Origin: Pantoea eucalypti
GTDB taxonomy: Bacteria > Pseudomonadota > Gammaproteobacteria > Enterobacterales > Enterobacteriaceae
Length of the DNA stretch: 64,000 nucleotides
Assembly: GCF_009646115.1 (NCBI RefSeq)
Contig: NZ_CP045720.1
Coordinates: forward strand, 3,596,001 to 3,660,000
Direction of reading: 5' to 3'
Shown: in pieces, positions 1-64,000 of the stretch
How positions within the stretch are numbered: position 1 is the stretch's first letter
Layout: each line of letters opens with the position of its first letter
Made by a program: the position numbers and the translations under genes
The notes under the pieces: model-generated
Databases searched by the model: none
What the model was told of the DNA's origin: nothing
The model's input: the letters and a program-made list of their open reading frames with translations, nothing else

Positions 1-11
1 GCGACGACTAA
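1..11 (+). CDS. pepA: 3' end of upstream gene, probably pepA
   Basis: Only the final codons lie in the window: the frame starting at base 3 reads Asp-Asp-stop (TAA at 9-11). In enterics the gene directly upstream of holC is pepA (leucyl aminopeptidase and XerCD accessory factor), so the tail is assigned by position only. No peptidase domain is visible here. Confidence 0.45.
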
Positions 12-31
12 GCGCCCTCTTTTCTGACAGC

Positions 32-55
32 AAGGGCGGATCTGATTCCGCCCTT
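32..55 (+). terminator. hairpin between pepA end and holC
   Basis: A perfect 9-bp inverted repeat (AAGGGCGGA / TCCGCCCTT) with a 6-nt loop follows the upstream stop codon. There is no clear T-tract after it, so it may be a weak terminator or an RNA-stability hairpin rather than a full terminator. Confidence 0.45.
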
Positions 56-76
56 GATCTTCTGATGAGCAAACCG

Positions 77-535
77 ATGAAAAACGCAACCTTCTACGTG
101 CTGGAAACCGATGCAACGAGCGATGGCCTTAGCGCCGTTGAAGCGCTGGTGTGCAATCTGGCGGAAACACGCTGGCGGGCCGGAAAGCGGGTGTTGATCG
201 CCTGCGAAGATGAGCAGCAAGCCATTCGTCTTGATGAAGCACTGTGGCAACGGCCAGCAAATGCTTTTGTGCCGCACAATCTGGCGGGCGAAGGCCCGCG
301 CTACGGTGCGCCGGTCGAACTGGCCTGGCCCCAGCGACGCGGCAGTTCACAGCGCGACCTGCTGATTAGCCTGCTGCCCCACTTCGCAGATTTTGCTACT
401 GCTTTCCATGAAGTGATAGACTTCGTTCCTTACGAAGACGCTCTCAAACAACTGGCGCGCGACCGCTATAAAGCGTATCGCAGCGTTGGATTCCAATTGA
501 ATACGGCAGCGCCACCACAGCCGCAAACGACATAG
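77..535 (+). CDS. holC: DNA polymerase III subunit chi
   Basis: HolC is the chi subunit of the clamp-loader complex. It pairs with psi (HolD) and binds single-stranded-DNA-binding protein. The 152-residue product matches the family over its whole length, with the conserved blocks [36 protein letters not shown] and ARDRYKAYR in order. An ATG at 65 is also in frame, but the family start is MKNATFY, which is the ATG at 77. The C-terminal tail (residues about 145-152, Pro/Gln/Thr) is slightly longer than in E. coli (147 residues). valS begins 5 bp after the stop, as in E. coli, so the two are probably cotranscribed. Confidence 0.95.
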
Positions 536-540
536 CAGAA

Positions 541-3396
541 ATGGAAAAGACATATAACCCGCAAGATATCGAGCAGCCGCTTTACGAGCATTGGGAAAAG
601 CAGGGCTACTTCAAACCGAATGGCGATACCAGCCAGGAAAGCTTTTGCATCATGATCCCGCCGCCGAACGTCACCGGTAGCTTGCACATGGGTCACGCCT
701 TCCAGCAAACCATCATGGACACCATGATCCGTTACCAGCGCATGCAGGGGAAAAATACCCTGTGGCAGGCGGGTACTGACCACGCGGGCATCGCCACGCA
801 GATGGTGGTTGAGCGCAAAATTGCGGCTGAAGAAGGCAAAACGCGCCAGGACTATGGCCGCGATGCATTCATCGACAAAATCTGGCAGTGGAAAGCAGAA
901 TCTGGCGGCACCATTACCCGTCAGATGCGCCGTCTGGGTAACTCCGTCGACTGGGAGCGCGAGCGCTTCACCATGGACGATGGCCTCTCCAATGCCGTTA
1001 AAGAAGTGTTTGTTCGCCTCTATAAAGAGAACCTGATCTACCGTGGCAAGCGCCTGGTAAACTGGGATCCTAAGCTGCGCACGGCGATCTCCGATCTGGA
1101 AGTGGAAAACCGCGAGAGCAAAGGCTCAATGTGGCATATCCGCTATCCGCTGGCTGACGGCGCAAAAACCGCTGACGGCAAAGATTACCTGGTGGTCGCC
1201 ACTACCCGTCCGGAAACCCTGCTGGGCGATACCGGCGTGGCGGTTAACCCGGAAGATCCACGTTATAAAGATCTGATCGGCAAATTTGTGATGCTGCCGC
1301 TGGTGGGTCGTCTGATTCCGATCGTGGGCGATGAACATGCCGACATGGAAAAAGGCACCGGCTGCGTCAAGATCACGCCGGCGCATGACTTCAACGACTA
1401 CGAAGTCGGTCGTCGTCACAAACTGCCAATGATCAACATTCTGACCTTCGACGGTGATATCCGCGACCGCGCTCAGGTGTATGACACCAACGGCGAAGCC
1501 AGCGATGCCTGTTCCGATGAGATCCCGGCCGCTTTCCAGCACATGGAGCGCTTTGCCGCGCGTAAAGCGATTGTCGCCGCCGTCGATGAACTGGGCCTGC
1601 TTGAAGAGATCAAACCGCATGACCTGACCGTGCCTTACGGCGACCGTGGCGGTGTGGTTATCGAGCCGATGCTGACCGATCAGTGGTATGTGCGTACCGC
1701 GCCGCTGGCGAAAGTGGCGGTTGAAGCCGTTGAGAATGGCGACATCCAGTTTGTGCCGAAGCAGTATGAAAACATGTACTTCTCCTGGATGCGTGATATT
1801 CAGGACTGGTGTATTTCCCGTCAGCTCTGGTGGGGTCACCGCATCCCGGCGTGGTATGACGACAACGGTAACGTCTACGTTGGCCGTACCGAAGAGGAAG
1901 TCCGCGCTGAGAACAACCTGGCCGCCGATGTGGCGCTGCGTCAGGATGACGACGTGCTGGATACCTGGTTCTCATCCGGTCTGTGGACCTTCTCCACCCT
2001 GGGCTGGCCGGAAAACACCGAAGCGCTGCGTACCTTCCATCCGACCAGCGTGCTGGTCAGCGGCTTCGACATCATCTTCTTCTGGATTGCCCGCATGATC
2101 ATGCTGACCATGCACTTCATCAAAGATGAAAACGGCAAACCGCAGGTGCCGTTTAAAACCGTCTACATGACCGGTCTGATCCGTGATGAAGAAGGTCAGA
2201 AGATGTCGAAATCCAAGGGCAACGTGATTGACCCGCTGGATATGGTCGACGGCATTTCGCTGGAAGCGCTGCTGGAAAAACGCACCGGCAACATGATGCA
2301 GCCACAGCTGGCAGAGAAGATCCGCAAACGCACCGAGAAGCAGTTCCCGGACGGCATTGAGCCATCAGGCACCGATGCGCTGCGTTTCACGCTGGCAGCA
2401 CTGGCCTCAACCGGTCGCGACATCAACTGGGACATGAAGCGCCTGGAAGGGTATCGCAACTTCTGTAACAAGCTGTGGAACGCCAGCCGCTTTGTGCTGA
2501 TGAACACTGAGGACCAGGATTGCGGACAGAACGGCGGCGATATGACGCTGTCGCTGGCAGATCGCTGGATTCTGACCGAGTTCAACAACACCGTGAAAGC
2601 CTACCGTGAAGCGCTGGATAGCTACCGTTTCGATATCGCGGCTAACCTGCTGTATGACTTCACCTGGAACCAGTTCTGCGACTGGTATCTGGAGCTGACT
2701 AAGCCGGTGATGAACAGCGGCAGTGAATCTGAATTGCGTGGCACCCGCCATACGCTGGTTCACGTGCTGGAAGCGCTGCTGCGCCTGGCGCATCCGATCA
2801 TTCCGTTTATCACTGAAACCATCTGGCAGCGCGTGAAGGGACTGAAAAATATCAGCGACGACACCATTATGCTGCAGCCTTTCCCGCACTACGATGCGTC
2901 GAAAGAAGATGCCGAAGCGAAAGCGGACATTGAGTGGATGAAGCAGGCGATCGTCGCGGTGCGTAATATCCGTGCCGAGATGAACATCGCGCTGAGCAAG
3001 CCGCTGGATGTGCTGCTGCGTGACTGCTCGCCTGCAGCGCTGCGTCGCGTTGAAGCTAACCGCAACTTCCTGTCGCGCCTGGCGCGTCTGGAAAGCCTGA
3101 CCATTCTGCCTGCGGGCGAGAAAGGCCCGGTGTCGGTGACCAAACTGGTTGAAGGCGCAGAGCTGCTGATCCCGATGGCGGATCTGGTGGATAAAACCGC
3201 TGAGCTGGAGCGTCTGGCGAAAGAGCTGGTTAAGCTGGATGTGGAGATCGAGAAGATCGAGACCAAGCTGGCGAACGAAGGCTTTGTTTCACGCGCGCCG
3301 GAAGCGGTCGTTGCGAAAGAGCGCGAACGCGTGGCAGACCTGCAACAATCAAAAGCAAAACTGATTGAACAGCAGGCGGTCATTGCGGCATTGTAA
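541..3396 (+). CDS. valS: valyl-tRNA synthetase
   Basis: Class Ia aminoacyl-tRNA synthetase that charges tRNA-Val in the cytoplasm. At 951 residues it has the same length as E. coli ValS. The HIGH-type signature appears as HMGH at residues 49-52 after PPPNVTGSL, and the KMSKS loop is at 554-558. Between them lies the editing (CP1) domain. The anticodon-binding domain follows, and the last 70 residues form the Lys/Glu-rich coiled-coil arm typical of ValS. It follows holC by 5 bp with only a weak ribosome site, which suggests coupling to holC translation. An intrinsic terminator follows 27 bp after the stop. Confidence 0.98.
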
Positions 3397-3423
3397 GCGT
3401 CTTAGCTGACAGCTTATCCATAA

Positions 3424-3446
3424 AGCCGGGCTTGCCCGGCTTTTTT
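3424..3446 (+). terminator. intrinsic terminator after valS
   Basis: The stem AGCCGGGC/GCCCGGCT is followed directly by TTTTTT, a strong Rho-independent terminator closing the holC-valS unit. Confidence 0.9.
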
Positions 3447-3472
3447 ATTGACCTCGTACTAATCCGGAAGAG

Positions 3473-3985
3473 ATGATGACGACCAACGCCACTTTGCGTT
3501 TTAACCTCCAGGTGCGGCCGATTACTGCCGCTGATAATCCGCATATTGCCCAGGTGATCCGCGACGTTTCTGCGGAGTTCGGCCTGACGGCTGACAAGGG
3601 CTACACCGTCTCCGATCCCCAGCTGGATCACCTGTTTGAGCTCTACAGTGCCGACCAGAGCGCCTACTGGATTATTGAATATCAGGGCAAGGTGGTCGGT
3701 GGCGGCGGTGTTGCGCCTCTCGCCTGCAGCGCGCCCGATATCTGCGAGTTGCAAAAGATGTACTTTCTGCCGGAGGTGCGCGGGCAGGGTCTGGCGCGCG
3801 AACTGGCGCTGAGGGCGATGGAGCATGCACGCGGCCACGGCTTCCGTCGTTGCTATCTGGAAACCACCGCCAGCCTGACGCGGGCCATTAAACTCTATGA
3901 GTCGCTGGGCTTTGAGCATATCGATAGCGCGATGGGTTGTACCGGCCATGTCGACTGCGAAGTGCGGATGCTGAAACAGCTATGA
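3473..3985 (+). CDS. yjgM: GNAT family N-acetyltransferase, YjgM-like
   Basis: A 170-residue acetyl-CoA-dependent N-acetyltransferase of unknown substrate. The GNAT fold is visible: strand [10 protein letters not shown] (about residues 75-84), then the acetyl-CoA pyrophosphate-binding motif [10 protein letters not shown] (about 102-111), and the C-terminal [19 protein letters not shown] block. In E. coli yjgM also sits on this side of valS, which supports the name, although yjgN (between valS and yjgM in E. coli) is missing here. Two adjacent ATGs (3473 and 3476) are possible starts. The gene converges with miaE. Confidence 0.8.
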
Positions 3986-3989
3986 CAAT

Positions 3990-4006
3990 CGGGGCTGCCA
4001 GCCCCG
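3990..4006. terminator. hairpin between yjgM and miaE
   Basis: A perfect 7-bp stem (CGGGGCT/AGCCCCG) with a 3-nt loop lies between convergent genes. It lacks a T-tract on either strand, so it is a weak candidate for a shared terminator. Confidence 0.4.
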
Positions 4007-4020
4007 TGACTATAATTGGT

Positions 4021-4782
4021 TCAGAACGCCGGAACGCCGCTGTGAAAGCGTAATTCGGTGTCAGGTTCGCTGATTAACCGCCCTTCTGTTATCCCAATCG
4101 CCTGCACGCGTGGCGTAATGTCTTTAGTGGCAATCTGCGCCGCCAGCGTTAAATAATCCTGATAGTGCCGCGCCTCTGAGCGCAGCAGCGACAGATAGAA
4201 CTTTGCCAGTTCGTCATCAAGATAGGGTGCCAGACTGGCGAAGCGCTCGCAGGAGCGCGCCTCAATGTAAGCGCCACAAATCAGCTTATCCACCAGGGTT
4301 TCCGGCTCATGCGTCGTCACTTCACGCAGCAGCGATTTGGCGTAGCGGCTGGAGGTGATCTTCTGATAGACCAACCCGCGCGACTGCATAATTTCCCACA
4401 CCTGATAGAAGTGATGCAGCTCCTCTTTAATCAGCAACACCATCTTCTCCACCAGCTCATCCGCCCAGGGCAGCGCATTGCGCACGATGATGCGTTTCGT
4501 CAGGTTTTTATGGGCATTGATAAAGTCGCTGTCGCCATCTTCGCGGAAGATAAAATCTTCATAGGGCTTCAGCCACGTCAGAATAGCGTCGCCGCTGGGT
4601 TTGTCGGCGACATATTTGCGGATCAACCACACCGCAGTCTGCGCGGCTTTCAGTTCGCACACCAGATGGTCGGTTAACAGCAGAGTCAGATTTTCTGGTT
4701 TGCGCGCCTCATCAATCCAGGCCTGTGGCGTGCGACAGTGCAGAAACTGATAGATCGGTTCAAGTAACGGTGCGTAGTTCAT
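4021..4782 (-). CDS. miaE: tRNA 2-methylthio-N6-isopentenyladenosine-37 hydroxylase
   Basis: MiaE is an oxygen-dependent di-iron hydroxylase that converts ms2i6A-37 of tRNAs reading UNN codons to ms2io6A. The 253-residue protein has the helical-bundle carboxylate/histidine motifs expected of the family: KEELHHF (about residues 118-124), EARSCERF (about 172-179) and SEARHYQDY (about 201-209). The gene is known from Salmonella and other enterics but is absent from E. coli K-12, where rraB and yjgM are close neighbours. It lies 56 bp downstream of rraB on the same strand and could be cotranscribed with it. Confidence 0.93.
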   Translation of the reverse strand: MNYAPLLEPIYQFLHCRTPQAWIDEARKPENLTLLLTDHLVCELKAAQTAVWLIRKYVADKPSGDAILTWLKPYEDFIFREDGDSDFINAHKNLTKRIIVRNALPWADELVEKMVLLIKEELHHFYQVWEIMQSRGLVYQKITSSRYAKSLLREVTTHEPETLVDKLICGAYIEARSCERFASLAPYLDDELAKFYLSLLRSEARHYQDYLTLAAQIATKDITPRVQAIGITEGRLISEPDTELRFHSGVPAF

Positions 4783-4838
4783 GATGTCAAAACAGGTGTG
4801 GCAGAGGTGACAGGCGGAGAACTCTCCGCCCCGGCTAC

Positions 4839-5261
4839 TTAGTGGCGAATACCATTATCATCTTCATCTTCGATGGCGTCGTCATCTTCGTCTTCATCTT
4901 CGGCATCGGGATCTTCGAAATAGGTGCCCCAGCCGTCATAATCGACGTTGTACTTGCCAATCAGGTTCACCAGCTGTTCAACCTGCGCATCAATCAGCTC
5001 CGGCTTCAGTGCAGATTCGCTGATAATATCGACACACATCACCGTGGTGCCATCTTCCAGCTCCAGCTCTTCCGGCTCGGTCACTTCATAACCCAGCTTG
5101 AAGGCGTCAACCGCGGCTTTTTCCAGTGAATCAAAATTATTGCATGAGAGATGATGCTCGATGGTATAGAGCGCATCAGGATCGCTGCCATCCTCCAGCA
5201 GCTCTTCAATAACCTGCCGCGTCTCTTCCTGCTGCTCTTCCAGTAATGCTTCATATGCCAT
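4839..5261 (-). CDS. rraB: ribonuclease E inhibitor RraB
   Basis: RraB binds RNase E and modulates RNA decay. The 140-residue protein has the conserved core [19 protein letters not shown] and DIISES followed by DAQVEQL and [11 protein letters not shown], then the strongly acidic tail typical of the family (runs of Asp/Glu ending in GIRH). A longer frame extends to 5294, but the ATG at 5261 is preceded by GAGAGGA at good spacing and matches the E. coli N-terminus, so it was chosen. The gene is divergent from argF, and the ARG boxes lie in the shared intergenic region. Confidence 0.94.
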
Positions 5262-5360
5262 GACAATGTCCTCTCTGAGTTCGGCAATAATCAATTATTT
5301 TCCCACACTGCCTGTCGCGCCACTACACAAAACGAAAAGTTTATTCAGCTCACACTTGAA

Positions 5361-5399
5361 AATGAATATTCATACGGTTAAATTGAATTTTAATTCATT
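5361..5399 (+). promoter_or_regulatory. paired ARG boxes (ArgR operator) of argF
   Basis: Two 18-bp ARG boxes are separated by 3 bp, the usual ArgR hexamer arrangement. Box 2 (5382-5399) contains a perfect TGAAT-TTTA-ATTCA palindrome; box 1 (5361-5378) has TGAAT plus a degenerate second half. They end 22 bp before the argF start codon. Arginine-bound ArgR is expected to repress argF here. Confidence 0.9.
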
Positions 5400-5421
5400 T
5401 TAATGCTTACCGGAGTGTTGT

Positions 5422-6429
5422 ATGAGTCAGCTGTATCAGCGCCATTTCCTCAGACTTCTGGATTTTACCCCCGCCGAAATTGATCATCTGCTGTCCCTTT
5501 CCGCTGAATTAAAACAGGCGAAAAAAAGCGCCAGCGAAGTGCAGTATCTGAAAGGTAAAAACATCGCGCTCATCTTCGAAAAAGACTCGACCCGTACACG
5601 ATGCTCTTTCGAAGTTGCCGCTTACGATCAGGGTGCAAACGTCACTTATCTGGGCCCGAGCGGCAGTCAGATCGGCCATAAAGAGTCGATGCGCGACACT
5701 GCAAGGGTGCTGGGACGCATGTACGATGGTATTCAGTATCGCGGCTACGGTCAGGCGCTGGTGGAGACGCTGGCGGAACATGCGGGCGTGCCGGTGTGGA
5801 ACGGTCTGACTACCGAGTTTCACCCGACCCAGTTGCTGGCTGACCTGCTGACCATGCAGGAGCACCTGCCGGGCAAAAAGCTCAGTGAGATGACGCTGGT
5901 TTATGTGGGCGATGCGCGCAACAACATGGGTAACACTATGCTGGAAGCGGCGGCACAGGTGGGTCTGGATCTGCGTCTGGTGGCACCGAAAAGCTGCTGG
6001 CCAGAGGACGAACTGGTGGCGCAGTGCCGTCACGCCGCGCAGCAGACCGGGGGTAAAATCACCCTTACCGAACATATTGCCGACGGTGTGAAAGGCGCTG
6101 ACTTTATCTACACCGACGTCTGGGTGTCGATGGGCGAAGCCAAAGAAGTCTGGGCCGAGCGTATCGCCCTGCTGCGTGACTACCAGGTTAACCGTGCGAT
6201 GCTCGATCTGACCGGCAATCCGCAGGTTAAATTCCTGCACTGCCTGCCCGCTTTCCACGATGATCAGACCACGCTGGGTCAGCAGATGGCAGAGCAGTAC
6301 GATCTGCCCAACGGCATGGAAGTGAGCAACGAGGTGTTTGAGTCGCCGCACAGCATTGTGTTCGACCAGGCCGAGAACCGGATGCATACCATTAAAGCGG
6401 TGATGGTGGCCACGCTGGGCCAGCGCTGA
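5422..6429 (+). CDS. argF: ornithine carbamoyltransferase
   Basis: Catalyses carbamoyl phosphate + L-ornithine to L-citrulline in arginine synthesis. The 335-residue protein carries the carbamoyl-phosphate site STRTR (56-60), the HPTQ motif (in [11 protein letters not shown]) and the ornithine-site HCLPAFHD loop near residue 273. Length and sequence match the enteric ArgI/ArgF family throughout. Control is by the ARG boxes directly upstream. The next operon, pyrBI, encodes the other carbamoyl-phosphate-consuming enzyme, the same adjacency as in E. coli. Confidence 0.97.
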
Positions 6430-6493
6430 CCGATGGCGCTCGCCTTACCGTAAAGTAGCGTTAGTCAGATAAAGAAGCGCAAACGTTTTCCTC

Positions 6494-6534
6494 TTGCTGC
6501 TCTACCGCGAACGGGTATAATGCGGCCCAATTTG
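6494..6534 (+). promoter_or_regulatory. pyrBI promoter with UTP-sensitive start site
   Basis: A -35 element TTGCTG (6494-6499), 16-bp spacer and consensus -10 TATAAT (6516-6521) precede the initially transcribed sequence AATTTG (6529-6534). In E. coli pyrBI the same AAUUUG start permits reiterative addition of U at high UTP, producing abortive transcripts. Conservation of the exact hexamer at the right distance suggests the same control here. Confidence 0.85.
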
Positions 6535-6545
6535 CCGGAGGAAAT

Positions 6546-6647
6546 ATGCTACAGCACAGCGGACAATTTGACGCTCCATCTCGCCTGACCGCAGGCGGTG
6601 CTGCTGTTTCTTTCGGTCATCGACCCGATCATAAAAAAGCCCCTTAA
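6546..6647 (+). CDS. pyrL: pyrBI operon leader peptide
   Basis: A 33-codon open frame starts at ATG 6546 behind a good ribosome site (GGAGGAAAT) and ends at TAA 6645-6647, which falls exactly in the loop of the pyrBI attenuator. This is the PyrL arrangement: when UTP is scarce, RNA polymerase pauses in the U-rich leader, the ribosome catches up, and its presence over the hairpin prevents termination. The peptide (starting MLQHSGQFDAP) shows no evident similarity to the E. coli leader, as expected because position rather than sequence matters. Confidence 0.85.
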   Translation: MLQHSGQFDAPSRLTAGGAAVSFGHRPDHKKAP

Positions 6648-6663
6648 TCAGGGGCTTTTTTTT
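6582..6663 (+). promoter_or_regulatory. pyrBI leader pause hairpin and attenuator
   Basis: A pause hairpin CGCCTG-ACCG-CAGGCG (6582-6597) is followed by a T-rich run (6607-6613). The attenuator is an AGCCCCT/AGGGGCT stem (6638-6656) with an 8-base T tract ending at 6663. The order pause hairpin, U-rich pause, terminator overlapping the leader-peptide stop is that of UTP-controlled attenuation. Confidence 0.88.
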
Positions 6664-6695
6664 GTCCGCAATCCGGCCGCGCAGAGGAGAGAGCT

Positions 6696-7631
6696 ATGCC
6701 TAACCCGCTATATCGCAAGCACATCATTTCAATCAACGACCTCAGTCGTGAAGAGCTGGAACTGGCCCTGGACACCGCCGCCAGGCTGAAAGCCCATCCG
6801 CAGCCGGAACTGCTGAAGCACAAGGTTATTGCCAGTTGCTTCTTTGAAGCCTCGACCCGTACCCGCCTGTCGTTTGAGACTGCGATTCATCGCCTTGGCG
6901 CATCAGCGGTAGGCTTTGCTGACGGCAGTAATACCTCGCTGGGCAAGAAAGGCGAAACCCTGGCCGATACCATTTCCGTGATCAGCACCTACGTTGATGC
7001 GATTGTGATGCGTCATCCGCAGGAAGGCGCGGCGCGGCTGGCAACGGAGTTCTCTGGCGGCATTCCGATTCTCAACGCCGGTGACGGCGCGAACCAGCAT
7101 CCGACCCAGACCCTGCTCGATCTCTTCACCATTCAGGAGACCCAGGGCCGTCTTGGTCAGCTGAATGTGGCGATGGTCGGTGACCTGAAATATGGCCGCA
7201 CGGTGCACTCTCTGACGCAGGCGCTGGCGAAGTTTGATGGTAACCGCTTCTTCTTTATCGCGCCCGATGCGCTGGCAATGCCGGCTTATATCACTGACAT
7301 GCTGGATGAGAAGAATATCGCCTGGTCACGTCACGACAGCTTTGAAGAAGTGATGCCGCAGCTTGATATTCTTTACATGACGCGGGTGCAGAAAGAGCGG
7401 CTCGATCCGTCAGAATATGCCAACGTAAAAGCGCAGTTTATTCTGCGCGCCACCGATCTCACTACGGCACGTGACAACATGAAAGTGCTGCATCCGCTGC
7501 CGCGCATCGATGAGATCACCACCGATGTCGACAAAACCCCTTACGCCTGGTATTTCCAGCAGGCGGGTAACGGCATCTATGCGCGCCAGGCTCTGCTGGC
7601 TCTGGTTTTAAACAGCGAACTCGCCCTGTAA
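6696..7631 (+). CDS. pyrB: aspartate carbamoyltransferase catalytic subunit
   Basis: Catalyses the committed step of pyrimidine synthesis, carbamoyl phosphate + aspartate to N-carbamoylaspartate. The 311-residue chain matches E. coli PyrB in length. The carbamoyl-phosphate motif STRTR is at 53-57, followed by SLGKKGE (the 80s loop), the HPTQ motif (HPTQTLLDL) and HPLPR near residue 266. It is preceded by the ribosome site GAGGAGAGAG and by the attenuator. PyrI follows 11 bp downstream, giving the holoenzyme of two catalytic trimers and three regulatory dimers. Confidence 0.98.
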
Positions 7632-7642
7632 GGAGATTTCCC

Positions 7643-8107
7643 ATGACGCAAGACAACAAATTGCAGGTCGAAGCAATCAAACGCGGCACGGTCATCGACC
7701 ACATTCCGGCGCAGATTGGCTTTAAACTGCTCTCCCTATTCCGGCTGACCGAAACCGATCAGCGCATTACCATCGGTCTGAATCTGCCGTCGGGTGAGAT
7801 GGGCCGCAAAGACCTGATTAAGATTGAAAATACGTTTCTCACTGACGATCAGGTCAATCAGCTGGCGGTCTATGCACCCCATGCCACGGTTAACCGCATC
7901 GACGATTATGAAGTGGTGGCGAAGATCGCCCCGACGCTGCCGGATCATGTTGAACGGGTGCTGACCTGCCCCAACAGCAACTGTATCAGCCGCAGCGAGC
8001 CGGTCTTCTCCAGCTTTACCGTGAAGCAGCGCGCCGACGATGTGCATCTGAAGTGCAAATATTGCGAGAAAGAGTTCGCCCGCCATGTGGTGCTCGGTCA
8101 CTGGTAA
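7643..8107 (+). CDS. pyrI: aspartate carbamoyltransferase regulatory subunit
   Basis: The regulatory chain binds ATP, CTP and UTP and transmits allosteric control to PyrB. The 154-residue protein has the nucleotide-binding N-terminal domain and the C-terminal zinc domain, with the four zinc ligands at C109, C114, C138 and C141 (CPNSNC and CKYC). A good ribosome site (AAGGAG) precedes the ATG. It is translated from the pyrB message. Confidence 0.98.
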
Positions 8108-8179
8108 TCGCCCTGCCCGACCTTATAATGGGCAACAGTGGCGGCATCGCCGCCTGACGACGTAATCAAAGGAGCCATG

Positions 8180-8566
8180 ATGTCACGTGAAATCAGTACT
8201 GAAAAAGCCCCTGCCGCTATCGGTCCCTATGTTCAGGGTGTCGATCTGGGCAGCATGATCATGACCTCCGGTCAGATTCCGGTTGATCCGGCGACCGGCC
8301 AGGTGGCAGATGACATTGCCGCACAGGCGCGTCAGTCACTGGAAAATGTGAAGGCGATTGTTGAAGCTGCGGGTCTGAAGGTTGGCGACATCGTGAAGAC
8401 CACGGTGTTCGTAAAGGACCTGAATGATTTCGCCACGGTCAACGCGACCTATGAAGCGTTTTTCACCGAGCATGAAGCTCACTTCCCGGCGCGTTCCTGT
8501 GTCGAAGTGGCGCGTCTGCCAAAAGATGTGAAAATCGAAATCGAAGCGATTGCGATTCGTCGCTAA
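8180..8566 (+). CDS. ridA: 2-iminobutanoate/2-iminopropanoate deaminase RidA
   Basis: RidA hydrolyses reactive enamine/imine intermediates released by PLP enzymes such as threonine dehydratase. The 128-residue product (same length as E. coli) contains IGPYVQG, SGQIPVDP and the C-terminal FPARSCVEVARLPKD, in which the Arg binds the substrate carboxylate. A GTG at 8138 extends the frame but has no family support. The ATG at 8180 follows AAAGGAG, with a second ATG at 8177. It lies just downstream of pyrI, as in E. coli. A TATAAT at 8124-8129 could be its own -10 but has no clear -35. Confidence 0.96.
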   Translation: MSREISTEKAPAAIGPYVQGVDLGSMIMTSGQIPVDPATGQVADDIAAQARQSLENVKAIVEAAGLKVGDIVKTTVFVKDLNDFATVNATYEAFFTEHEAHFPARSCVEVARLPKDVKIEIEAIAIRR

Positions 8567-8574
8567 AGCGTAAG

Positions 8575-8607
8575 CCGCCGCTCTCCGGGGATACAGGAGA
8601 GCGGCGG
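8575..8607. terminator. strong hairpin between convergent ridA and lplT
   Basis: A 12-bp perfect stem (CCGCCGCTCTCC / GGAGAGCGGCGG) with a 9-nt loop separates convergent genes. It lacks a long T-tract but is stable enough to end or protect transcripts from both sides. Confidence 0.6.
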
Positions 8608-8615
8608 TGAATCAC

Positions 8616-9806
8616 TTAACGCTTAGCAGGTCGCCACAGCCACAACACGGCGATCGCCAGCGCAAACAGCACGCCAAAGCCGACGCCCGTCGCTACCGCA
8701 GGCGCGCCCGCCTTAATCGCCAGTGTATAGAGCCCCAGCATAATCAGCATGGCGCTGTTCTCACCCAGGTTCTGTACCGCAATGGCATTGCCTGAACCGA
8801 CACTCTCTTTGCCCCGCGCCTGTAACAGCGCATTCAGCGGCACCACAAAGAAACCGCCCAGTGCACCAATCAGCATCAGCACTAAATAAGCATTCAGCAG
8901 AGAGTGCTGCAGCGCAAAGACCACCACCATGACACCAATCAGCACACCAGCCGGCATACAGCGACGCACGGTCTCCAGCGTCACCAGCTTCGCCGCCGCC
9001 GCTGCGCCAATCACAATGCCAATTGCCACCATGGCATTCAGCGTGGTTGGCGTGGTGTTGTCATTGATCCCCAGCGCCACCGGCACCCAGAGCACCAGCA
9101 GGAAACGCAGCGTAACGCCTGCGCCCCAGAACAGACTGGTGCCGAGCAGCGAGAAGCGGGTTTCTGCATCACGCCATAGCAGCGCGGCAGCACTGAAAAA
9201 GCTGCGTACCATCACGCCGAACTGCCAGCTCTGACCAGGCCGCGCCGCCTGCAGTTTCGGGATAAACAGGTTCGCGACCACAGCGATGCCGTAGGTCAGC
9301 GCACAGATGCCCAGCGCCGCCAGAATATGCCAGTCAGCCAGCATGCCGCCCGCCACCGAACCCAGCAGAATGGCGGCGATGGTCGATGCCTCCATCAGCC
9401 CGTTGGCTTTCACCAGCTTCTCGCCGTGGGTGATCTCACCGAGGATGCCATATTTGGCCGGCGAGTAAGCCGCTGCGCCCGCGCCTACCAGGGTATAGCC
9501 GATGAAAGGATTGAAGCCGAAGCAGATCACCAGCGCGCCCAGCAGCTTCAGGCTATTAGCGAGCATCATCACCCGCCCTTTCGCCATGCTGTCCGCCACC
9601 TGACCGACAAACGGCGCCAGCAGAATATAGGCCGCGACAAACAGCATCTGTAAGACCGGCTGGCTCCAGTCGGGATAGAACTGACTTTTCAGTACCGCCA
9701 GCGTGGCAAACAGTAGCGCGTTATCGCCAAACGCCGAAAAGAACTGGGCGATAATCACGGCAATCATGCTGCGCGACATCAGCGGCGCATTACGATCAAG
9801 GCTCAT
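8616..9806 (-). CDS. lplT: lysophospholipid transporter LplT
   Basis: A 396-residue major-facilitator protein of the inner membrane that flips lysophospholipids inward for re-acylation by Aas. Long hydrophobic segments run from residue 10 to the C-terminus, consistent with 12 helices. Family blocks [30 protein letters not shown] and [11 protein letters not shown] match E. coli LplT closely. Its ATG overlaps the aas stop by 4 bp (ATGA), so the two are translationally coupled and form the known lysophospholipid repair operon. Confidence 0.97.
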
Positions 9807-11953
9807 GCCTGCTCCTCTTCCGCCATTTTTTTCAGCGTGACGTAATCGGGTTTACCACTGCCCAGCTGCGGCAACTGCTTCATGACGCGGATATCACGCG
9901 GCAGTGCCAGCTCTGGCGCACCCAGCTCGCGGGCTGCTTTCTGCAGCCTGTCGCGCACCAGTTCAGCGTCCGTGGTGAACAGCACCAGTGCCTCGCCGCG
10001 CTGTCCATCCGGACGCAGCGACGCCGCATGTTGTTTCTCCGGCGACGCCTTCAGCGCGATCTGCTCGACGATCTCCAGCGACACCATCTCACCCGCGATC
10101 TTCGCAAAGCGTTTGGCACGTCCCTGAATCTGGCAGAAACCGCCTTCATCGAAGCTGACGATATCACCGGTGTCATACCAGCCCGCTTCAAGATTACCTT
10201 CGCCATCGTCGGCGGCCGGGGCTTCCAGCACGCCAGGATTTTCGACCCGCAGATAGCCCTTCATCACGTTTGGTCCACGCAGTTGCAGGCGTCCGCCCTG
10301 CTCAATGCCCGGCACTGACATCAGGCGTGAATCCATGCCCGGCAGAATGCGTCCCACAGTGTGTGTCTTCGCTGCCATCGGCACATTAATCGCCACAACC
10401 GGCGCGCACTCGGTGACGCCGTAGCCTTCGAGAATGCGAATGCCATACTTCTCGATATAGAGCTGACGGGTGTTCTCCTGCAGCTTCTCCGCACCCGCAA
10501 CGACATAGCGCAGACGGGCAAAATCATAGGGCGCGGCAAAGCGCGCGTAGTTACCCAGGAAGGTTGAGGTGCCGAACAGCACGGTGCAGTTACGGTCATA
10601 AACCAGCTCCGGCACGATGCGATAGTGCAGAGGGCTGGGATAGAGGAAGACCTGAGCACCGGTCATCAGCGGCGTAAACAGCCCGACGGTCAGACCAAAC
10701 GCATGGAACAGCGGCAGCGCCGACATAAAGCGGTCGCGCGGCGTGAAGTCGGCGATGGTGCGGATCTGCTCGACGTTCGCCAGCAGACTTTTATGGGAAT
10801 GCACCACGCCTTTAGGGTTGCCTTCAGAGCCGGAGGTAAACAGCACCATCGCGGCATCTTCCGGCTGTTGAGGTAACTGGGCGCGATGCGGCATCAGCAG
10901 ATGGGCAAGGATCCACAGCTTGTCTTTGCCCGTGACGGTATCTTTCAGATCTTCCAGGTAGATCCACTGCACATCGTCCAGCCCCTGCGGCAGATGCCAC
11001 AGATTGCCTTTGTCCAGGAACTGCCGCGACGTGAAGACGGTTTTAATCTGCGCCGCGGTCAGTGCTGCACGCATGCCGTTAACGCCCGCGCTATAGTTGA
11101 GCATGGCCGGAACGCGCCCGCGCAGTGTGGCACCGAAAATCGCCGCCGCCGTCACGGTGGTATTAGGCAGCAGGAGCCCCACCACTTCACGCGGCTGGCT
11201 GTAACGCTCCAGAATACGGCCTACGCCCAGCGACTTCTTCAGCAGGCCGTTATAGCTGTCGGGTTTGAAATTCACATCTTCGATGCAGCGCTTAAACGCG
11301 CCGTAACGCGTCCGCGCCGCCAGAAACGCCTCAAACAGGGTTTCACGCGGACGCACTGCCATGCGCGCTTCCATCATCACATGATGCAGATGCTCACCGG
11401 CCAGCACGCGGCGATCGCGCGCCCGTTTCGCCTCTGGCATCGGAATGCGGGTGGCGGGCAGAACGGTGAGAGTGATGCGCGGGAACAGGCGACGTTTAAA
11501 CACGCCCGCCAGACGACCAAACGGCGTGTATTCAGCGCCTTCAATGCGCATTGGCACGACGTTAGCGCCGGAACGCGCCGCGACAAAGCCTGCCCCGCTG
11601 TAGATTTTCATCAGCGAGCCGGTAACAGTAATTCGTCCTTCCGGGAAGATGACCACCGGACGGCCCGTATCAATCAGCCGAACCAGCTGCTTCAGCGCCA
11701 TGGGCCGGGTGGGATCCAGCGGCACAAAGTCGATAAAGGGTTTAACCAGACGCATAAACCAGCTTTCGCTGATGGTCGAGTAGACGGCAAACACCGGTTT
11801 AACAGGCAAAAATAGCGCCAGCAACATGCCGTCCAGAAACGACATATGGTTCGGTGTGATCAATACCTTCTGCTTATGCAGTTCGGCGACGTCGCCCCGC
11901 AGTTCGACCCGCCATAACAGGCGAAATATCAGGCGTAAAAATGTGAAAGCCAT
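9803..11953 (-). CDS. aas: 2-acylglycerophosphoethanolamine acyltransferase / acyl-ACP synthetase
   Basis: A bifunctional inner-membrane enzyme that activates fatty acids onto a bound acyl carrier protein and re-acylates 2-acyl-glycerophosphoethanolamine. The 716-residue chain has an N-terminal PlsC-like acyltransferase domain with the HX4D motif (NHMSFLDG, about residues 36-43) and [11 protein letters not shown], then an AMP-forming ligase domain with [17 protein letters not shown] (about residues 375-391) and the GYGVTEC and YDTGDI motifs. It is close to full-length E. coli Aas (719 residues). A good ribosome site (AAGGAG) precedes the ATG. Confidence 0.97.
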
Positions 11954-11965
11954 GCCAGCTCCTTA

Positions 11966-11993
11966 GCATCGTGAAAAATAGCCCTCACGATGC
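11966..11993 (-). repeat. inverted repeat just upstream of aas
   Basis: Perfect 9-bp arms (GCATCGTGA / TCACGATGC) with a 10-nt spacer sit immediately before the aas ribosome site. The hairpin could end the upstream efflux operon or affect aas translation. It has no long T-tract. Confidence 0.45.
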
Positions 11994-12042
11994 AGGATTT
12001 GACGCGGTTCGACAACCGAATTATCGGCAATCTGATACTGCT

Positions 12043-13428
12043 TCAGGGGGCCTGCCAGCCACCGCCCAGCGCGGCAATCAGCGCGACGCTGCTGACCCAC
12101 TGCGTGGTCGCAAGCGTCAGCAAACTCTGCTGTGCGCTCAGGCTGCTGTTCTCAGTGGTCGCCACATCCAGGTAGTCAATCATGCCCGCCTCATACTGCA
12201 GGCGTGTCACCCGCGCCGAAGTCTGGGCCGCGTCGGTGGCGCGCTGCTGCGCGGCGATTTCGCCCTGCAGCGTGTTCAACTCCACCAGCTTATCTTCCAC
12301 CTCCTGCATCGCGGTCAGCACCGTCTGACGATAGGTGGCCACGCTGGCATCCCAGCTTGCCCGCGCCTGATCGACCTTCGCCGAGGTCGCACCCGCGTCG
12401 AGCAATGTACCGCTTAGCGCCGGTCCCAGTGACCAGACGCGGTCCGGCAGCGAGAAGAGCGAATGCAGCACGGAGGCGCTGACACCACCACTCGCGCTCA
12501 GAGTCAGGTCAGGATAGTAACCGGCTACCGCCACACCGATGGCGGCATTGGCGGCGGCCATATTACGTTCGGCGTACGCGATATCGGGACGGCGCTGTAA
12601 CAGCTCGCCCGGCAGGGCTGCCGGAATCGCGGGTAATGTGGCCGTCAGTGGCGCAGCGGGCAGACTGAAGTCGGCCGGAGCTTTGCCGATCAGCAGTGCA
12701 ATGGCGTGCTCCATCTGCGCACGCTGCCACTGATAATCCTGCGCCGAGGCGCTGGCGCTCTCCCGTTGCAGCTGCGCCTGGGCCAGCGTGGCACGCGACG
12801 CGGTGCCCGCCTGATACTGGCTGGTGATCACGTTCAGATAGTGCTGATAAGCATCAACGCTCTGCTGATAGAGCGCGATTTTCTGATCCATGATGCGCAG
12901 CTGGAAATAGTCCTGCGCCAGCTCAGACTGGGCACTCAGCGTGATGTTGGCCAGTTCTGCCGCGCTGGCCGAAGCACTGGCGCGGTTCTCCTCCAGCGTG
13001 CGCCGCAGTTTACCCCACAGATCCAGCTCCCAGCTGGCACTCAATTCCGCCTGATGGCTGCTGCTGGTGGTGCGAACGCTGCTGTTGGTGGCATGGCTGC
13101 CGCTGCGCGTTACGCTGCCGTCATAGTCCAGCGAGGGAAACAGCGCTGCACGTGACTCAGCCGCCAGAGCCTGCGCCTGCCGGTACTGCGCGGCATAGGT
13201 TGCTACGTTCTGATTTGACACGCTGACCTGGCTCAACAGCCCGCTCAGCGTGGCGTCATGGTAAACCGTCCACCACTCGCCTTTGCTTTGCGCATCCAGC
13301 GGTGTCGCCGGCTGCCAGCCTCGGGCCTCTTTATAGTGAACCGGCATCGCTACAGACGGGCGCTGATAGTCAGGACCCACGCTACAGCCGCACAGCAGCA
13401 TCACAACAAACGGGATGAGAGGTTTCAT
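12043..13428 (-). CDS. RND efflux outer-membrane lipoprotein (NodT/OpmB family)
   Basis: The outer-membrane channel of a tripartite pump. It is 461 residues long, with a lipoprotein signal peptide (Cys15 in the LLCGC lipobox) and the two repeated OEP halves of the TolC fold: long Ala/Gln-rich helices around residues 65-230 and 280-445. Motifs include SVGPDYQRP near the start, ELDLWGKLRRT, LLQRRPDIAYAERNM and GGGWQ at the C-terminus. It starts 3 bp after the second permease gene, so it is the last gene of the operon. E. coli mdtABC lacks a dedicated channel gene; the arrangement is like Pseudomonas muxABC-opmB. Confidence 0.9.
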   Translation of the reverse strand: MKPLIPFVVMLLCGCSVGPDYQRPSVAMPVHYKEARGWQPATPLDAQSKGEWWTVYHDATLSGLLSQVSVSNQNVATYAAQYRQAQALAAESRAALFPSLDYDGSVTRSGSHATNSSVRTTSSSHQAELSASWELDLWGKLRRTLEENRASASASAAELANITLSAQSELAQDYFQLRIMDQKIALYQQSVDAYQHYLNVITSQYQAGTASRATLAQAQLQRESASASAQDYQWQRAQMEHAIALLIGKAPADFSLPAAPLTATLPAIPAALPGELLQRRPDIAYAERNMAAANAAIGVAVAGYYPDLTLSASGGVSASVLHSLFSLPDRVWSLGPALSGTLLDAGATSAKVDQARASWDASVATYRQTVLTAMQEVEDKLVELNTLQGEIAAQQRATDAAQTSARVTRLQYEAGMIDYLDVATTENSSLSAQQSLLTLATTQWVSSVALIAALGGGWQAP

Positions 13429-13431
13429 GGA

Positions 13432-16400
13432 TCAGGATTCCGCAGGGCGCAAACGACGCCATTGACGTTGAGTGGCACGGCCCAGACGATCGAGCCAAAG
13501 ATAAACAACCGGCGTGGTGAACAGTGTCAGCAGCTGGCTAAGCGCCAGCCCACCTGCAATCGCTATCCCCAGCGGACTGCGCAGGTCGGCATCACCGCCG
13601 CTGCCCAGCGCCAGCGGCAAGGCGCCAAAAAAGGCGGCCAGTGTGGTCATCATGATTGGCCGGAAGCGCATCAGGCACGCCTGGGTGATCGCCTGCTGCG
13701 GCGACATGCCCAGCCGCCGCTCCGCATCAATGGCGAAATCAATCATCATGATGGCGTTCTTTTTCACGATGCCGATCAACAGGATGATGCCAATCAGCGC
13801 GATCACCGTGAGCTGCGTGTTGGTCAGCAGCAGCAGCAGCATCGCTCCGACGCCCGCTGACGGCAGCGTCGAGAGAATGGTCAGCGGATGGATATAGCTC
13901 TCATAGAGCACGCCGAGCACGATGTAGACCGCCGCCAGCGCCGCCAGAATCAGCCACGGCATGGTTGCGGTCAGCTGTGAAAAGGCCGCGGCGGTACCGG
14001 CAAAACCGGCATGAATGGTCGAGGGCAGGCCCAGCTTCGCCATCGCCTGTTTAATCAGTAACTGCGCCTGCTCCAGCGAAACGCCATCATTGAGGTTAAA
14101 TGCCACCGTGCTGGTGGCAGACTGGCCCTGATGCGCTACCGACAGCGGCGCGTTGCCACCGCTGAAACGGACAAAGGCGGAGAGCGGCACGCGATCACCG
14201 CTGTCGTTAATCACATAGAGTTGCTGTAGCGTCGCCGGATTCGCGGTGTCGCTGTCCTGCAGCGACATCACCACGTGATACTGATTCAGAGTGTGATAGA
14301 GCGTGGCGATCTGCCGCTGGCTGAAGGCATTATTCAGCAGTGTATCCAGCATTTTCACGTTGACGCCCAGTCGGGTGGCGCGGTCGCGGTCAATCGTCAG
14401 CTCCACCTCCTGACCGCCCGTCTGCGAGTCGGAATCTACGCTGTTAAGCTGGGGAATGGCTGCCAGCGCCGCCTGCACTTTCGGCGTCCAGACCCGCAGC
14501 AGCGCAAGATCGTCCGCCTGCAGGCTGTATTGATACGTCGCGTTAGCGCTACGTCCGCCAATGTGCAGATCCTGCGCCGCCATCAGGAACATCTGCGCCC
14601 CGGCGATATGGCTGGTTTTGCGCGTCAGTCGGTTAGCCACTTCAGTAGCCGTGGCATCGCGCTGGCTAAAATCCTTAAGCCGCACAAAGAAGTTGGCGCT
14701 GTTGCGGGAGCCAAACATCCCGCTGCCCATAGACGACATCACACTCTCGACCGCCGGATCTTTCTGAATGATCTTTGTAAACATCAGCATTTTCGGCTTC
14801 ATCGCCTGGAATGAGATGTTCTGATCGGCACGCAGCGCGCCCATCAGCAGCCCGGTGTCCTGATTGGGGAAAAAGCCCTTTTGCACCACGGTAAAGAGAA
14901 AAACGTTCAGCAGCACGGTCAGCAGCAGGCTGAGCAGCGTCAGCTTCTGATGGCGCATCACCCAGGCCAGCCCGCGTCCGTAGGCAGCCAGCAGGCGGTT
15001 CAGCTGATTTTCAATAAACTGATAAAGCGGATGTGGTCGCTGGCTGACGGGCGGTTTGGGCTTTAGCAGGCGTGCGCAGAGCATCGGTGTCAGGCTGAGT
15101 GAGACGAACAGCGAGATCAGCAGCGACACGGTGAGCGTTACGGCGAATTCGCGGAACAGCCGTCCAACAATGCTGCCCATCAGCAGGATCGGGATAAACA
15201 CCGCAATCAGCGACACGGTCATCGACAGCACGGTGAAGCTCACCTCCTGCGCCCCGCGCAGCGCCGCCCGCAGCGGACTCAGCCCACGCTCAATATGGCG
15301 AGTGATATTCTCCAGCACCACAATCGCATCATCCACCACGAAGCCAGTGGAGACGATCAGCGCCATCAGCGACAGGTTATCCAGGCTGTAACCCAGCAGG
15401 TACATCACCGCGCAGGTGCCGATCAGCGACACCGGCAGCGCCAGCGCCGGAATGATCACTGCCTGCAAATTGCGCAGGAAAATAAACACCACCGCTATCA
15501 CCAGCAGCACCGCGATCAGCAGCGTCTCTTCGGTGTCATACAGTGAGGCGCGCACGCCGGGCGAACGGTCAACTACCACTTTCAGCTGGCTGTCAGCGGG
15601 CAGACTCTTTTCCAGCAGCGGCAACTGCGCTTTGATCGCGTCGATGGTTTCGAGCATGTTCGCGCCCGCCTGACGTTTAATGCCGATCATCACCGCAGGC
15701 GTGGCATTGAGGAATCCCGCCTGATAACGATCTTCCACCGAGTCATAGACTGTGGCGACGTCGCGCAGCCGCACCGCCTTGCCCTGCTGCCAGGTGATGA
15801 TCAGATCGCGGTAGCTGGCGGCCTTTTCCAGCTGTCCGTTGCTGTCCACCAGCCACGACTGGTCACTGCTCTGCAAAATCCCCTTAGGCAGATTGGTGGT
15901 GCTGTTGGCGACAGCGGCGCGCACCGTCTCCAGCGAGATGCCGTAATGCGTCAGCTTCAGCGGCTGCAGATCGATGCGCACCGCGGGTAAGGCGCTGCCC
16001 ATCAGCGAGACTTCGCCGACGCCCTGCACCTGCCCCATCACCTGTTCGATTTTGCTCTCTGCCAGGTCATAAAGCTCGCCGGGCGAGCGGGTGGCGGAGG
16101 TCAGCGCCAGCATGACAATTGGCGCATCTGACGGGTTGGCTTTGCGATAAGTGGGCAGCGAGGCCATCGCGCTCGGCAGCAGGCTGCGCGCCGCGTTGAT
16201 CGCCGCCTGTACGTCGCGTGCCGCGCCATTGATATCGCGGTCCAGATCAAACTGCAGGATGACCGTGCTGGAGCCCTGCGAACTGCTGGAGGTCATCTCA
16301 CTAATACCGGCAATCTGCCCCAGCGAACGTTCCAGCGGCGTCGCGACGGTGGCGGCCATGGTCTCCGGGCTGGCCCCCGCCAGGCTGGCGCTGACCATGA

Positions 16401-16533
16401 TGGTCGGGAAATCGACCTGCGGCAGCGGTGCCACCGGCAGCAGCCGGTAGCCCAGCGCGCCGAGCAACAGTATCGCCAGCGTCAGCAGCAGCGTCGCCAC
16501 CGGACGAAAGATAAACAGCCGGGTCAGATTCAT
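13432..16533 (-). CDS. mdtC: RND efflux permease, MdtC/MuxC type
   Basis: Inner-membrane proton/drug antiporter of the HAE1 RND family, 1033 residues. The N-terminal helix ([17 protein letters not shown]) is followed by the porter-domain start [20 protein letters not shown] and the TM4 proton-relay segment [16 protein letters not shown]. The repeated second half contains [14 protein letters not shown]. Best overall match is MdtC, the partner that forms a heterotrimer with MdtB. Its start overlaps the end of the MdtB-type gene by 4 bp. Confidence 0.88.
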
Positions 16534-19500
16534 TGCCCGCTCCGCGCCTGCTGCTGACGGCGTTTCACCCAGGCGTTGCCGCGCTGCGCCAGCCCATCAA
16601 ACAGCAGGTAGATCACCGGCGTGGAGAAGAGTGTCAGCACCTGACTGACAATCAGCCCGCCGACAATCACCAGCCCCAGCGGCTGCCGCAGCTCTGCGCC
16701 CGAGCCGGAGGCCAGCATCAGCGGTAACGCGCCGAGCAACGCCGCCATGGTCGTCATCAGGATCGGGCGGAAGCGCAGCAGACAGGCCTGATGAATCGCG
16801 TCACGCGGGCTGAGATGCTGCTTGTGTTCTGCCTCCAGCGCGAAGTCGATCATCATGATGGCGTTCTTTTTCACGATACCGATGAGCAGGATGACCCCAA
16901 TCAGCGCAATCAGGCTGAACTCCGTGCCTGCCAGCAACAGCGTCAGCAGCGCGCCCACCGCCGCCGACGGCAGCGTTGAGAGAATGGTGACCGGATGGAT
17001 AAAGCTCTCGTAGAGGATGCCGAGTACCACATACATAGTGATCAGCGCCGCCAGAATCAGCCACAGCGTGTTGCCGGTGGCACTCTGGAACGCCGAGGTT
17101 TCGCCCTGGTAACGCAGCGTGGTGCTCTCTGGCAGGTGCAACTGCTGCCGCACGTCGGCGATCGCCCGCTGCCCATCCTCCAGCGAGTAGCCCGGATTAA
17201 GGTTGAAGGAGATCATCACCGCCGGAAACTGATTCAGCCGCATGTGCATCAGCGAGCCGGTGCGCTGATGAATAGTGGCGATAGCGGTAAGTTTCACCAT
17301 GCCGCTGCTGGCCGTGTCGCTATCAGAAGCTGAGCTGGACGTCGACGTTGATGAAGACGTTGATGTTGATGACGAAGCCGTGGATGAAGCCGTGCTGGTG
17401 GTTGATGACGAGCTGCTGCCGGAAGAGGGCTGCAGATAAACATCATCAAACGACGCCGGACCCTGCTGGTAAGCCGGAGCCACTTCCAGCACCACCCGAT
17501 ACTGATTCGACTGGGTGAAAATAGTCGAGACCAGACGCTGACCAAAAGCGTTATAGAGCGCGGTGTCCACGTCCGACGCAGTAATGCCAAAGCGCGCCGC
17601 TTTATCGCGGTTCAGCTCAACGTATGAGACGCGCCCCTGATCCTGCAGGTTACTTACCACGCCATTAAATTCGGGACGCTGCTGCAACGCCGCCACCATT
17701 TTTGACGACCCGCTGACCAGATTTTCACTGTCGGCGTCGTCCAGGGTGAACTGATACTGACTCGGCGAGACCTGGTCGTTGACGGTGAGATCCTGCGCCG
17801 GTTGCAGATAGAGCCGGATACCTGGCACATCGGCGGTCGCCTGTTGCAGTTGTTTAATCACCTCATCCGCTTTCACATCACGCGAGCCAAATGGCTTAAG
17901 GTTGATCTGTAACCGTCCGCTGTTGAGGCTGGTGTTGGTGCCGTCGATGCCAATCGTCGATGAGACGCTTTCCACCGCCGGGTTTTTCAGAATCAGAGCC
18001 GACAATGCCTGCTGCCGCGTGGCCATCGCTTTAAATGAGACATCCTGTGAGGCGACAGTAATGCCCTGAATCAGCCCGGTATCCTGGGTCGGAAAGAAGC
18101 CCTTCGGCACCATCATATAGAGCAGCGCGGTCAGCCCGAAGGTCGCCAGCGCCACCAGCAGCGTCAGTTTCTGATGGTTAAGTACCACGGTCAGCAGCCG
18201 GTCATAGCCGCGCACCAGCGCATCGAAAAGTTCGCCGCCCTTGCGGGAAAAAGTTGACTGCTGTTCGGGCGGAATGTGGCGCAGCAGATACGCACACAGC
18301 ATTGGCGTCAGAGTCAGCGACACCAGCATCGACACCAGAATCGCCACCGCCAGCGTGATCGCGAACTCCCGAAACAGTCGCCCGACCACATCACCCATAA
18401 ACAGCAGCGGGATCAGTACGGCAATCAGTGAAAAGGTGAGCGAGATGATGGTGAAGCCAATCTGCTGTGAGCCCTTCAGCGCCGCCTCCATCGGCGACTC
18501 GCCCTGCTCCAGCCGCCGGGAAATGTTCTCGACCACCACGATGGCGTCATCAATAACAAAACCGGTGGCGATAGTCAGCGCCATCAGCGACAGGTTATTC
18601 AGGCTGAAGCCTGCCAGATACATCACACCAAAGGTGCCGATCAGCGACAGCGGCACCGCCACGCTGGGGATCAGCGTAGCGGCCACGTTGCGCAGGAACA
18701 GGAAGGTCACCATCACCACCAGCGCAATCGACAGCATCAGCTCAAACTGCACATCACTGATCGAGGCGCGGATGGTCTGAGTGCGGTCGGAGAGAATCGT
18801 CATCTTCACCCCGTCCGGCAGTGCCGCCTGCAGCGCGGGGAGCTGCGCCTTGATGTTGTCCACCACCTGAATTACGTTTGCGCCCGGCTGGCGCTGCACG
18901 CTAATCACAATCGCCGGCTGGTTGTTGGCCCACGCCGACTGGAAGCTGTTCTCCGGGCCCTGTTCAATATGGGCGATATCTTTCAGGCGCAGCGCCGCGC
19001 CGTTCTCATAGGTGAGGATCAGGTTGCCGTACGCGTCGGCGGTGCGCAGCTGGTCGTTGGCGTCGATGGTGACCGAATGATATTTCCCGTCAAAGCCGCC
19101 TTTAGAGCCATTAACGTTGCTGTTGCCAATCAGCGTATTCACCGCCTCCAGCGTCAGATGATGCGCCGCCAGCGCCTGAGGATTCATCTGCACCCGAATC
19201 GCGGGCTGATGTCCGCCCGCCAGCGTCACCATCCCGACACCGGAGATCTGCGACAGCTTTAGTGCTACCCGGGTATTGACCAGATCCTGCACCTCGGTCA
19301 GCGGCAGCGTGCTGGAGCTCGCCGCCAGCGTCACCACTGCACTGTCCGCCGGGTTAACCTTTTTGTAGGTCGGCGGATTGGGCAGATTGTCGGGCAGCAG
19401 GTTATTCGCCGCATTGATCGCTGCCTGCACCTCCTGCTCGGCGACATCCAGCGAGAGATCGAGGCTGAACTTCAGGGTAATGATCGACGCGCCGCTGGCG

Positions 19501-19751
19501 CTGGTGGAGCTCATCTGGCTCAGCCCGGCCATCTGCCCTAACTGGCGCTCCAGCGGCGAGGTGACTGACGACGCCATAACATCCGGGCTGGCGCCCGGAT
19601 AGAGCGTGGTGACCTGAATGGTCGGATAGTCGACCTGCGGCAGCGCCGAGGTCGACAGAAATTTATAGGCAAAAATGCCAGAGATCAGCACGCCGACCAT
19701 CAGCAGGATGGTGGCGACCGGACGCAGAATAAACAGGCGAGACGGGTTCAT
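16530..19751 (-). CDS. mdtB: RND efflux permease, MdtB/MuxB type, with Ser/Thr insertion
   Basis: Inner-membrane RND permease of 1073 residues, longer than E. coli MdtB (1040). Family landmarks are [56 protein letters not shown] and [18 protein letters not shown]. The extra length is a low-complexity stretch at about residues 774-817 (DNA about 17300-17430) made almost only of Ser and Thr with a few Ala and Asp, placed in the second periplasmic porter region. The reading frame is intact across it. It overlaps mdtA and mdtC by 4 bp each, indicating tight coupling. Confidence 0.88.
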
Positions 19752-20956
19752 TTCGACACGGCACCGGCAGCAGGTGTCTCATCGGCCAGCGTGACTTTGC
19801 TGCCGCTGGTGAGGCGATCGATCCCTTCTGTCACCAGCCGATCGCCTGGCGAAACGCCGCTGAGGATCGCCTGCTGATCGTCGCCGAACGCAGGGCCAGT
19901 GGTGACCGCTTTGCGCGTGACGGTGTTATCCTGATTGATCACAAAGACAAAGCTGCCGTCGCTGCTCAACTGCAGCGCCTGCGCCGGGATCACCGTCGCG
20001 CCTTTCAGCACCCGGATCTGCAGTCGCAGATTGACAAACTGGTTAGCAAACAGCGACTCATCCTGGTTGGCGAATACCGCTTTCAGCGCCACGGTGCCGG
20101 TGGCGGTGTCGATCTGGTTGCTGATGAACTTTACTTCGCCGCTGGCGAGCTGATGCTGGTTGTCCTGATCAAACAGCGTGGCGGGCAGGCTCTGGCCCTG
20201 ATGCAGGACGCTGACCAGCGCCGGGATATCGCTTTGCGGCACGCTAAAGGTCACGGCGGCGGGCTGCATCTGGGTGATCGTCACCAGGCCCGTGCTGCTG
20301 GCGCTCTGAACCATGTTGCCGGGATCGATCTGACGCAAACCGACGCGCCCGCTGATCGGAGCGGTGATGCGGGCATATTCAATGCTCAGCTTTGCACTGG
20401 CGATCTGCGCCTGATCGGCGGCGACCGCACCGCGATACTGCCCGACGGTGGCAATCTGGCTGTCCAGATCCTGACGCGCCAGCGCGTCCTGTGCCGCCAG
20501 TTTGCGGTAGCGCGCCAGCGTCAGTTCGGCGCTGTTCAACAGCGCCTGATTTTCGCTGAGTTCGCCCTGATACTGGTTCAGCGTCGCCTGATAGCTGCGC
20601 GGATCGATCTGCGCCAGCAACTGCCCGGCACTGACCTTCTGCCCTTCGGTAAAGAAAACCTGCTCCAGCTGGCCGTCAACGCGGCTGGTCACCGTCACGC
20701 TGGCGTTGGGGATCACCGTGCCGAGCGCATTGAGCCACACCGGCACATCCGCCGTGCTGGCCATACCGCTGTGAACCAGCGTCGCCCCGCCGCCCATCAT
20801 GCCATGCGCGCCATGCCTGCCCGGCGGCATCCCCTCACCCGGCCCATGACCCGCCGTCAGCAGACGCCAGATAACGCCCGCGACAATCGCAACCACCAGC
20901 AACAGGAGCAGCCATTTGAGCCCAAAAGTACGCCCGGGGCGAGAAAGGTGAGTCAT
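19748..20956 (-). CDS. mdtA: RND efflux periplasmic adaptor (membrane fusion protein), MdtA type
   Basis: The adaptor that links the RND permease to the outer-membrane channel. The 402-residue chain has one N-terminal anchor helix (about residues 14-31), then a Gly/His/Met-rich segment (37-57) and a lipoyl-like half motif with [18 protein letters not shown]. Next come an alpha-hairpin, a second lipoyl half ([22 protein letters not shown]) and beta-barrel domains. The upstream in-frame TTG (20962) is less likely than the ATG at 20956, which follows GAAGAG. First gene of the mdtA-mdtB-mdtC-channel operon. Confidence 0.88.
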
Positions 20957-21176
20957 CGTCAAACTCTTCAGGTAAGCAGAAAAAGAAATCCCGGAACATG
21001 CGGAATGCGGCAGTGTGAACCGGCTGAGGCGAGCAAAAAAACGCCAGGGTTCACGGCGGCCATTATCGGTGAAAGCCGACGCGCCTTTCTATTGGCAAAC
21101 TGTCAGGGTTTCGTTAAGAACGATGATGATTTAACGGCGGTTATACAGCGGGGAAGAGAGCGTCCGGCGAGCAGGC
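20957..21176. other. intergenic region upstream of the efflux operon
   Basis: About 220 bp between the first efflux gene and the 3' end of the nearer Omr-family sRNA. No convincing open frame is present. The promoter of the efflux operon must lie here or come from read-through of the sRNA terminator. I could not identify a clear -35/-10 pair or a BaeR-type box by eye. Confidence 0.4.
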
Positions 21177-21268
21177 AAAAAAAACCCACGCATCTGCGTG
21201 GGTTGGTGTAATAACAGGGATCTCACTGCCGAAGCGGTGTTGTTTTCACACCCATCAATACCTCTGGG
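21177..21268 (-). ncRNA. omrA/B: OmrA/OmrB-family small RNA (copy 1, 92 nt)
   Basis: The minus strand reads CCCAGAGGTATTGATGGGTG at its 5' end, the conserved base-pairing region of OmrA/OmrB. It ends in ACACCAACC followed by a GC-rich terminator stem (ACCCACGCAGATGCGTGGGT) and eight T residues. E. coli OmrA and OmrB are Hfq-dependent, OmpR-activated regulators of outer-membrane and curli/flagellar genes and are also encoded between aas and galR. The middle part contains a small UUCG-loop hairpin and differs from the second copy, as in the E. coli pair, where only the two ends are conserved. Confidence 0.92.
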
Positions 21269-21310
21269 ACTGCTATCCTCGCACTGATTGACCGCGCGGG
21301 GACAGCGAGA

Positions 21311-21339
21311 AAACGCAACCGAATTCGGGGAAGTGCAAC
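21311..21339 (-). promoter_or_regulatory. putative OmpR-like direct repeats upstream of Omr copy 1
   Basis: Minus-strand boxes GTTGCGTTT (21311-21319) and GTTGCACTT (21331-21339) lie 20 bp apart. Their distances from the sRNA start (43 and 63 bases) are identical to those of matching boxes before copy 2. Two-turn spacing and the GTTRCA-like core fit tandem OmpR half-sites. OmpR control is known for E. coli omrA/B; binding here is inferred. Confidence 0.6.
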
Positions 21340-21382
21340 GAGGTGTGAATATCTTTCACGTCTCGCTTACACTCTGATTCCA

Positions 21383-23122
21383 CTAAGATTTATCCGAAGT
21401 ATTGGTCGCCGGTTTCGTGTAAATGGCATCTGGCGCAATGTTCATGTGTTTCAGCACCGGCCCCATAATATTACCGAACACTGGTGCGGCAACCGAGCCA
21501 CCGAAGTGATCGCCTGCCGTTGGATGGTTGATCATCACCACCAGCGCCACTTCAGGATGGCTGGCTGGCGCAATACCGGCGGTGTAGTTGACGTAGCCGC
21601 CATCATACTTGCCGCTGGTGCCCATTTTTTCCGCCGTACCGGTTTTGGTCGCCAGACGATAACCCGGCACCGCGGCTTTCAGCCCGGTTCCGCCCGGCAG
21701 GACGTCACTCTCCAGCATATGCACCACCTCTTTCACCGTTTCCGGGTTGGCAACCTGCCGCCCCATGACCGGTGGCGTAACGCGTGTGATTGACAGCGGA
21801 CGGTAAACGCCATAAGAGCCGAGTGTGGCGTATTCACGGGCAATCTGCAGCGGCGTGACACGCAGGCCGTAGCCAAAGGAGAAAGTGGCCCGCTCGATAT
21901 CGGCCCAGCGGGTACGGTGCAGCGGGAAGTAGCCGACGCTTTCGCCGGTCAGCCCTAATCCGGTGGGTTTACCCAAGCCAAACGCCTGATAGGTATTCAC
22001 CAGCGCTTCCGCAGGCATCGCCAGCGCGAGGTGTGATACGCCAATGTCACTCGATTTTTGCAGAATGCCCGTCATGGTCAGGCGCGGCCAGTGACCGACG
22101 TCGCGGATCAGGTGGCCGTTCACGCTATAAGGCGTGGTATCGATGACGGAATCCGGGCGCACCAGGTGGCGCTCCAGCGCCTCCATGACCACTAACGGCT
22201 TAACAGTCGATCCCGGCTCATAACTGTCATTGATGGCCGAGTTACGCATCTGCGCCGGAGTCGCCCCTTCGTAGTTATTAGGGTTGAACGACGGATAGGA
22301 GGCCATCGCCAGAATCTCGCCGGTGTCAATTTTCACCAGCACGGCGGCGCCTGAATCCGCCTTGTTGATCAGCACGCCGTCACGCAGTTTGCTGTAGAGC
22401 GTGTACTGGTCATATTTGTCGATGCTGAGCTGCACCGTTGGCGGCTGAGTCGGCGGCTGATAGTTGATCATGGCGATGATATTGCCCGCCGCATCCTGAC
22501 GATAGACCTCTTTGCCAGGCTCGCCCTGCAACACTTTATCAAAGCCTTTTTCCAGGCCATTAAGACCCACGTTATCCGCACCTACAATGCCGAGCAGCGG
22601 CGCAGAGGCCTCGCTCATCGGATAGAAACGGCTGTCGTCGTAGACTTCGCTGATGCCTTTCAGCTTCAGTTCTTTAATATCTTTCGCGATGCCCAGTTCA
22701 ACTTTACGGCCCAGATAGAGGAAGCGACGTTTCGGGTTAGCAGTGATCTGCGCCGCCAGCTCTTCAGGACGGGTGTTAAGCGCCGCCGCAAGATAGGCCC
22801 ATTTAGCGCTGGTGAAATCGGGGTTACTCTCAAGCACTCGCTGCGGATCGGCAATGACATCGCGCGATGGCACGCTAAGCGCCAGCGCTTCACCGTTACG
22901 ATCCAGCAGGGTACCGCGGCTGGTCGGCAGCGTGACGGTACGCAGCGATCGCTGATCGGCTTCGTGCTCCAGCATCGGCTGATTCAGGAACTGCAGGTCC
23001 GCGACGCGCGCCAGCAGCACCACCAGACAGGTCGTGACACCCAGGCAGATCAGCCGAAAACGAAAAGGGTTAAATGGCGCTTTTATCTGGTCTTTTCCCA
23101 GTAGTTTTTTAATCCGGGGCAT
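21383..23122 (-). CDS. FtsI-like class B penicillin-binding protein (accessory peptidoglycan transpeptidase)
   Basis: A 579-residue bitopic inner-membrane transpeptidase closely related to FtsI/PBP3. A short cytoplasmic N-terminus is followed by a TM helix (about 22-42), a PBP dimer domain (SRGTLLDRNGEALA at 68-81) and the transpeptidase domain. Catalytic motifs fall at FtsI-like positions: STVK (305-308), KTGT (493-496) and SSD (357-359), where E. coli FtsI has SSN. The essential ftsI normally lies in the mra/dcw cluster, so this is probably a second copy, comparable in concept to the Salmonella PBP3-SAL. It is flanked by the two Omr sRNAs, all on the minus strand. Confidence 0.9.
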   Translation of the reverse strand: MPRIKKLLGKDQIKAPFNPFRFRLICLGVTTCLVVLLARVADLQFLNQPMLEHEADQRSLRTVTLPTSRGTLLDRNGEALALSVPSRDVIADPQRVLESNPDFTSAKWAYLAAALNTRPEELAAQITANPKRRFLYLGRKVELGIAKDIKELKLKGISEVYDDSRFYPMSEASAPLLGIVGADNVGLNGLEKGFDKVLQGEPGKEVYRQDAAGNIIAMINYQPPTQPPTVQLSIDKYDQYTLYSKLRDGVLINKADSGAAVLVKIDTGEILAMASYPSFNPNNYEGATPAQMRNSAINDSYEPGSTVKPLVVMEALERHLVRPDSVIDTTPYSVNGHLIRDVGHWPRLTMTGILQKSSDIGVSHLALAMPAEALVNTYQAFGLGKPTGLGLTGESVGYFPLHRTRWADIERATFSFGYGLRVTPLQIAREYATLGSYGVYRPLSITRVTPPVMGRQVANPETVKEVVHMLESDVLPGGTGLKAAVPGYRLATKTGTAEKMGTSGKYDGGYVNYTAGIAPASHPEVALVVMINHPTAGDHFGGSVAAPVFGNIMGPVLKHMNIAPDAIYTKPATNTSDKS

Positions 23123-23238
23123 GGCATTCCGCTGCGCAAAATAAGAGAAAGAGGCTGGTGCCAGCAGTTATAAAGAAAGCGCTGGCTGTATAACAGGAAA
23201 ACTGTGTATCAGTTCGTTATCGGCCGCAGATTTTGGGC

Positions 23239-23314
23239 AAAAAAAACCTGCGCATCTGCGCAGGTTGGTGTAATCAAGAAAATCTATTGATGTTCACCCA
23301 TCAATACCTCTGGG
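23239..23314 (-). ncRNA. omrA/B: OmrA/OmrB-family small RNA (copy 2, 76 nt)
   Basis: The first 20 nt are identical to copy 1, and the 3' end (ATTACACCAACC plus the CCTGCGCAGATGCGCAGG terminator stem and eight T residues) matches the E. coli OmrB 3' end almost exactly. A -10-like TACATT (23321-23326) lies 6 bases before the start. It lies between the PBP gene and the BisC-like gene, pointing toward the PBP start 116 bp away. Confidence 0.93.
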
Positions 23315-23320
23315 ACCCTG

Positions 23321-23385
23321 AATGTAGCAAGAGGGATTAATCGGCTGCTATCTCTCAAACGCAACAGTTACCCGCAAAATGTAAC
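23321..23385 (-). promoter_or_regulatory. promoter and putative OmpR-like repeats upstream of Omr copy 2
   Basis: The -10 candidate TACATT is at 23321-23326 with no good -35, as expected for an activator-dependent promoter. GTTGCGTTT (23357-23365) and GTTACATTT (23377-23385) lie 43 and 63 bases from the start, the same offsets as in copy 1. GTTACA is the core of OmpR half-sites. Confidence 0.62.
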
Positions 23386-23399
23386 CAGCCATGAGATCC

Positions 23400-25673
23400 T
23401 TACGCTATTGTGCAATCCTGATGTTTTTTGATTTCCACCAGACAACTCATGGCGTTTGGTCCCTGCGTCAGCGACGAGGTTCCGATATCGAGCGTCAGCA
23501 CATTGGGGTTACCCGCGCGATCGTGCGGCTGCCATGCCTTGCCAAAACCAGGATCAAACCAGGCACCGGTAGAGATAATGACCACGCCCTGCGTCACGCC
23601 CTCGGTGATCCGCACGCCCGCCAGCATCACGCCGCGTGCGTTGCTCACCTCAATCTCGTCGCCCTCCACCAGACCGCGCGCTGCTGCATCCTGTGGATGC
23701 ATGTAGAGCGTTTCGTGTCCGGCAGTTTTATTGCCCTGCACCGTTTCGGTGGCATCCAGCTGGCTGTGTAACCGGTCCGAAGGCTGAATTGAGATCATGT
23801 GCAGCGGATAGTCGTGGCTGACCGGCGAGCCGAGCCACTCCTGCGGCTCACGCCACTCCGGATGACCGGCAAAATCGTCAAGCTGGTAGTCCGCAATGGT
23901 CTGGCTGAAAAGCTCGATTTTGCCGCTGGCGGTTTTAATCGGGTTCGCCTGCGCATCGGCGCGGAACGCCTCCATAAACTGATAGGGCTTGCCGCCTTCC
24001 GGAATTTCCACAAAGCCGCGCTGCCAGAACGCATCAAATTCGGGGAAATTGATGCCTTTGCGCTGATGCGCGGTCGCACACTGCTGATAAAGATGGGCGA
24101 TCCACTGCATCTCATTGCGCCCTTCGGTGAAGGTGTCGCGGTAGCCGAGGCGCTCGGCCAGGTCCGCAAAAATATCGAAGTCGTTGCGCGCCTGGTGCTG
24201 CGGTTTAATCGCCTGATGCATCGCCAGCACAAAGCGGTCGCGTGAGGAGCCGCCTATATCATTGCGCTCGAGCGTGGTGGTGGCAGGCAGCACGATGTCC
24301 GCCATCTGCGCAGCAGGCGTCCAGACGATATCCTGCACCACCACCGTATCGGGCCGTTGCCACCCCTCCACCAGCCGGTTCAGCTGCTGGTGATGATGGA
24401 ACGGATTGCCGCCCGCCCAGTGCACCATGTGAATGTCAGGATAGTGCAGCGTTTCGCCCTGGAAGCGGTACGGCTGGCCTGGATTGAGCAGCATATCGCT
24501 GATGCGCGCCACCGGAATCGACAGCCCGGACGGATTGGGGCCGGTGCTCATCATCGGGGCTGGCCCCTCCTGACGCGGATTGCCAACGCTGTTCATTGAA
24601 CCGTGACCAAAGGAGAAACCTGCGCCCGGCAGGCCTGGCTGGCCGAGCATCGACGACAGCGCAATCATCATCCAGTAAGGCTGTTCGCCGCGATGGGCGC
24701 GCTGAACGGAATAGGAGCAGGTAATAAAGCTGCGCTTGCCGGTCAGCTGCTGCGCCAGCTGCACAATTCTATCCGCTGGAACGCCGGTGATACGACTGGC
24801 CCAGCCAGCGGTTTTCGCCACGCCGTCGGTTTCACCCAGCAGATAGGCACGCAGCTGCGGCCAGCCGGTGCAGTGGCTGGCGAGAAACGCTTCGTCAACC
24901 GCGCCGCGCTGGGTGATTTCATGGCCCAGCGCCAGCATCAGCGCCACGTCGGTATTGGGGCGAATCGGGATCCACTCGGCGTTAACGAATTCCGGGCAGT
25001 CATCGCGCATCGGGCTGATGTTGATTACCGGCGTCCCTTTGGCCGCCAGCTGCATCAGCGCCGGTTTCAGGCTGTGCTGCCCTGCGCCACCCGAGGCAAC
25101 CTGGGCGTTTTTCAGCGCCAGCCCACCAAAAGCGACAAAAATTTCGGCGTGTTCCACCACCTGCGGCCATTCGGTGACGCGCCCGGTCAGCGGCATATAC
25201 GTGCCGATTACATAGGGCAGGAAGAACTGCGCGGCACCCCAGCTGTAGTTGCCCTGCTGATCGACGCCACCGCCACCCTGAAAGTAGAAACGACGAACCA
25301 GGGTGCGGGCGTGATTAACGCGTCCAGCCGATGACCAGCCGTAGGAGCCGTTGAAAATGCCCGATGCACCGTAACGCTCGCGCACGCGGCGATTCTCCTC
25401 CGCCACCAGGTCCAGCGCGGTTTCCCAGTCGACGGCGACAAAATCTTCCCGGCCACGCAGCGTGCGATCGCTCTTTTCGTGTGACTTTAGCCACGACCGA
25501 CGCACCATCGGCTGGCGAATGCGTTTGTCGGAGTAGACCAGTTCAGGAATGGTGTGGATCATCGGTGACGGATCGGCATCGGCGAAGAAGGGTTCGCAGC
25601 CAATCAGGCGATCGTTTTCAGTGACGGCGGTAAAGGCGCCCCAGTGAGCCAGATGTGGCACTTTGGTTTTCAT
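23400..25673 (-). CDS. BisC-like molybdopterin-dependent reductase (biotin/methionine sulfoxide reductase family)
   Basis: A 757-residue molybdoenzyme of the DMSO-reductase family. There is no N-terminal twin-arginine signal and no N-terminal Cys cluster for an iron-sulfur centre, so it should be a soluble cytoplasmic enzyme like BisC. FNGSYGWSSAGRVNHA (about residues 107-122) contains the Ser expected to ligate Mo, and molybdopterin-dinucleotide-binding blocks follow (WAGGNPFHHHQ, DIVLPATTTLERND, HSQLDATETVQGNKTAG). The likely role is reduction of S-oxides of biotin or methionine. A periplasmic TMAO/DMSO reductase is unlikely without a signal. It lies between Omr copy 2 and galR, and no chaperone gene is adjacent. 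Confidence 0.8.
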   Translation of the reverse strand: MKTKVPHLAHWGAFTAVTENDRLIGCEPFFADADPSPMIHTIPELVYSDKRIRQPMVRRSWLKSHEKSDRTLRGREDFVAVDWETALDLVAEENRRVRERYGASGIFNGSYGWSSAGRVNHARTLVRRFYFQGGGGVDQQGNYSWGAAQFFLPYVIGTYMPLTGRVTEWPQVVEHAEIFVAFGGLALKNAQVASGGAGQHSLKPALMQLAAKGTPVINISPMRDDCPEFVNAEWIPIRPNTDVALMLALGHEITQRGAVDEAFLASHCTGWPQLRAYLLGETDGVAKTAGWASRITGVPADRIVQLAQQLTGKRSFITCSYSVQRAHRGEQPYWMMIALSSMLGQPGLPGAGFSFGHGSMNSVGNPRQEGPAPMMSTGPNPSGLSIPVARISDMLLNPGQPYRFQGETLHYPDIHMVHWAGGNPFHHHQQLNRLVEGWQRPDTVVVQDIVWTPAAQMADIVLPATTTLERNDIGGSSRDRFVLAMHQAIKPQHQARNDFDIFADLAERLGYRDTFTEGRNEMQWIAHLYQQCATAHQRKGINFPEFDAFWQRGFVEIPEGGKPYQFMEAFRADAQANPIKTASGKIELFSQTIADYQLDDFAGHPEWREPQEWLGSPVSHDYPLHMISIQPSDRLHSQLDATETVQGNKTAGHETLYMHPQDAAARGLVEGDEIEVSNARGVMLAGVRITEGVTQGVVIISTGAWFDPGFGKAWQPHDRAGNPNVLTLDIGTSSLTQGPNAMSCLVEIKKHQDCTIA

Positions 25674-25831
25674 CGTTGTTTTTCACGGTAGCCAGGTGGG
25701 AGATTGAGCATAACACGGGGCGGCGGCTGAGCAGAAGATGTGCCTGAGTGCCCGATTTCGCCCCTTTTTGCGACGACGCTGACATTCTGTCGGGTTGATG
25801 TGTCCGCCCTTTTCCGTAACACTGATGTGAT

Positions 25832-25847
25832 GTGTAAACGTTTTCCC
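25832..25847 (+). promoter_or_regulatory. GalR/LacI-type operator upstream of galR
   Basis: GTGTAAACGTTTTCCC matches the GalR/GalS operator consensus (GTGNAANCGNTTNCAC) in all but its last positions and lies 16 bp before the start codon. This suggests autoregulation of galR. Confidence 0.65.
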
Positions 25848-25863
25848 CAAAGCAGGTCAACGC

Positions 25864-26865
25864 ATGGCTACCATAAAGGATGTTGCGCGACTGGCGGGCG
25901 TTTCTGTCGCCACAGTCTCACGTGTAATCAATAATTCTCCCAAAGCCAGCGACAGCTCCCGACAGGCCGTAGGCCAGGCGATGGAGCAGCTTCAGTATCA
26001 CCCGAATGCCAACGCACGCGCGCTGGCGCAACAATCGACCGAAACGCTCGGACTGATTGTCGGTGACGTCTCCGATCCCTTTTTTGGCGCGATGGTTAAA
26101 GCCGTGGATGAGGTGGCAGGCGATACCGGTAACTTTTTGCTGATTGGTAACGGTTACCATAATGAGCAAAAAGAGCGGCAGGCGATTGAACAGCTGATGC
26201 GTCATCGCTGCGCGGCGCTGGTGGTTCACGCCAAGAAAATTCCCGACGCAGAGCTGGAAGTGCTGATGAAGCAGGTGCCCGGTATGGTGCTGCTGAACCG
26301 GCTGATAAAAGGCTTTGAAAAGCGCTGTATTGCGCTTGACGATCGCTACGGTGCCTGGCTTGCCACCCGTCATCTGATCCAGCTCGGCCATCAGAATATC
26401 GCCTTTATCTGTTCGACCCACACCATCTCTGATGCCGAAGATCGCCTGCAGGGTTACTACGATGCGCTGAAAGAGCACGGCCTGCCGTGCAGCGACCGGC
26501 TGGTCACCTGGGGCGAACCGGATGAAGTCGGCGGTGAGCAGGCGATGACGGAACTGCTGGGGCGCGGCAGGAACTTTACCGCTGTCGCCTGTTACAACGA
26601 CTCCATGGCGGCAGGTGCACTGGCAGTGCTGAGCGATAACGGTGTTCGCGTGCCGGAAGAGATGTCACTGATCGGCTTTGATGATGTGCTGGTGTCGCGC
26701 TATGTGCGACCGCGCCTCACCACCGTCCGCTATCCGATTGTCACCATGGCGCAGCAGGCAGCCCAGCTTGCGCTGGCACTGGCTAACGATCTGCCGCTGC
26801 CAGAAGTCACCCACATGTTCAGCCCGACGCTGGTGCGTCGCCATTCAGTCAGCGGCCCGGCCTGA
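25864..26865 (+). CDS. galR: galactose operon repressor GalR
   Basis: LacI-family repressor of galactose transport and metabolism genes. The 333-residue protein begins with the helix-turn-helix MATIKDVARLAGVSVATVSRVIN, then a hinge helix (NANARALAQQ) and a periplasmic-binding-protein-like inducer domain (TLGLIVGDVSDPFFGAMV to SLIGFDDVLVSRYVRPRLTT). Position beside the Omr sRNAs reproduces the E. coli aas-omr-galR order. GalS is a close paralogue and cannot be excluded from sequence alone, but synteny favours GalR. Confidence 0.92.
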   Translation: MATIKDVARLAGVSVATVSRVINNSPKASDSSRQAVGQAMEQLQYHPNANARALAQQSTETLGLIVGDVSDPFFGAMVKAVDEVAGDTGNFLLIGNGYHNEQKERQAIEQLMRHRCAALVVHAKKIPDAELEVLMKQVPGMVLLNRLIKGFEKRCIALDDRYGAWLATRHLIQLGHQNIAFICSTHTISDAEDRLQGYYDALKEHGLPCSDRLVTWGEPDEVGGEQAMTELLGRGRNFTAVACYNDSMAAGALAVLSDNGVRVPEEMSLIGFDDVLVSRYVRPRLTTVRYPIVTMAQQAAQLALALANDLPLPEVTHMFSPTLVRRHSVSGPA

Positions 26866-26900
26866 TGCCACGGTGGCCGGTTCCGCACCGGCCACCGCAT

Positions 26901-29273
26901 TTACTGAAAGGCGCGCAACAGCGTCTCCAGCGGCCTGACCAGCGCAATCACCGTTTCATCCTGCACCTGCGCAGCGGCATCGAGTGTCGCATGCATCTCC
27001 GCCACTTCGCTGGCACCAAACGCCTGATTGCGGACGTAAGCATTCACCAGCGCGAGGCCCATGGTGCTCAGCACCTCAATCTGCTGCACGCTGTGTGCCA
27101 GCGGCTTCAGCGTCGCGCTACCGTTGATGATCGGCATTACCGCAGTCGTGTTGGCCTGCCAGCGCTGCAGCGGCGCACGAACTGCGGAGGCAGCGGCCGG
27201 GTTATTACGGTTGGCGATTAACACGGCGACATGCTGCGCCAGCTGGCGCACCGCCTCACTCTCGGCAGGCAGCACATCCGCCAGCCGGTTTAACGGCTCG
27301 TGATAGTCGTAATGGCCCGCCTGAAACTTCAGATGCTGGCGGGTGTAGTACTGCGCCGGTTCCAGCACCTCAGCCAGTATTTGCAGTGGGGCAATATCGT
27401 GCCCGTTGGCCAGCCGCATCATTTGCTGCTCCGTCTGGGCTTGCTGCAGCGTTCCCACCGATACAGTGCTCCAGCGATCCATCGCTGACAGCCGCGAATA
27501 CATTGAATCCATGTTCGTGACATCCTCTGCCGACCATAACCGCTCAGCCACCACAAAGGCGCGCGGCCACAATTTGGTATCAATAATCTGGCTGTTGATG
27601 TTTTCCGCCCACAGCGCTGCCTCACCACCCAGCAGATTGTGCTGCACCTGTTCTGGCGTGGGCAGCACGGGCGCGATGCCCGCCGGCGGCTGCATCAGGC
27701 GCTGACCGCTGGTGGGATAACGGACGTTGCCTACCAGCACATAGCCTTTGAGGGACGGCTGCTGCAGCGTGAACACCGGCTGGAACGGTCCCATCCAGCT
27801 ATCCACGCTGAACTGCACCTGCTGCGTCGAGAGCCAGTTGATCTCACGAACCATCCGCCGGGACTTGCCGTCGAAGTCGATAAAACCGCGCCAGCCCGAC
27901 TCGCCCTGAATGAGCGTAAAGCTGCCCTTCACCGGGCTGCCTTTGAGGCGCGGCATCGTGAATGACCAGCTCTGCGCCTGATCGCCGGGCCGCAGACGAT
28001 CCAGGCCGTTGAGCCCGCGCGGCGTGACCTCATTGCGGTAGTGGTAGCTGGCAGGCTGGGGCTGATCGAGGTAGAACCCGGTGGAGAGAATGCCGCGCGT
28101 GTTCTCTTTTGCCAGCGCACTCAGCGTATCCTGGCCCTGCCACGACTGGATCAGAATGCTGCGCGGCAGATCGGGATGGGCGATCTCATCCCAGCCCACC
28201 ATCTGACGGTGATGGGCTTCCAGGATCTTTTCCACCCGCTGATTGAAGTACGCCTGAAGCGCATGCGCATCTTTCAGATTGTGATCGCGCATGAACTGCT
28301 GAATCGCGGGTGAGTCGTTCCACTGGGTGGGATCGACTTCATCGCCGCCGATGTGCAGCCAGGGATCGGGGAAGATCGCCGCCATCTCACCCACCAGCGT
28401 GTCGATCACCTCATAAACCTGTTCGTTACTGGGATCGAGCAGCGGTTTAAAGACGCCCCAGCCGCGCTCCATCTGATAATTTCCCGGTCTGCTTATCAGC
28501 TCCGGCATCGCCACCGCCAGCGCAGAGGCGTGTCCCGGCATATCCAGCTCAGGCACCACACGCACCCCACGCTCGGTGGCATATTTCACAATCTCCCGCA
28601 TCTGCTGCTGACTGTAGTAGTTGCCATCGCTGGCTTTCTGCTGCAGCTGGGGATAGTGGCTGGAGGCAAAGCGCCAGCCCTGATCGTCAGTGAGATGCCA
28701 GTGAAAGACGTTCATTCGCGCGGCGGCCAGGCCGTCGATCTGACGTTTAAGTGTCTCTACCGGCATAAAGTGGCGCGCTGTGTCGATCAGCACACCACGC
28801 CACGGAAAGCGGGGATGATCGTGGATGGTCACGTAAGGAATCGTCGTGCCCTGTGCACCGTTCTGGATAAGTTGCAGCAGGGTTTCCATACCGCGCATCG
28901 CGCCAAAACGGCTGGGTGAAGTTAACAGGACACCGTCGCCATCGACCTGCAACTGATAGCTCTCATCGCTGTCGGGCAGTGGCAGCGGGTCCACCGCCTT
29001 TGCAATGACGATACGTATAGTCGGCGCGGCCACCGGCTGGGATGCAGGCAACAGCGGCCAGCCCGTCTGGTTACTGATTCGCGCCAGCCAGCGTGCTTCA
29101 GCACCTGCCAGATGATCACCTGAGATTTGCAGCGTCAGTTGCGGCGTCAGGGTAAGTGCACCGCCACTGGCGGGCTGCTCCACCTGCTGCGGCCAGGGCA
29201 TCAGTGGCAGCGGACTGGCCAGGACGAGTGGACAAAAGGCTGAAAGCAGGAGCAGAGAACGGGGTAACCACAT
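26901..29273 (-). CDS. exported beta-N-acetylhexosaminidase (GH20)
   Basis: Removes terminal N-acetylglucosamine/galactosamine from glycans or chito-oligosaccharides. The 790-residue chain has a signal peptide (MWLPRSLLLLSAFCPLVLAS) and a chitobiase-like N-terminal domain. The GH20 barrel carries GVLIDTARHFMPVETLKRQID, NVFHWHLTDDQGWRF and the catalytic Asp-Glu in WLHIGGDEV (D311-E312), and the barrel ends at GGEAALWAENI. The start is placed at ATG 29273; a TTG at 29297 is in frame but would break the signal peptide. No lipobox is seen, so a periplasmic or secreted location is likely. There is no adjacent transporter gene, so substrate is uncertain. Confidence 0.88.
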   Translation of the reverse strand: MWLPRSLLLLSAFCPLVLASPLPLMPWPQQVEQPASGGALTLTPQLTLQISGDHLAGAEARWLARISNQTGWPLLPASQPVAAPTIRIVIAKAVDPLPLPDSDESYQLQVDGDGVLLTSPSRFGAMRGMETLLQLIQNGAQGTTIPYVTIHDHPRFPWRGVLIDTARHFMPVETLKRQIDGLAAARMNVFHWHLTDDQGWRFASSHYPQLQQKASDGNYYSQQQMREIVKYATERGVRVVPELDMPGHASALAVAMPELISRPGNYQMERGWGVFKPLLDPSNEQVYEVIDTLVGEMAAIFPDPWLHIGGDEVDPTQWNDSPAIQQFMRDHNLKDAHALQAYFNQRVEKILEAHHRQMVGWDEIAHPDLPRSILIQSWQGQDTLSALAKENTRGILSTGFYLDQPQPASYHYRNEVTPRGLNGLDRLRPGDQAQSWSFTMPRLKGSPVKGSFTLIQGESGWRGFIDFDGKSRRMVREINWLSTQQVQFSVDSWMGPFQPVFTLQQPSLKGYVLVGNVRYPTSGQRLMQPPAGIAPVLPTPEQVQHNLLGGEAALWAENINSQIIDTKLWPRAFVVAERLWSAEDVTNMDSMYSRLSAMDRWSTVSVGTLQQAQTEQQMMRLANGHDIAPLQILAEVLEPAQYYTRQHLKFQAGHYDYHEPLNRLADVLPAESEAVRQLAQHVAVLIANRNNPAAASAVRAPLQRWQANTTAVMPIINGSATLKPLAHSVQQIEVLSTMGLALVNAYVRNQAFGASEVAEMHATLDAAAQVQDETVIALVRPLETLLRAFQ

Positions 29274-29293
29274 TGGCGGGCATCCTTGTGACG

Positions 29294-29321
29294 TCAACGT
29301 TTTAACAGGGCATAACGTTGA
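29294..29321. promoter_or_regulatory. inverted repeat upstream of hexosaminidase gene
   Basis: Perfect 8-bp arms TCAACGTT/AACGTTGA separated by 12 bp lie 20 bp upstream of the start codon. It looks like a dimeric operator, but the regulator is unknown. Confidence 0.45.
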
Positions 29322-29462
29322 TTAAAGTTGCTGCACGCCAATACGCCAGTTAATCACCCGGAAACCTGATCTCAAAACCTGATTCTTACCTCAGTCGGCA
29401 TTCCCTGCCGTGTTGAATCTTCCTTGTTTCAGGTCAAAACAGAACGCAATAATTCGCAGCAA

Positions 29463-29508
29463 TCACTACATGTAGGGGATAGAATCCATCAAACACCTAT
29501 ATGTAGTT
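29463..29508 (+). promoter_or_regulatory. paired NrdR boxes of nrdDG
   Basis: Two palindromic boxes centred on CTACATGTAG (29465-29474) and CTATATGTAG (29497-29506) lie 32 bp centre to centre, three helical turns, the standard NrdR arrangement. The second ends 16 bp before the nrdD start. Repression by the ATP/dATP-sensing NrdR is expected. Confidence 0.88.
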
Positions 29509-29521
29509 TACGGAGAGAGAA

Positions 29522-31656
<2,135 letters not shown>

Positions 31657-31660
<4 letters not shown>

Positions 31661-32124
31661 TGCATATCCATCGCTACTATGATGTCGATATTATTAATGG
31701 TCCCGGCACCCGCTGCACACTGTTTGTCGCCGGTTGCGAACATCAGTGTCGCGGCTGCTACAACCAGAGCACCTGGCGGCTCGACTCCGGCGTGCCCTTT
31801 ACACTTGAGATGGAGGAGCAACTGCTGGCGGATTTGCAGGATACGCGCATTCCGCGCCAGGGATTGTCGCTGAGCGGCGGCGATCCGCTGCATCCGCAAA
31901 ACGTGCCGCACATCCGCCGTCTGGTAAAACGGGTCCGGCAGACATGTCCCGATAAAGATATCTGGCTCTGGACCGGTTACCGGATGCAGGAGCTGAACAG
32001 CGCGCAGCGCGCTGTGCTGGACTATCTCGACGTGCTGATCGATGGTCGCTTTGTCGAAGAAGAGAAAGATGCCACGCTGCAATGGCGCGGCAGTCGTAAT
32101 CAGATTATCTGGCCGTTACGCTGA
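31657..32124 (+). CDS. nrdG: anaerobic ribonucleotide reductase-activating protein
   Basis: Radical-SAM activase that installs the glycyl radical on NrdD. The CxxxCxxC cluster motif is CEHQCRGC (C26, C30, C33 counted from the second Met), followed by the GGD motif in LSLSGGDPLHPQNVP and WTGY. Tandem ATGs at 31657 and 31660 both overlap the nrdD stop. The second matches the E. coli N-terminus better, giving 154 residues. The 3' end overlaps the convergent yraR by 9 bp. Confidence 0.97.
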
Positions 32125-32751
32125 GTGACGCGGGATATCGCCTGACTCAATGACAGTGACACTCTCACCTCCCTGGGTGAAAGCCTGCTGGTGCAGACAG
32201 CGCGCGACGTCGCGCGCATGCACGGCGCGCCAGTTACCCGGCAGCAGCGCGAAAAGCGGCCCCGCCAGGCTTTCACCGCCGCGCTTCTGCTTGCGCTCTC
32301 CCAGCAGCAGTGAAGGCCGCACCAGCGTCAGGCGCGGCCAGCCCTGATGACGCAGCGCATTCTCCATTTCACCTTTAACACGATTATATAAAAACGGTGA
32401 GTGACGACTGGCGCCGTGCGCGCTGACCACCAGCATCTGCTTCGCCCCTAAGCGTAATCCGCACAATGCACTGTCCACGACCAGAGTGTAATCGACGTGG
32501 ATGAATGCCTGTTTGCTGCCCGCCTGCTTACGCGTGGTGCCAAGACAGCAGAACACCGTATCCAGTGAACAGTCCAGCGGCCCCAGCACATCGGTGAGAT
32601 CGGCTTCAACCGGGTTCACGACTTTCTGCATCACAGGCAGTGGCCGTCGGGTTGGCGCGATGATTTCATCGACGCGCGGATCCTGAATCAGTAAGCGTAG
32701 CAGATGCGACCCGACTAAGCCGGTTGCACCGGTCAGTAATACGCGATTCAT
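32116..32751 (-). CDS. yraR: NAD(P)-binding oxidoreductase YraR
   Basis: Short-chain-type Rossmann protein of the TIP30/HTATIP2-like group, 211 residues, the same length as E. coli YraR. The N-terminal dinucleotide-binding motif is LLTGATGLVGSHLL (5-18). LVVSAHGASRHSPFLYNRVKGEME resembles the catalytic Ser...YxxxK region. The substrate is unknown. It begins the yraR-yhbO gene order also found in E. coli, but here directly abuts nrdG, a junction not present there. Confidence 0.85.
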   Translation of the reverse strand: MNRVLLTGATGLVGSHLLRLLIQDPRVDEIIAPTRRPLPVMQKVVNPVEADLTDVLGPLDCSLDTVFCCLGTTRKQAGSKQAFIHVDYTLVVDSALCGLRLGAKQMLVVSAHGASRHSPFLYNRVKGEMENALRHQGWPRLTLVRPSLLLGERKQKRGGESLAGPLFALLPGNWRAVHARDVARCLHQQAFTQGGESVTVIESGDIPRHSA

Positions 32752-32896
32752 CTCAGATTCGTCCTTATTTCACTGCGTATAGGTTAAAAGATAGCTGATC
32801 TTCACGGGCTGGCTTGCGTTCTGACTCTCAGCGACCAGACTTACAGCGTTATCCGGAAAGCGCGCCTCGCGCTCCACAAATTTCAGGAGGAAAAAG

Positions 32897-33418
32897 ATGA
32901 GCAAGAAAGTTGCGGTTTTAATTACCGATGAATTTGAAGACTCAGAATTTACTTCACCTGCGGAAGTGTATAAACGCGCTGGTTTTGAGGTGGTTACCAT
33001 TGAGAAACAAGCCGGTAATGTTGTTAAAGGCAAGCAAGGCGAAGCGGAAGTGACCATCGATCGCAGCATCGATGACGTCAGCCCGGCTGAATTTGACGCC
33101 CTGCTTCTGCCAGGCGGTCACTCGCCTGACGCCCTGCGCGGCGACGATCGTTTCGTGGCCTTTACCAAAGAGTTTGTTGCCAGCGGCAAGCCCATTTTTG
33201 CCATTTGCCACGGGCCACAGTTGCTGATCAGCGCGAATGGCGTTCGCGGTCGCAAGATGACCACGGTTAAAGCCGTTGCCATTGACCTGATCAATGCCGG
33301 TGCTGACTTCCATGATAAAGAAGTGGTGGTAGACGGCGATAAGCTGGTCACCAGCCGCACGCCGCACGATTTACCGGCCTTTAATCGTGAATCCCTGCGG
33401 ATCCTCGAAGCGCTGTAA
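32897..33418 (+). CDS. yhbO: DJ-1/PfpI family protein deglycase/glyoxalase YhbO
   Basis: Cytoplasmic stress protein of the DJ-1/PfpI superfamily, associated with repair of methylglyoxal-glycated proteins or glyoxalase activity. The 173-residue chain has the nucleophile Cys104 in the nucleophile elbow AICHGPQLL with His105, and the conserved acidic residue in DEFEDSEF (11-18). Strong ribosome site CAGGAGG. E. coli YhbO is 172 residues. Transcribed alone and ended by the terminator at 33426-33460. Confidence 0.94.
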   Translation: MSKKVAVLITDEFEDSEFTSPAEVYKRAGFEVVTIEKQAGNVVKGKQGEAEVTIDRSIDDVSPAEFDALLLPGGHSPDALRGDDRFVAFTKEFVASGKPIFAICHGPQLLISANGVRGRKMTTVKAVAIDLINAGADFHDKEVVVDGDKLVTSRTPHDLPAFNRESLRILEAL

Positions 33419-33425
33419 ACCCGAT

Positions 33426-34234
<809 letters not shown>

Positions 34235-34251
<17 letters not shown>

Positions 34252-34741
34252 AGGGTTCGGCGTAGTCGATCTGCCCTTCCGCGCCGTCATAAGCATTCTC
34301 CGCCAGACGGTAGACCTGGAATGCGGCCTCTGTTCCCGGCCAGCGACTGCGCAGACCGTAACGTGCCGCCGGTTCAAAACCAAAACGGTTGAACAGCGCC
34401 GGATCGCCCAGCACGACGACCGCGCTGTAGCCAAATTCATTGAGCGTATCCAGCCCCTCATAAATCAGCTTGCTGGCCAGACCCTGGCCGCGTAGCGTCT
34501 CATCGACGGCCAGCGGTGCCAGAGCCACCCAGCCGCGATCTTCACCCTGAACGCTGACCGGACTGAATGCGGCATAACCCAGCACCTGTCCTTCCTCATC
34601 AGTGGCGACCACGCCGAGCGTCAGCAGACCATCTTCACGCAGCGCCTGAGTCAGTTCCGCTTCTGCCGGGGTGCTGAAGCAGCGTTTGAGCAATGCGTCG
34701 ATGCCCGCGGCATCAACACCAATTTCGCTACGGATCAACAT
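34235..34741 (-). CDS. yhbS: GNAT family N-acetyltransferase YhbS
   Basis: A 168-residue acetyltransferase. Visible motifs: [10 protein letters not shown] (strand 4), [21 protein letters not shown] (acetyl-CoA loop RGQGLA) and [18 protein letters not shown], the YhbS-type block. The natural substrate is not established. It overlaps ubiT by 7 bp at its start and so is translated from the same message. E. coli has the same yhbS-yhbT order. Confidence 0.92.
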
Positions 34742-35259
34742 GCGGCACCCGCGCGCGCCCGTGCGGCCTTCGCGTCCTGTTTCATACCGGCATCGATAAA
34801 TTTCGCCATCTGTTCAATTGCCGTGCGTAACGCGGTGGGCATAGCCTCAGGTTCAATAGCATCCATTACGTTCTTCACCTCAAGTCCCAGTTCAGTGTCA
34901 CCTTCAATCACCAGCCGGCGTTGAAAGAACAGCATATCGGGATCTGCTTTACGTGCTGCCACCAGCAACAGATCATTGGCATTGCCCCGAAACCAGACAT
35001 CCGCTTCGGACTGTTGCAATACCGCCAGTCGGCCGTCCTGCAGCGTGGTGATCCAGTGCAGATTGAGATCGGCAATCTCGATACCCAGCAGGCGACCGTT
35101 CAGAAAGTCTAACTCACCTTCAGCCAAAGCATGGCGAAATTGCCAGTTTAAGAGTTGTTGCAGAATCAACTGTTTGACCGGAAATGGGGTGAGTGCTGCG
35201 GGTAACCCTAAGATTTTAGGGCCGTTTTTTACAAAATGGGCATGTATCCGCTCTAACAC
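34735..35259 (-). CDS. ubiT: anaerobic ubiquinone biosynthesis accessory factor UbiT
   Basis: SCP2-domain lipid-binding protein needed with UbiU/UbiV for oxygen-independent ubiquinone synthesis. With a GTG start at 35259 the product is 174 residues, the E. coli length, and the N-terminus aligns residue for residue (MLERIHAHFVKNGP). That GTG has AAAGGGA 9 bases upstream, whereas the earlier GTG at 35268 would touch the ribosome site. The core KADPDMLFFQRRLVIEGDTELGLEVKNVMDAIE is characteristic. Divergent from ubiUV. Confidence 0.93.
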   Translation of the reverse strand: MLERIHAHFVKNGPKILGLPAALTPFPVKQLILQQLLNWQFRHALAEGELDFLNGRLLGIEIADLNLHWITTLQDGRLAVLQQSEADVWFRGNANDLLLVAARKADPDMLFFQRRLVIEGDTELGLEVKNVMDAIEPEAMPTALRTAIEQMAKFIDAGMKQDAKAARARAGAAC

Positions 35260-35463
35260 TTTCGTCACTCCCTTTAGAAAATTTTACGTATATTGCCATA
35301 TCCTTTTCTGCGCGCCTCCTCTGAGATCAATAAAAACGGCTGCGGTGGCAAGGAAAAAAGTGCCGCAAGGGCCGATGAACTGGAATTTCACTGCCCCAAA
35401 TCAAAACACTGCCCGGATCAGATGCCTAGACTCGACGCCCATCGCATGTTGAGAGGAACATCT

Positions 35464-36459
35464 ATGGAACTGCTCTGTCCGGCAGGAAATTTACCCGCCG
35501 TCCGCACCGCCACAGAGAATGGGGCTGATGCAGTCTATGTGGGACTGAAAGATGACACCAATGCCCGTCACTTTGCGGGCCTGAATTTCACCGATAAAAA
35601 GCTGGCTGAAGCGGCGCGCTATCTGCATCAGCATCGGCGCAAACTGCATGTGGCAATTAACACGTTTGCCCATCCGGATGGTATGGGGCGCTGGCAGCGG
35701 GCAATCGATGTAGCGGCGCAAAACGGCGCCGATGCGCTGATCCTGGCCGATATCGCCACGCTGGAATATGCCGCGAAGCACTATCCGCAGGTTGAACGTC
35801 ATCTCTCTGTCCAGGCTTCCGCGACCAATCTGGAAGCGATTCGCTTTTACCATCGCCACTTCAATCTGCAACGTGTCGTGCTGCCGCGCGTGCTGTCGAT
35901 TCATCAGGTTAAACAGCTGGCGCGTAGCACGCCGGTGCCGCTGGAAGTGTTCGCCTTTGGCAGCCTGTGCATTATGGCCGAAGGCCGCTGCTATCTCTCT
36001 TCCTGGCTGACTGGCGAATCACCTAACAGCGCGGGCGCCTGCTCCCCGGCGAAATTTGTGCGCTGGCAGCAGACGCCAAAGGGCATGGAGTCACGTCTCA
36101 ATGAAGTGCTGATTGATCGCTACGCGCCGGACGAAAGTGCAGGTTACCCGACGCTATGTAAAGGGCGTTATGAGGTTAACAATCAGCGTTATCACGTGCT
36201 GGAAGAACCCACCAGCCTCAACACCCTGGAACTGCTGCCGGAACTGCTGCGGGCAGGCATCGCCTCAGTGAAAATCGAAGGCCGTCAGCGCAGTCCCGCC
36301 TATGTTGCTGACGTGGCGCGCGTCTGGCGTCAGGCCATCGATCGCTGCAAAGCGCAGCCGGAACAGTTTGACGTCGCGCCGCAGTGGATGCAGACGCTGG
36401 GCGATCTCTCCGAAGGCACGCAAACCACGCTGGGTGCTTATCACCGTGAATGGCAATAA
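35464..36459 (+). CDS. ubiU: ubiquinone anaerobic hydroxylation protein UbiU
   Basis: U32 peptidase-family protein that, with UbiV, binds 4Fe-4S clusters and carries out oxygen-independent hydroxylation in ubiquinone synthesis. The ATG at 35464 after GAGAGGAACAT gives 331 residues, identical to the E. coli length; upstream in-frame codons to 35293 are not conserved. Cluster cysteines are visible in SLCIMAEGRCYLSS, GACSPAKF and TLCKGRY. The U32 signature region EVFAFGSLCIMAEGRC is present. UbiV follows 9 bp later. Confidence 0.96.
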   Translation: MELLCPAGNLPAVRTATENGADAVYVGLKDDTNARHFAGLNFTDKKLAEAARYLHQHRRKLHVAINTFAHPDGMGRWQRAIDVAAQNGADALILADIATLEYAAKHYPQVERHLSVQASATNLEAIRFYHRHFNLQRVVLPRVLSIHQVKQLARSTPVPLEVFAFGSLCIMAEGRCYLSSWLTGESPNSAGACSPAKFVRWQQTPKGMESRLNEVLIDRYAPDESAGYPTLCKGRYEVNNQRYHVLEEPTSLNTLELLPELLRAGIASVKIEGRQRSPAYVADVARVWRQAIDRCKAQPEQFDVAPQWMQTLGDLSEGTQTTLGAYHREWQ

Positions 36460-36468
36460 GGAGTCATG

Positions 36469-37347
36469 ATGCAATATGCCCTTGGGCCGGTGCTCTGGTA
36501 CTGGCCAACCGATACGCTGGAAGATTTCTATCAACAGGCTGTCCGCAGTCGCGCAGATATTATCTATCTCGGCGAAGCGGTGTGCAGTAAACGCCGCGCC
36601 ACGCCCTATGCGCGCTGGATGGATCTGGCCCGCGAAGTCGCGGCCAGCGGCAAACAGGTGGTACTGAGCACGCTGGCATTGCTGCAGTCACCCTCTGAGC
36701 TGAAAGAGCTGCAGCGTTACGTTGAGAACGGCGAGTTTCTGATTGAAGCCAATGATATCGGCGCGGTCAATATGGCCGCTGAACGTCACCTGCCTTTTGT
36801 CGCGGGCCCGACGCTGAATGTCTATAACGCTGACACGCTACAACTGCTGGTCAAAGAGGGCATGACGCGCTGGTGTATGCCGGTGGAGATGTCCCGTGAC
36901 TGGCTGCTACAACTGCTGGAGCAGTGCGAGAGACGAGGTATCCGGCAGCAATTTGAGGTGGAGGTGCTGGGCTACGGTCATCTGCCGCTTGCGCTCTCGG
37001 CGCGCTGCTTCACCGCCCGCTCGGAAAACCGCGCGAAAGATGACTGCGAAACCTGCTGCATCAACTATCCAGCAGGCCGTCGCGTTAACTCTCAGGAGGG
37101 ACAGCAGGTGTTCGTCCTCAATGGCATTCAGACCATGAGCGGCTACTGCTATAACCTGGGTAACGATCTGGCCGGTATGCGCGATCGGGTTGATTGTGTC
37201 CGGCTCTCGCCGCAGGGTGTCACGACGCTGGCGGAGATCGACCGTTTCCGCGCCAATGAAAACGGCCAGGCACCGTTAATGGTCGCGAAAGGCAGCGATT
37301 GTAACGGTTACTGGCGCAAACTGGCGGGTATGACGCTGGTCTCCTGA
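36469..37347 (+). CDS. ubiV: ubiquinone anaerobic hydroxylation protein UbiV
   Basis: Partner of UbiU, also a U32-family 4Fe-4S protein. 292 residues from the second of two ATGs, which has AAGGAG at correct spacing (the first, 36466, is too close). Cluster cysteines lie in ARCFTARSENRAKDDCETCC and in the N-terminal GEAVCSKRRA. LNGIQTMSGYCYNLGNDL and NENGQAPLMVAKGSDCNGYWRKLAG match E. coli UbiV. Coupled to ubiU. Confidence 0.96.
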   Translation: MQYALGPVLWYWPTDTLEDFYQQAVRSRADIIYLGEAVCSKRRATPYARWMDLAREVAASGKQVVLSTLALLQSPSELKELQRYVENGEFLIEANDIGAVNMAAERHLPFVAGPTLNVYNADTLQLLVKEGMTRWCMPVEMSRDWLLQLLEQCERRGIRQQFEVEVLGYGHLPLALSARCFTARSENRAKDDCETCCINYPAGRRVNSQEGQQVFVLNGIQTMSGYCYNLGNDLAGMRDRVDCVRLSPQGVTTLAEIDRFRANENGQAPLMVAKGSDCNGYWRKLAGMTLVS

Positions 37348-37467
37348 GTAAAAGCACATACCGGCTATATTCCTGCACAGGTTAGCAGTTTTAATAGAAG
37401 GAATGATGCGTAATACTTAATGGTGCAGGCCTTCACTTAATGCCTGCGCCATTCAACGGGAGTAGTC

Positions 37468-38478
37468 ATGTCTGATAAAAAACCTCTTCGCCTGTCCGTA
37501 CTGGATCTTGCGCCGATTCCACAGGGCGCGACCGCACGGGATGCGTTTCATAATTCACTGGCGCTGGCGCGTCAGGCGGAAAAACTGGGTTTCGAACGCT
37601 ACTGGCTGGCTGAACATCACAACATGACAGGGATTGCCAGCGCCGCGACGTCAGTGCTGATTGGCTATCTGGCGGCGAATACCGAGACCCTGAGGCTGGG
37701 ATCCGGCGGGATCATGCTGCCTAACCATGCGCCGCTGGTCATCGGTGAGCAGTTTGGCACGCTGGCTTCCCTTTATCCTGGGCGTATCGATCTCGGCTTA
37801 GGTCGTGCGCCAGGTTCTGACCAGCGCACCATGATGGCGCTGCGCCGTCATCAGGCCAACATGCACATCGACACCTTTCCCGAAGATGTCGCTGAACTGA
37901 TTAACTGGTTCGATGCTGACGCGGATGCGCAGCTGCCAGTGCAACCCGTACCCGGTCTGGGTCTGAAAATTCCGGTCTGGCTGCTCGGCTCCAGTCTTTA
38001 CAGCGCACAGTTGTCAGCAAAAATGGGCCTGCCGTTTGCGTTTGCCTCCCACTTTGCGCCTGACCAGCTGTTCCAGGCCCTGCACGTCTATCGCGAGAAC
38101 TTCAAGCCATCGGCGCGTCTCGATAAGCCTTACGCCATGGTCTGCATTAATGTGGTTGCCGCTGATAATGAGCGTGATGCGCGTTTCCTGTTTACCTCAA
38201 TGCAGCAGCAGTTTATTAACCTGCGCCGCGGCAAACCGGGCCCGCTACCGGCACCGGTTGAAAACATGGATAACCTCTGGTCACCGTCAGAACAATATGG
38301 TGTTCAGCAGGCGCTCAGCATGTCACTGGTCGGCGATATTGATAAGGTGCGTCATGGGCTGGCCTCACTGATGCGTGAAACCCAGGCGGATGAGATTATG
38401 GTCAACGGCCAGATTTTTGACCGCGATGCGCGCCTCAAATCCTTTGCCATTGCGATGGAAGCGGCAAACAGCCTCTAA
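37468..38478 (+). CDS. yhbW: luciferase-like monooxygenase YhbW
   Basis: A 336-residue protein of the bacterial luciferase-like flavin monooxygenase family, function unassigned. The barrel motifs are clear: [81 protein letters not shown]. Same length class and order after ubiUV as in E. coli. The 120 bp upstream contains no obvious promoter. E. coli has mtr next; here the neighbour is an AraC-family gene on the other strand that abuts it directly. Confidence 0.93.
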
Positions 38479-39399
38479 TCAGTTTTGCGGTAGGCGGCGG
38501 GTCTCCGTGCTCACCGCCAGTTCACGGCTGTCCCTCGCCGGTGATTGCCCATACAGGCGGCGATACTCCCGGCTGAACTGTGACGCGCTCTGATACCCCA
38601 CCCGATAACCTGCCGTACCGGCATCCAGCTTTTCTACCAACATTAAACGCCGTGCCTCATTCAGCCGAAGCTGTTTCTGGTATTGCATCGGCGTCATGGC
38701 AGTGACGGCTTTGAAGTGATGATGCAGTGAAGAGATACTCATGCCGACATTACTGGCAAGCTGATCGATTTTCAGCGGCTGATGAAAATTCTCCCGCAGC
38801 CAGCGTGCAGCCTGTGCCACCCGACTGCCCGGCCGCTCAGCCAGCGCCATGTTTAAAATCCGCGAGCCTTCTGGCCCGGTCAGCAACCGGTAGAAAATCT
38901 CCTGCTCAATGAGCGGAGCCAGAGCATCAATATCTTCGGGATGGTCTAGCAGGCGTACCAGTCGAATGACCGCATCCACCAGCAAAGGTGAGACTTTGTG
39001 TACGGTGACGCCGCGTTCATCAGGTGCGATCGCCAGCGGCAGCGCGGGAGGAAACTTTTCAAGATAGCGCCTCAGCCGGGATTCGTTGATGGCAATACCA
39101 ATCCCCAGATTCGGCTTTTCCGGCGTGGCGACAGTCACGCAGGCGCGTACCGGCATATCGAGAGTCACCAGCAGCAGATCACCCGGCCCATAGTGCAGCA
39201 CCTCATCACCCATATGCAGCGCTTTACTGCCCTGCGCCACCAGCGCAAAACTGGCCCATTGAGCAAAGTGCATGGGCTCAGTGGGCGCTGAAACCCGGCC
39301 AAAAAACAAGCAATCGATGACACTGGAATGCCGGCCATCCTCCGGCGCATGACGGGCAATTAACTGTGCCAGCGCCTGCCACTTATCACTCTCTGTCAC
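38479..39399 (-). CDS. AraC-family transcriptional regulator
   Basis: A 306-residue regulator with an N-terminal AraC_N cupin-like domain (FFGRVSAPTEPMHFAQWASFALVAQGSKALHMGDEVLHYGPGD) and two C-terminal helix-turn-helix motifs (LKIDQLASNVGMSISSLHHHFKAVTAMTPMQYQKQLRL; AGYRVGYQSASQFSREYRRLYGQSP). The start is set at GTG 39399, preceded by GGAGGGGGAAG; the frame is open to 39552, but that extension is rich in Cys/Ser/Arg and runs through the operator-like repeats. Divergent from an SDR gene, the usual layout for regulators of this subfamily. Inducer unknown. Confidence 0.86.
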   Translation of the reverse strand: MTESDKWQALAQLIARHAPEDGRHSSVIDCLFFGRVSAPTEPMHFAQWASFALVAQGSKALHMGDEVLHYGPGDLLLVTLDMPVRACVTVATPEKPNLGIGIAINESRLRRYLEKFPPALPLAIAPDERGVTVHKVSPLLVDAVIRLVRLLDHPEDIDALAPLIEQEIFYRLLTGPEGSRILNMALAERPGSRVAQAARWLRENFHQPLKIDQLASNVGMSISSLHHHFKAVTAMTPMQYQKQLRLNEARRLMLVEKLDAGTAGYRVGYQSASQFSREYRRLYGQSPARDSRELAVSTETRRLPQN

Positions 39400-39475
39400 T
39401 CTGTTCTTCCCCCTCCTGCTCGCTGTGCTGATATTACCTGACCTCCGGCCAAATACCTGTGGCGATAAGGCACTT

Positions 39476-39510
39476 TTGCAGGATTGTGCAAAAAGCTTGC
39501 AGGATTGCGC
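39476..39510. promoter_or_regulatory. direct repeats in araC-type/SDR intergenic region
   Basis: TTGCAGGATTGTGC (39476-39489) and TTGCAGGATTGCGC (39497-39510) match at 13 of 14 bases and are 21 bp apart, two helical turns. Direct repeats on one face of the helix are typical AraC-family binding sites, so this is the probable operator of the adjacent regulator. Confidence 0.65.
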
Positions 39511-39575
39511 TACCCGCTTCTCAGCACCAGCGCGCATAGTCTTTCGACGCAATCATTACGGCGGAGAATGACATA

Positions 39576-40322
39576 ATGAAAGCACTGCTGAACAAAATCG
39601 CACTGGTGACCGGCGCCTCGAAAGGCATAGGTGCGGCGATTGCTATCGCCTTTGCCGCAGCGGGCGCACGCGTCGTGGTCAATTATCGTCAGGATGAAGT
39701 CGGGGCCGCTGACGTAGTCAGCGATATCATCACCCTGGGCAGTGAAGCCGTGGCAGTTCAGGCAGATATCTCTCGCCTGCGGGATGTGGAACGACTGTTC
39801 GCCACCACCGCAGACTGTTTCGGCGCACCTGACATTGTGGTGAACAATGCAGGCAGCTTTCATCACGGCGAGTTTGAGGCGCTGACACAGGAGGAGATGC
39901 AGCAGCAAATTAACGTTAACCTGCTCGGCACGCTGATGGTCTGTCAGCAGGCGATTCGCCACTTCCCCGCGCACGGCGGCAGCATTATTAACCTCAGCGC
40001 CCTTAACAGTAAAAACAGCACGCCGGGCTCCGTACTCTGGTCAGCCACCAAAGGTGCGGTGGATACCCTGACTCAGGGACTGGCGCGCGAGCTGGGTGCC
40101 AGGAATATCCGGGTTAACGCCCTGGCGCCTGGCATGATCCTGACTGAGGGATTACTGGCAGCGAAGAGGATGAGTCCGCAGCTCAAAGCGCAGCTGCTGG
40201 CGGCTACGCCGTTGGGGCGTTTTGGTCTGCCAGAGGATGTCGCGCAGGTGGCGCTTTTTCTGGCCTCTGAGGAGTCCGCCTATGTCAGCGGAGAGCGCGT
40301 CATGATTAGCGGCGGTGCCTGA
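39576..40322 (+). CDS. SDR family oxidoreductase with Trp at catalytic Tyr position
   Basis: Classical short-chain dehydrogenase/reductase, 248 residues. The cofactor motif is TGASKGIG (12-19), NNAG is at 90-93, the catalytic-region Ser is in NLSAL (S141), and the C-terminal ending is SGERVMISGGA. The YxxxK catalytic pair reads WSATK (W155, K159), so the proton-donating Tyr is replaced. Arg37/38 after the second strand hints at NADP(H). The substrate is unknown. It is divergent from, and probably controlled by, the AraC-family gene. Ended by a strong bidirectional terminator. Confidence 0.9.
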   Translation: MKALLNKIALVTGASKGIGAAIAIAFAAAGARVVVNYRQDEVGAADVVSDIITLGSEAVAVQADISRLRDVERLFATTADCFGAPDIVVNNAGSFHHGEFEALTQEEMQQQINVNLLGTLMVCQQAIRHFPAHGGSIINLSALNSKNSTPGSVLWSATKGAVDTLTQGLARELGARNIRVNALAPGMILTEGLLAAKRMSPQLKAQLLAATPLGRFGLPEDVAQVALFLASEESAYVSGERVMISGGA

Positions 40323-40330
40323 CGGGCATA

Positions 40331-40360
40331 AAAAAAGGGAAGCCAGTGGCTTCCCTTTTT
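40331..40360. terminator. bidirectional terminator between SDR gene and deaD
   Basis: The stem AAAAAGGGAAGCC / GGCTTCCCTTTTT with a 3-nt loop has A/T tracts on both sides, so it can end transcripts from either strand. Confidence 0.92.
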
Positions 40361-40377
40361 ACTACGACGCTAAGTCG

Positions 40378-42306
40378 TTATGCATCACGACGACGTGGAG
40401 CGGCAGCTGCGCCTTCTTCACGACGTGGACCACGGCTACCTTCACGGTTAAATGTACGTCCACCGCCTTCACGACCACCTTCACGGCGTTCAGAAGAGAA
40501 GCGACGACCACCTTCACGGTTAGCTGCGCCCGGACCGCCAGCACCTGGACCACGACGCTCACCGCCAGCTGGACGACGATCACCACGGCCTTCGTTTGGC
40601 TGTGCATCACCCAGCAGCTGCATATTCATCGGTTTGTTCAGAATACGCGTACGGGTGAAGTGCTGCAGCACATCGCCTGGCATGCCTTTCGGCAGCTCGA
40701 TAGTTGAGTGGGTGCCAAACAGCTTGATGTTACCGATATAGCGGCTGCTGATGTCGCCTTCGTTAGCGATAGCGCCAACAATGTGACGAACTTCAACACC
40801 ATCATCGCGGCCTACTTCAATGCGGTACAGCTGCATTTCACCAACGTCACGACGTTCGCGACGTGGACGGTCGCCATCACGGCTTTCGCGGTTTTCACGC
40901 GGAGCACGATCGCCACGCGCTTCACGGCTGTCACGACGGCCATCACGCTCGTCACGATCGCGGTATTCGCGACGTGCAGGACGTGGTGCTTCTGGTGGCA
41001 GAATCAGAGGACGTTCGCCCTGTGCCATCTTCAGCAGTGCGGCTGCCAGAGTTTCCAGATCCATTTCATCTTCTGGCTGCATTTTAGCCAGCAGAGCACG
41101 GTACTGATCCAGATCGCTGCTTTCCAGCTGCTGCTGTACTTTCGCGGCAAATTTAGCCAGACGACGCTCACCCAGCAGTTCTGCGTTAGGCAGTTCAACT
41201 TCAGGAATGGTCAGCTTCATCGTACGTTCGATGTTACGCAGCAGACGACGCTCGCGGTTCTCAACGAACAGCAGCGCACGGCCAGCACGACCGGCACGAC
41301 CGGTACGGCCGATACGGTGAACGTAAGACTCTGAATCCATCGGGATGTCGTAGTTCACAACCAGGCTGATGCGCTCAACGTCCAGGCCACGGGCCGCAAC
41401 GTCGGTTGCAATCAGGATGTCGAGACGACCATCTTTCAGGCGTTCCAGCGTCTGCTCACGCAGTGCCTGGTTCATGTCACCGTTCAGCGCGGCGCTGTTA
41501 TAGCCACTACGCTCCAGCGCTTCTGCCACTTCAAGCGTCGCGTTTTTAGTACGCACGAAGATAATAGCAGCATCAAAGTCTTCAGCTTCCAGGAAGCGAA
41601 CCAGTGCATCGGTCTTACGACCATAAGCAGTCCAGTAGCTCTGGCTGATATCAGGACGCGTGGTCAGGCTTGACTGAATACGCACTTCCTGTGGATCTTT
41701 CATGAAGCGTTTAGTGATACGACGAATCGCTTCCGGCATAGTTGCAGAGAACAGCGCAGTCTGATGATCCGCTGGAATCTGTGCCATGATGGTTTCAACG
41801 TCTTCGATGAAGCCCATACGCAGCATTTCATCAGCTTCATCCAGCACCAGACCACGCAGGTTAGACAGGTCTAACGTACCGCGTTTCAGGTGGTCAAGCA
41901 GACGACCAGGCGTACCTACAACAACCTGTGGACCCTGACGCAGTGCGCGCAGCTGCACGTCATAACGCTGGCCGCCGTAAAGGGCGACGACGTTCAGGCC
42001 ACGCATGTGTTTAGAGAATTCGGTAACTGCTTCAGCAACCTGTACCGCCAGTTCGCGGGTAGGTGCCAGCACCAGGATCTGTGGCGCTTTAACAGTAGGA
42101 TCAATGTTGTGTAACAGCGGCAGAGAGAAAGCCGCAGTTTTACCACTCCCGGTCTGCGCCATGCCTAACACGTCACGGCCCGCCAGCAGGTGAGGAATAC
42201 ACTCAGCCTGGATTGGGGATGGCTTTACGTAGCCCATGCCATTCAGTGATTCAAGGATGTCGGCGTTCAGGCCAAGGTCAGCAAAAGTGGTTTGAATATC
42301 AGTCAT
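40378..42306 (-). CDS. deaD: ATP-dependent RNA helicase DeaD (CsdA)
   Basis: DEAD-box helicase for 50S assembly and mRNA decay, important in the cold. 642 residues from ATG 42306. Motifs in order: Q-motif region [10 protein letters not shown], Walker [14 protein letters not shown] ([10 protein letters not shown]), SAT (FSATMP), [11 protein letters not shown]; then the DbpA-like RNA-binding domain ([35 protein letters not shown]) and an Arg/Gly-rich tail. A GTG at 42315 lies 3 bases after AGAGG and could also serve. The small gene yrbN ends 16-7 bp upstream. Confidence 0.97.
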
Positions 42307-42322
42307 GTAGTACACGTGCCTC

Positions 42323-42379
42323 TTAGATTGCGGCGGCCAGTCTACATAACTCGTCGTGAAAACTTTCAGTCATTTTCAT
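42323..42379 (-). CDS. yrbN: small protein YrbN, shortened to 18 residues
   Basis: Upstream of deaD the minus strand encodes [18 protein letters not shown] followed by TAA. This is nearly identical to the first 16 residues of the E. coli small protein YrbN (about 26 residues), found at the same position before deaD. The last residues of the E. coli protein are missing because a stop occurs early. The stop is immediately followed by AGAGG, the probable deaD ribosome site, suggesting coupling. Function unknown. Confidence 0.78.
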
Positions 42380-42484
42380 CAAAAAGTGTGAACCGGCTCA
42401 AATTAAAAGTTTTGACGAACAGAAAAGCCTTCATCCTTTAAGATGATGACTTAACAGGTTTTACAGGCAAATTAAGTTCGTCAG

Positions 42485-43369
42485 CTATTGCTGGTCAGAT
42501 TCTGATAAATCGTCTTGTGCCTGGCCGAGTTGCGCCAGTTCCAACAATGCGTATCGGTGTTCAACAAAGTTATTGACGTTGTTGGCCACCGCCAGTTTGA
42601 ACAACGCTTTCGCGTCGTCCTTCTCCCCCAGACTTAGGTAGTACTTACCTAAATAGAAGTTGGTTTCACTGAGATGTTCAGCGAGCGAGGTGTTATCCGT
42701 TGCGTCCGCCTTGAGACTTTCCATCAACGTTTTCTCGTTGATATCTCCAAGGTAGAACTCGACAATATTCCATCCCCATTGATCTTTCGCCGCTTTGTCG
42801 TAACGCTGTTGAAGCGCCACTTTTGCCTTGTCAGCATCCATCTCACGTTCAACGAGATAGAGCCACAGACTGCGGAAAGGATCGTTAGGATCGTCTTGAT
42901 AAAACGCCAGCAGATCATCTTGCGCTAACTTGTATCGACCGCCGTAATAGAGGGCGATACCACGGTTTAAATGCGCATAGTTGTAAGTTGGATCAAGCTC
43001 AAGTACAGAATCAAACGCGTCATAGGCGGCATCAAAGTTGCCCGCCTGCGTTAAATATATGCCTAAGTAGTTAAACACTTCGGGCATATCTGGTCTTATA
43101 GACAGCGCTTGCGAAAAATCGTTCCGCGCTAATGCCCGCAGACCTAAACTATCATACAACACTCCGCGCTCATATAACAGCTGTGCGCGTTCATCATCGG
43201 TGAGAGCGCGACTGGCAAGAATTTGTTCCATGCGCGCCAGTATCACTTCCTGCTGCAGTGTGGGCTGTAAAGGCACTGCAAGAACTTCGTTCTTACGCCA
43301 ATTGGAGTTGCTGCATCCTGCCAGCATCAAAGCTGTCGCAACAAAACACCAGCGCAGAAAAGGCTTCAT
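42485..43369 (-). CDS. nlpI: lipoprotein NlpI
   Basis: Outer-membrane lipoprotein that acts as adaptor for the Prc protease and scaffolds peptidoglycan hydrolases such as MepS. 294 residues, as in E. coli. The signal peptide ends in the lipobox LAGC (Cys19), and TPR repeats follow ([80 protein letters not shown]). Lies downstream of pnp in the same direction, separated by a terminator-like hairpin. Confidence 0.97.
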
Positions 43370-43454
43370 TTCCCACTCCCGAATACAAACATTGGGATAA
43401 CCATCCTGTCATCCGCCTGCTGTGCACAAGGATTCCCGCCCTCGCGATGATACA

Positions 43455-43484
43455 AACGCCCCTCTCTGCCAGGCAAAGAGGGGC
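43455..43484 (-). terminator. hairpin after pnp
   Basis: An 8-bp stem (GCCCCTCT/AGAGGGGC) with 11-nt loop, then GTTTGT on the minus strand. A plausible but weak terminator between pnp and nlpI. Confidence 0.6.
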
Positions 43485-43498
43485 AAACCAGCAACGTC

Positions 43499-45634
43499 TT
43501 ATTCCGCGTCAGGTGTAATCACCGCTGCAGCTTCTTCAGTCTGCGGCTTAGATTCTGTCGCTTCTTTGATGCTCAGACGTACGCGGCCCTGGCGATCAAC
43601 TTCCATCACCTTAACCGGCACTTCCTGACCCATCTGCAGATAATCAGTCACTTTCTCAACGCGCTTATCAGCGATTTGTGAAATGTGAACCAGACCTTCT
43701 TTGCCACCACCGATAGCGACGAAGGCACCGAAGTCAACGATGCGGGTCACTTTACCACTGTAAACGCGGCCCACTTCGATTTCTGCAGTGATCTCTTCGA
43801 TACGACGAATCGCTTCTTTCGCTTTCAGACCATCGGTCGCAGCAATTTTAACGGTGCCGTCATCTTCAATTTCAATCGTTGTGCCGGTCTCTTCGGTCAG
43901 TGCACGAATCACTGAGCCGCCTTTACCAATCACATCTTTGATCTTGTCAGAGCTGATTTTGATGGTGTAGATGCGTGGAGCAAATTCAGAAATCTCGGTA
44001 CGCGGTGTGCTGATAGCCTGTTCCATAACGCCGAGGATGTGCAGACGCGCACCCTTAGCCTGGTTCAGCGCTTCCTGCATGATTTCACGCGTGATGCCTT
44101 CGATTTTGATGTCCATCTGCAGCGCGGTGATACCTTCACGGCTACCGGCTACTTTAAAGTCCATGTCCCCCAGGTGATCTTCATCGCCCAGGATGTCAGA
44201 CAGAACCACAAACTTCTCATCTTCTTTCACCAGACCCATTGCGATACCCGCAACGGCGGCTTTGATTGGCACACCTGCATCCATCAGCGCCAGTGAAGCA
44301 CCACAGACAGAGGCCATTGAAGAAGAACCGTTAGATTCGGTGATTTCAGACACTACACGCACGGTGTAAGGGAAATCTTCCGCTTTTGGCATAACGGCTA
44401 ACACGCCACGTTTCGCCAGACGACCGTGACCAATTTCACGACGCTTAGGCGAACCTACCATGCCGGTTTCGCCGACAGAGTACGGAGGGAAGTTGTAATG
44501 GAACAGGAAGCTGTCGGTACGTTCGCCCATCAGCTCATCCAGGTTCTGCGCATCGCGGGTTGTACCCAGCGTGGCCGTAACCAGCGCCTGCGTCTCACCA
44601 CGGGTGAACAGTGATGAACCATGGGTACGTGGCAATACGCCAGTACGCACGTCCAGACCGCGGATCATATCTTTTTCACGGCCATCGATACGTGGCTCGC
44701 CATTCAGGATACGGGTACGAACGACGGTTTTTTCGAGGCTATGCACGATATCGCCGATTTCTGAACCATCCAGCGTTTCATCTTCAGCCAGCAGAGCAGC
44801 AATGGTTTCGTCTTTAATGACGCCAACCTGCGTGTAACGCTCCTGCTTGTCAGTGATGCGGTAAGCATCGCTGATGCGCGCTTCTGCCAGGGCAGCAACA
44901 CGAGAAATCAGTGCGGTGTTAGCCGCTTCTGGCTGCCAGTCCCAGCGTGGTTTGCCAGCTTCTGCAACCAGGGCATTGATGTTTTCGATAACAACCTGCT
45001 GCTGATCGTGGCCAAAGACCACAGCGCCCAGCATCTGCTCTTCTGACAGGATCTCAGCTTCAGATTCAACCATCAGAACGGCATTCTGCGTACCCGCAAC
45101 AACCAGATCCAGACGAGACTGTTTCAGCTCATCTGCAGTTGGGTTCAGAACATATTGATCGTTAATATACCCTACGCGCGCTGCACCGATTGGGCCATTG
45201 AACGGCAGACCTGACAGCGCCAGAGCGGCAGAAGCACCCATCATCGCAACGATGTCCGGGTGAACCTGTGGGTTAACAGAAACCACGGTTGCAATAACCT
45301 GGACTTCATTAACAAAGCCTTCCGGGAACAGTGGACGAATCGGGCGGTCAATCAGACGCGAAATCAGCGTTTCGCCTTCGCTTGGACGGCCTTCACGACG
45401 GAAGAAGCTGCCTGGGATACGACCAGCAGCGTAAGTACGCTCCTGATAGTTTACGGTCAGTGGAAAGAAGTCCTGACCTGGTTTAGATTTTTTCTGACCT
45501 ACAACAGTGACGAACACTGCAGTATCGTCCATGCTCACCATTACAGCGGCTGTCGCCTGGCGAGCCATCATGCCGGTTTCCAGCGTGACGGTATGTTGAC
45601 CATATTGGAATTTGCGTACGATCGGATTCAGCAA
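43499..45634 (-). CDS. pnp: polyribonucleotide nucleotidyltransferase (PNPase)
   Basis: Phosphorolytic 3'-5' exoribonuclease and degradosome component. From the TTG at 45634 it is 711 residues, the E. coli length, and begins [21 protein letters not shown] as in E. coli, whose pnp also uses TTG. The ribosome site AAGGA lies 8 bases upstream. Two RNase PH domains ([55 protein letters not shown]) are followed by KH ([18 protein letters not shown]) and S1 ([28 protein letters not shown]) domains. The reading frame is open further upstream, but that stretch lies in the structured leader. Confidence 0.98.
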
Positions 45635-45711
45635 AGTCAAAGTCCTTAACTTCGGGGCATGGCTATCTGTAGCCCGCCATTGATTACCAATCTTCAGCTG
45701 CATCCTCGCGA

Positions 45712-45756
45712 CTAATGACAACCCTCGACCGCCTCTGCGGTAAAGCCTCTCATTAG
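45712..45756 (-). promoter_or_regulatory. pnp leader stem-loop (RNase III target)
   Basis: On the minus strand CTAATGA...TCATTAG close a long imperfect stem with an inner ACCGC/GCGGT hairpin, about 80 nt before the TTG start. In E. coli the corresponding leader stem is cut by RNase III and then destabilised by PNPase, giving autoregulation. The arms and surrounding bases resemble that element. The rest of the 310-bp pnp-rpsO interval holds only the rpsO terminator. Confidence 0.65.
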
Positions 45757-45834
45757 CCGCGCGAAATTCTGCAAACTAAAGATCACACTAAGCAACAATA
45801 CATCAGTTTGGACCGGATTGCTGCCGATTGCTCG

Positions 45835-45859
45835 AAAAAAGGGGCCATAAAGGCCCCCT
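45835..45859 (-). terminator. rpsO terminator
   Basis: The minus-strand stem GGGGCC-TTTAT-GGCCCC is followed by TTTTTT. In E. coli a terminator in this position partly separates rpsO from pnp. Confidence 0.9.
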
Positions 45860-45944
45860 CTTCACGAAACTCGCACAAATCTGATCGTAAGCTGCACACA
45901 GTGCAAAAAACCACATAATGCCCCGACGATCAGATTTTTCAGAC

Positions 45945-46214
45945 TTAGCGACGCAGACCGAGACTTTCGATCAGGCTGCTGTAGCGTGCAACGTCTTTAC
46001 GCTTCAGGTAGTCCAGCAGCTTACGACGCTGAGATACCATGCGCAGCAGACCGCGGCGGCTGTGGTGGTCTTTTTTGTGCTCAGAGAAGTGACCCTGCAG
46101 ATGGGTAATCTGCGCGGTCAACAGGGCAACCTGAACTTCGGTTGAACCGCTGTCGTTAGCACCACGGCCATATTTAGCAACGATCTCTGCTTTAGCTTCT
46201 ACGCTTAGAGACAT
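45945..46214 (-). CDS. rpsO: 30S ribosomal protein S15
   Basis: Primary binding protein of the 16S rRNA central domain. 89 residues, nearly identical to E. coli ([55 protein letters not shown]). It has its own promoter upstream and a terminator downstream. In E. coli S15 represses its own translation through a leader pseudoknot; I did not resolve that fold here. Confidence 0.99.
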
Positions 46215-46285
46215 AATAAACTCCGGTAATAAATGAATGTATGGGTGCCGATCTCTAATTCAGCATCCCGCTTTAAAGCCGCACT

Positions 46286-46314
46286 ATTCTACTCTGCGCC
46301 TGATAGCAACGCAA
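46286..46314 (-). promoter_or_regulatory. rpsO promoter
   Basis: Minus strand -35 TTGCGT (46309-46314), exact 17-bp spacer, -10 TAGAAT (46286-46291), between truB and rpsO. Confidence 0.8.
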
Positions 46315-46345
46315 ATGCCCCATCAGCGAAAAGTGGCCGCACGAC

Positions 46346-47290
46346 TTAATCCTGATACTCAACCACTAAACGACGCGGCGCAAGACGCCCATCAGCGGCA
46401 ATTTCTGCCATGCCGATAAACTTACGCGCTTCGCCTTCTGATATCCTGACCAGTCCCTGTGCAGGCGCATTACTCGCCTGTACTGGCTGTCCCAGGCGGA
46501 ACAAATCTGCCACGGCAGTCGGGATATTCACTTCAGGGAAATCAGAGGCCGGGCTGTCCATTGGCAGCAGCAGCGGATCAAGCTGCGATTCCAGTGAGAT
46601 GCCAGCGTCAGTGGCTTCCGCCAGCAGGGTATTGAGCTGCTCCAGCGTCACCATCCTTTCATAGGGATAACGGGCAACCTGCACACGACGCAGCATGGTG
46701 ACATGCGCACCGCATCCCAGCTTTTCACCCAAATCATCAATGATGGTGCGGATATAGGTGCCTTTGGAGCAGTGAATTTCCAGCTCCAGCTCATTATCCT
46801 GCCAGCGAATAAACTGCAGCTCATAGACCGTGATCGGACGCGGTTCACGCTCGATCACAATGCCCTGACGCGCATACTCATACAGCGGACGTCCCTGATG
46901 CTTCAGTGCCGAAAACATTGAGGGCACCTGCAGCGTTTCGCCGCGGAAGCTCTCCAGGGCGCTATCGAGTTCGGCCTGACTGAAGCTGACCGGACGCGTC
47001 TGCACGATGTTGCCATCGGCGTCTGACGTGTCAGTCCGCTCGCCCAGTCGGGCTATCACACGGTAGCGTTTGTCGGAATCCAGCAGATATTGAGAAAACT
47101 TGGTTGCTTCACCCAGGCAAATTGGCAACATGCCAGTGGCCAGGGGATCAAGCGCGCCGGTGTGTCCTGCGCGATTAGCGTTGAAGATACGCTTTACTTT
47201 CTGCAGGACATCATTCGACGAGACGCCTTGTGGCTTATCCAGCAACAACACGCCATGGACGTCGCGACCGCGACGACGCGGACGACTCAT
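46346..47290 (-). CDS. truB: tRNA pseudouridine-55 synthase
   Basis: Makes the conserved pseudouridine 55 in the T-loop of tRNAs. 314 residues, with the catalytic Asp48 in [15 protein letters not shown], then [19 protein letters not shown] and the C-terminal PUA domain ([19 protein letters not shown]). Its ATG shares one base with the rbfA stop (TAATG), so the two are translationally coupled. Confidence 0.98.
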
Positions 47291-47697
47291 TACGCCTCCT
47301 CGTCATCGCCAGTGGCGTCCGGACCACGACGTTCAGCATCATTCTTCACAACGCTGGTGACGAGATTGGACATACGCATCCCTTCAACTAACGAGTTATC
47401 GTAGAAGAAGGTCAGCTCAGGCACGATGCGCAGACGCATCGCTTTACCCAGCAGAATGCGAATATAACCTGACGCTTCTTTCAGCGCTTTCAGGCCATGT
47501 TTAATGGCATCTTCATCTTTGTCGTTAAGGAAAGTGACGAACACTTTTGCGTAGGCAAGATCGCGTGACACTTCAACGCCAGACACCGTGACCATCATGC
47601 CAAGACGTGGATCTTTAATCTCACGCTGCAGGATCATCGCAATCTCTTTTTGCAGCTCTTGTGAAACGCGCTGCGGGCGACCAAATTCTTTCGCCAT
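47290..47697 (-). CDS. rbfA: 30S ribosome-binding factor A
   Basis: Late 30S maturation factor that binds near the 16S 5' helix and is needed for cold adaptation. 135 residues from ATG 47697 ([11 protein letters not shown]), with KIA/KH-like core [39 protein letters not shown] and [24 protein letters not shown]. An upstream in-frame ATG (47712) is not conserved. Confidence 0.98.
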
Positions 47698-47762
47698 CAT
47701 TATTTCTCCCAAATAATTCGGGAGGCCAGAGGCCTCCCAAATTGCAACACATCAGCAGTCTA

Positions 47763-50456
47763 TTACTCGATGGTGCGTTTAATTTCGATGATTTCAAACA
47801 CTTCGATCATATCGCCAACGCGAACGTCGTTGTAGTTCTTCACGCCGATACCGCACTCCATGCCGTTACGCACTTCGTTGACGTCATCTTTAAAGCGACG
47901 CAGAGATTCCAGCTCGCCTTCGTAAATCACCACGTTGTCACGCAGGACACGGATTGGATTGTGACGTTTGATGTTACCTTCCGTCACCATACAACCGGCA
48001 ATGGCGCCAAACTTCGGTGATTTGAATACGTCGCGGACCGCAGCCAGACCAATGATCTGCTGTTTGTACTCTGGTGCCAGCATACCGCTCATCGCCGCTT
48101 TAACTTCGTCAATCAGGTTATAGATGACAGAGTAGTAGCGCAGATCCAGGCTTTCTGCGTCAATGACGCGACGCGCAGAGGCATCGGCACGAACGTTGAA
48201 GCCAAGCAGAATGGCGTTAGAAGCAGCCGCCAGGGTCGCATCGGTTTCGGTAATCCCGCCGACGCCTGAACCCACAATCTTCACCTTCACTTCATCGGTG
48301 GAGAGTTTCTGCAGAGAATCAGAGATGGCTTCGACAGAACCCTGAACGTCAGCTTTCAGAACGATGTTCAGTTCAGATACTTCGCCTTCGGTCATGTTAG
48401 CAAACATGTTCTCGAGCTTAGATTTCTGCTGGCGAGCCAGTTTAACTTCGCGGAATTTGCCCTGACGATAGAGTGCAACTTCGCGTGCTTTCTTCTCGTC
48501 ACGTACCACAGTCGCTTCATCACCCGCAGCCGGCACACCGGACAGGCCCAGAATCTCAACCGGGATAGACGGACCCGCTTCCATGACTTCGCGACCCAGT
48601 TCGTCACGCATTGCACGAACACGGCCATATTCGAAACCACAAAGAACGATGTCGCCTTTGTTCAGCGTACCTTCACGTACCAGCACGGTGGCAACCGGAC
48701 CACGACCTTTGTCGAGGAACGATTCAATCACCACGCCGCTCGCCATACCTTCACGGATAGCGGTCAGTTCCAGAACTTCCGCCTGCAGCAGGATAGCGTT
48801 TAACAGATCATCAATGCCGGTACCCGCTTTCGCAGAGACATTCACGAACATGTTTTCGCCGCCCCACTCTTCCGGAATGATACCGTACTGAGTCAGTTCG
48901 TTTTTAACACGATCCGGATCCGCTTCTGGCTTATCGCACTTGTTCACGGCAACCACAACCGGCACTTTCGCGGCTTTGGCGTGCTGAATAGCTTCAACAG
49001 TCTGTGGCATTACGCCATCGTCTGCTGCAACCACCAGGATAACGATGTCGGTAGCCTGCGCACCACGTGCACGCATCGCGGTAAACGCGGCGTGGCCCGG
49101 GGTATCCAGGAAGGTGACCATACCGTTGTCAGTTTCAACGTGGTAAGCACCGATGTGCTGTGTAATGCCGCCCGCTTCGCCAGAGGCGATTTTAGTGGAG
49201 CGGATATAGTCCAGCAGAGACGTTTTACCGTGGTCGACGTGGCCCATGATGGTGACAACCGGCGCACGAGACTCCTGCGCAGCATCGGTATCACGATCGT
49301 CCATTACCGCTTCTTCCAGCTCGTTTTCACGACGCAGGGTTACTTTGTGGCCCATCTCTTCGGCAACGAGCTGTGCAGTTTCCTGATCGATCACCTGGTT
49401 GATAGTCGCCATTGCGCCCATCTTCATCATCGCTTTGATGACCAGAGAACCTTTCACTGCCATTTTGTTAGCCAGTTCGGCTACGGTAATGGTTTCGCCA
49501 ATCACAACATCACGGTTAACAGCCTGCGCTGGCTTGTTGAAGCCCTGCTGCAGTGCGCTAGGTTTGCGATGCTTGCCGCCTTTACCACCACGAACCTGCG
49601 CACGCGCTTCTTCACGGTCAGTTTTGGCTTCAGAGTGTTTGTTGCCTTTTTTCGCCGGACGCGCAGCTTTAGCAGTCGTCCGCGCACGCGCACGACCTGC
49701 TTCAACCTGACGGTCGTTTTCATCTTCCGCCTGACGGGCATGGGTAGAAGTGGTGACGTGATAGTCGCCTTTATCCTCTTCTTCCGGTTTTTCCCATTCA
49801 GCTGATTTCTCTTCAGCCAGACGGCGGGCTTCTTCGGCTACGAGGCGGGCAGCCTCTTCCAGCTTACGGCGCGCTTCTTCTTCAGCTTTACGCTTCAGTT
49901 CAGCAGCTTCTGCTTCGCGACGGGCTTTGTCTGATTGCGCAGCCTTTGTCACTTCGTCGGTAGGTTGATTTGTCACTTTGTCATTTTCCGCTGCTGCACG
50001 TTTGGCCTTATCAGCGGCTTCGCGCCTTGCTTTGTCTTCGGCTTCACGTTGCGCTTTCTGTTCAGCTTCGCGACGGGCTTTTTCTTCAGCCTCGCGTTGC
50101 GCCTGCTCTTCCGCTTCACGCTGCGCCTCGGCTTCAGCTTCTGCCTGAGCTTGCTCAGACTCTGCATCACCTTTCACATAGGTACGCTTTTTGCGGACTT
50201 CAATTTGCACCGACTTACTTTTACCCCCGGTGCCTGGAATATTCAAGGTGCTGCGCGTTTTACGCTGCAACGTCAGCTTAGCTGAACCGACCTGACCGTG
50301 TTCACGGTTCAGATGAGATAGTAAGGTTTCTTTCTCTTGCTGGCTCACCGCGTCATTTTCAGACTTAGGGATACCCGCATCAGCAAATTGCTGTACCAGG
50401 CGATCGACCGGAGTCTGAATTTCTGCGGCCAGCGATTTTACGGTTACATCTGTCAT
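47763..50456 (-). CDS. infB: translation initiation factor IF-2
   Basis: GTPase that recruits fMet-tRNA to the 30S subunit. 897 residues. Small N-terminal IF2_N domain, a long charged helical linker with 8-residue repeats (about 105-152), a second IF2_N domain ([21 protein letters not shown]), then the GTPase domain with [17 protein letters not shown] and NKCD (G4; E. coli has NKID). Domains II-IV end at [13 protein letters not shown]. Internal starts giving a shorter IF-2 form are known in E. coli; not assigned here. Lies 17 bp after nusA. Confidence 0.98.
50001..50120 (-). repeat. five 24-bp tandem repeat units inside infB
   Basis: Codons 113-152 encode five consecutive octads of the form REAE(E/Q/D)(K/Q)A(R/Q/K). 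They make a charged alpha-helical linker between the IF2_N domains. The unit number is likely to vary between strains. Confidence 0.7.
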
Positions 50457-50473
50457 GCTGTTCCTTCCTGTTA

Positions 50474-51961
50474 TTACGCGTCATCGCCGAACCAGCAGAT
50501 ATTACGTGCGGCCATAATCAGCGCGCCGGCTTGTTCATCAGACAGGCCTTCAATATCCGTCAGATCGTCAACACCTTGCTCAGCGAGATCTTCCAGCGTG
50601 CAAACGCCTTTCGACGCCAGGCGGAACGCCAGCGCACGATCGAGGCCTTCAAGATTCAGAAGATCCTCAGCGGGCTCCTGATTTCCAAGACTCTCTTCTT
50701 TCGCCAGTGCCAGGGTGGTTAACGCATTTTTTGCTCGTTCACGCAGGGCTTCAATGGTCTCTTCGTCGAGGCCGTCGACTTCCAGCAGCTCGTTGATTGG
50801 CACGTATGCCAGCTCTTCCAGCGAGGAGAAGCCCTCTTCCACCAGTACGGTGGCGAACTCTTCGTCGATGTCGAGATGTTTAGTGAACATATCGATCGCT
50901 GCATGTGCTTCAGCCTGATGCTTAGCCTGCAGATCATCGACGGTCATCACGTTCAGCTCCCAGCCACTCAGCTGCGAAGCGAGACGCACGTTTTGGCCGT
51001 TACGGCCGATCGCCTGAGCCAGATTGCCAGCTTCTACGGCGATATCCATGGTGTGATTATCTTCATCAACCACGATTGACGCCACATCGGCCGGAGCCAT
51101 GGCGTTGATAACAAACTGTGCCGGGTTATCGTCCCACAGCACGATATCAATACGCTCGCCACCCAGTTCACTGGAAACTGCCTGAACACGCGCGCCGCGC
51201 ATGCCCACACAGGCACCGACCGGATCGATACGTTTGTCGTTGGTTTTGACTGCAATTTTAGCGCGCGAACCCGGATCACGGGCGGCTGCTTTAATTTCAA
51301 TCAGTTCTTCGCCAATTTCTGGCACCTCGATCCGGAACAGTTCAATCAGCATTTCGGGTTTGGAACGCGTGACGAACAGCTGCGCGCCACGCGCTTCCGG
51401 ACGTACAGAGTAGAGTACGCCACGAATACGATCGCCCGGGCGGAAGTTTTCACGCGGCAGCATATCTTCGCGCAGAATGACCGCTTCGGCATTGCTGCCT
51501 AAATCGAGGGAAATGTTGTCGCGGTTAACTTTTTTCACCACACCGGTGATGATTTCGCCTTCCTGCTCACGGAACTGATCAACCACCATTGCGCGCTCAG
51601 CTTCGCGCACTTTTTGCACGATAACCTGCTTAGCAGTCTGGGTGGTGATACGGTCAAAGGTGACCGATTCAATCTGATCTTCGACATATTCGCCCAGATT
51701 GAATGCTTCATCTTCGAAGCGGGCCGCATCCAGCGTGATCTCGCGCGTCGGCTGTGTTACCTCTTCAACGATTTCCCAGCGGCGGAAAGTATCGAAATCG
51801 CCACTGCGGCGATCAATGCTGACGCGTACCTCAATTTCCTGCTCGTACTTTTTCTTGGTCGCAGTCGCCAGCGCGCTCTCCAGCGCTTCGAAGATTTTCT
51901 CACGCGGCAGGGCTTTTTCGTTAGAAACGGCTTCTACAACAGCTAAGATCTCTTTGTTCAT
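50474..51961 (-). CDS. nusA: transcription termination/antitermination protein NusA
   Basis: RNA-polymerase-binding factor controlling pausing, termination and antitermination. 495 residues from ATG 51961 ([28 protein letters not shown]), the E. coli length; an upstream start at 51976 is unsupported. N-terminal domain, S1 domain ([28 protein letters not shown]), KH1/KH2 ([41 protein letters not shown]) and two C-terminal acidic repeats ending NICWFGDDA. In the rimP-nusA-infB operon. Confidence 0.98.
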
Positions 51962-51985
51962 CCTGGTTAGCCTCAATCCGGACTT

Positions 51986-52438
51986 TTAAAAGTGGGGGAC
52001 CAGGTTCGCTTTCTGAATATTACTCAGCGCGAACACTTCATCGCTACCCTCAACGTGCACCGTGATCATCTCGCCATCAACTGACTTGATGGTTCCCTGC
52101 CATTTACGGCGGTTCTGAACGGCCATACGCAACACCAGGCTCACTTCTTCACCCATAAAGCGGGTGTAGTGTTCAGCGGTGAACAGAGGACGATCGAGTC
52201 CCGGTGAAGAGACTTCAAGGTTGTAAGGAACAGTAATAGGATCTTCAACATCCATTACCGCACTTACCTGGTGGCTGACATCGGCGCAATCATCGACATT
52301 GATGCCATCTTCACTATCAATATAGATGCGCAGGATAGATGTGCGACTACGAACGAATTCAATTCCAACCAGTTCGTAACCCAGCGCTTCTACGGGAGCC
52401 GATACCAACTCTGTCAATTTTTGCTCTAATGTGGACAA
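51986..52438 (-). CDS. rimP: ribosome maturation factor RimP
   Basis: Early 30S assembly factor. The TTG at 52438 gives 150 residues beginning [30 protein letters not shown], as in E. coli, with a GGGGGTGG ribosome site just upstream. In-frame GTG 52444 and TTG 52450 would overlap that site. Conserved [24 protein letters not shown] and [12 protein letters not shown] are present. First protein gene after metY; nusA follows 24 bp downstream. Confidence 0.95.
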
Positions 52439-52455
52439 GCCCACCCCCAAGACAT

Positions 52456-52475
52456 AAAAAAAGGGCCTATAGCCC
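52456..52475 (-). terminator. leader terminator immediately upstream of rimP
   Basis: The minus-strand stem GGGC(T)-ATA-(G)GCCC is followed by TTTTTTT, ending 17 bp before the rimP start. It must be partly read through for rimP-nusA-infB expression and is a candidate site for NusA-dependent autoregulation known in E. coli. Confidence 0.8.
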
Positions 52476-52497
52476 AGTATTACGATTCGCTAATAAC

Positions 52498-52521
52498 AAA
52501 AAACCCCGAATATTCGGGGCT
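52498..52521 (-). terminator. terminator downstream of metY
   Basis: The palindromic stem CCCCGAA/TTCGGGG is followed by TTTTTT on the minus strand. It lies between tRNA-fMet and the second terminator before rimP, so the operon has two terminators in series. Confidence 0.85.
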
Positions 52522-52649
52522 TTTAATCACTGGACCCTGTATGCCGCAATGCGGCCCGGACTCCATCCAAAGAATTTTCTTTCAAAAAATAGCCGTGAAT
52601 GCGTCCGTCGATGCATACAGTATATTTGAAAAAGAACTCAAAGGGAAAG

Positions 52650-52726
<77 letters not shown>

Positions 52727-52742
52727 TCCGAAAACGTGGCGA

Positions 52743-52771
52743 ATAATACGCCAGACCTGCAAAAAATGCAA
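52743..52771 (-). promoter_or_regulatory. metY operon promoter
   Basis: Minus strand -35 TTGCAT (52766-52771), 17-bp spacer, -10 TATTAT (52743-52748), 17 bp before the mature 5' end of tRNA-fMet. Likely drives metY-rimP-nusA-infB. Confidence 0.78.
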
Positions 52772-52785
52772 GTGATACTACGATT

Positions 52786-52872
52786 TGGTACCGAGGACGG
52801 GACTTGAACCCGTAAGCCCAATCGGGCACTACCACCTCAAGGTAGCGTGTCTACCAATTCCACCACCACGGC
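52786..52872 (-). tRNA. leuU: tRNA-Leu (GAG)
   Basis: 87-nt class II tRNA with long variable arm (GGTGGTAGTGCCCGATTGGGCTTACGGGTTC region), anticodon GAG and encoded CCA. Differs little from E. coli leuU and occupies the same place after secG. The acceptor stem has a U-U mismatch at 5-68 (GCCGUGG against CCUCGGU), where E. coli has A-U. Confidence 0.97.
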
Positions 52873-52909
52873 ACTGCACTGACCACAACGATTCGTTGTG
52901 CTGACGACC

Positions 52910-53248
52910 TTACTTAGGAATATCGCTGCCCGGTGTAACCGGTTGAGCTGGCTTTTCAGTCTGTTGAGAAGACTGCGCCGGCGCAGAAAGATTTTCCCAC
53001 TCACTTCCTTTTGACGCTTTATTGCTGTTCAGATTACCCAGAACCAGGCTGATGATGAAGAACAATGCCGCTAAAATGCCAGTAGTACGGGTCATGAAAT
53101 TACCTGAACCCGACGAACCAAACACTGTACCGGATGCGCCTGCACCGAATGAGGCTCCCATATCAGCGCCTTTGCCTTGCTGCAGCATGATCATACCCAC
53201 GAGGGCGATAGCTACAATAAGGAAAACAACTAAAAGAGCTTCGTACAT
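52910..53248 (-). CDS. secG: protein-export membrane protein SecG
   Basis: Small subunit of the SecYEG translocon. 112 residues from ATG 53248 (MYEALLVVFLIVAIALVGMIMLQQGKGADMGASFG) with two TM helices (about 1-22 and 54-72) joined by the Gly-rich loop SGTVFGSSGSGNFMTR. An ATG-preceded extension of two residues (53254) is not conserved. leuU follows 37 bp downstream; a CACAACGA/TCGTTGTG palindrome lies between them. Confidence 0.97.
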   Translation of the reverse strand: MYEALLVVFLIVAIALVGMIMLQQGKGADMGASFGAGASGTVFGSSGSGNFMTRTTGILAALFFIISLVLGNLNSNKASKGSEWENLSAPAQSSQQTEKPAQPVTPGSDIPK

Positions 53249-53464
53249 ATTCAACCTGTTCCTTGCACGATAATCGTACAGTTAAAGCTTCACCAGTATT
53301 GATGGGGAGTCTCGTCATCACCCATCAGAAGCGGGTGTGAATACTAACCAAAGGCGCATATCTCTGCAAGTGCAATTTTTACTACCCGAACTGATTGCAG
53401 AAAAAAGCGCCATCCCGGTGATTTTACAGGCAGTTCCACACTCTGCAGACTGCCTGTTACTGTT

Positions 53465-54799
53465 TTAAACAGCCTTGACCTGATCGGCGATGCGATTCGC
53501 CAGTTCGGTGACCTGCGCTTCATTTTCGCCTTCGACCATCACACGAATCAATGGCTCGGTGCCGGACTTACGCAGCAGAACACGTCCGCGATCTGCCAGC
53601 GCTTTTTCCACTTCCGCGGTCACGGTTTTGACGGCATCGCTTTGCAGCGGATCATGTTCACCTGAAAAGCGCACGTTGACCAGAACCTGCGGCAGCATTT
53701 TCATACCACTGCAGAGATCGTGCAGGCTCATGTGGTTGCGCACCATTGCAGTAAGTACTTGCAAACTTGCAACGATACCGTCGCCGGTCGTGGTTTTATC
53801 GAGCAGGATCACATGACCGGAGTTCTCAGCACCGAGACGCCAGCCCTTCTCCTGCATCTTCTCCAGCACATAACGGTCACCCACTTTGGCGCGGGTAAAC
53901 GGAATGCCAAGCTGCTTCAGCGCTAACTCCAGTCCCATGTTACTCATCAGCGTACCCACTACACCGCCGCGTAACTGTCCCTGGCGCAATGCTTCACGTG
54001 CAATGATATAGAGGATCTGGTCACCATCCACTTTGTCGCCCAGATGGTCAATCATCATGATACGGTCGCCGTCGCCGTCGTAGGCCAGACCAATATCAGC
54101 TTTCTCGGCCAGCACACGCTGCTGCAGCAGTTTGAGATCGGTTGCACCGCACTCTTTATTAATGTTCATGCCATCTGGCTGGACACCAATAGCAATGACG
54201 GTCGCACCCAGTTCACGCAATACATTCGGCGCGATGTGGTAGGTGGCACCATTGGCACAGTCGACCACAATCTTCAGGCCATTCAGATTCAGTTCGCTGG
54301 GGAATGTCCCTTTGCAAAACTCAATGTAACGCCCTGCGGCATCCACGATGCGGCTGGCACGGCCTAACTGCGCTGATTCAACACAGGTAATCGGCTTTTC
54401 CATCTCCAGCTCAATCGCTTCTTCAACGTCATCAGGCAATTTGGTGCCTTCGGAGGAAAAGAACTTAATCCCGTTGTCGTCAAACGGGTTGTGCGACGCC
54501 GAAATCACAATGCCCGCCTCTGCGCGGAAGGTGCGGGTCAGATAGGCGATGGCGGGCGTCGGCATCGGGCCGGTAAACGCCGCTGTCAGGCCTGCCGCAG
54601 CGAGGCCTGCTTCCAGCGCGGACTCCAGCATGTAGCCAGAGATACGGGTATCTTTACCAATAATGATCTTCTTAGAACCATGGCGCGCCAGCACTTTACC
54701 TGCGGCCCAGCCGAGCTTCAGGACAAAATCGGGGGTAATGGGGGTTTCACCGACTTTGCCGCGAATGCCGTCTGTACCGAAATATTTACGATTACTCAT
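53465..54799 (-). CDS. glmM: phosphoglucosamine mutase
   Basis: Interconverts glucosamine-6-phosphate and glucosamine-1-phosphate for UDP-GlcNAc, peptidoglycan and LPS synthesis. 444 residues. The active Ser102 is in [13 protein letters not shown], the Mg loop is DGDGDRI, the sugar-specificity segment is GAENSGHVI, and phosphate-binding [15 protein letters not shown] is near the C-terminus. Start overlaps the folP stop by 4 bp. Confidence 0.98.
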
Positions 54800-55635
54800 G
54801 ATACTCCTTTTGCTCTTCGGGTCGCTTCGACCACGCGCATCGCTTCGGCCGTCTCTTTTACGTCATGCGCGCGAATAATCTGCGCGCCCTGCATGGCAGC
54901 AATCACCGCGCAGCTCAGGCTGCCGGTTAAACGCTGTGATGGGCCGACATTTAACAGCTGACCAATCATTGACTTACGCGACATCCCAACCAGCAGCGGC
55001 AGACCGAAGTGGTGAAAATCGCCCAGATGAGCCAGCAGTTCATAATTGTGGCTGAGATTTTTACCGAAACCGAAGCCCGGGTCGAGTATCAGCCGCTTTT
55101 TTTTAATTCCCGCCGCTTCACAGCGTGCAATCTGCTGAGCGAAGTAAGTGTCCACTTCGCTTAAGATGTTTTCGTAAACCGGTGCCTGCTGCATGGTGCG
55201 CGGCTCGCCCTGCATATGCATTAAACAGACGGGAAGTCCGGTAGCGGCTGCAGCATCGAGCGCGCCTGGTTCAGTGAGTGAACGAACGTCATTAATGATG
55301 TGAGCACCCACTCGCGCAGCTTCCCGGATAACCTCGGCTTTAGAGGTGTCCACTGAGATCCAGACTTCGAAACGCTGGGCGATGGCTTCGACCACCGGAA
55401 TCACCCGCTCCAGCTCTTCCTCCACACTCACTTCATCAGCGCCAGGACGGGTTGATTCACCGCCCACGTCGATAATGGTGGCACCTGCATTAACCATCTC
55501 ATTGGTATGCGTCAGCGCATCAACCAGCGCGTTATGTTTACCACCATCTGAAAAGGAGTCCGGCGTGACATTCAGAATGCCCATCACATGCGGGAAAGAT
55601 AAATCGAGATGGGAATCACGGGCAAACAACTTCAT
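54796..55635 (-). CDS. folP: dihydropteroate synthase
   Basis: Joins p-aminobenzoate to 6-hydroxymethyl-dihydropterin diphosphate in folate synthesis; the sulfonamide target. 279 residues, with pterin-binding signatures [17 protein letters not shown] and [20 protein letters not shown], then [16 protein letters not shown] and GMSRKSMIG. Coupled to glmM downstream and separated from ftsH by a terminator. Confidence 0.98.
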
Positions 55636-55670
55636 GGTGAAAACTCCTTGCTGATCAATATCTGGATGTA

Positions 55671-55696
55671 AAAAACCCCGGACCAGCCGGGGTTTT
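55671..55696. terminator. terminator between ftsH and folP
   Basis: The stem AACCCCGG/CCGGGGTT with a 5-nt loop is followed by TTTTTT on the minus strand; A/T tracts on both sides. Confidence 0.88.
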
Positions 55697-55714
55697 GTCT
55701 GACGATGTTACGTC

Positions 55715-57640
55715 TTATTTGTTGTACTGCTCTGACATGGTATTGCCTGGGTTTGGCGTACGCGGTTCATCAACCGGACGTGGCGCCTTTGGCGTACCGT
55801 TGCTATCTGAGTTGCTGCCTGGATCTTCCCAGCCTGCTGGCGGACGCACTTCGCGGCGTGCCATCAGGTCGTCGATCTGCGGTGCATCAATGGTTTCATA
55901 CTTCATCAGCGCGTCTTTCATCGCGTGAAGGATGTCCATGTTCTCACCCAGAATGCGGCGAGCACGCTGGTAGTTGCTGTCGATCAGGTGTTTGACTTCC
56001 TGGTCGATGATGCGGGCAGTTTCATCAGACATGTGTTTCGCTTTCGCGACAGAACGTCCAAGGAACACTTCACCCTCTTCTTCTGCATACAGCAACGGAC
56101 CCAGTTTTTCAGAGAAGCCCCACTGCGTCACCATGTTACGTGCCAGGTTAGTCGCGACTTTGATGTCGTTAGACGCACCGGTAGAAACACGTTCTGCACC
56201 GTAGATGATCTCTTCTGCCAGACGACCGCCGTAAAGCGTTGAAATCTGGCTTTCCAGTTTCTGACGGCTGGCGCTGATCGCGTCGCCTTCAGGCAGGAAG
56301 AAGGTCACACCCAGCGCACGGCCGCGCGGGATAATCGTAACTTTATGGACCGGATCATGCTCTGGTACCAGGCGACCAATAATCGCGTGGCCGGCTTCGT
56401 GGTAAGCCGTTGACTCTTTCTGCGATTCCGTCATCACCATGGAGCGACGTTCCGCACCCATCATGATTTTATCTTTCGCTTTCTCGAACTCAACCATCGA
56501 CACCACACGCTTGTTTGAACGGGCGGCGAACAGCGCTGCTTCGTTGACAAGGTTGGCCAGATCGGCACCTGAGAAGCCTGGGGTACCACGTGCAATGATC
56601 GCTGCATCAATATCGGTAGCCAGTGGCACACGACGCATGTGCACTTTCAGGATCTGCTCACGACCGCGTACATCGGGCAGGCCTACAACAACCTGACGGT
56701 CAAAGCGGCCCGGACGCAGCAGCGCAGGGTCCAGTACGTCAGGACGGTTAGTCGCGGCGATAACGATAATACCTTCGTTACCTTCGAAACCATCCATCTC
56801 AACCAGCATCTGGTTCAGCGTCTGCTCACGTTCATCATGACCACCGCCTAAACCGGCGCCACGCTGACGACCAACGGCATCGATTTCATCGATGAAGATG
56901 ATGCACGGTGCCGCTTTCTTAGCCTGTTCGAACATGTCGCGCACACGGGATGCACCAACACCGACAAACATTTCCACAAAGTCAGAACCGGAGATAGTGA
57001 AGAAAGGCACCTTCGCTTCGCCAGCAATCGCTTTGGCGAGCAAGGTTTTACCGGTACCCGGTGGCCCCACCATCAGAACGCCTTTTGGAATTTTACCGCC
57101 CAGCTTCTGGAAACGGCTCGGCTCACGCAGATATTCCACCAGCTCAGCCACTTCATCTTTCGCTTCGTCACAACCTGCGACGTCAGCGAAAGTGGTTTTA
57201 ATCTGGTCTTCCGTCAACATGCGGGCTTTACTTTTGCCGAAGGACATCGCGCCCTTTCCGCCACCGCCCTGCATCTGACGCATAAAGAAGATCCACACAC
57301 CGATCAGCAGCAGCATCGGGAACCACGAAATGAAGATTGAAGCCAGCAGGCTTGGTTCTTCCGGCGGTTCGCCAACCACTTTGACGTTTTTGGTCAAGAG
57401 GTTATCGAGCAACTTAGGATCATTGACAGGAATGTAGGTGGTATATTTATTGCTGTCTTTTTTGACAACGTTAATTTCACGCCCGTTAATGCGTGCCTCG
57501 CGGACCTGATCCTGGTTCACTTCCGACAGGAAGGTTGAATAATCAACCCGACGGCCATTCGACTCGCTGGGCCCAAAGCTCTGGAATACTGACATCAGCA
57601 CGACCGCGATGACTAACCAGAGAATCAGGTTTTTCGCCAT
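55715..57640 (-). CDS. ftsH: ATP-dependent zinc metalloprotease FtsH
   Basis: Membrane-anchored AAA+ protease that degrades LpxC, sigma-32 and misassembled membrane proteins. 641 residues from ATG 57640 ([22 protein letters not shown]); a TTG three codons earlier is also in frame. Two TM helices (about 4-22 and 99-119), Walker A GPPGTGKT, second region of homology ([22 protein letters not shown]) and zinc site HEAGH. The C-terminal tail is Pro-rich as in E. coli. Confidence 0.98.
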
Positions 57641-57753
57641 GTCACTCAAGGGATTAACCTCATATTACATCGGTGTTAACAGATAGCGTAGGGTACTATA
57701 GTTCCTGCATACATGGAATCGCAGCAACGCTGCGGACTTCTCCAGCAATTTGG

Positions 57754-58383
57754 TTATAGTTTGCGCCCAGTCGCCACAATGTACACTTCACGTGAACGAG
57801 AACGTGAAGCGTCCGGCTTACGAATTTTTACTTTCGTAAACAGGGAGCGAATTTCCCGCAGGTATTCATCGAAGCCATCTCCCTGAAACACTTTCACTAC
57901 AAAACTGCCGCCAGGTGCCAGGATATCCCGACACATCTCCAGCGCCAGCTCCACTAAATACATCGACCGGGGAATATCTACGGCAGGTGTACCACTCATA
58001 TTCGGCGCCATGTCGGACATGACAACCTGAACTTTCTGATCGCCAACGCGCTCAAGCAGCGCATTGATCACCGATTCTTCACGAAAATCGCCCTGAAGGA
58101 AATCGACACCGACTATTGGATCCATTGGCAGGATATCACAGGCAATGACGCGCCCTTTGTTCCCGATTTGCTGTACCACATATTGCGACCAGCCACCGGG
58201 TGCGGCACCCAGATCTACCACGGTCATACCGGGTTTGAACAGCTTGTCACCCTGTTGTATTTCATCAAGTTTAAACCAGGCGCGCGAGCGCAACCCTTTT
58301 TTATGCGCCTGGAGCACATATTTATCGCTAAAGTGTTCCTGAAGCCAGCGGCCGGAGCTGGCTGAACGCTTTTTACCCGTCAT
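57754..58383 (-). CDS. rlmE: 23S rRNA 2'-O-methyltransferase (U2552)
   Basis: RlmE/FtsJ methylates U2552 of 23S rRNA, a late 50S assembly step, using SAM. 209 residues from ATG 58383 ([23 protein letters not shown]). SAM motif [15 protein letters not shown]; the catalytic tetrad K-D-K-E is visible as [27 protein letters not shown] and [10 protein letters not shown]. Upstream frame to 58425 is not conserved. Followed by ftsH, the usual heat-shock pair; divergent from yhbY. Confidence 0.98.
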
Positions 58384-58510
58384 ATTATTTCCAACTAAAT
58401 CGTCATCGTAGCGATAAACCTGCACGCAATGGGTTGCGTCGATTTGGTGATATACCCGAGATGGCGGTAGAATGAACCGTTTTCAATCCCTGAGTAAGTA
58501 AAAAACTACG

Positions 58511-58804
58511 ATGAATCTAAGTACCAAACAAAAACAGCACCTCAAGGGCCTCGCCCATCCACTCAAGCCCGTGGTTATGCTGGGTGGCAACGGCCTGACT
58601 GAAGGCGTGCTGGCCGAAATCGAGCAGGCTCTGGCGCATCACGAACTGATCAAGGTAAAAATCGCCTCAGAAGATCGTGAAACGAAACAGCTGATCGTTG
58701 AGGCTATCGTGCGTGAGACCGGTGCCAGCAACGTACAGGTGATCGGCAAAACGCTGGTGCTGTATCGCCCCTCTAAAGAGAGCAAAATTTCTCTGCCACG
58801 TTAA
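58511..58804 (+). CDS. yhbY: ribosome assembly RNA-binding protein YhbY
   Basis: 97-residue CRM-domain protein associated with pre-50S particles. Contains the CRM GxxG loop region (LGGNGLTEGVLAEIEQALAHHELIKVKI) and ends with VIGKTLVLYRPSKESKISLPR. Same length as the E. coli protein. Ended by its own terminator. Confidence 0.96.
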   Translation: MNLSTKQKQHLKGLAHPLKPVVMLGGNGLTEGVLAEIEQALAHHELIKVKIASEDRETKQLIVEAIVRETGASNVQVIGKTLVLYRPSKESKISLPR

Positions 58805-58841
58805 GTGGGCAAAGAAAGTGACATGCTCTTACCTCAGATAA

Positions 58842-58868
58842 AAGGCCGCGATGCGGCCTTTTTCTTTT
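58842..58868 (+). terminator. terminator after yhbY
   Basis: The stem AAGGCCGC/GCGGCCTT with GAT loop is followed by TTTCTTTTC. It may also serve the convergent greA. Confidence 0.85.
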
Positions 58869-58910
58869 CTTTACATTGTGCTTTAACGCTTTTCAAAGCG
58901 TAGCAACATC

Positions 58911-59387
58911 TTAAAGGTATTCCACCTTCAGGATTTCGTACTCAACGTCGCCGCCTGGGGTTTTAACAATAGCCACATCATCGGCCTCTTTTCCCACCAG
59001 GCCACGCGCCATCGGCGAATTGACCGAAATCAGATTTTGCTTAAAGTCCGCTTCGTCATCGCCCACGATACGATAAGTCGACTCTTCGTCGGTCTCGACA
59101 TTCAGTACGGTCACCGTTGCGCCGAAAATTACGCGGCCAGTTTTAGGCATCTGGGTGACGTCGATCACCTGCGCATTGGAGAGTTTGGCTTCAATCTCCT
59201 GAATACGCCCTTCACAAAAACCCTGCTCTTCACGCGCAGCATGGTATTCCGCGTTTTCTTTTAAATCGCCGTGTTCGCGTGCGTCAGCGATAGAGGCGAT
59301 AATGCGCGGGCGCTTCACGGTTTTCAGCTCGTTCAGCTCTTCGCGCAATCTTTCAGCGCCTCTTAACGTCATCGGAATCTGATTCAT
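58911..59387 (-). CDS. greA: transcription elongation factor GreA
   Basis: Rescues backtracked RNA polymerase by stimulating transcript cleavage. 158 residues; N-terminal coiled coil with the catalytic-loop acidic residues in [21 protein letters not shown], and C-terminal FKBP-like domain ending [11 protein letters not shown]. Divergent from dacB. Confidence 0.98.
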
Positions 59388-59635
59388 TTAAGCTCCTCGC
59401 CCTCTTTCCTGTTAACGATGTCATCCTGACCGGTGACTGCAGAAAAAAGCGTTCTGCGGCACATTAGCCCGTTTTTGCAAATAAAAGAATCCTGACCCGG
59501 AGATGCTTCCAGGCCAGAAAAGAGTTTTGCAATTTGATACGTATTTTACCCCAGAGTTCACTGCGGGTCATCGTTTACTTTGCACCGTCCGGCAACGTAG
59601 TATTGACGCCCTCACCTGCCAGTTACCGCGAGATT

Positions 59636-61069
59636 ATGCGATTTTCACGACTTGTTACCGGATTAAGCTGTGCATTTATGCTGCAGGCACACGCAGCGCC
59701 AGTTGATGAATACATGCAGTACCTGCCTGACGGTGCCAATCTGGCGCTGATGGTCCAGAAAGTGGGTGCTTCAACACCGATCATTGATTATCACGGAAAA
59801 CAGATGGCCCTGCCCGCCAGTACCATGAAAGTGGTGACGGCGCTGGCGGCATTACTGGAACTGGGTGGCGATTTCCGTTTTCAGACCACTTTTGAGACTC
59901 GCGGCGCCATTATAGATGGCACCCTGAACGGCGATTTAGTCGCACGTTTCGGCGGTGATCCCACTTTAACCCGTCAGGATCTGCGCAACATGGTCGCGGC
60001 GATTAAGAAGCAGGGTATTAACCATATCAAAGGCAATCTGGTTATCGACACGTCCGTGTTTGCCAGTCACGACATGGCGCCGGGCTGGCCGTGGAACGAT
60101 ATGACTCAGTGCTTCAGCGCCCCGCCGGGTGCTGCGATTGTTGATAAGAACTGTTTCTCGGTGTCGCTCTACAGCGCGAATACGCCGGGTGAAAATGCCT
60201 TTGTTCGCATCGCCTCCTATTATCCGGCGCATATGTACAGCCAGGTCCGCACAATCGGCCGCAACAGCGGCGAAGGGCAATATTGTGAACTGGATGTGGT
60301 GCCGGGCGAGTTGAACCGCTACACGCTGACTGGCTGTATGCGTCAGCGTGCCGAACCGCTGCCGCTGGCCTTTGCCGTGCAGGATGGTGCGGCCTGGGCT
60401 GGCGAGATTCTCAAGGCGGAACTGCGGTCGTCAGAGATTGATTACAGCGGGCATCTGGTGCGTCAGACGCAGGTCACGGAGCCAGGCACCGTACTGGCAT
60501 CGACCCAGTCCGCGCCGCTGCATACGCTGCTGCACACCATGCTGAAGAAATCAGACAACATGATTGCCGACACGGTGTTCCGCACTATTGGTCATCACTA
60601 CTTCAACGTACCAGGAACCTTCCGTGCCGGGCAGGATGCGGTTCGTCGTATCCTGAAAGCGAAAGCCAACGTCGATATGGGCAACAGCATCCAGGTCGAT
60701 GGTTCCGGCCTGTCGCGTCACGACCTGATTTCGCCGCAAACCATGATGCAGGTGTTGCAGTTCATTGCGAAGAATGACAACACGCTGGATTATATTTCGA
60801 TGCTGCCGCTGGCTGGCTATGATGGCACGCTGCAATATCGGGGCGGACTGCATGAAGCAGGACTGGATGGCAAAGTCTCGGCGAAAACCGGTTCATTGCA
60901 GGGCGTCTATAACCTGGCGGGCTTTATCACTACCTCAAGTGGCGCGCGGGTGGCGTTCGTTCAGTTCCTTTCCGGGTATGCGGTACCGCCGGAAGATCAA
61001 CGTACCCGTCGTATTCCCCTGGTGCGTTTCGAGAGCCGACTCTACCGCGATATCAATCAGAACAACTGA
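59636..61069 (+). CDS. dacB: D-alanyl-D-alanine carboxypeptidase/endopeptidase (PBP4)
   Basis: Periplasmic class C penicillin-binding protein that trims and cleaves peptidoglycan cross-links. 477 residues from ATG 59636 (MRFSRLVTGL), same length as E. coli; upstream in-frame codons to 59534 are not conserved. Signal peptide cleaved near AHA20. Active-site motifs SxxK = STMK (62-65), SDN in KKSDNMIADTVF, and KTG in SAKTGSLQG. Strong terminator downstream. Confidence 0.97.
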   Translation: MRFSRLVTGLSCAFMLQAHAAPVDEYMQYLPDGANLALMVQKVGASTPIIDYHGKQMALPASTMKVVTALAALLELGGDFRFQTTFETRGAIIDGTLNGDLVARFGGDPTLTRQDLRNMVAAIKKQGINHIKGNLVIDTSVFASHDMAPGWPWNDMTQCFSAPPGAAIVDKNCFSVSLYSANTPGENAFVRIASYYPAHMYSQVRTIGRNSGEGQYCELDVVPGELNRYTLTGCMRQRAEPLPLAFAVQDGAAWAGEILKAELRSSEIDYSGHLVRQTQVTEPGTVLASTQSAPLHTLLHTMLKKSDNMIADTVFRTIGHHYFNVPGTFRAGQDAVRRILKAKANVDMGNSIQVDGSGLSRHDLISPQTMMQVLQFIAKNDNTLDYISMLPLAGYDGTLQYRGGLHEAGLDGKVSAKTGSLQGVYNLAGFITTSSGARVAFVQFLSGYAVPPEDQRTRRIPLVRFESRLYRDINQNN

Positions 61070-61082
61070 TTACGCAGTAATA

Positions 61083-61118
61083 AAAACGCAGCAGGTGATC
61101 AACCTGCTGCGTTTTTTT
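61083..61118 (+). terminator. terminator after dacB
   Basis: A 14-bp stem (AAAACGCAGCAGGT/ACCTGCTGCGTTTT) with GATCA loop and a 7-base T tract. Confidence 0.92.
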
Positions 61119-61181
61119 ATGGCTGAACGCTTCAGAAGCGGATACCAGCGTCGCCCTGAAGTGCTGGCTCCAGAAAGAACA

Positions 61182-61211
61182 ATGCCCCCTTTCATTCCTG
61201 AAAGGGGGCAT
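61182..61211 (-). terminator. hairpin after obgE
   Basis: A perfect 13-bp stem (ATGCCCCCTTTCA/TGAAAGGGGGCAT) with 4-nt loop, followed on the minus strand by TGTTC. Probable terminator or 3' stabiliser of the ribosomal protein operon transcript. Confidence 0.7.
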
Positions 61212-61239
61212 CCTATATCACGCTGTAGCAGACGCGCGG

Positions 61240-62415
<1,176 letters not shown>

Positions 62416-62582
62416 CTATCTCCGTCACACAATCGTCTGCAGCACTCTGCAGACGGGTCCGCCAGGGTCTTCTGCGCTGACCAGCGGCGGATAAATCAGG
62501 ATTGGCTTTCGCCAGTGCGTACACAAAGTGTACAGCAAACTTTTGTGATGCGTCGCTTTTACCGCAACAGACCGCAGAATGT

Positions 62583-62608
62583 AAAAAGCCCCGCAGGAGC
62601 TGCGGGGC
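62583..62608 (-). terminator. terminator between rpmA and obgE
   Basis: The stem GCCCCGCA/TGCGGGGC with a 5-nt loop is followed by TTTTT on the minus strand. obgE must then use read-through or its own promoter in the 62413-62582 interval, where I see no clear promoter. Confidence 0.85.
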
Positions 62609-62654
62609 CTTCAATTCGTGCGTTCAGACGTTAAACGTCTGCGTCACGACAACC

Positions 62655-62915
<261 letters not shown>

Positions 62916-62927
62916 TCAGATCTCCTC

Positions 62928-63239
62928 TTACGCCGTGATACCAGTGATTTTCACATCAGTGAACCACTGGCGATGGCCTGCTTGCTTACGGTAGTGCTTA
63001 CGACGACGAAACTTAACAATCTTAATTTTCTCGCCACGACCGTGAGCAACAACTTCTGCCTTGATCATTCCGCCTGAAACCAGTGGCGCGCCGATTTTCA
63101 CGTCTTCGCCATTAGCAATCATCAGAACCTGGTCAAACTCAATCGTTTCACCGGTTGCGATGTCCAGCTTTTCCAGGCGAACGGTCTGACCTTCGCTAAC
63201 TCGGTGTTGTTTACCACCACTTTGGAAAACCGCGTACAT
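62928..63239 (-). CDS. rplU: 50S ribosomal protein L21
   Basis: 103 residues, [25 protein letters not shown] through [25 protein letters not shown], the conserved L21 signature and rRNA-binding C-terminus. First gene of the operon, divergent from ispB. Confidence 0.99.
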
Positions 63240-63310
63240 ATAAAACTCCGCTTCTGCGCTTGCCTTTTAGTTCATCAGGCGGCGCGCTAAATATTCACAA
63301 TAGGGCGCGA

Positions 63311-63339
63311 ATTCTACGCAAAACTCCAGAAGAAGACAA
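63311..63339 (-). promoter_or_regulatory. rplU-rpmA promoter
   Basis: Minus strand -35 TTGTCT (63334-63339), 17-bp spacer, -10 TAGAAT (63311-63316), giving a leader of about 65 nt. Confidence 0.75.
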
Positions 63340-63495
63340 GAGCACTTTGCACACTCTTGCAGAAAAAAAACACAGGCTGAATGCAACCGTTTCTCAGGCA
63401 CAAAATTCAAGTACAATCAGTAACAGATTACCTGAACGCTGGCTGAGTAAACCACTTACCATGGCAGAGATAACGAGTCATAGCTGAAAAGACGA

Positions 63496-64000
63496 ATGAA
63501 CTTAGAACAGATTAATGAATTAACCGCACAGGATATGGCTGCCGTTAACCAGACCATCCTCGACCAGCTGAATTCAGATGTCTCGCTCATCAACCAGTTG
63601 GGCTATTACATCATCAGTGGTGGGGGCAAGCGTATCCGTCCCATGATTGCCGTGCTCTCCGCACGTGCCATGGGCTACAAGGGCGACCTGCACGTGACCA
63701 ATGCGGCGCTGATCGAATTTATCCACACCGCCACGCTGCTGCATGACGATGTCGTGGATGAATCCGATATGCGTCGTGGCAAAGCGACCGCGAACGCGGC
63801 GTTTGGCAATGCGGCAAGCGTGCTGGTCGGTGACTTTATTTATACCCGCGCCTTCCAGATGATGACCAGCATGGGTTCGCTGCGTATCCTGGCGCTGATG
63901 TCAGAGGCAGTAAACGTCATTGCTGAAGGTGAAGTCCTGCAGCTGATGAACGTGAATGATCCCGACATCACTGAAGAGAGCTACATGCGCGTCATTTACA
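63496..64000 (+). CDS. ispB: octaprenyl diphosphate synthase (5' part)
   Basis: Makes the C40 side chain of ubiquinone and menaquinone. Begins MNLEQINELTAQDMAAVNQTILDQLNSDV and runs open off the window end after 168 codons (E. coli total 323). The first Asp-rich motif DDVVD (84-88) in HTATLLHDDVVDESDMRRGKA binds Mg-diphosphate; SGGGKRIRP lies upstream of it. A TACAAT at 63412-63417 could be the -10 of its promoter. Divergent from rplU as in E. coli. Confidence 0.97.
   Translation, partial: MNLEQINELTAQDMAAVNQTILDQLNSDVSLINQLGYYIISGGGKRIRPMIAVLSARAMGYKGDLHVTNAALIEFIHTATLLHDDVVDESDMRRGKATANAAFGNAASVLVGDFIYTRAFQMMTSMGSLRILALMSEAVNVIAEGEVLQLMNVNDPDITEESYMRVIY

Follow-up and report, generated by a model that had tools for sequence, protein, structure and literature searches.

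The 64,000-nt stretch of Pantoea eucalypti DNA analysed here (the window) carries ftsI2, a gene for a second FtsI-type PBP, between the small RNA genes omrB and omrA. The reading that is favoured, with reasonable though not strong confidence, is that the ancestral omrB-omrA gap received ftsI2 and the ftsI2 promoter as one insertion, giving three units that are probably all driven by OmpR, and that in Mixta-type relatives the PBP would be made by read-through. The features concerned are as follows.

23360–23386, minus strand: omrB promoter element GGTTACATTTTGCGGGTAACTGTTGCG, matching E. coli omrB upstream sequence; putative OmpR site
about 23326–23321, minus strand: omrB −10, placed by eye
23239–23314, minus strand: OmrB small RNA (copy 2 of the first-pass annotation), RF00079 score 75.7 bits, named by promoter orthology
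23245–23266, minus strand: OmrB intrinsic terminator hairpin (−15.5 kcal/mol), followed by the T run (T8)
23193–23212, minus strand: ftsI2 promoter box CTGATACACAGTTTTCCTGT
23167–23172, minus strand: ftsI2 −10 hexamer TATAAC at a spacing of 20 nt to the box, without a recognisable −35
21383–23122, minus strand: ftsI2, class B PBP of PBP3SAL/PBP3para type, 579 aa, with motifs STVK305, SSD357 and KTGT493
21303–21347, minus strand: omrA promoter region CACACCTCGTTGC...GGTTGCGTTTTCTCGCTG, aligning to the E. coli omrA upstream region
about 21278–21273, minus strand: weak omrA −10, placed by eye
21177–21268, minus strand: OmrA small RNA (copy 1 of the first-pass annotation), RF00079 score 69.7 bits
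21062–21120, minus strand: promoter block of the RND efflux operon, TTCTTAACGAAACCCTGAC ... GATAAT, conserved in an alignment of the window and 10 other loci

The first-pass annotation had recognised two OmrA/OmrB-type sRNAs and suggested a covariance-model search as a check. When the window was scanned with the Rfam OmrA-B model (RF00079, cmscan), exactly two matches were obtained, both on the minus strand and both above the gathering score of 40 bits; the rest of the 4.80-Mb genome contained no further match. Both copies begin with the family 5′ end CCCAGAGGTATTGAT, share an identical initial 20 nt (CCCAGAGGTATTGATGGGTG) and finish in an intrinsic terminator made of a GC-rich hairpin and eight T, and the identification is thereby upheld. 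In E. coli K-12 the two genes are adjacent, in the order aas-omrA-omrB-galR, whereas in the window, as had been noted, the pair is split by the 1.7-kb ftsI2 gene on the same strand, and the galR-aas interval also holds a BisC-like gene and the RND operon. Relatives of the window locus have the galR and/or aas flanks. The comparison of this interval that the annotation had called for shows that the split pair recurs, while the efflux operon is a variable neighbour.

The protein encoded between the sRNAs bears the SxxK, SxN/D and KTG motifs of a second FtsI-type PBP, and the genome also encodes a canonical FtsI that is 52% identical to it. Its score against the NCBIfam FtsI subfamily NF011685 (687.9 bits) lies below the cut-off of 737, and in a tree whose outgroup was four canonical FtsI it groups with ftsI2-type paralogues, apart from canonical FtsI; the Salmonella and Klebsiella proteins are not included in this tree by name. 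Sixteen positions are fixed in 14 canonical FtsI and in no fewer than 97% of the 93 ftsI2-type sequences compared (which include two repeats, L117 of L061 and L124 of L051). They include a change from N to D at 359, the third SxN position, which is D in 93/93 ftsI2-type sequences and N in 14/14 canonical ones. Among the matches listed in a homologous-protein search (120 of 2208), all were 92–100% identical. By motif and tree position, the window PBP is of the PBP3SAL/PBP3para (ftsI2) type and distinct from canonical FtsI. PBP3SAL activity is reported to be restricted to acidic pH in Salmonella, and the SxN-to-SxD change common to all ftsI2-type sequences examined offers a concrete candidate residue for such acid dependence. 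Both MrdA-type PBPs of the window genome carry SAD. Since ordinary MrdA is active at neutral pH, SxD by itself is an unlikely cause of the acid restriction and was rejected as a sufficient one.

The 116 nt between the OmrB T run and the ftsI2 ATG hold a conserved promoter-like element. Its box has no other site in the genome at up to three mismatches, is found at four or fewer mismatches in 59 of 65 loci (50 of these at two or fewer) and has a mean column identity of 0.92, against 0.55 for the 25 nt upstream. Of the 59 box-carrying loci, 53 have TATAA followed by C, A or G at a spacing of exactly 20 nt; the window TATAAC was not among the sites listed by a generic sigma-70 scan. Box and −10 are also present in Kosakonia. 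Upstream of more distant ftsI2 genes the sequence is different, so a single promoter element for all ftsI2 genes was rejected and the box is claimed for Erwiniaceae-type loci and Kosakonia only. It is absent from four Mixta-type loci, L031 and L023, and also from L051 and L092, two box-less loci left out of the 65. At least four losses are counted, three with omrB upstream and the fourth (L092) without.

The relatives were gathered with the window PBP as query, so the counts describe PBP loci rather than all genomes. The sample consists of 57 loci (56 plus the window) and 10 further ones, 67 non-frayed loci in all, after removal of repeats (L083, L088, L095 and L096, the same sequences as L025, L045, L032 and L033) and of the frayed symbiont loci L055, L057 and L058. 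Judged by the sRNA 5′ pattern, omr genes flank ftsI2 on both sides in 41, on the upstream side only in 22 and on neither side in four. The Rfam model also gave a single OmrA-B match in 19 of the 22 upstream-only loci; in this check L045 was represented by its duplicate L088, and L039 and L040 were outside it. Thus 63 of 67 loci have omrB immediately upstream of ftsI2, an arrangement that the sampling favours, and 22 of those 63 have no omrA behind the gene. One locus named Mixta, L012, groups with Pantoea in the PBP tree and keeps both sRNAs and the box.

How the PBP gene came to lie between the sRNAs can be judged from their promoters. The upstream-copy promoter of the window scored 58.3 against omrB references and 44.2 against omrA references, and the downstream-copy promoter 72.1 against omrA and 44.9 against omrB references; compared with E. 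coli, the window omrA promoter gave z values of 10.5 for omrA and 5.2 for omrB (computed against mononucleotide shuffles). Upstream-copy promoters were omrB-like in 67/67 cases and downstream ones omrA-like in 44/44, counts that take four loci twice. A promoter tree of 139 copies separated omrA from omrB with one copy misplaced, compared with six of 139 in the RNA-only tree and three in the joint tree. On this sequence evidence the orthologue of E. coli omrB is the upstream copy and that of omrA the downstream one, and because each promoter matches its own E. coli counterpart, the PBP gene sits inside the ancestral omrB-omrA gap. A local duplication that created the sRNA pair around the PBP gene, distinct from the E. 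coli pair, might be read from the identical first 20 nt and the similar terminators, but the two promoters differ and each fits its E. coli counterpart, which leaves this origin with almost no credibility. A more serious alternative, still unlikely, is that the gap is a permissive insertion site in which ftsI2 sits by chance, indifferent to its neighbours. The gap may be simply permissive, since in an unrelated genome (L102) it holds a NERD-NTPase gene unrelated to ftsI2. RND and BisC-like genes also vary within the aas-galR interval, L092 has ftsI2 beside galR without either omr gene, and 27 of 29 ftsI2-type matches outside the neighbourhood lie either more than 0.5 Mb from the listed omr matches or on a different contig (no omr position is listed for G213 and G256, and one of three for G407). 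Against chance placement stand the 63 of 67 loci with omrB directly upstream, though sampling favours these, and the three of at least four box losses that occurred with omrB upstream, L092 being the exception.

The remaining alternatives to insertion with an independent promoter concern transcription. The first-pass annotation had proposed that read-through of the sRNA terminators could link OmrB to the PBP and OmrA to the pump. For the window genome, a supply of ftsI2, and perhaps of the pump, mainly by read-through from the omrB and omrA promoters is improbable. All genes are on one strand, and there is E. coli precedent in two papers: transcripts frequently pass the sgrS and ryhB terminators (PMC4509938), and setA, whose start lies 27 bp past the sgrS terminator, is believed to receive read-through transcripts from sgrS (PMC9765468). 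The Mixta-type loci, moreover, show no other route. An arrangement of the sgrS-setA type has no separate promoter between sRNA terminator and next gene, but the window has its unique and conserved element there, so read-through is not needed for ftsI2; the same element occurs in Kosakonia (L061), where no omr 5′ pattern was found within 6 kb either side of ftsI2. A conserved promoter block of its own precedes the pump, with a promoter scan match at 21091–21062, and several relatives lack the pump here and have aas after omrA instead; a read-through link from OmrA to the pump is not supported. The link to the PBP, unsupported for the window, fits the four Mixta-type genomes. There the ftsI2 promoter is gone, 21–22 nt separate the OmrB terminator from the start codon, the terminator is intact (T8, with the same hairpin as in the window) and ftsI2 dN/dS is 0.02–0.04, indicating purifying selection. 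Predicted read-through from the omrB promoter appears to be the only visible route to the PBP in these loci. It is quite possible, though put forward tentatively, that ftsI2 of Mixta, and perhaps also of L031 and L023, now forms the second cistron of an sRNA operon driven by OmpR, whose transcript ends as either OmrB or ftsI2 mRNA, the terminator acting as a switch between outer-membrane and cell-wall remodelling; if so, the window would represent the separate-promoter state. On the downstream side, the window scan showed nothing terminator-like on the minus strand from the ftsI2 stop codon to the OmrA hairpin, so the OmrA terminator, the first found behind the stop, is the most likely end of the ftsI2 mRNA. 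An OmrA-type hairpin remains behind the ftsI2 stop in E. persicina and E. rhapontici (L038, L041, L042), where omrA is gone, which suggests that this end was kept. Both observations would also suit an OmrA made partly as a 3′-UTR product, with ftsI2 mRNA running to the OmrA terminator and being processed to OmrA, tying its supply to PBP expression. All 44 downstream copies, however, have an E. coli-like omrA promoter, unnecessary were processing the main source, and such an origin is very hard to credit.

Direct targeting of ftsI2 mRNA by pairing with the first 45 nt of either sRNA was no better than shuffles (154/200 as good or better for OmrB, 29/200 for OmrA) and was set aside. Separately, pairing of the sRNAs with mdtA ranked 6 and 22 of 200 (unadjusted, one genome).

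As for the shared EnvZ/OmpR input that had been suggested for the sRNAs and the PBP, published links make it likely: ChIP-chip in E. coli and S. Typhimurium work detected OmpR bound at omrA and omrB (PMC3945435), PBP3SAL expression is described as fully dependent on EnvZ/OmpR (PMC11834469) and, for K. pneumoniae ftsI2, genetic data implicate OmpR (PMC13251458). Because ftsI2-type genes of Salmonella and Klebsiella are reported to be OmpR-dependent, a common OmpR input to the sRNAs and ftsI2 in Pantoea is plausible. An OmpR matrix built from six ompF/ompC sites did not pick out the ftsI2 box (239/300 shuffles as good), the window omr promoters or two E. coli omr controls; since the E. coli omrA and omrB controls failed, it is no evidence either way. 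RNA or expression data for the locus in Pantoea did not turn up in the literature searched (omrA/omrB, PBP3SAL with OmpR, ftsI/PBP3/Pantoea), nor did this material, mostly titles, abstracts and passages, mention a PBP between omrA and omrB.

In the favoured account, an acid-stress-type septal transpeptidase gene with its promoter would have entered the omrB-omrA gap early in the Pantoea/Erwinia/Mixta/Rosenbergiella line. The window would then hold three consecutive same-strand units, omrB, ftsI2 and omrA, with a separate promoter each and all probably driven by phosphorylated OmpR, such that a single signal would yield an alternative septum synthase as well as two sRNAs that regulate the envelope. 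The ftsI2 mRNA would most likely stop at the OmrA terminator, OmrB read-through would contribute a minor share at most, and Mixta-type genomes would make the promoter-less ftsI2 via read-through from the omrB promoter. This natural series, with the promoter kept or lost, would let the share of sRNA-terminator read-through in expression of a protein-coding gene be measured.

The window pair has family, strand, order, two distinct promoters and the aas/galR setting in common with the E. coli omrA-omrB pair, but the E. coli gap is 114 bp, whereas that of the window holds the PBP gene with its own promoter, and the BisC-like gene and RND operon additionally lie between galR and aas. Like sgrS-setA of E. 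coli, the Mixta-type loci place an sRNA terminator shortly before a start codon with no promoter seen between; the window differs in keeping the ftsI2 promoter, the regulator would be OmpR rather than SgrR, and read-through is a prediction here. As with PBP3SAL (STM1836) of Salmonella and PBP3para/ftsI2 of K. pneumoniae, the window enzyme accompanies a canonical FtsI as a second class B PBP of FtsI type, stands apart from it in the tree and has SxD for SxN, a motif that the Salmonella paper writes as SXN/D. STM1836 lies between rrmA and cspC (PMC5736910), and the Salmonella paper reports no orthologues in non-pathogens. The window-type gene lies between omrB and omrA, placing a division enzyme of an OmpR-dependent type, described in those sources from animal pathogens, in the omrA/omrB locus across mostly plant-associated genera.

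Two genes score well over the cut-off of the Rfam OmrA-B model, which returned no further match in the whole genome, and they enclose ftsI2, the second FtsI-type gene of the window; the first-pass annotation's two OmrA/OmrB-type sRNAs around an FtsI-like gene are thus confirmed by the sRNA model and by the domains of the penicillin-binding protein (PBP). The features are as follows.

25864-26865, plus strand: galR, outer flank
25673-23400, minus strand: BisC-type oxidoreductase gene, galR side
23314-23239, minus strand: OmrB, upstream OmrA-B match
23212-23193, minus strand: conserved box ahead of ftsI2
23122-21383, minus strand: ftsI2, class B PBP of 579 aa with dimerisation and transpeptidase domains
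22054-22046, within ftsI2: SSD motif (residues 357-359) in place of the SSN active-site motif
21268-21177, minus strand: OmrA, downstream OmrA-B match
21120-21062: promoter block of the mdtA-like gene, TTCTTAACGAAACCCTGAC...GATAAT, conserved between the window and 10 aligned loci
20962-13432, minus strand: RND efflux operon, on the opposite side from galR (mdtB/C named by resemblance)
RND operon side: an outer-membrane-factor-like gene, named by resemblance, and aas and lplT, which match their E. coli counterparts

Because the E. coli K-12 order is lplT-aas-omrA-omrB-galR, with the sRNA genes 114 bp apart, the sRNA/PBP set occupies an expanded aas-galR interval; its component parts are known ones, in a variant arrangement. 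The other Rfam matches in the window (SraG, 45692-45862; S15 leader, 46271-46158; rimP leader, 52556-52456; greA leader, 59607-59484) showed nothing unusual.

The copies were assigned as omrB and omrA because of their promoters. For the downstream copy, the preceding 100 nt give an alignment z of 10.5 with the E. coli omrA promoter and 5.2 with that of omrB; for the upstream copy omrB aligns best (5.7 versus 3.7 for omrA). Against nine reference pairs, 67/67 upstream copies were closer to omrB and 44/44 downstream copies to omrA (counts that include four loci twice), and a promoter-only tree split both kinds with 1 of 139 sequences misplaced, this one from a single-copy genome with an arbitrary label. 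Most simply, these promoters would mean that an omrB-omrA pair was already in place when the PBP gene entered it. Likeness to the E. coli sequence from omrB to the omrA promoter persists, by eye, 3' of the PBP stop codon. The gap holds a second insertion in an unrelated Enterobacteriaceae genome (L102:570-5848), a gene between omrB and omrA for a 1104-aa NERD and NTPase-like protein with a weak Avs2 match.

The window PBP is 99% identical to proteins of Pantoea agglomerans and other Pantoea, and matches its own genome's canonical FtsI at 52% identity. Among the matches listed, it shares 60-79% identity with second FtsI-type proteins of Enterobacteriaceae outside the omr neighbourhood, with which it clusters apart from four canonical FtsI; its score with the NCBI FtsI model NF011685, 687.9 bits, falls under the 737-bit cut-off. 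SSD is present in 93/93 ftsI2-type sequences (two repeats included) and SSN in 14/14 canonical FtsI (at 359 in E. coli). Published descriptions would place the protein with Salmonella PBP3SAL and Klebsiella PBP3para. PBP3SAL is described as promoting cell division and binding Bocillin only at acidic pH (PMC5736910), and SSD is a candidate residue for this restriction, tempered by SAD in both MrdA-type PBP2 proteins over the family cut-off in this genome (G000:C1:3007219-3009000 and 736985-738772), a pair that parallels Salmonella PBP2SAL and Klebsiella PBP2para. Statements that such paralogues are pathogen-only or missing from non-pathogens (PMC13251458, PMC5736910) are at odds with the homologues found here in mostly plant-associated genera. 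OmrA-B matches occur in 142 of 246 family genomes (four in G389, three each in G284 and G407, one or two in most others listed), and at least 45 ftsI2-type matches were found at ≥60% identity. Among the 45 listed, 15 are next to an omr gene, one (G295, L092) adjoins galR without one, and 27 of the other 29 lie on a different contig from listed omr matches or >0.5 Mb off, the listed omr positions being none for G213 and G256 and two of three for G407.

The 116 nt between the OmrB T run and the ftsI2 ATG contain the box, CTGATACACAGTTTTCCTGT, and, after a 20-nt spacer, TATAAC. At ≤3 mismatches, the 4.80 Mb genome holds a single match to the box. Across loci it is present in 59 of 65 at ≤4 mismatches and in 50 at ≤2, with TATAA(C/A/G) exactly 20 nt away in 53 of the 59. 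Over 58 distinct segments, column identity averages 0.92 for the box and 0.93 for the -10 hexamer; the surrounding stretches are less conserved (0.55 upstream, 0.62 in the spacer, 0.51 downstream). Two Kosakonia genomes also carry the box upstream of ftsI2; no omr 5' pattern was found 6 kb either side in one (L061), and the contig of the other (L044) starts 489 nt ahead of the gene. Since ftsI2 has its own conserved promoter-like element, the read-through from OmrB invoked by the first-pass annotation is not needed in this genome. The element looks activator-dependent, because no -35 is visible. The proposed common OmpR input is probably right, on evidence that the annotation did not have: OmpR is reported to bind at omrA and omrB (PMC3945435), genetic data indicate OmpR for K. 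pneumoniae ftsI2, with ~10-fold induction at low pH (PMC13251458), and full EnvZ/OmpR dependence is described for PBP3SAL expression (PMC11834469). A matrix built from porin OmpR sites failed to pick out even the omr promoters of E. coli; characterised sites are stated to yield no good consensus (PMC3945435).

The link from the sRNAs to the pump, which would have placed it under an sRNA promoter, found no support in the conserved block of the window and 10 aligned loci or in relatives' gene order: the operon has its own block, and aas directly follows omrA in L004, L006, L017, L018 and L047. The reverse complement of the block reads GTAA...GTTAA and may resemble a CpxR-like repeat.

A scan from the ftsI2 stop codon to the OmrA hairpin found no minus-strand terminator-like site, so the ftsI2 mRNA probably ends at OmrA's own hairpin. 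Just past the ftsI2 stop, an OmrA-type hairpin with a T run is also present in three genomes that have no omrA, two of E. persicina and one of E. rhapontici. In a stink-bug symbiont and related Pantoea (L055, L057, L058), ftsI2 is truncated or broken, and OmrA-like sequence persists behind it, only partially in L058.

Read-through has a stronger case in the Mixta-type loci (L024, L025 and L029, named Mixta, and L085, which joins them in the PBP tree). Here box and -10 are gone, only 21-22 nt separate the OmrB terminator from the ATG, the terminator is unchanged (T8, hairpin -15.5 kcal/mol), and ftsI2 is intact (dN/dS 0.02-0.04 among L024, L025 and L029); read-through is the only route to its expression visible in the sequence. 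L012, also named Mixta, retains the two sRNAs as well as the box, and its PBP clusters with Pantoea. Two more losses at separate tree positions are L031, with 60 nt left, and L023, where 111 nt and a degenerate box remain; omrB lies directly upstream of ftsI2 in all six of these loci. L092 (2.7-Mb genome), with neither omr gene, is a box loss without omrB; L051 (Citrobacter) is also without the box. An operon reading has to face one point: the sgrS and ryhB terminators are reported to be read through frequently, with termination enhanced by the inducing stress (PMC4509938), and if OmrB behaved likewise, stress would shift the balance from the PBP mRNA towards the sRNA. The Mixta-type geometry itself resembles sgrS-setA, in which 27 bp separate the sRNA terminator from the start of setA, a gene proposed to depend on read-through for its supply of transcripts (PMC9765468).
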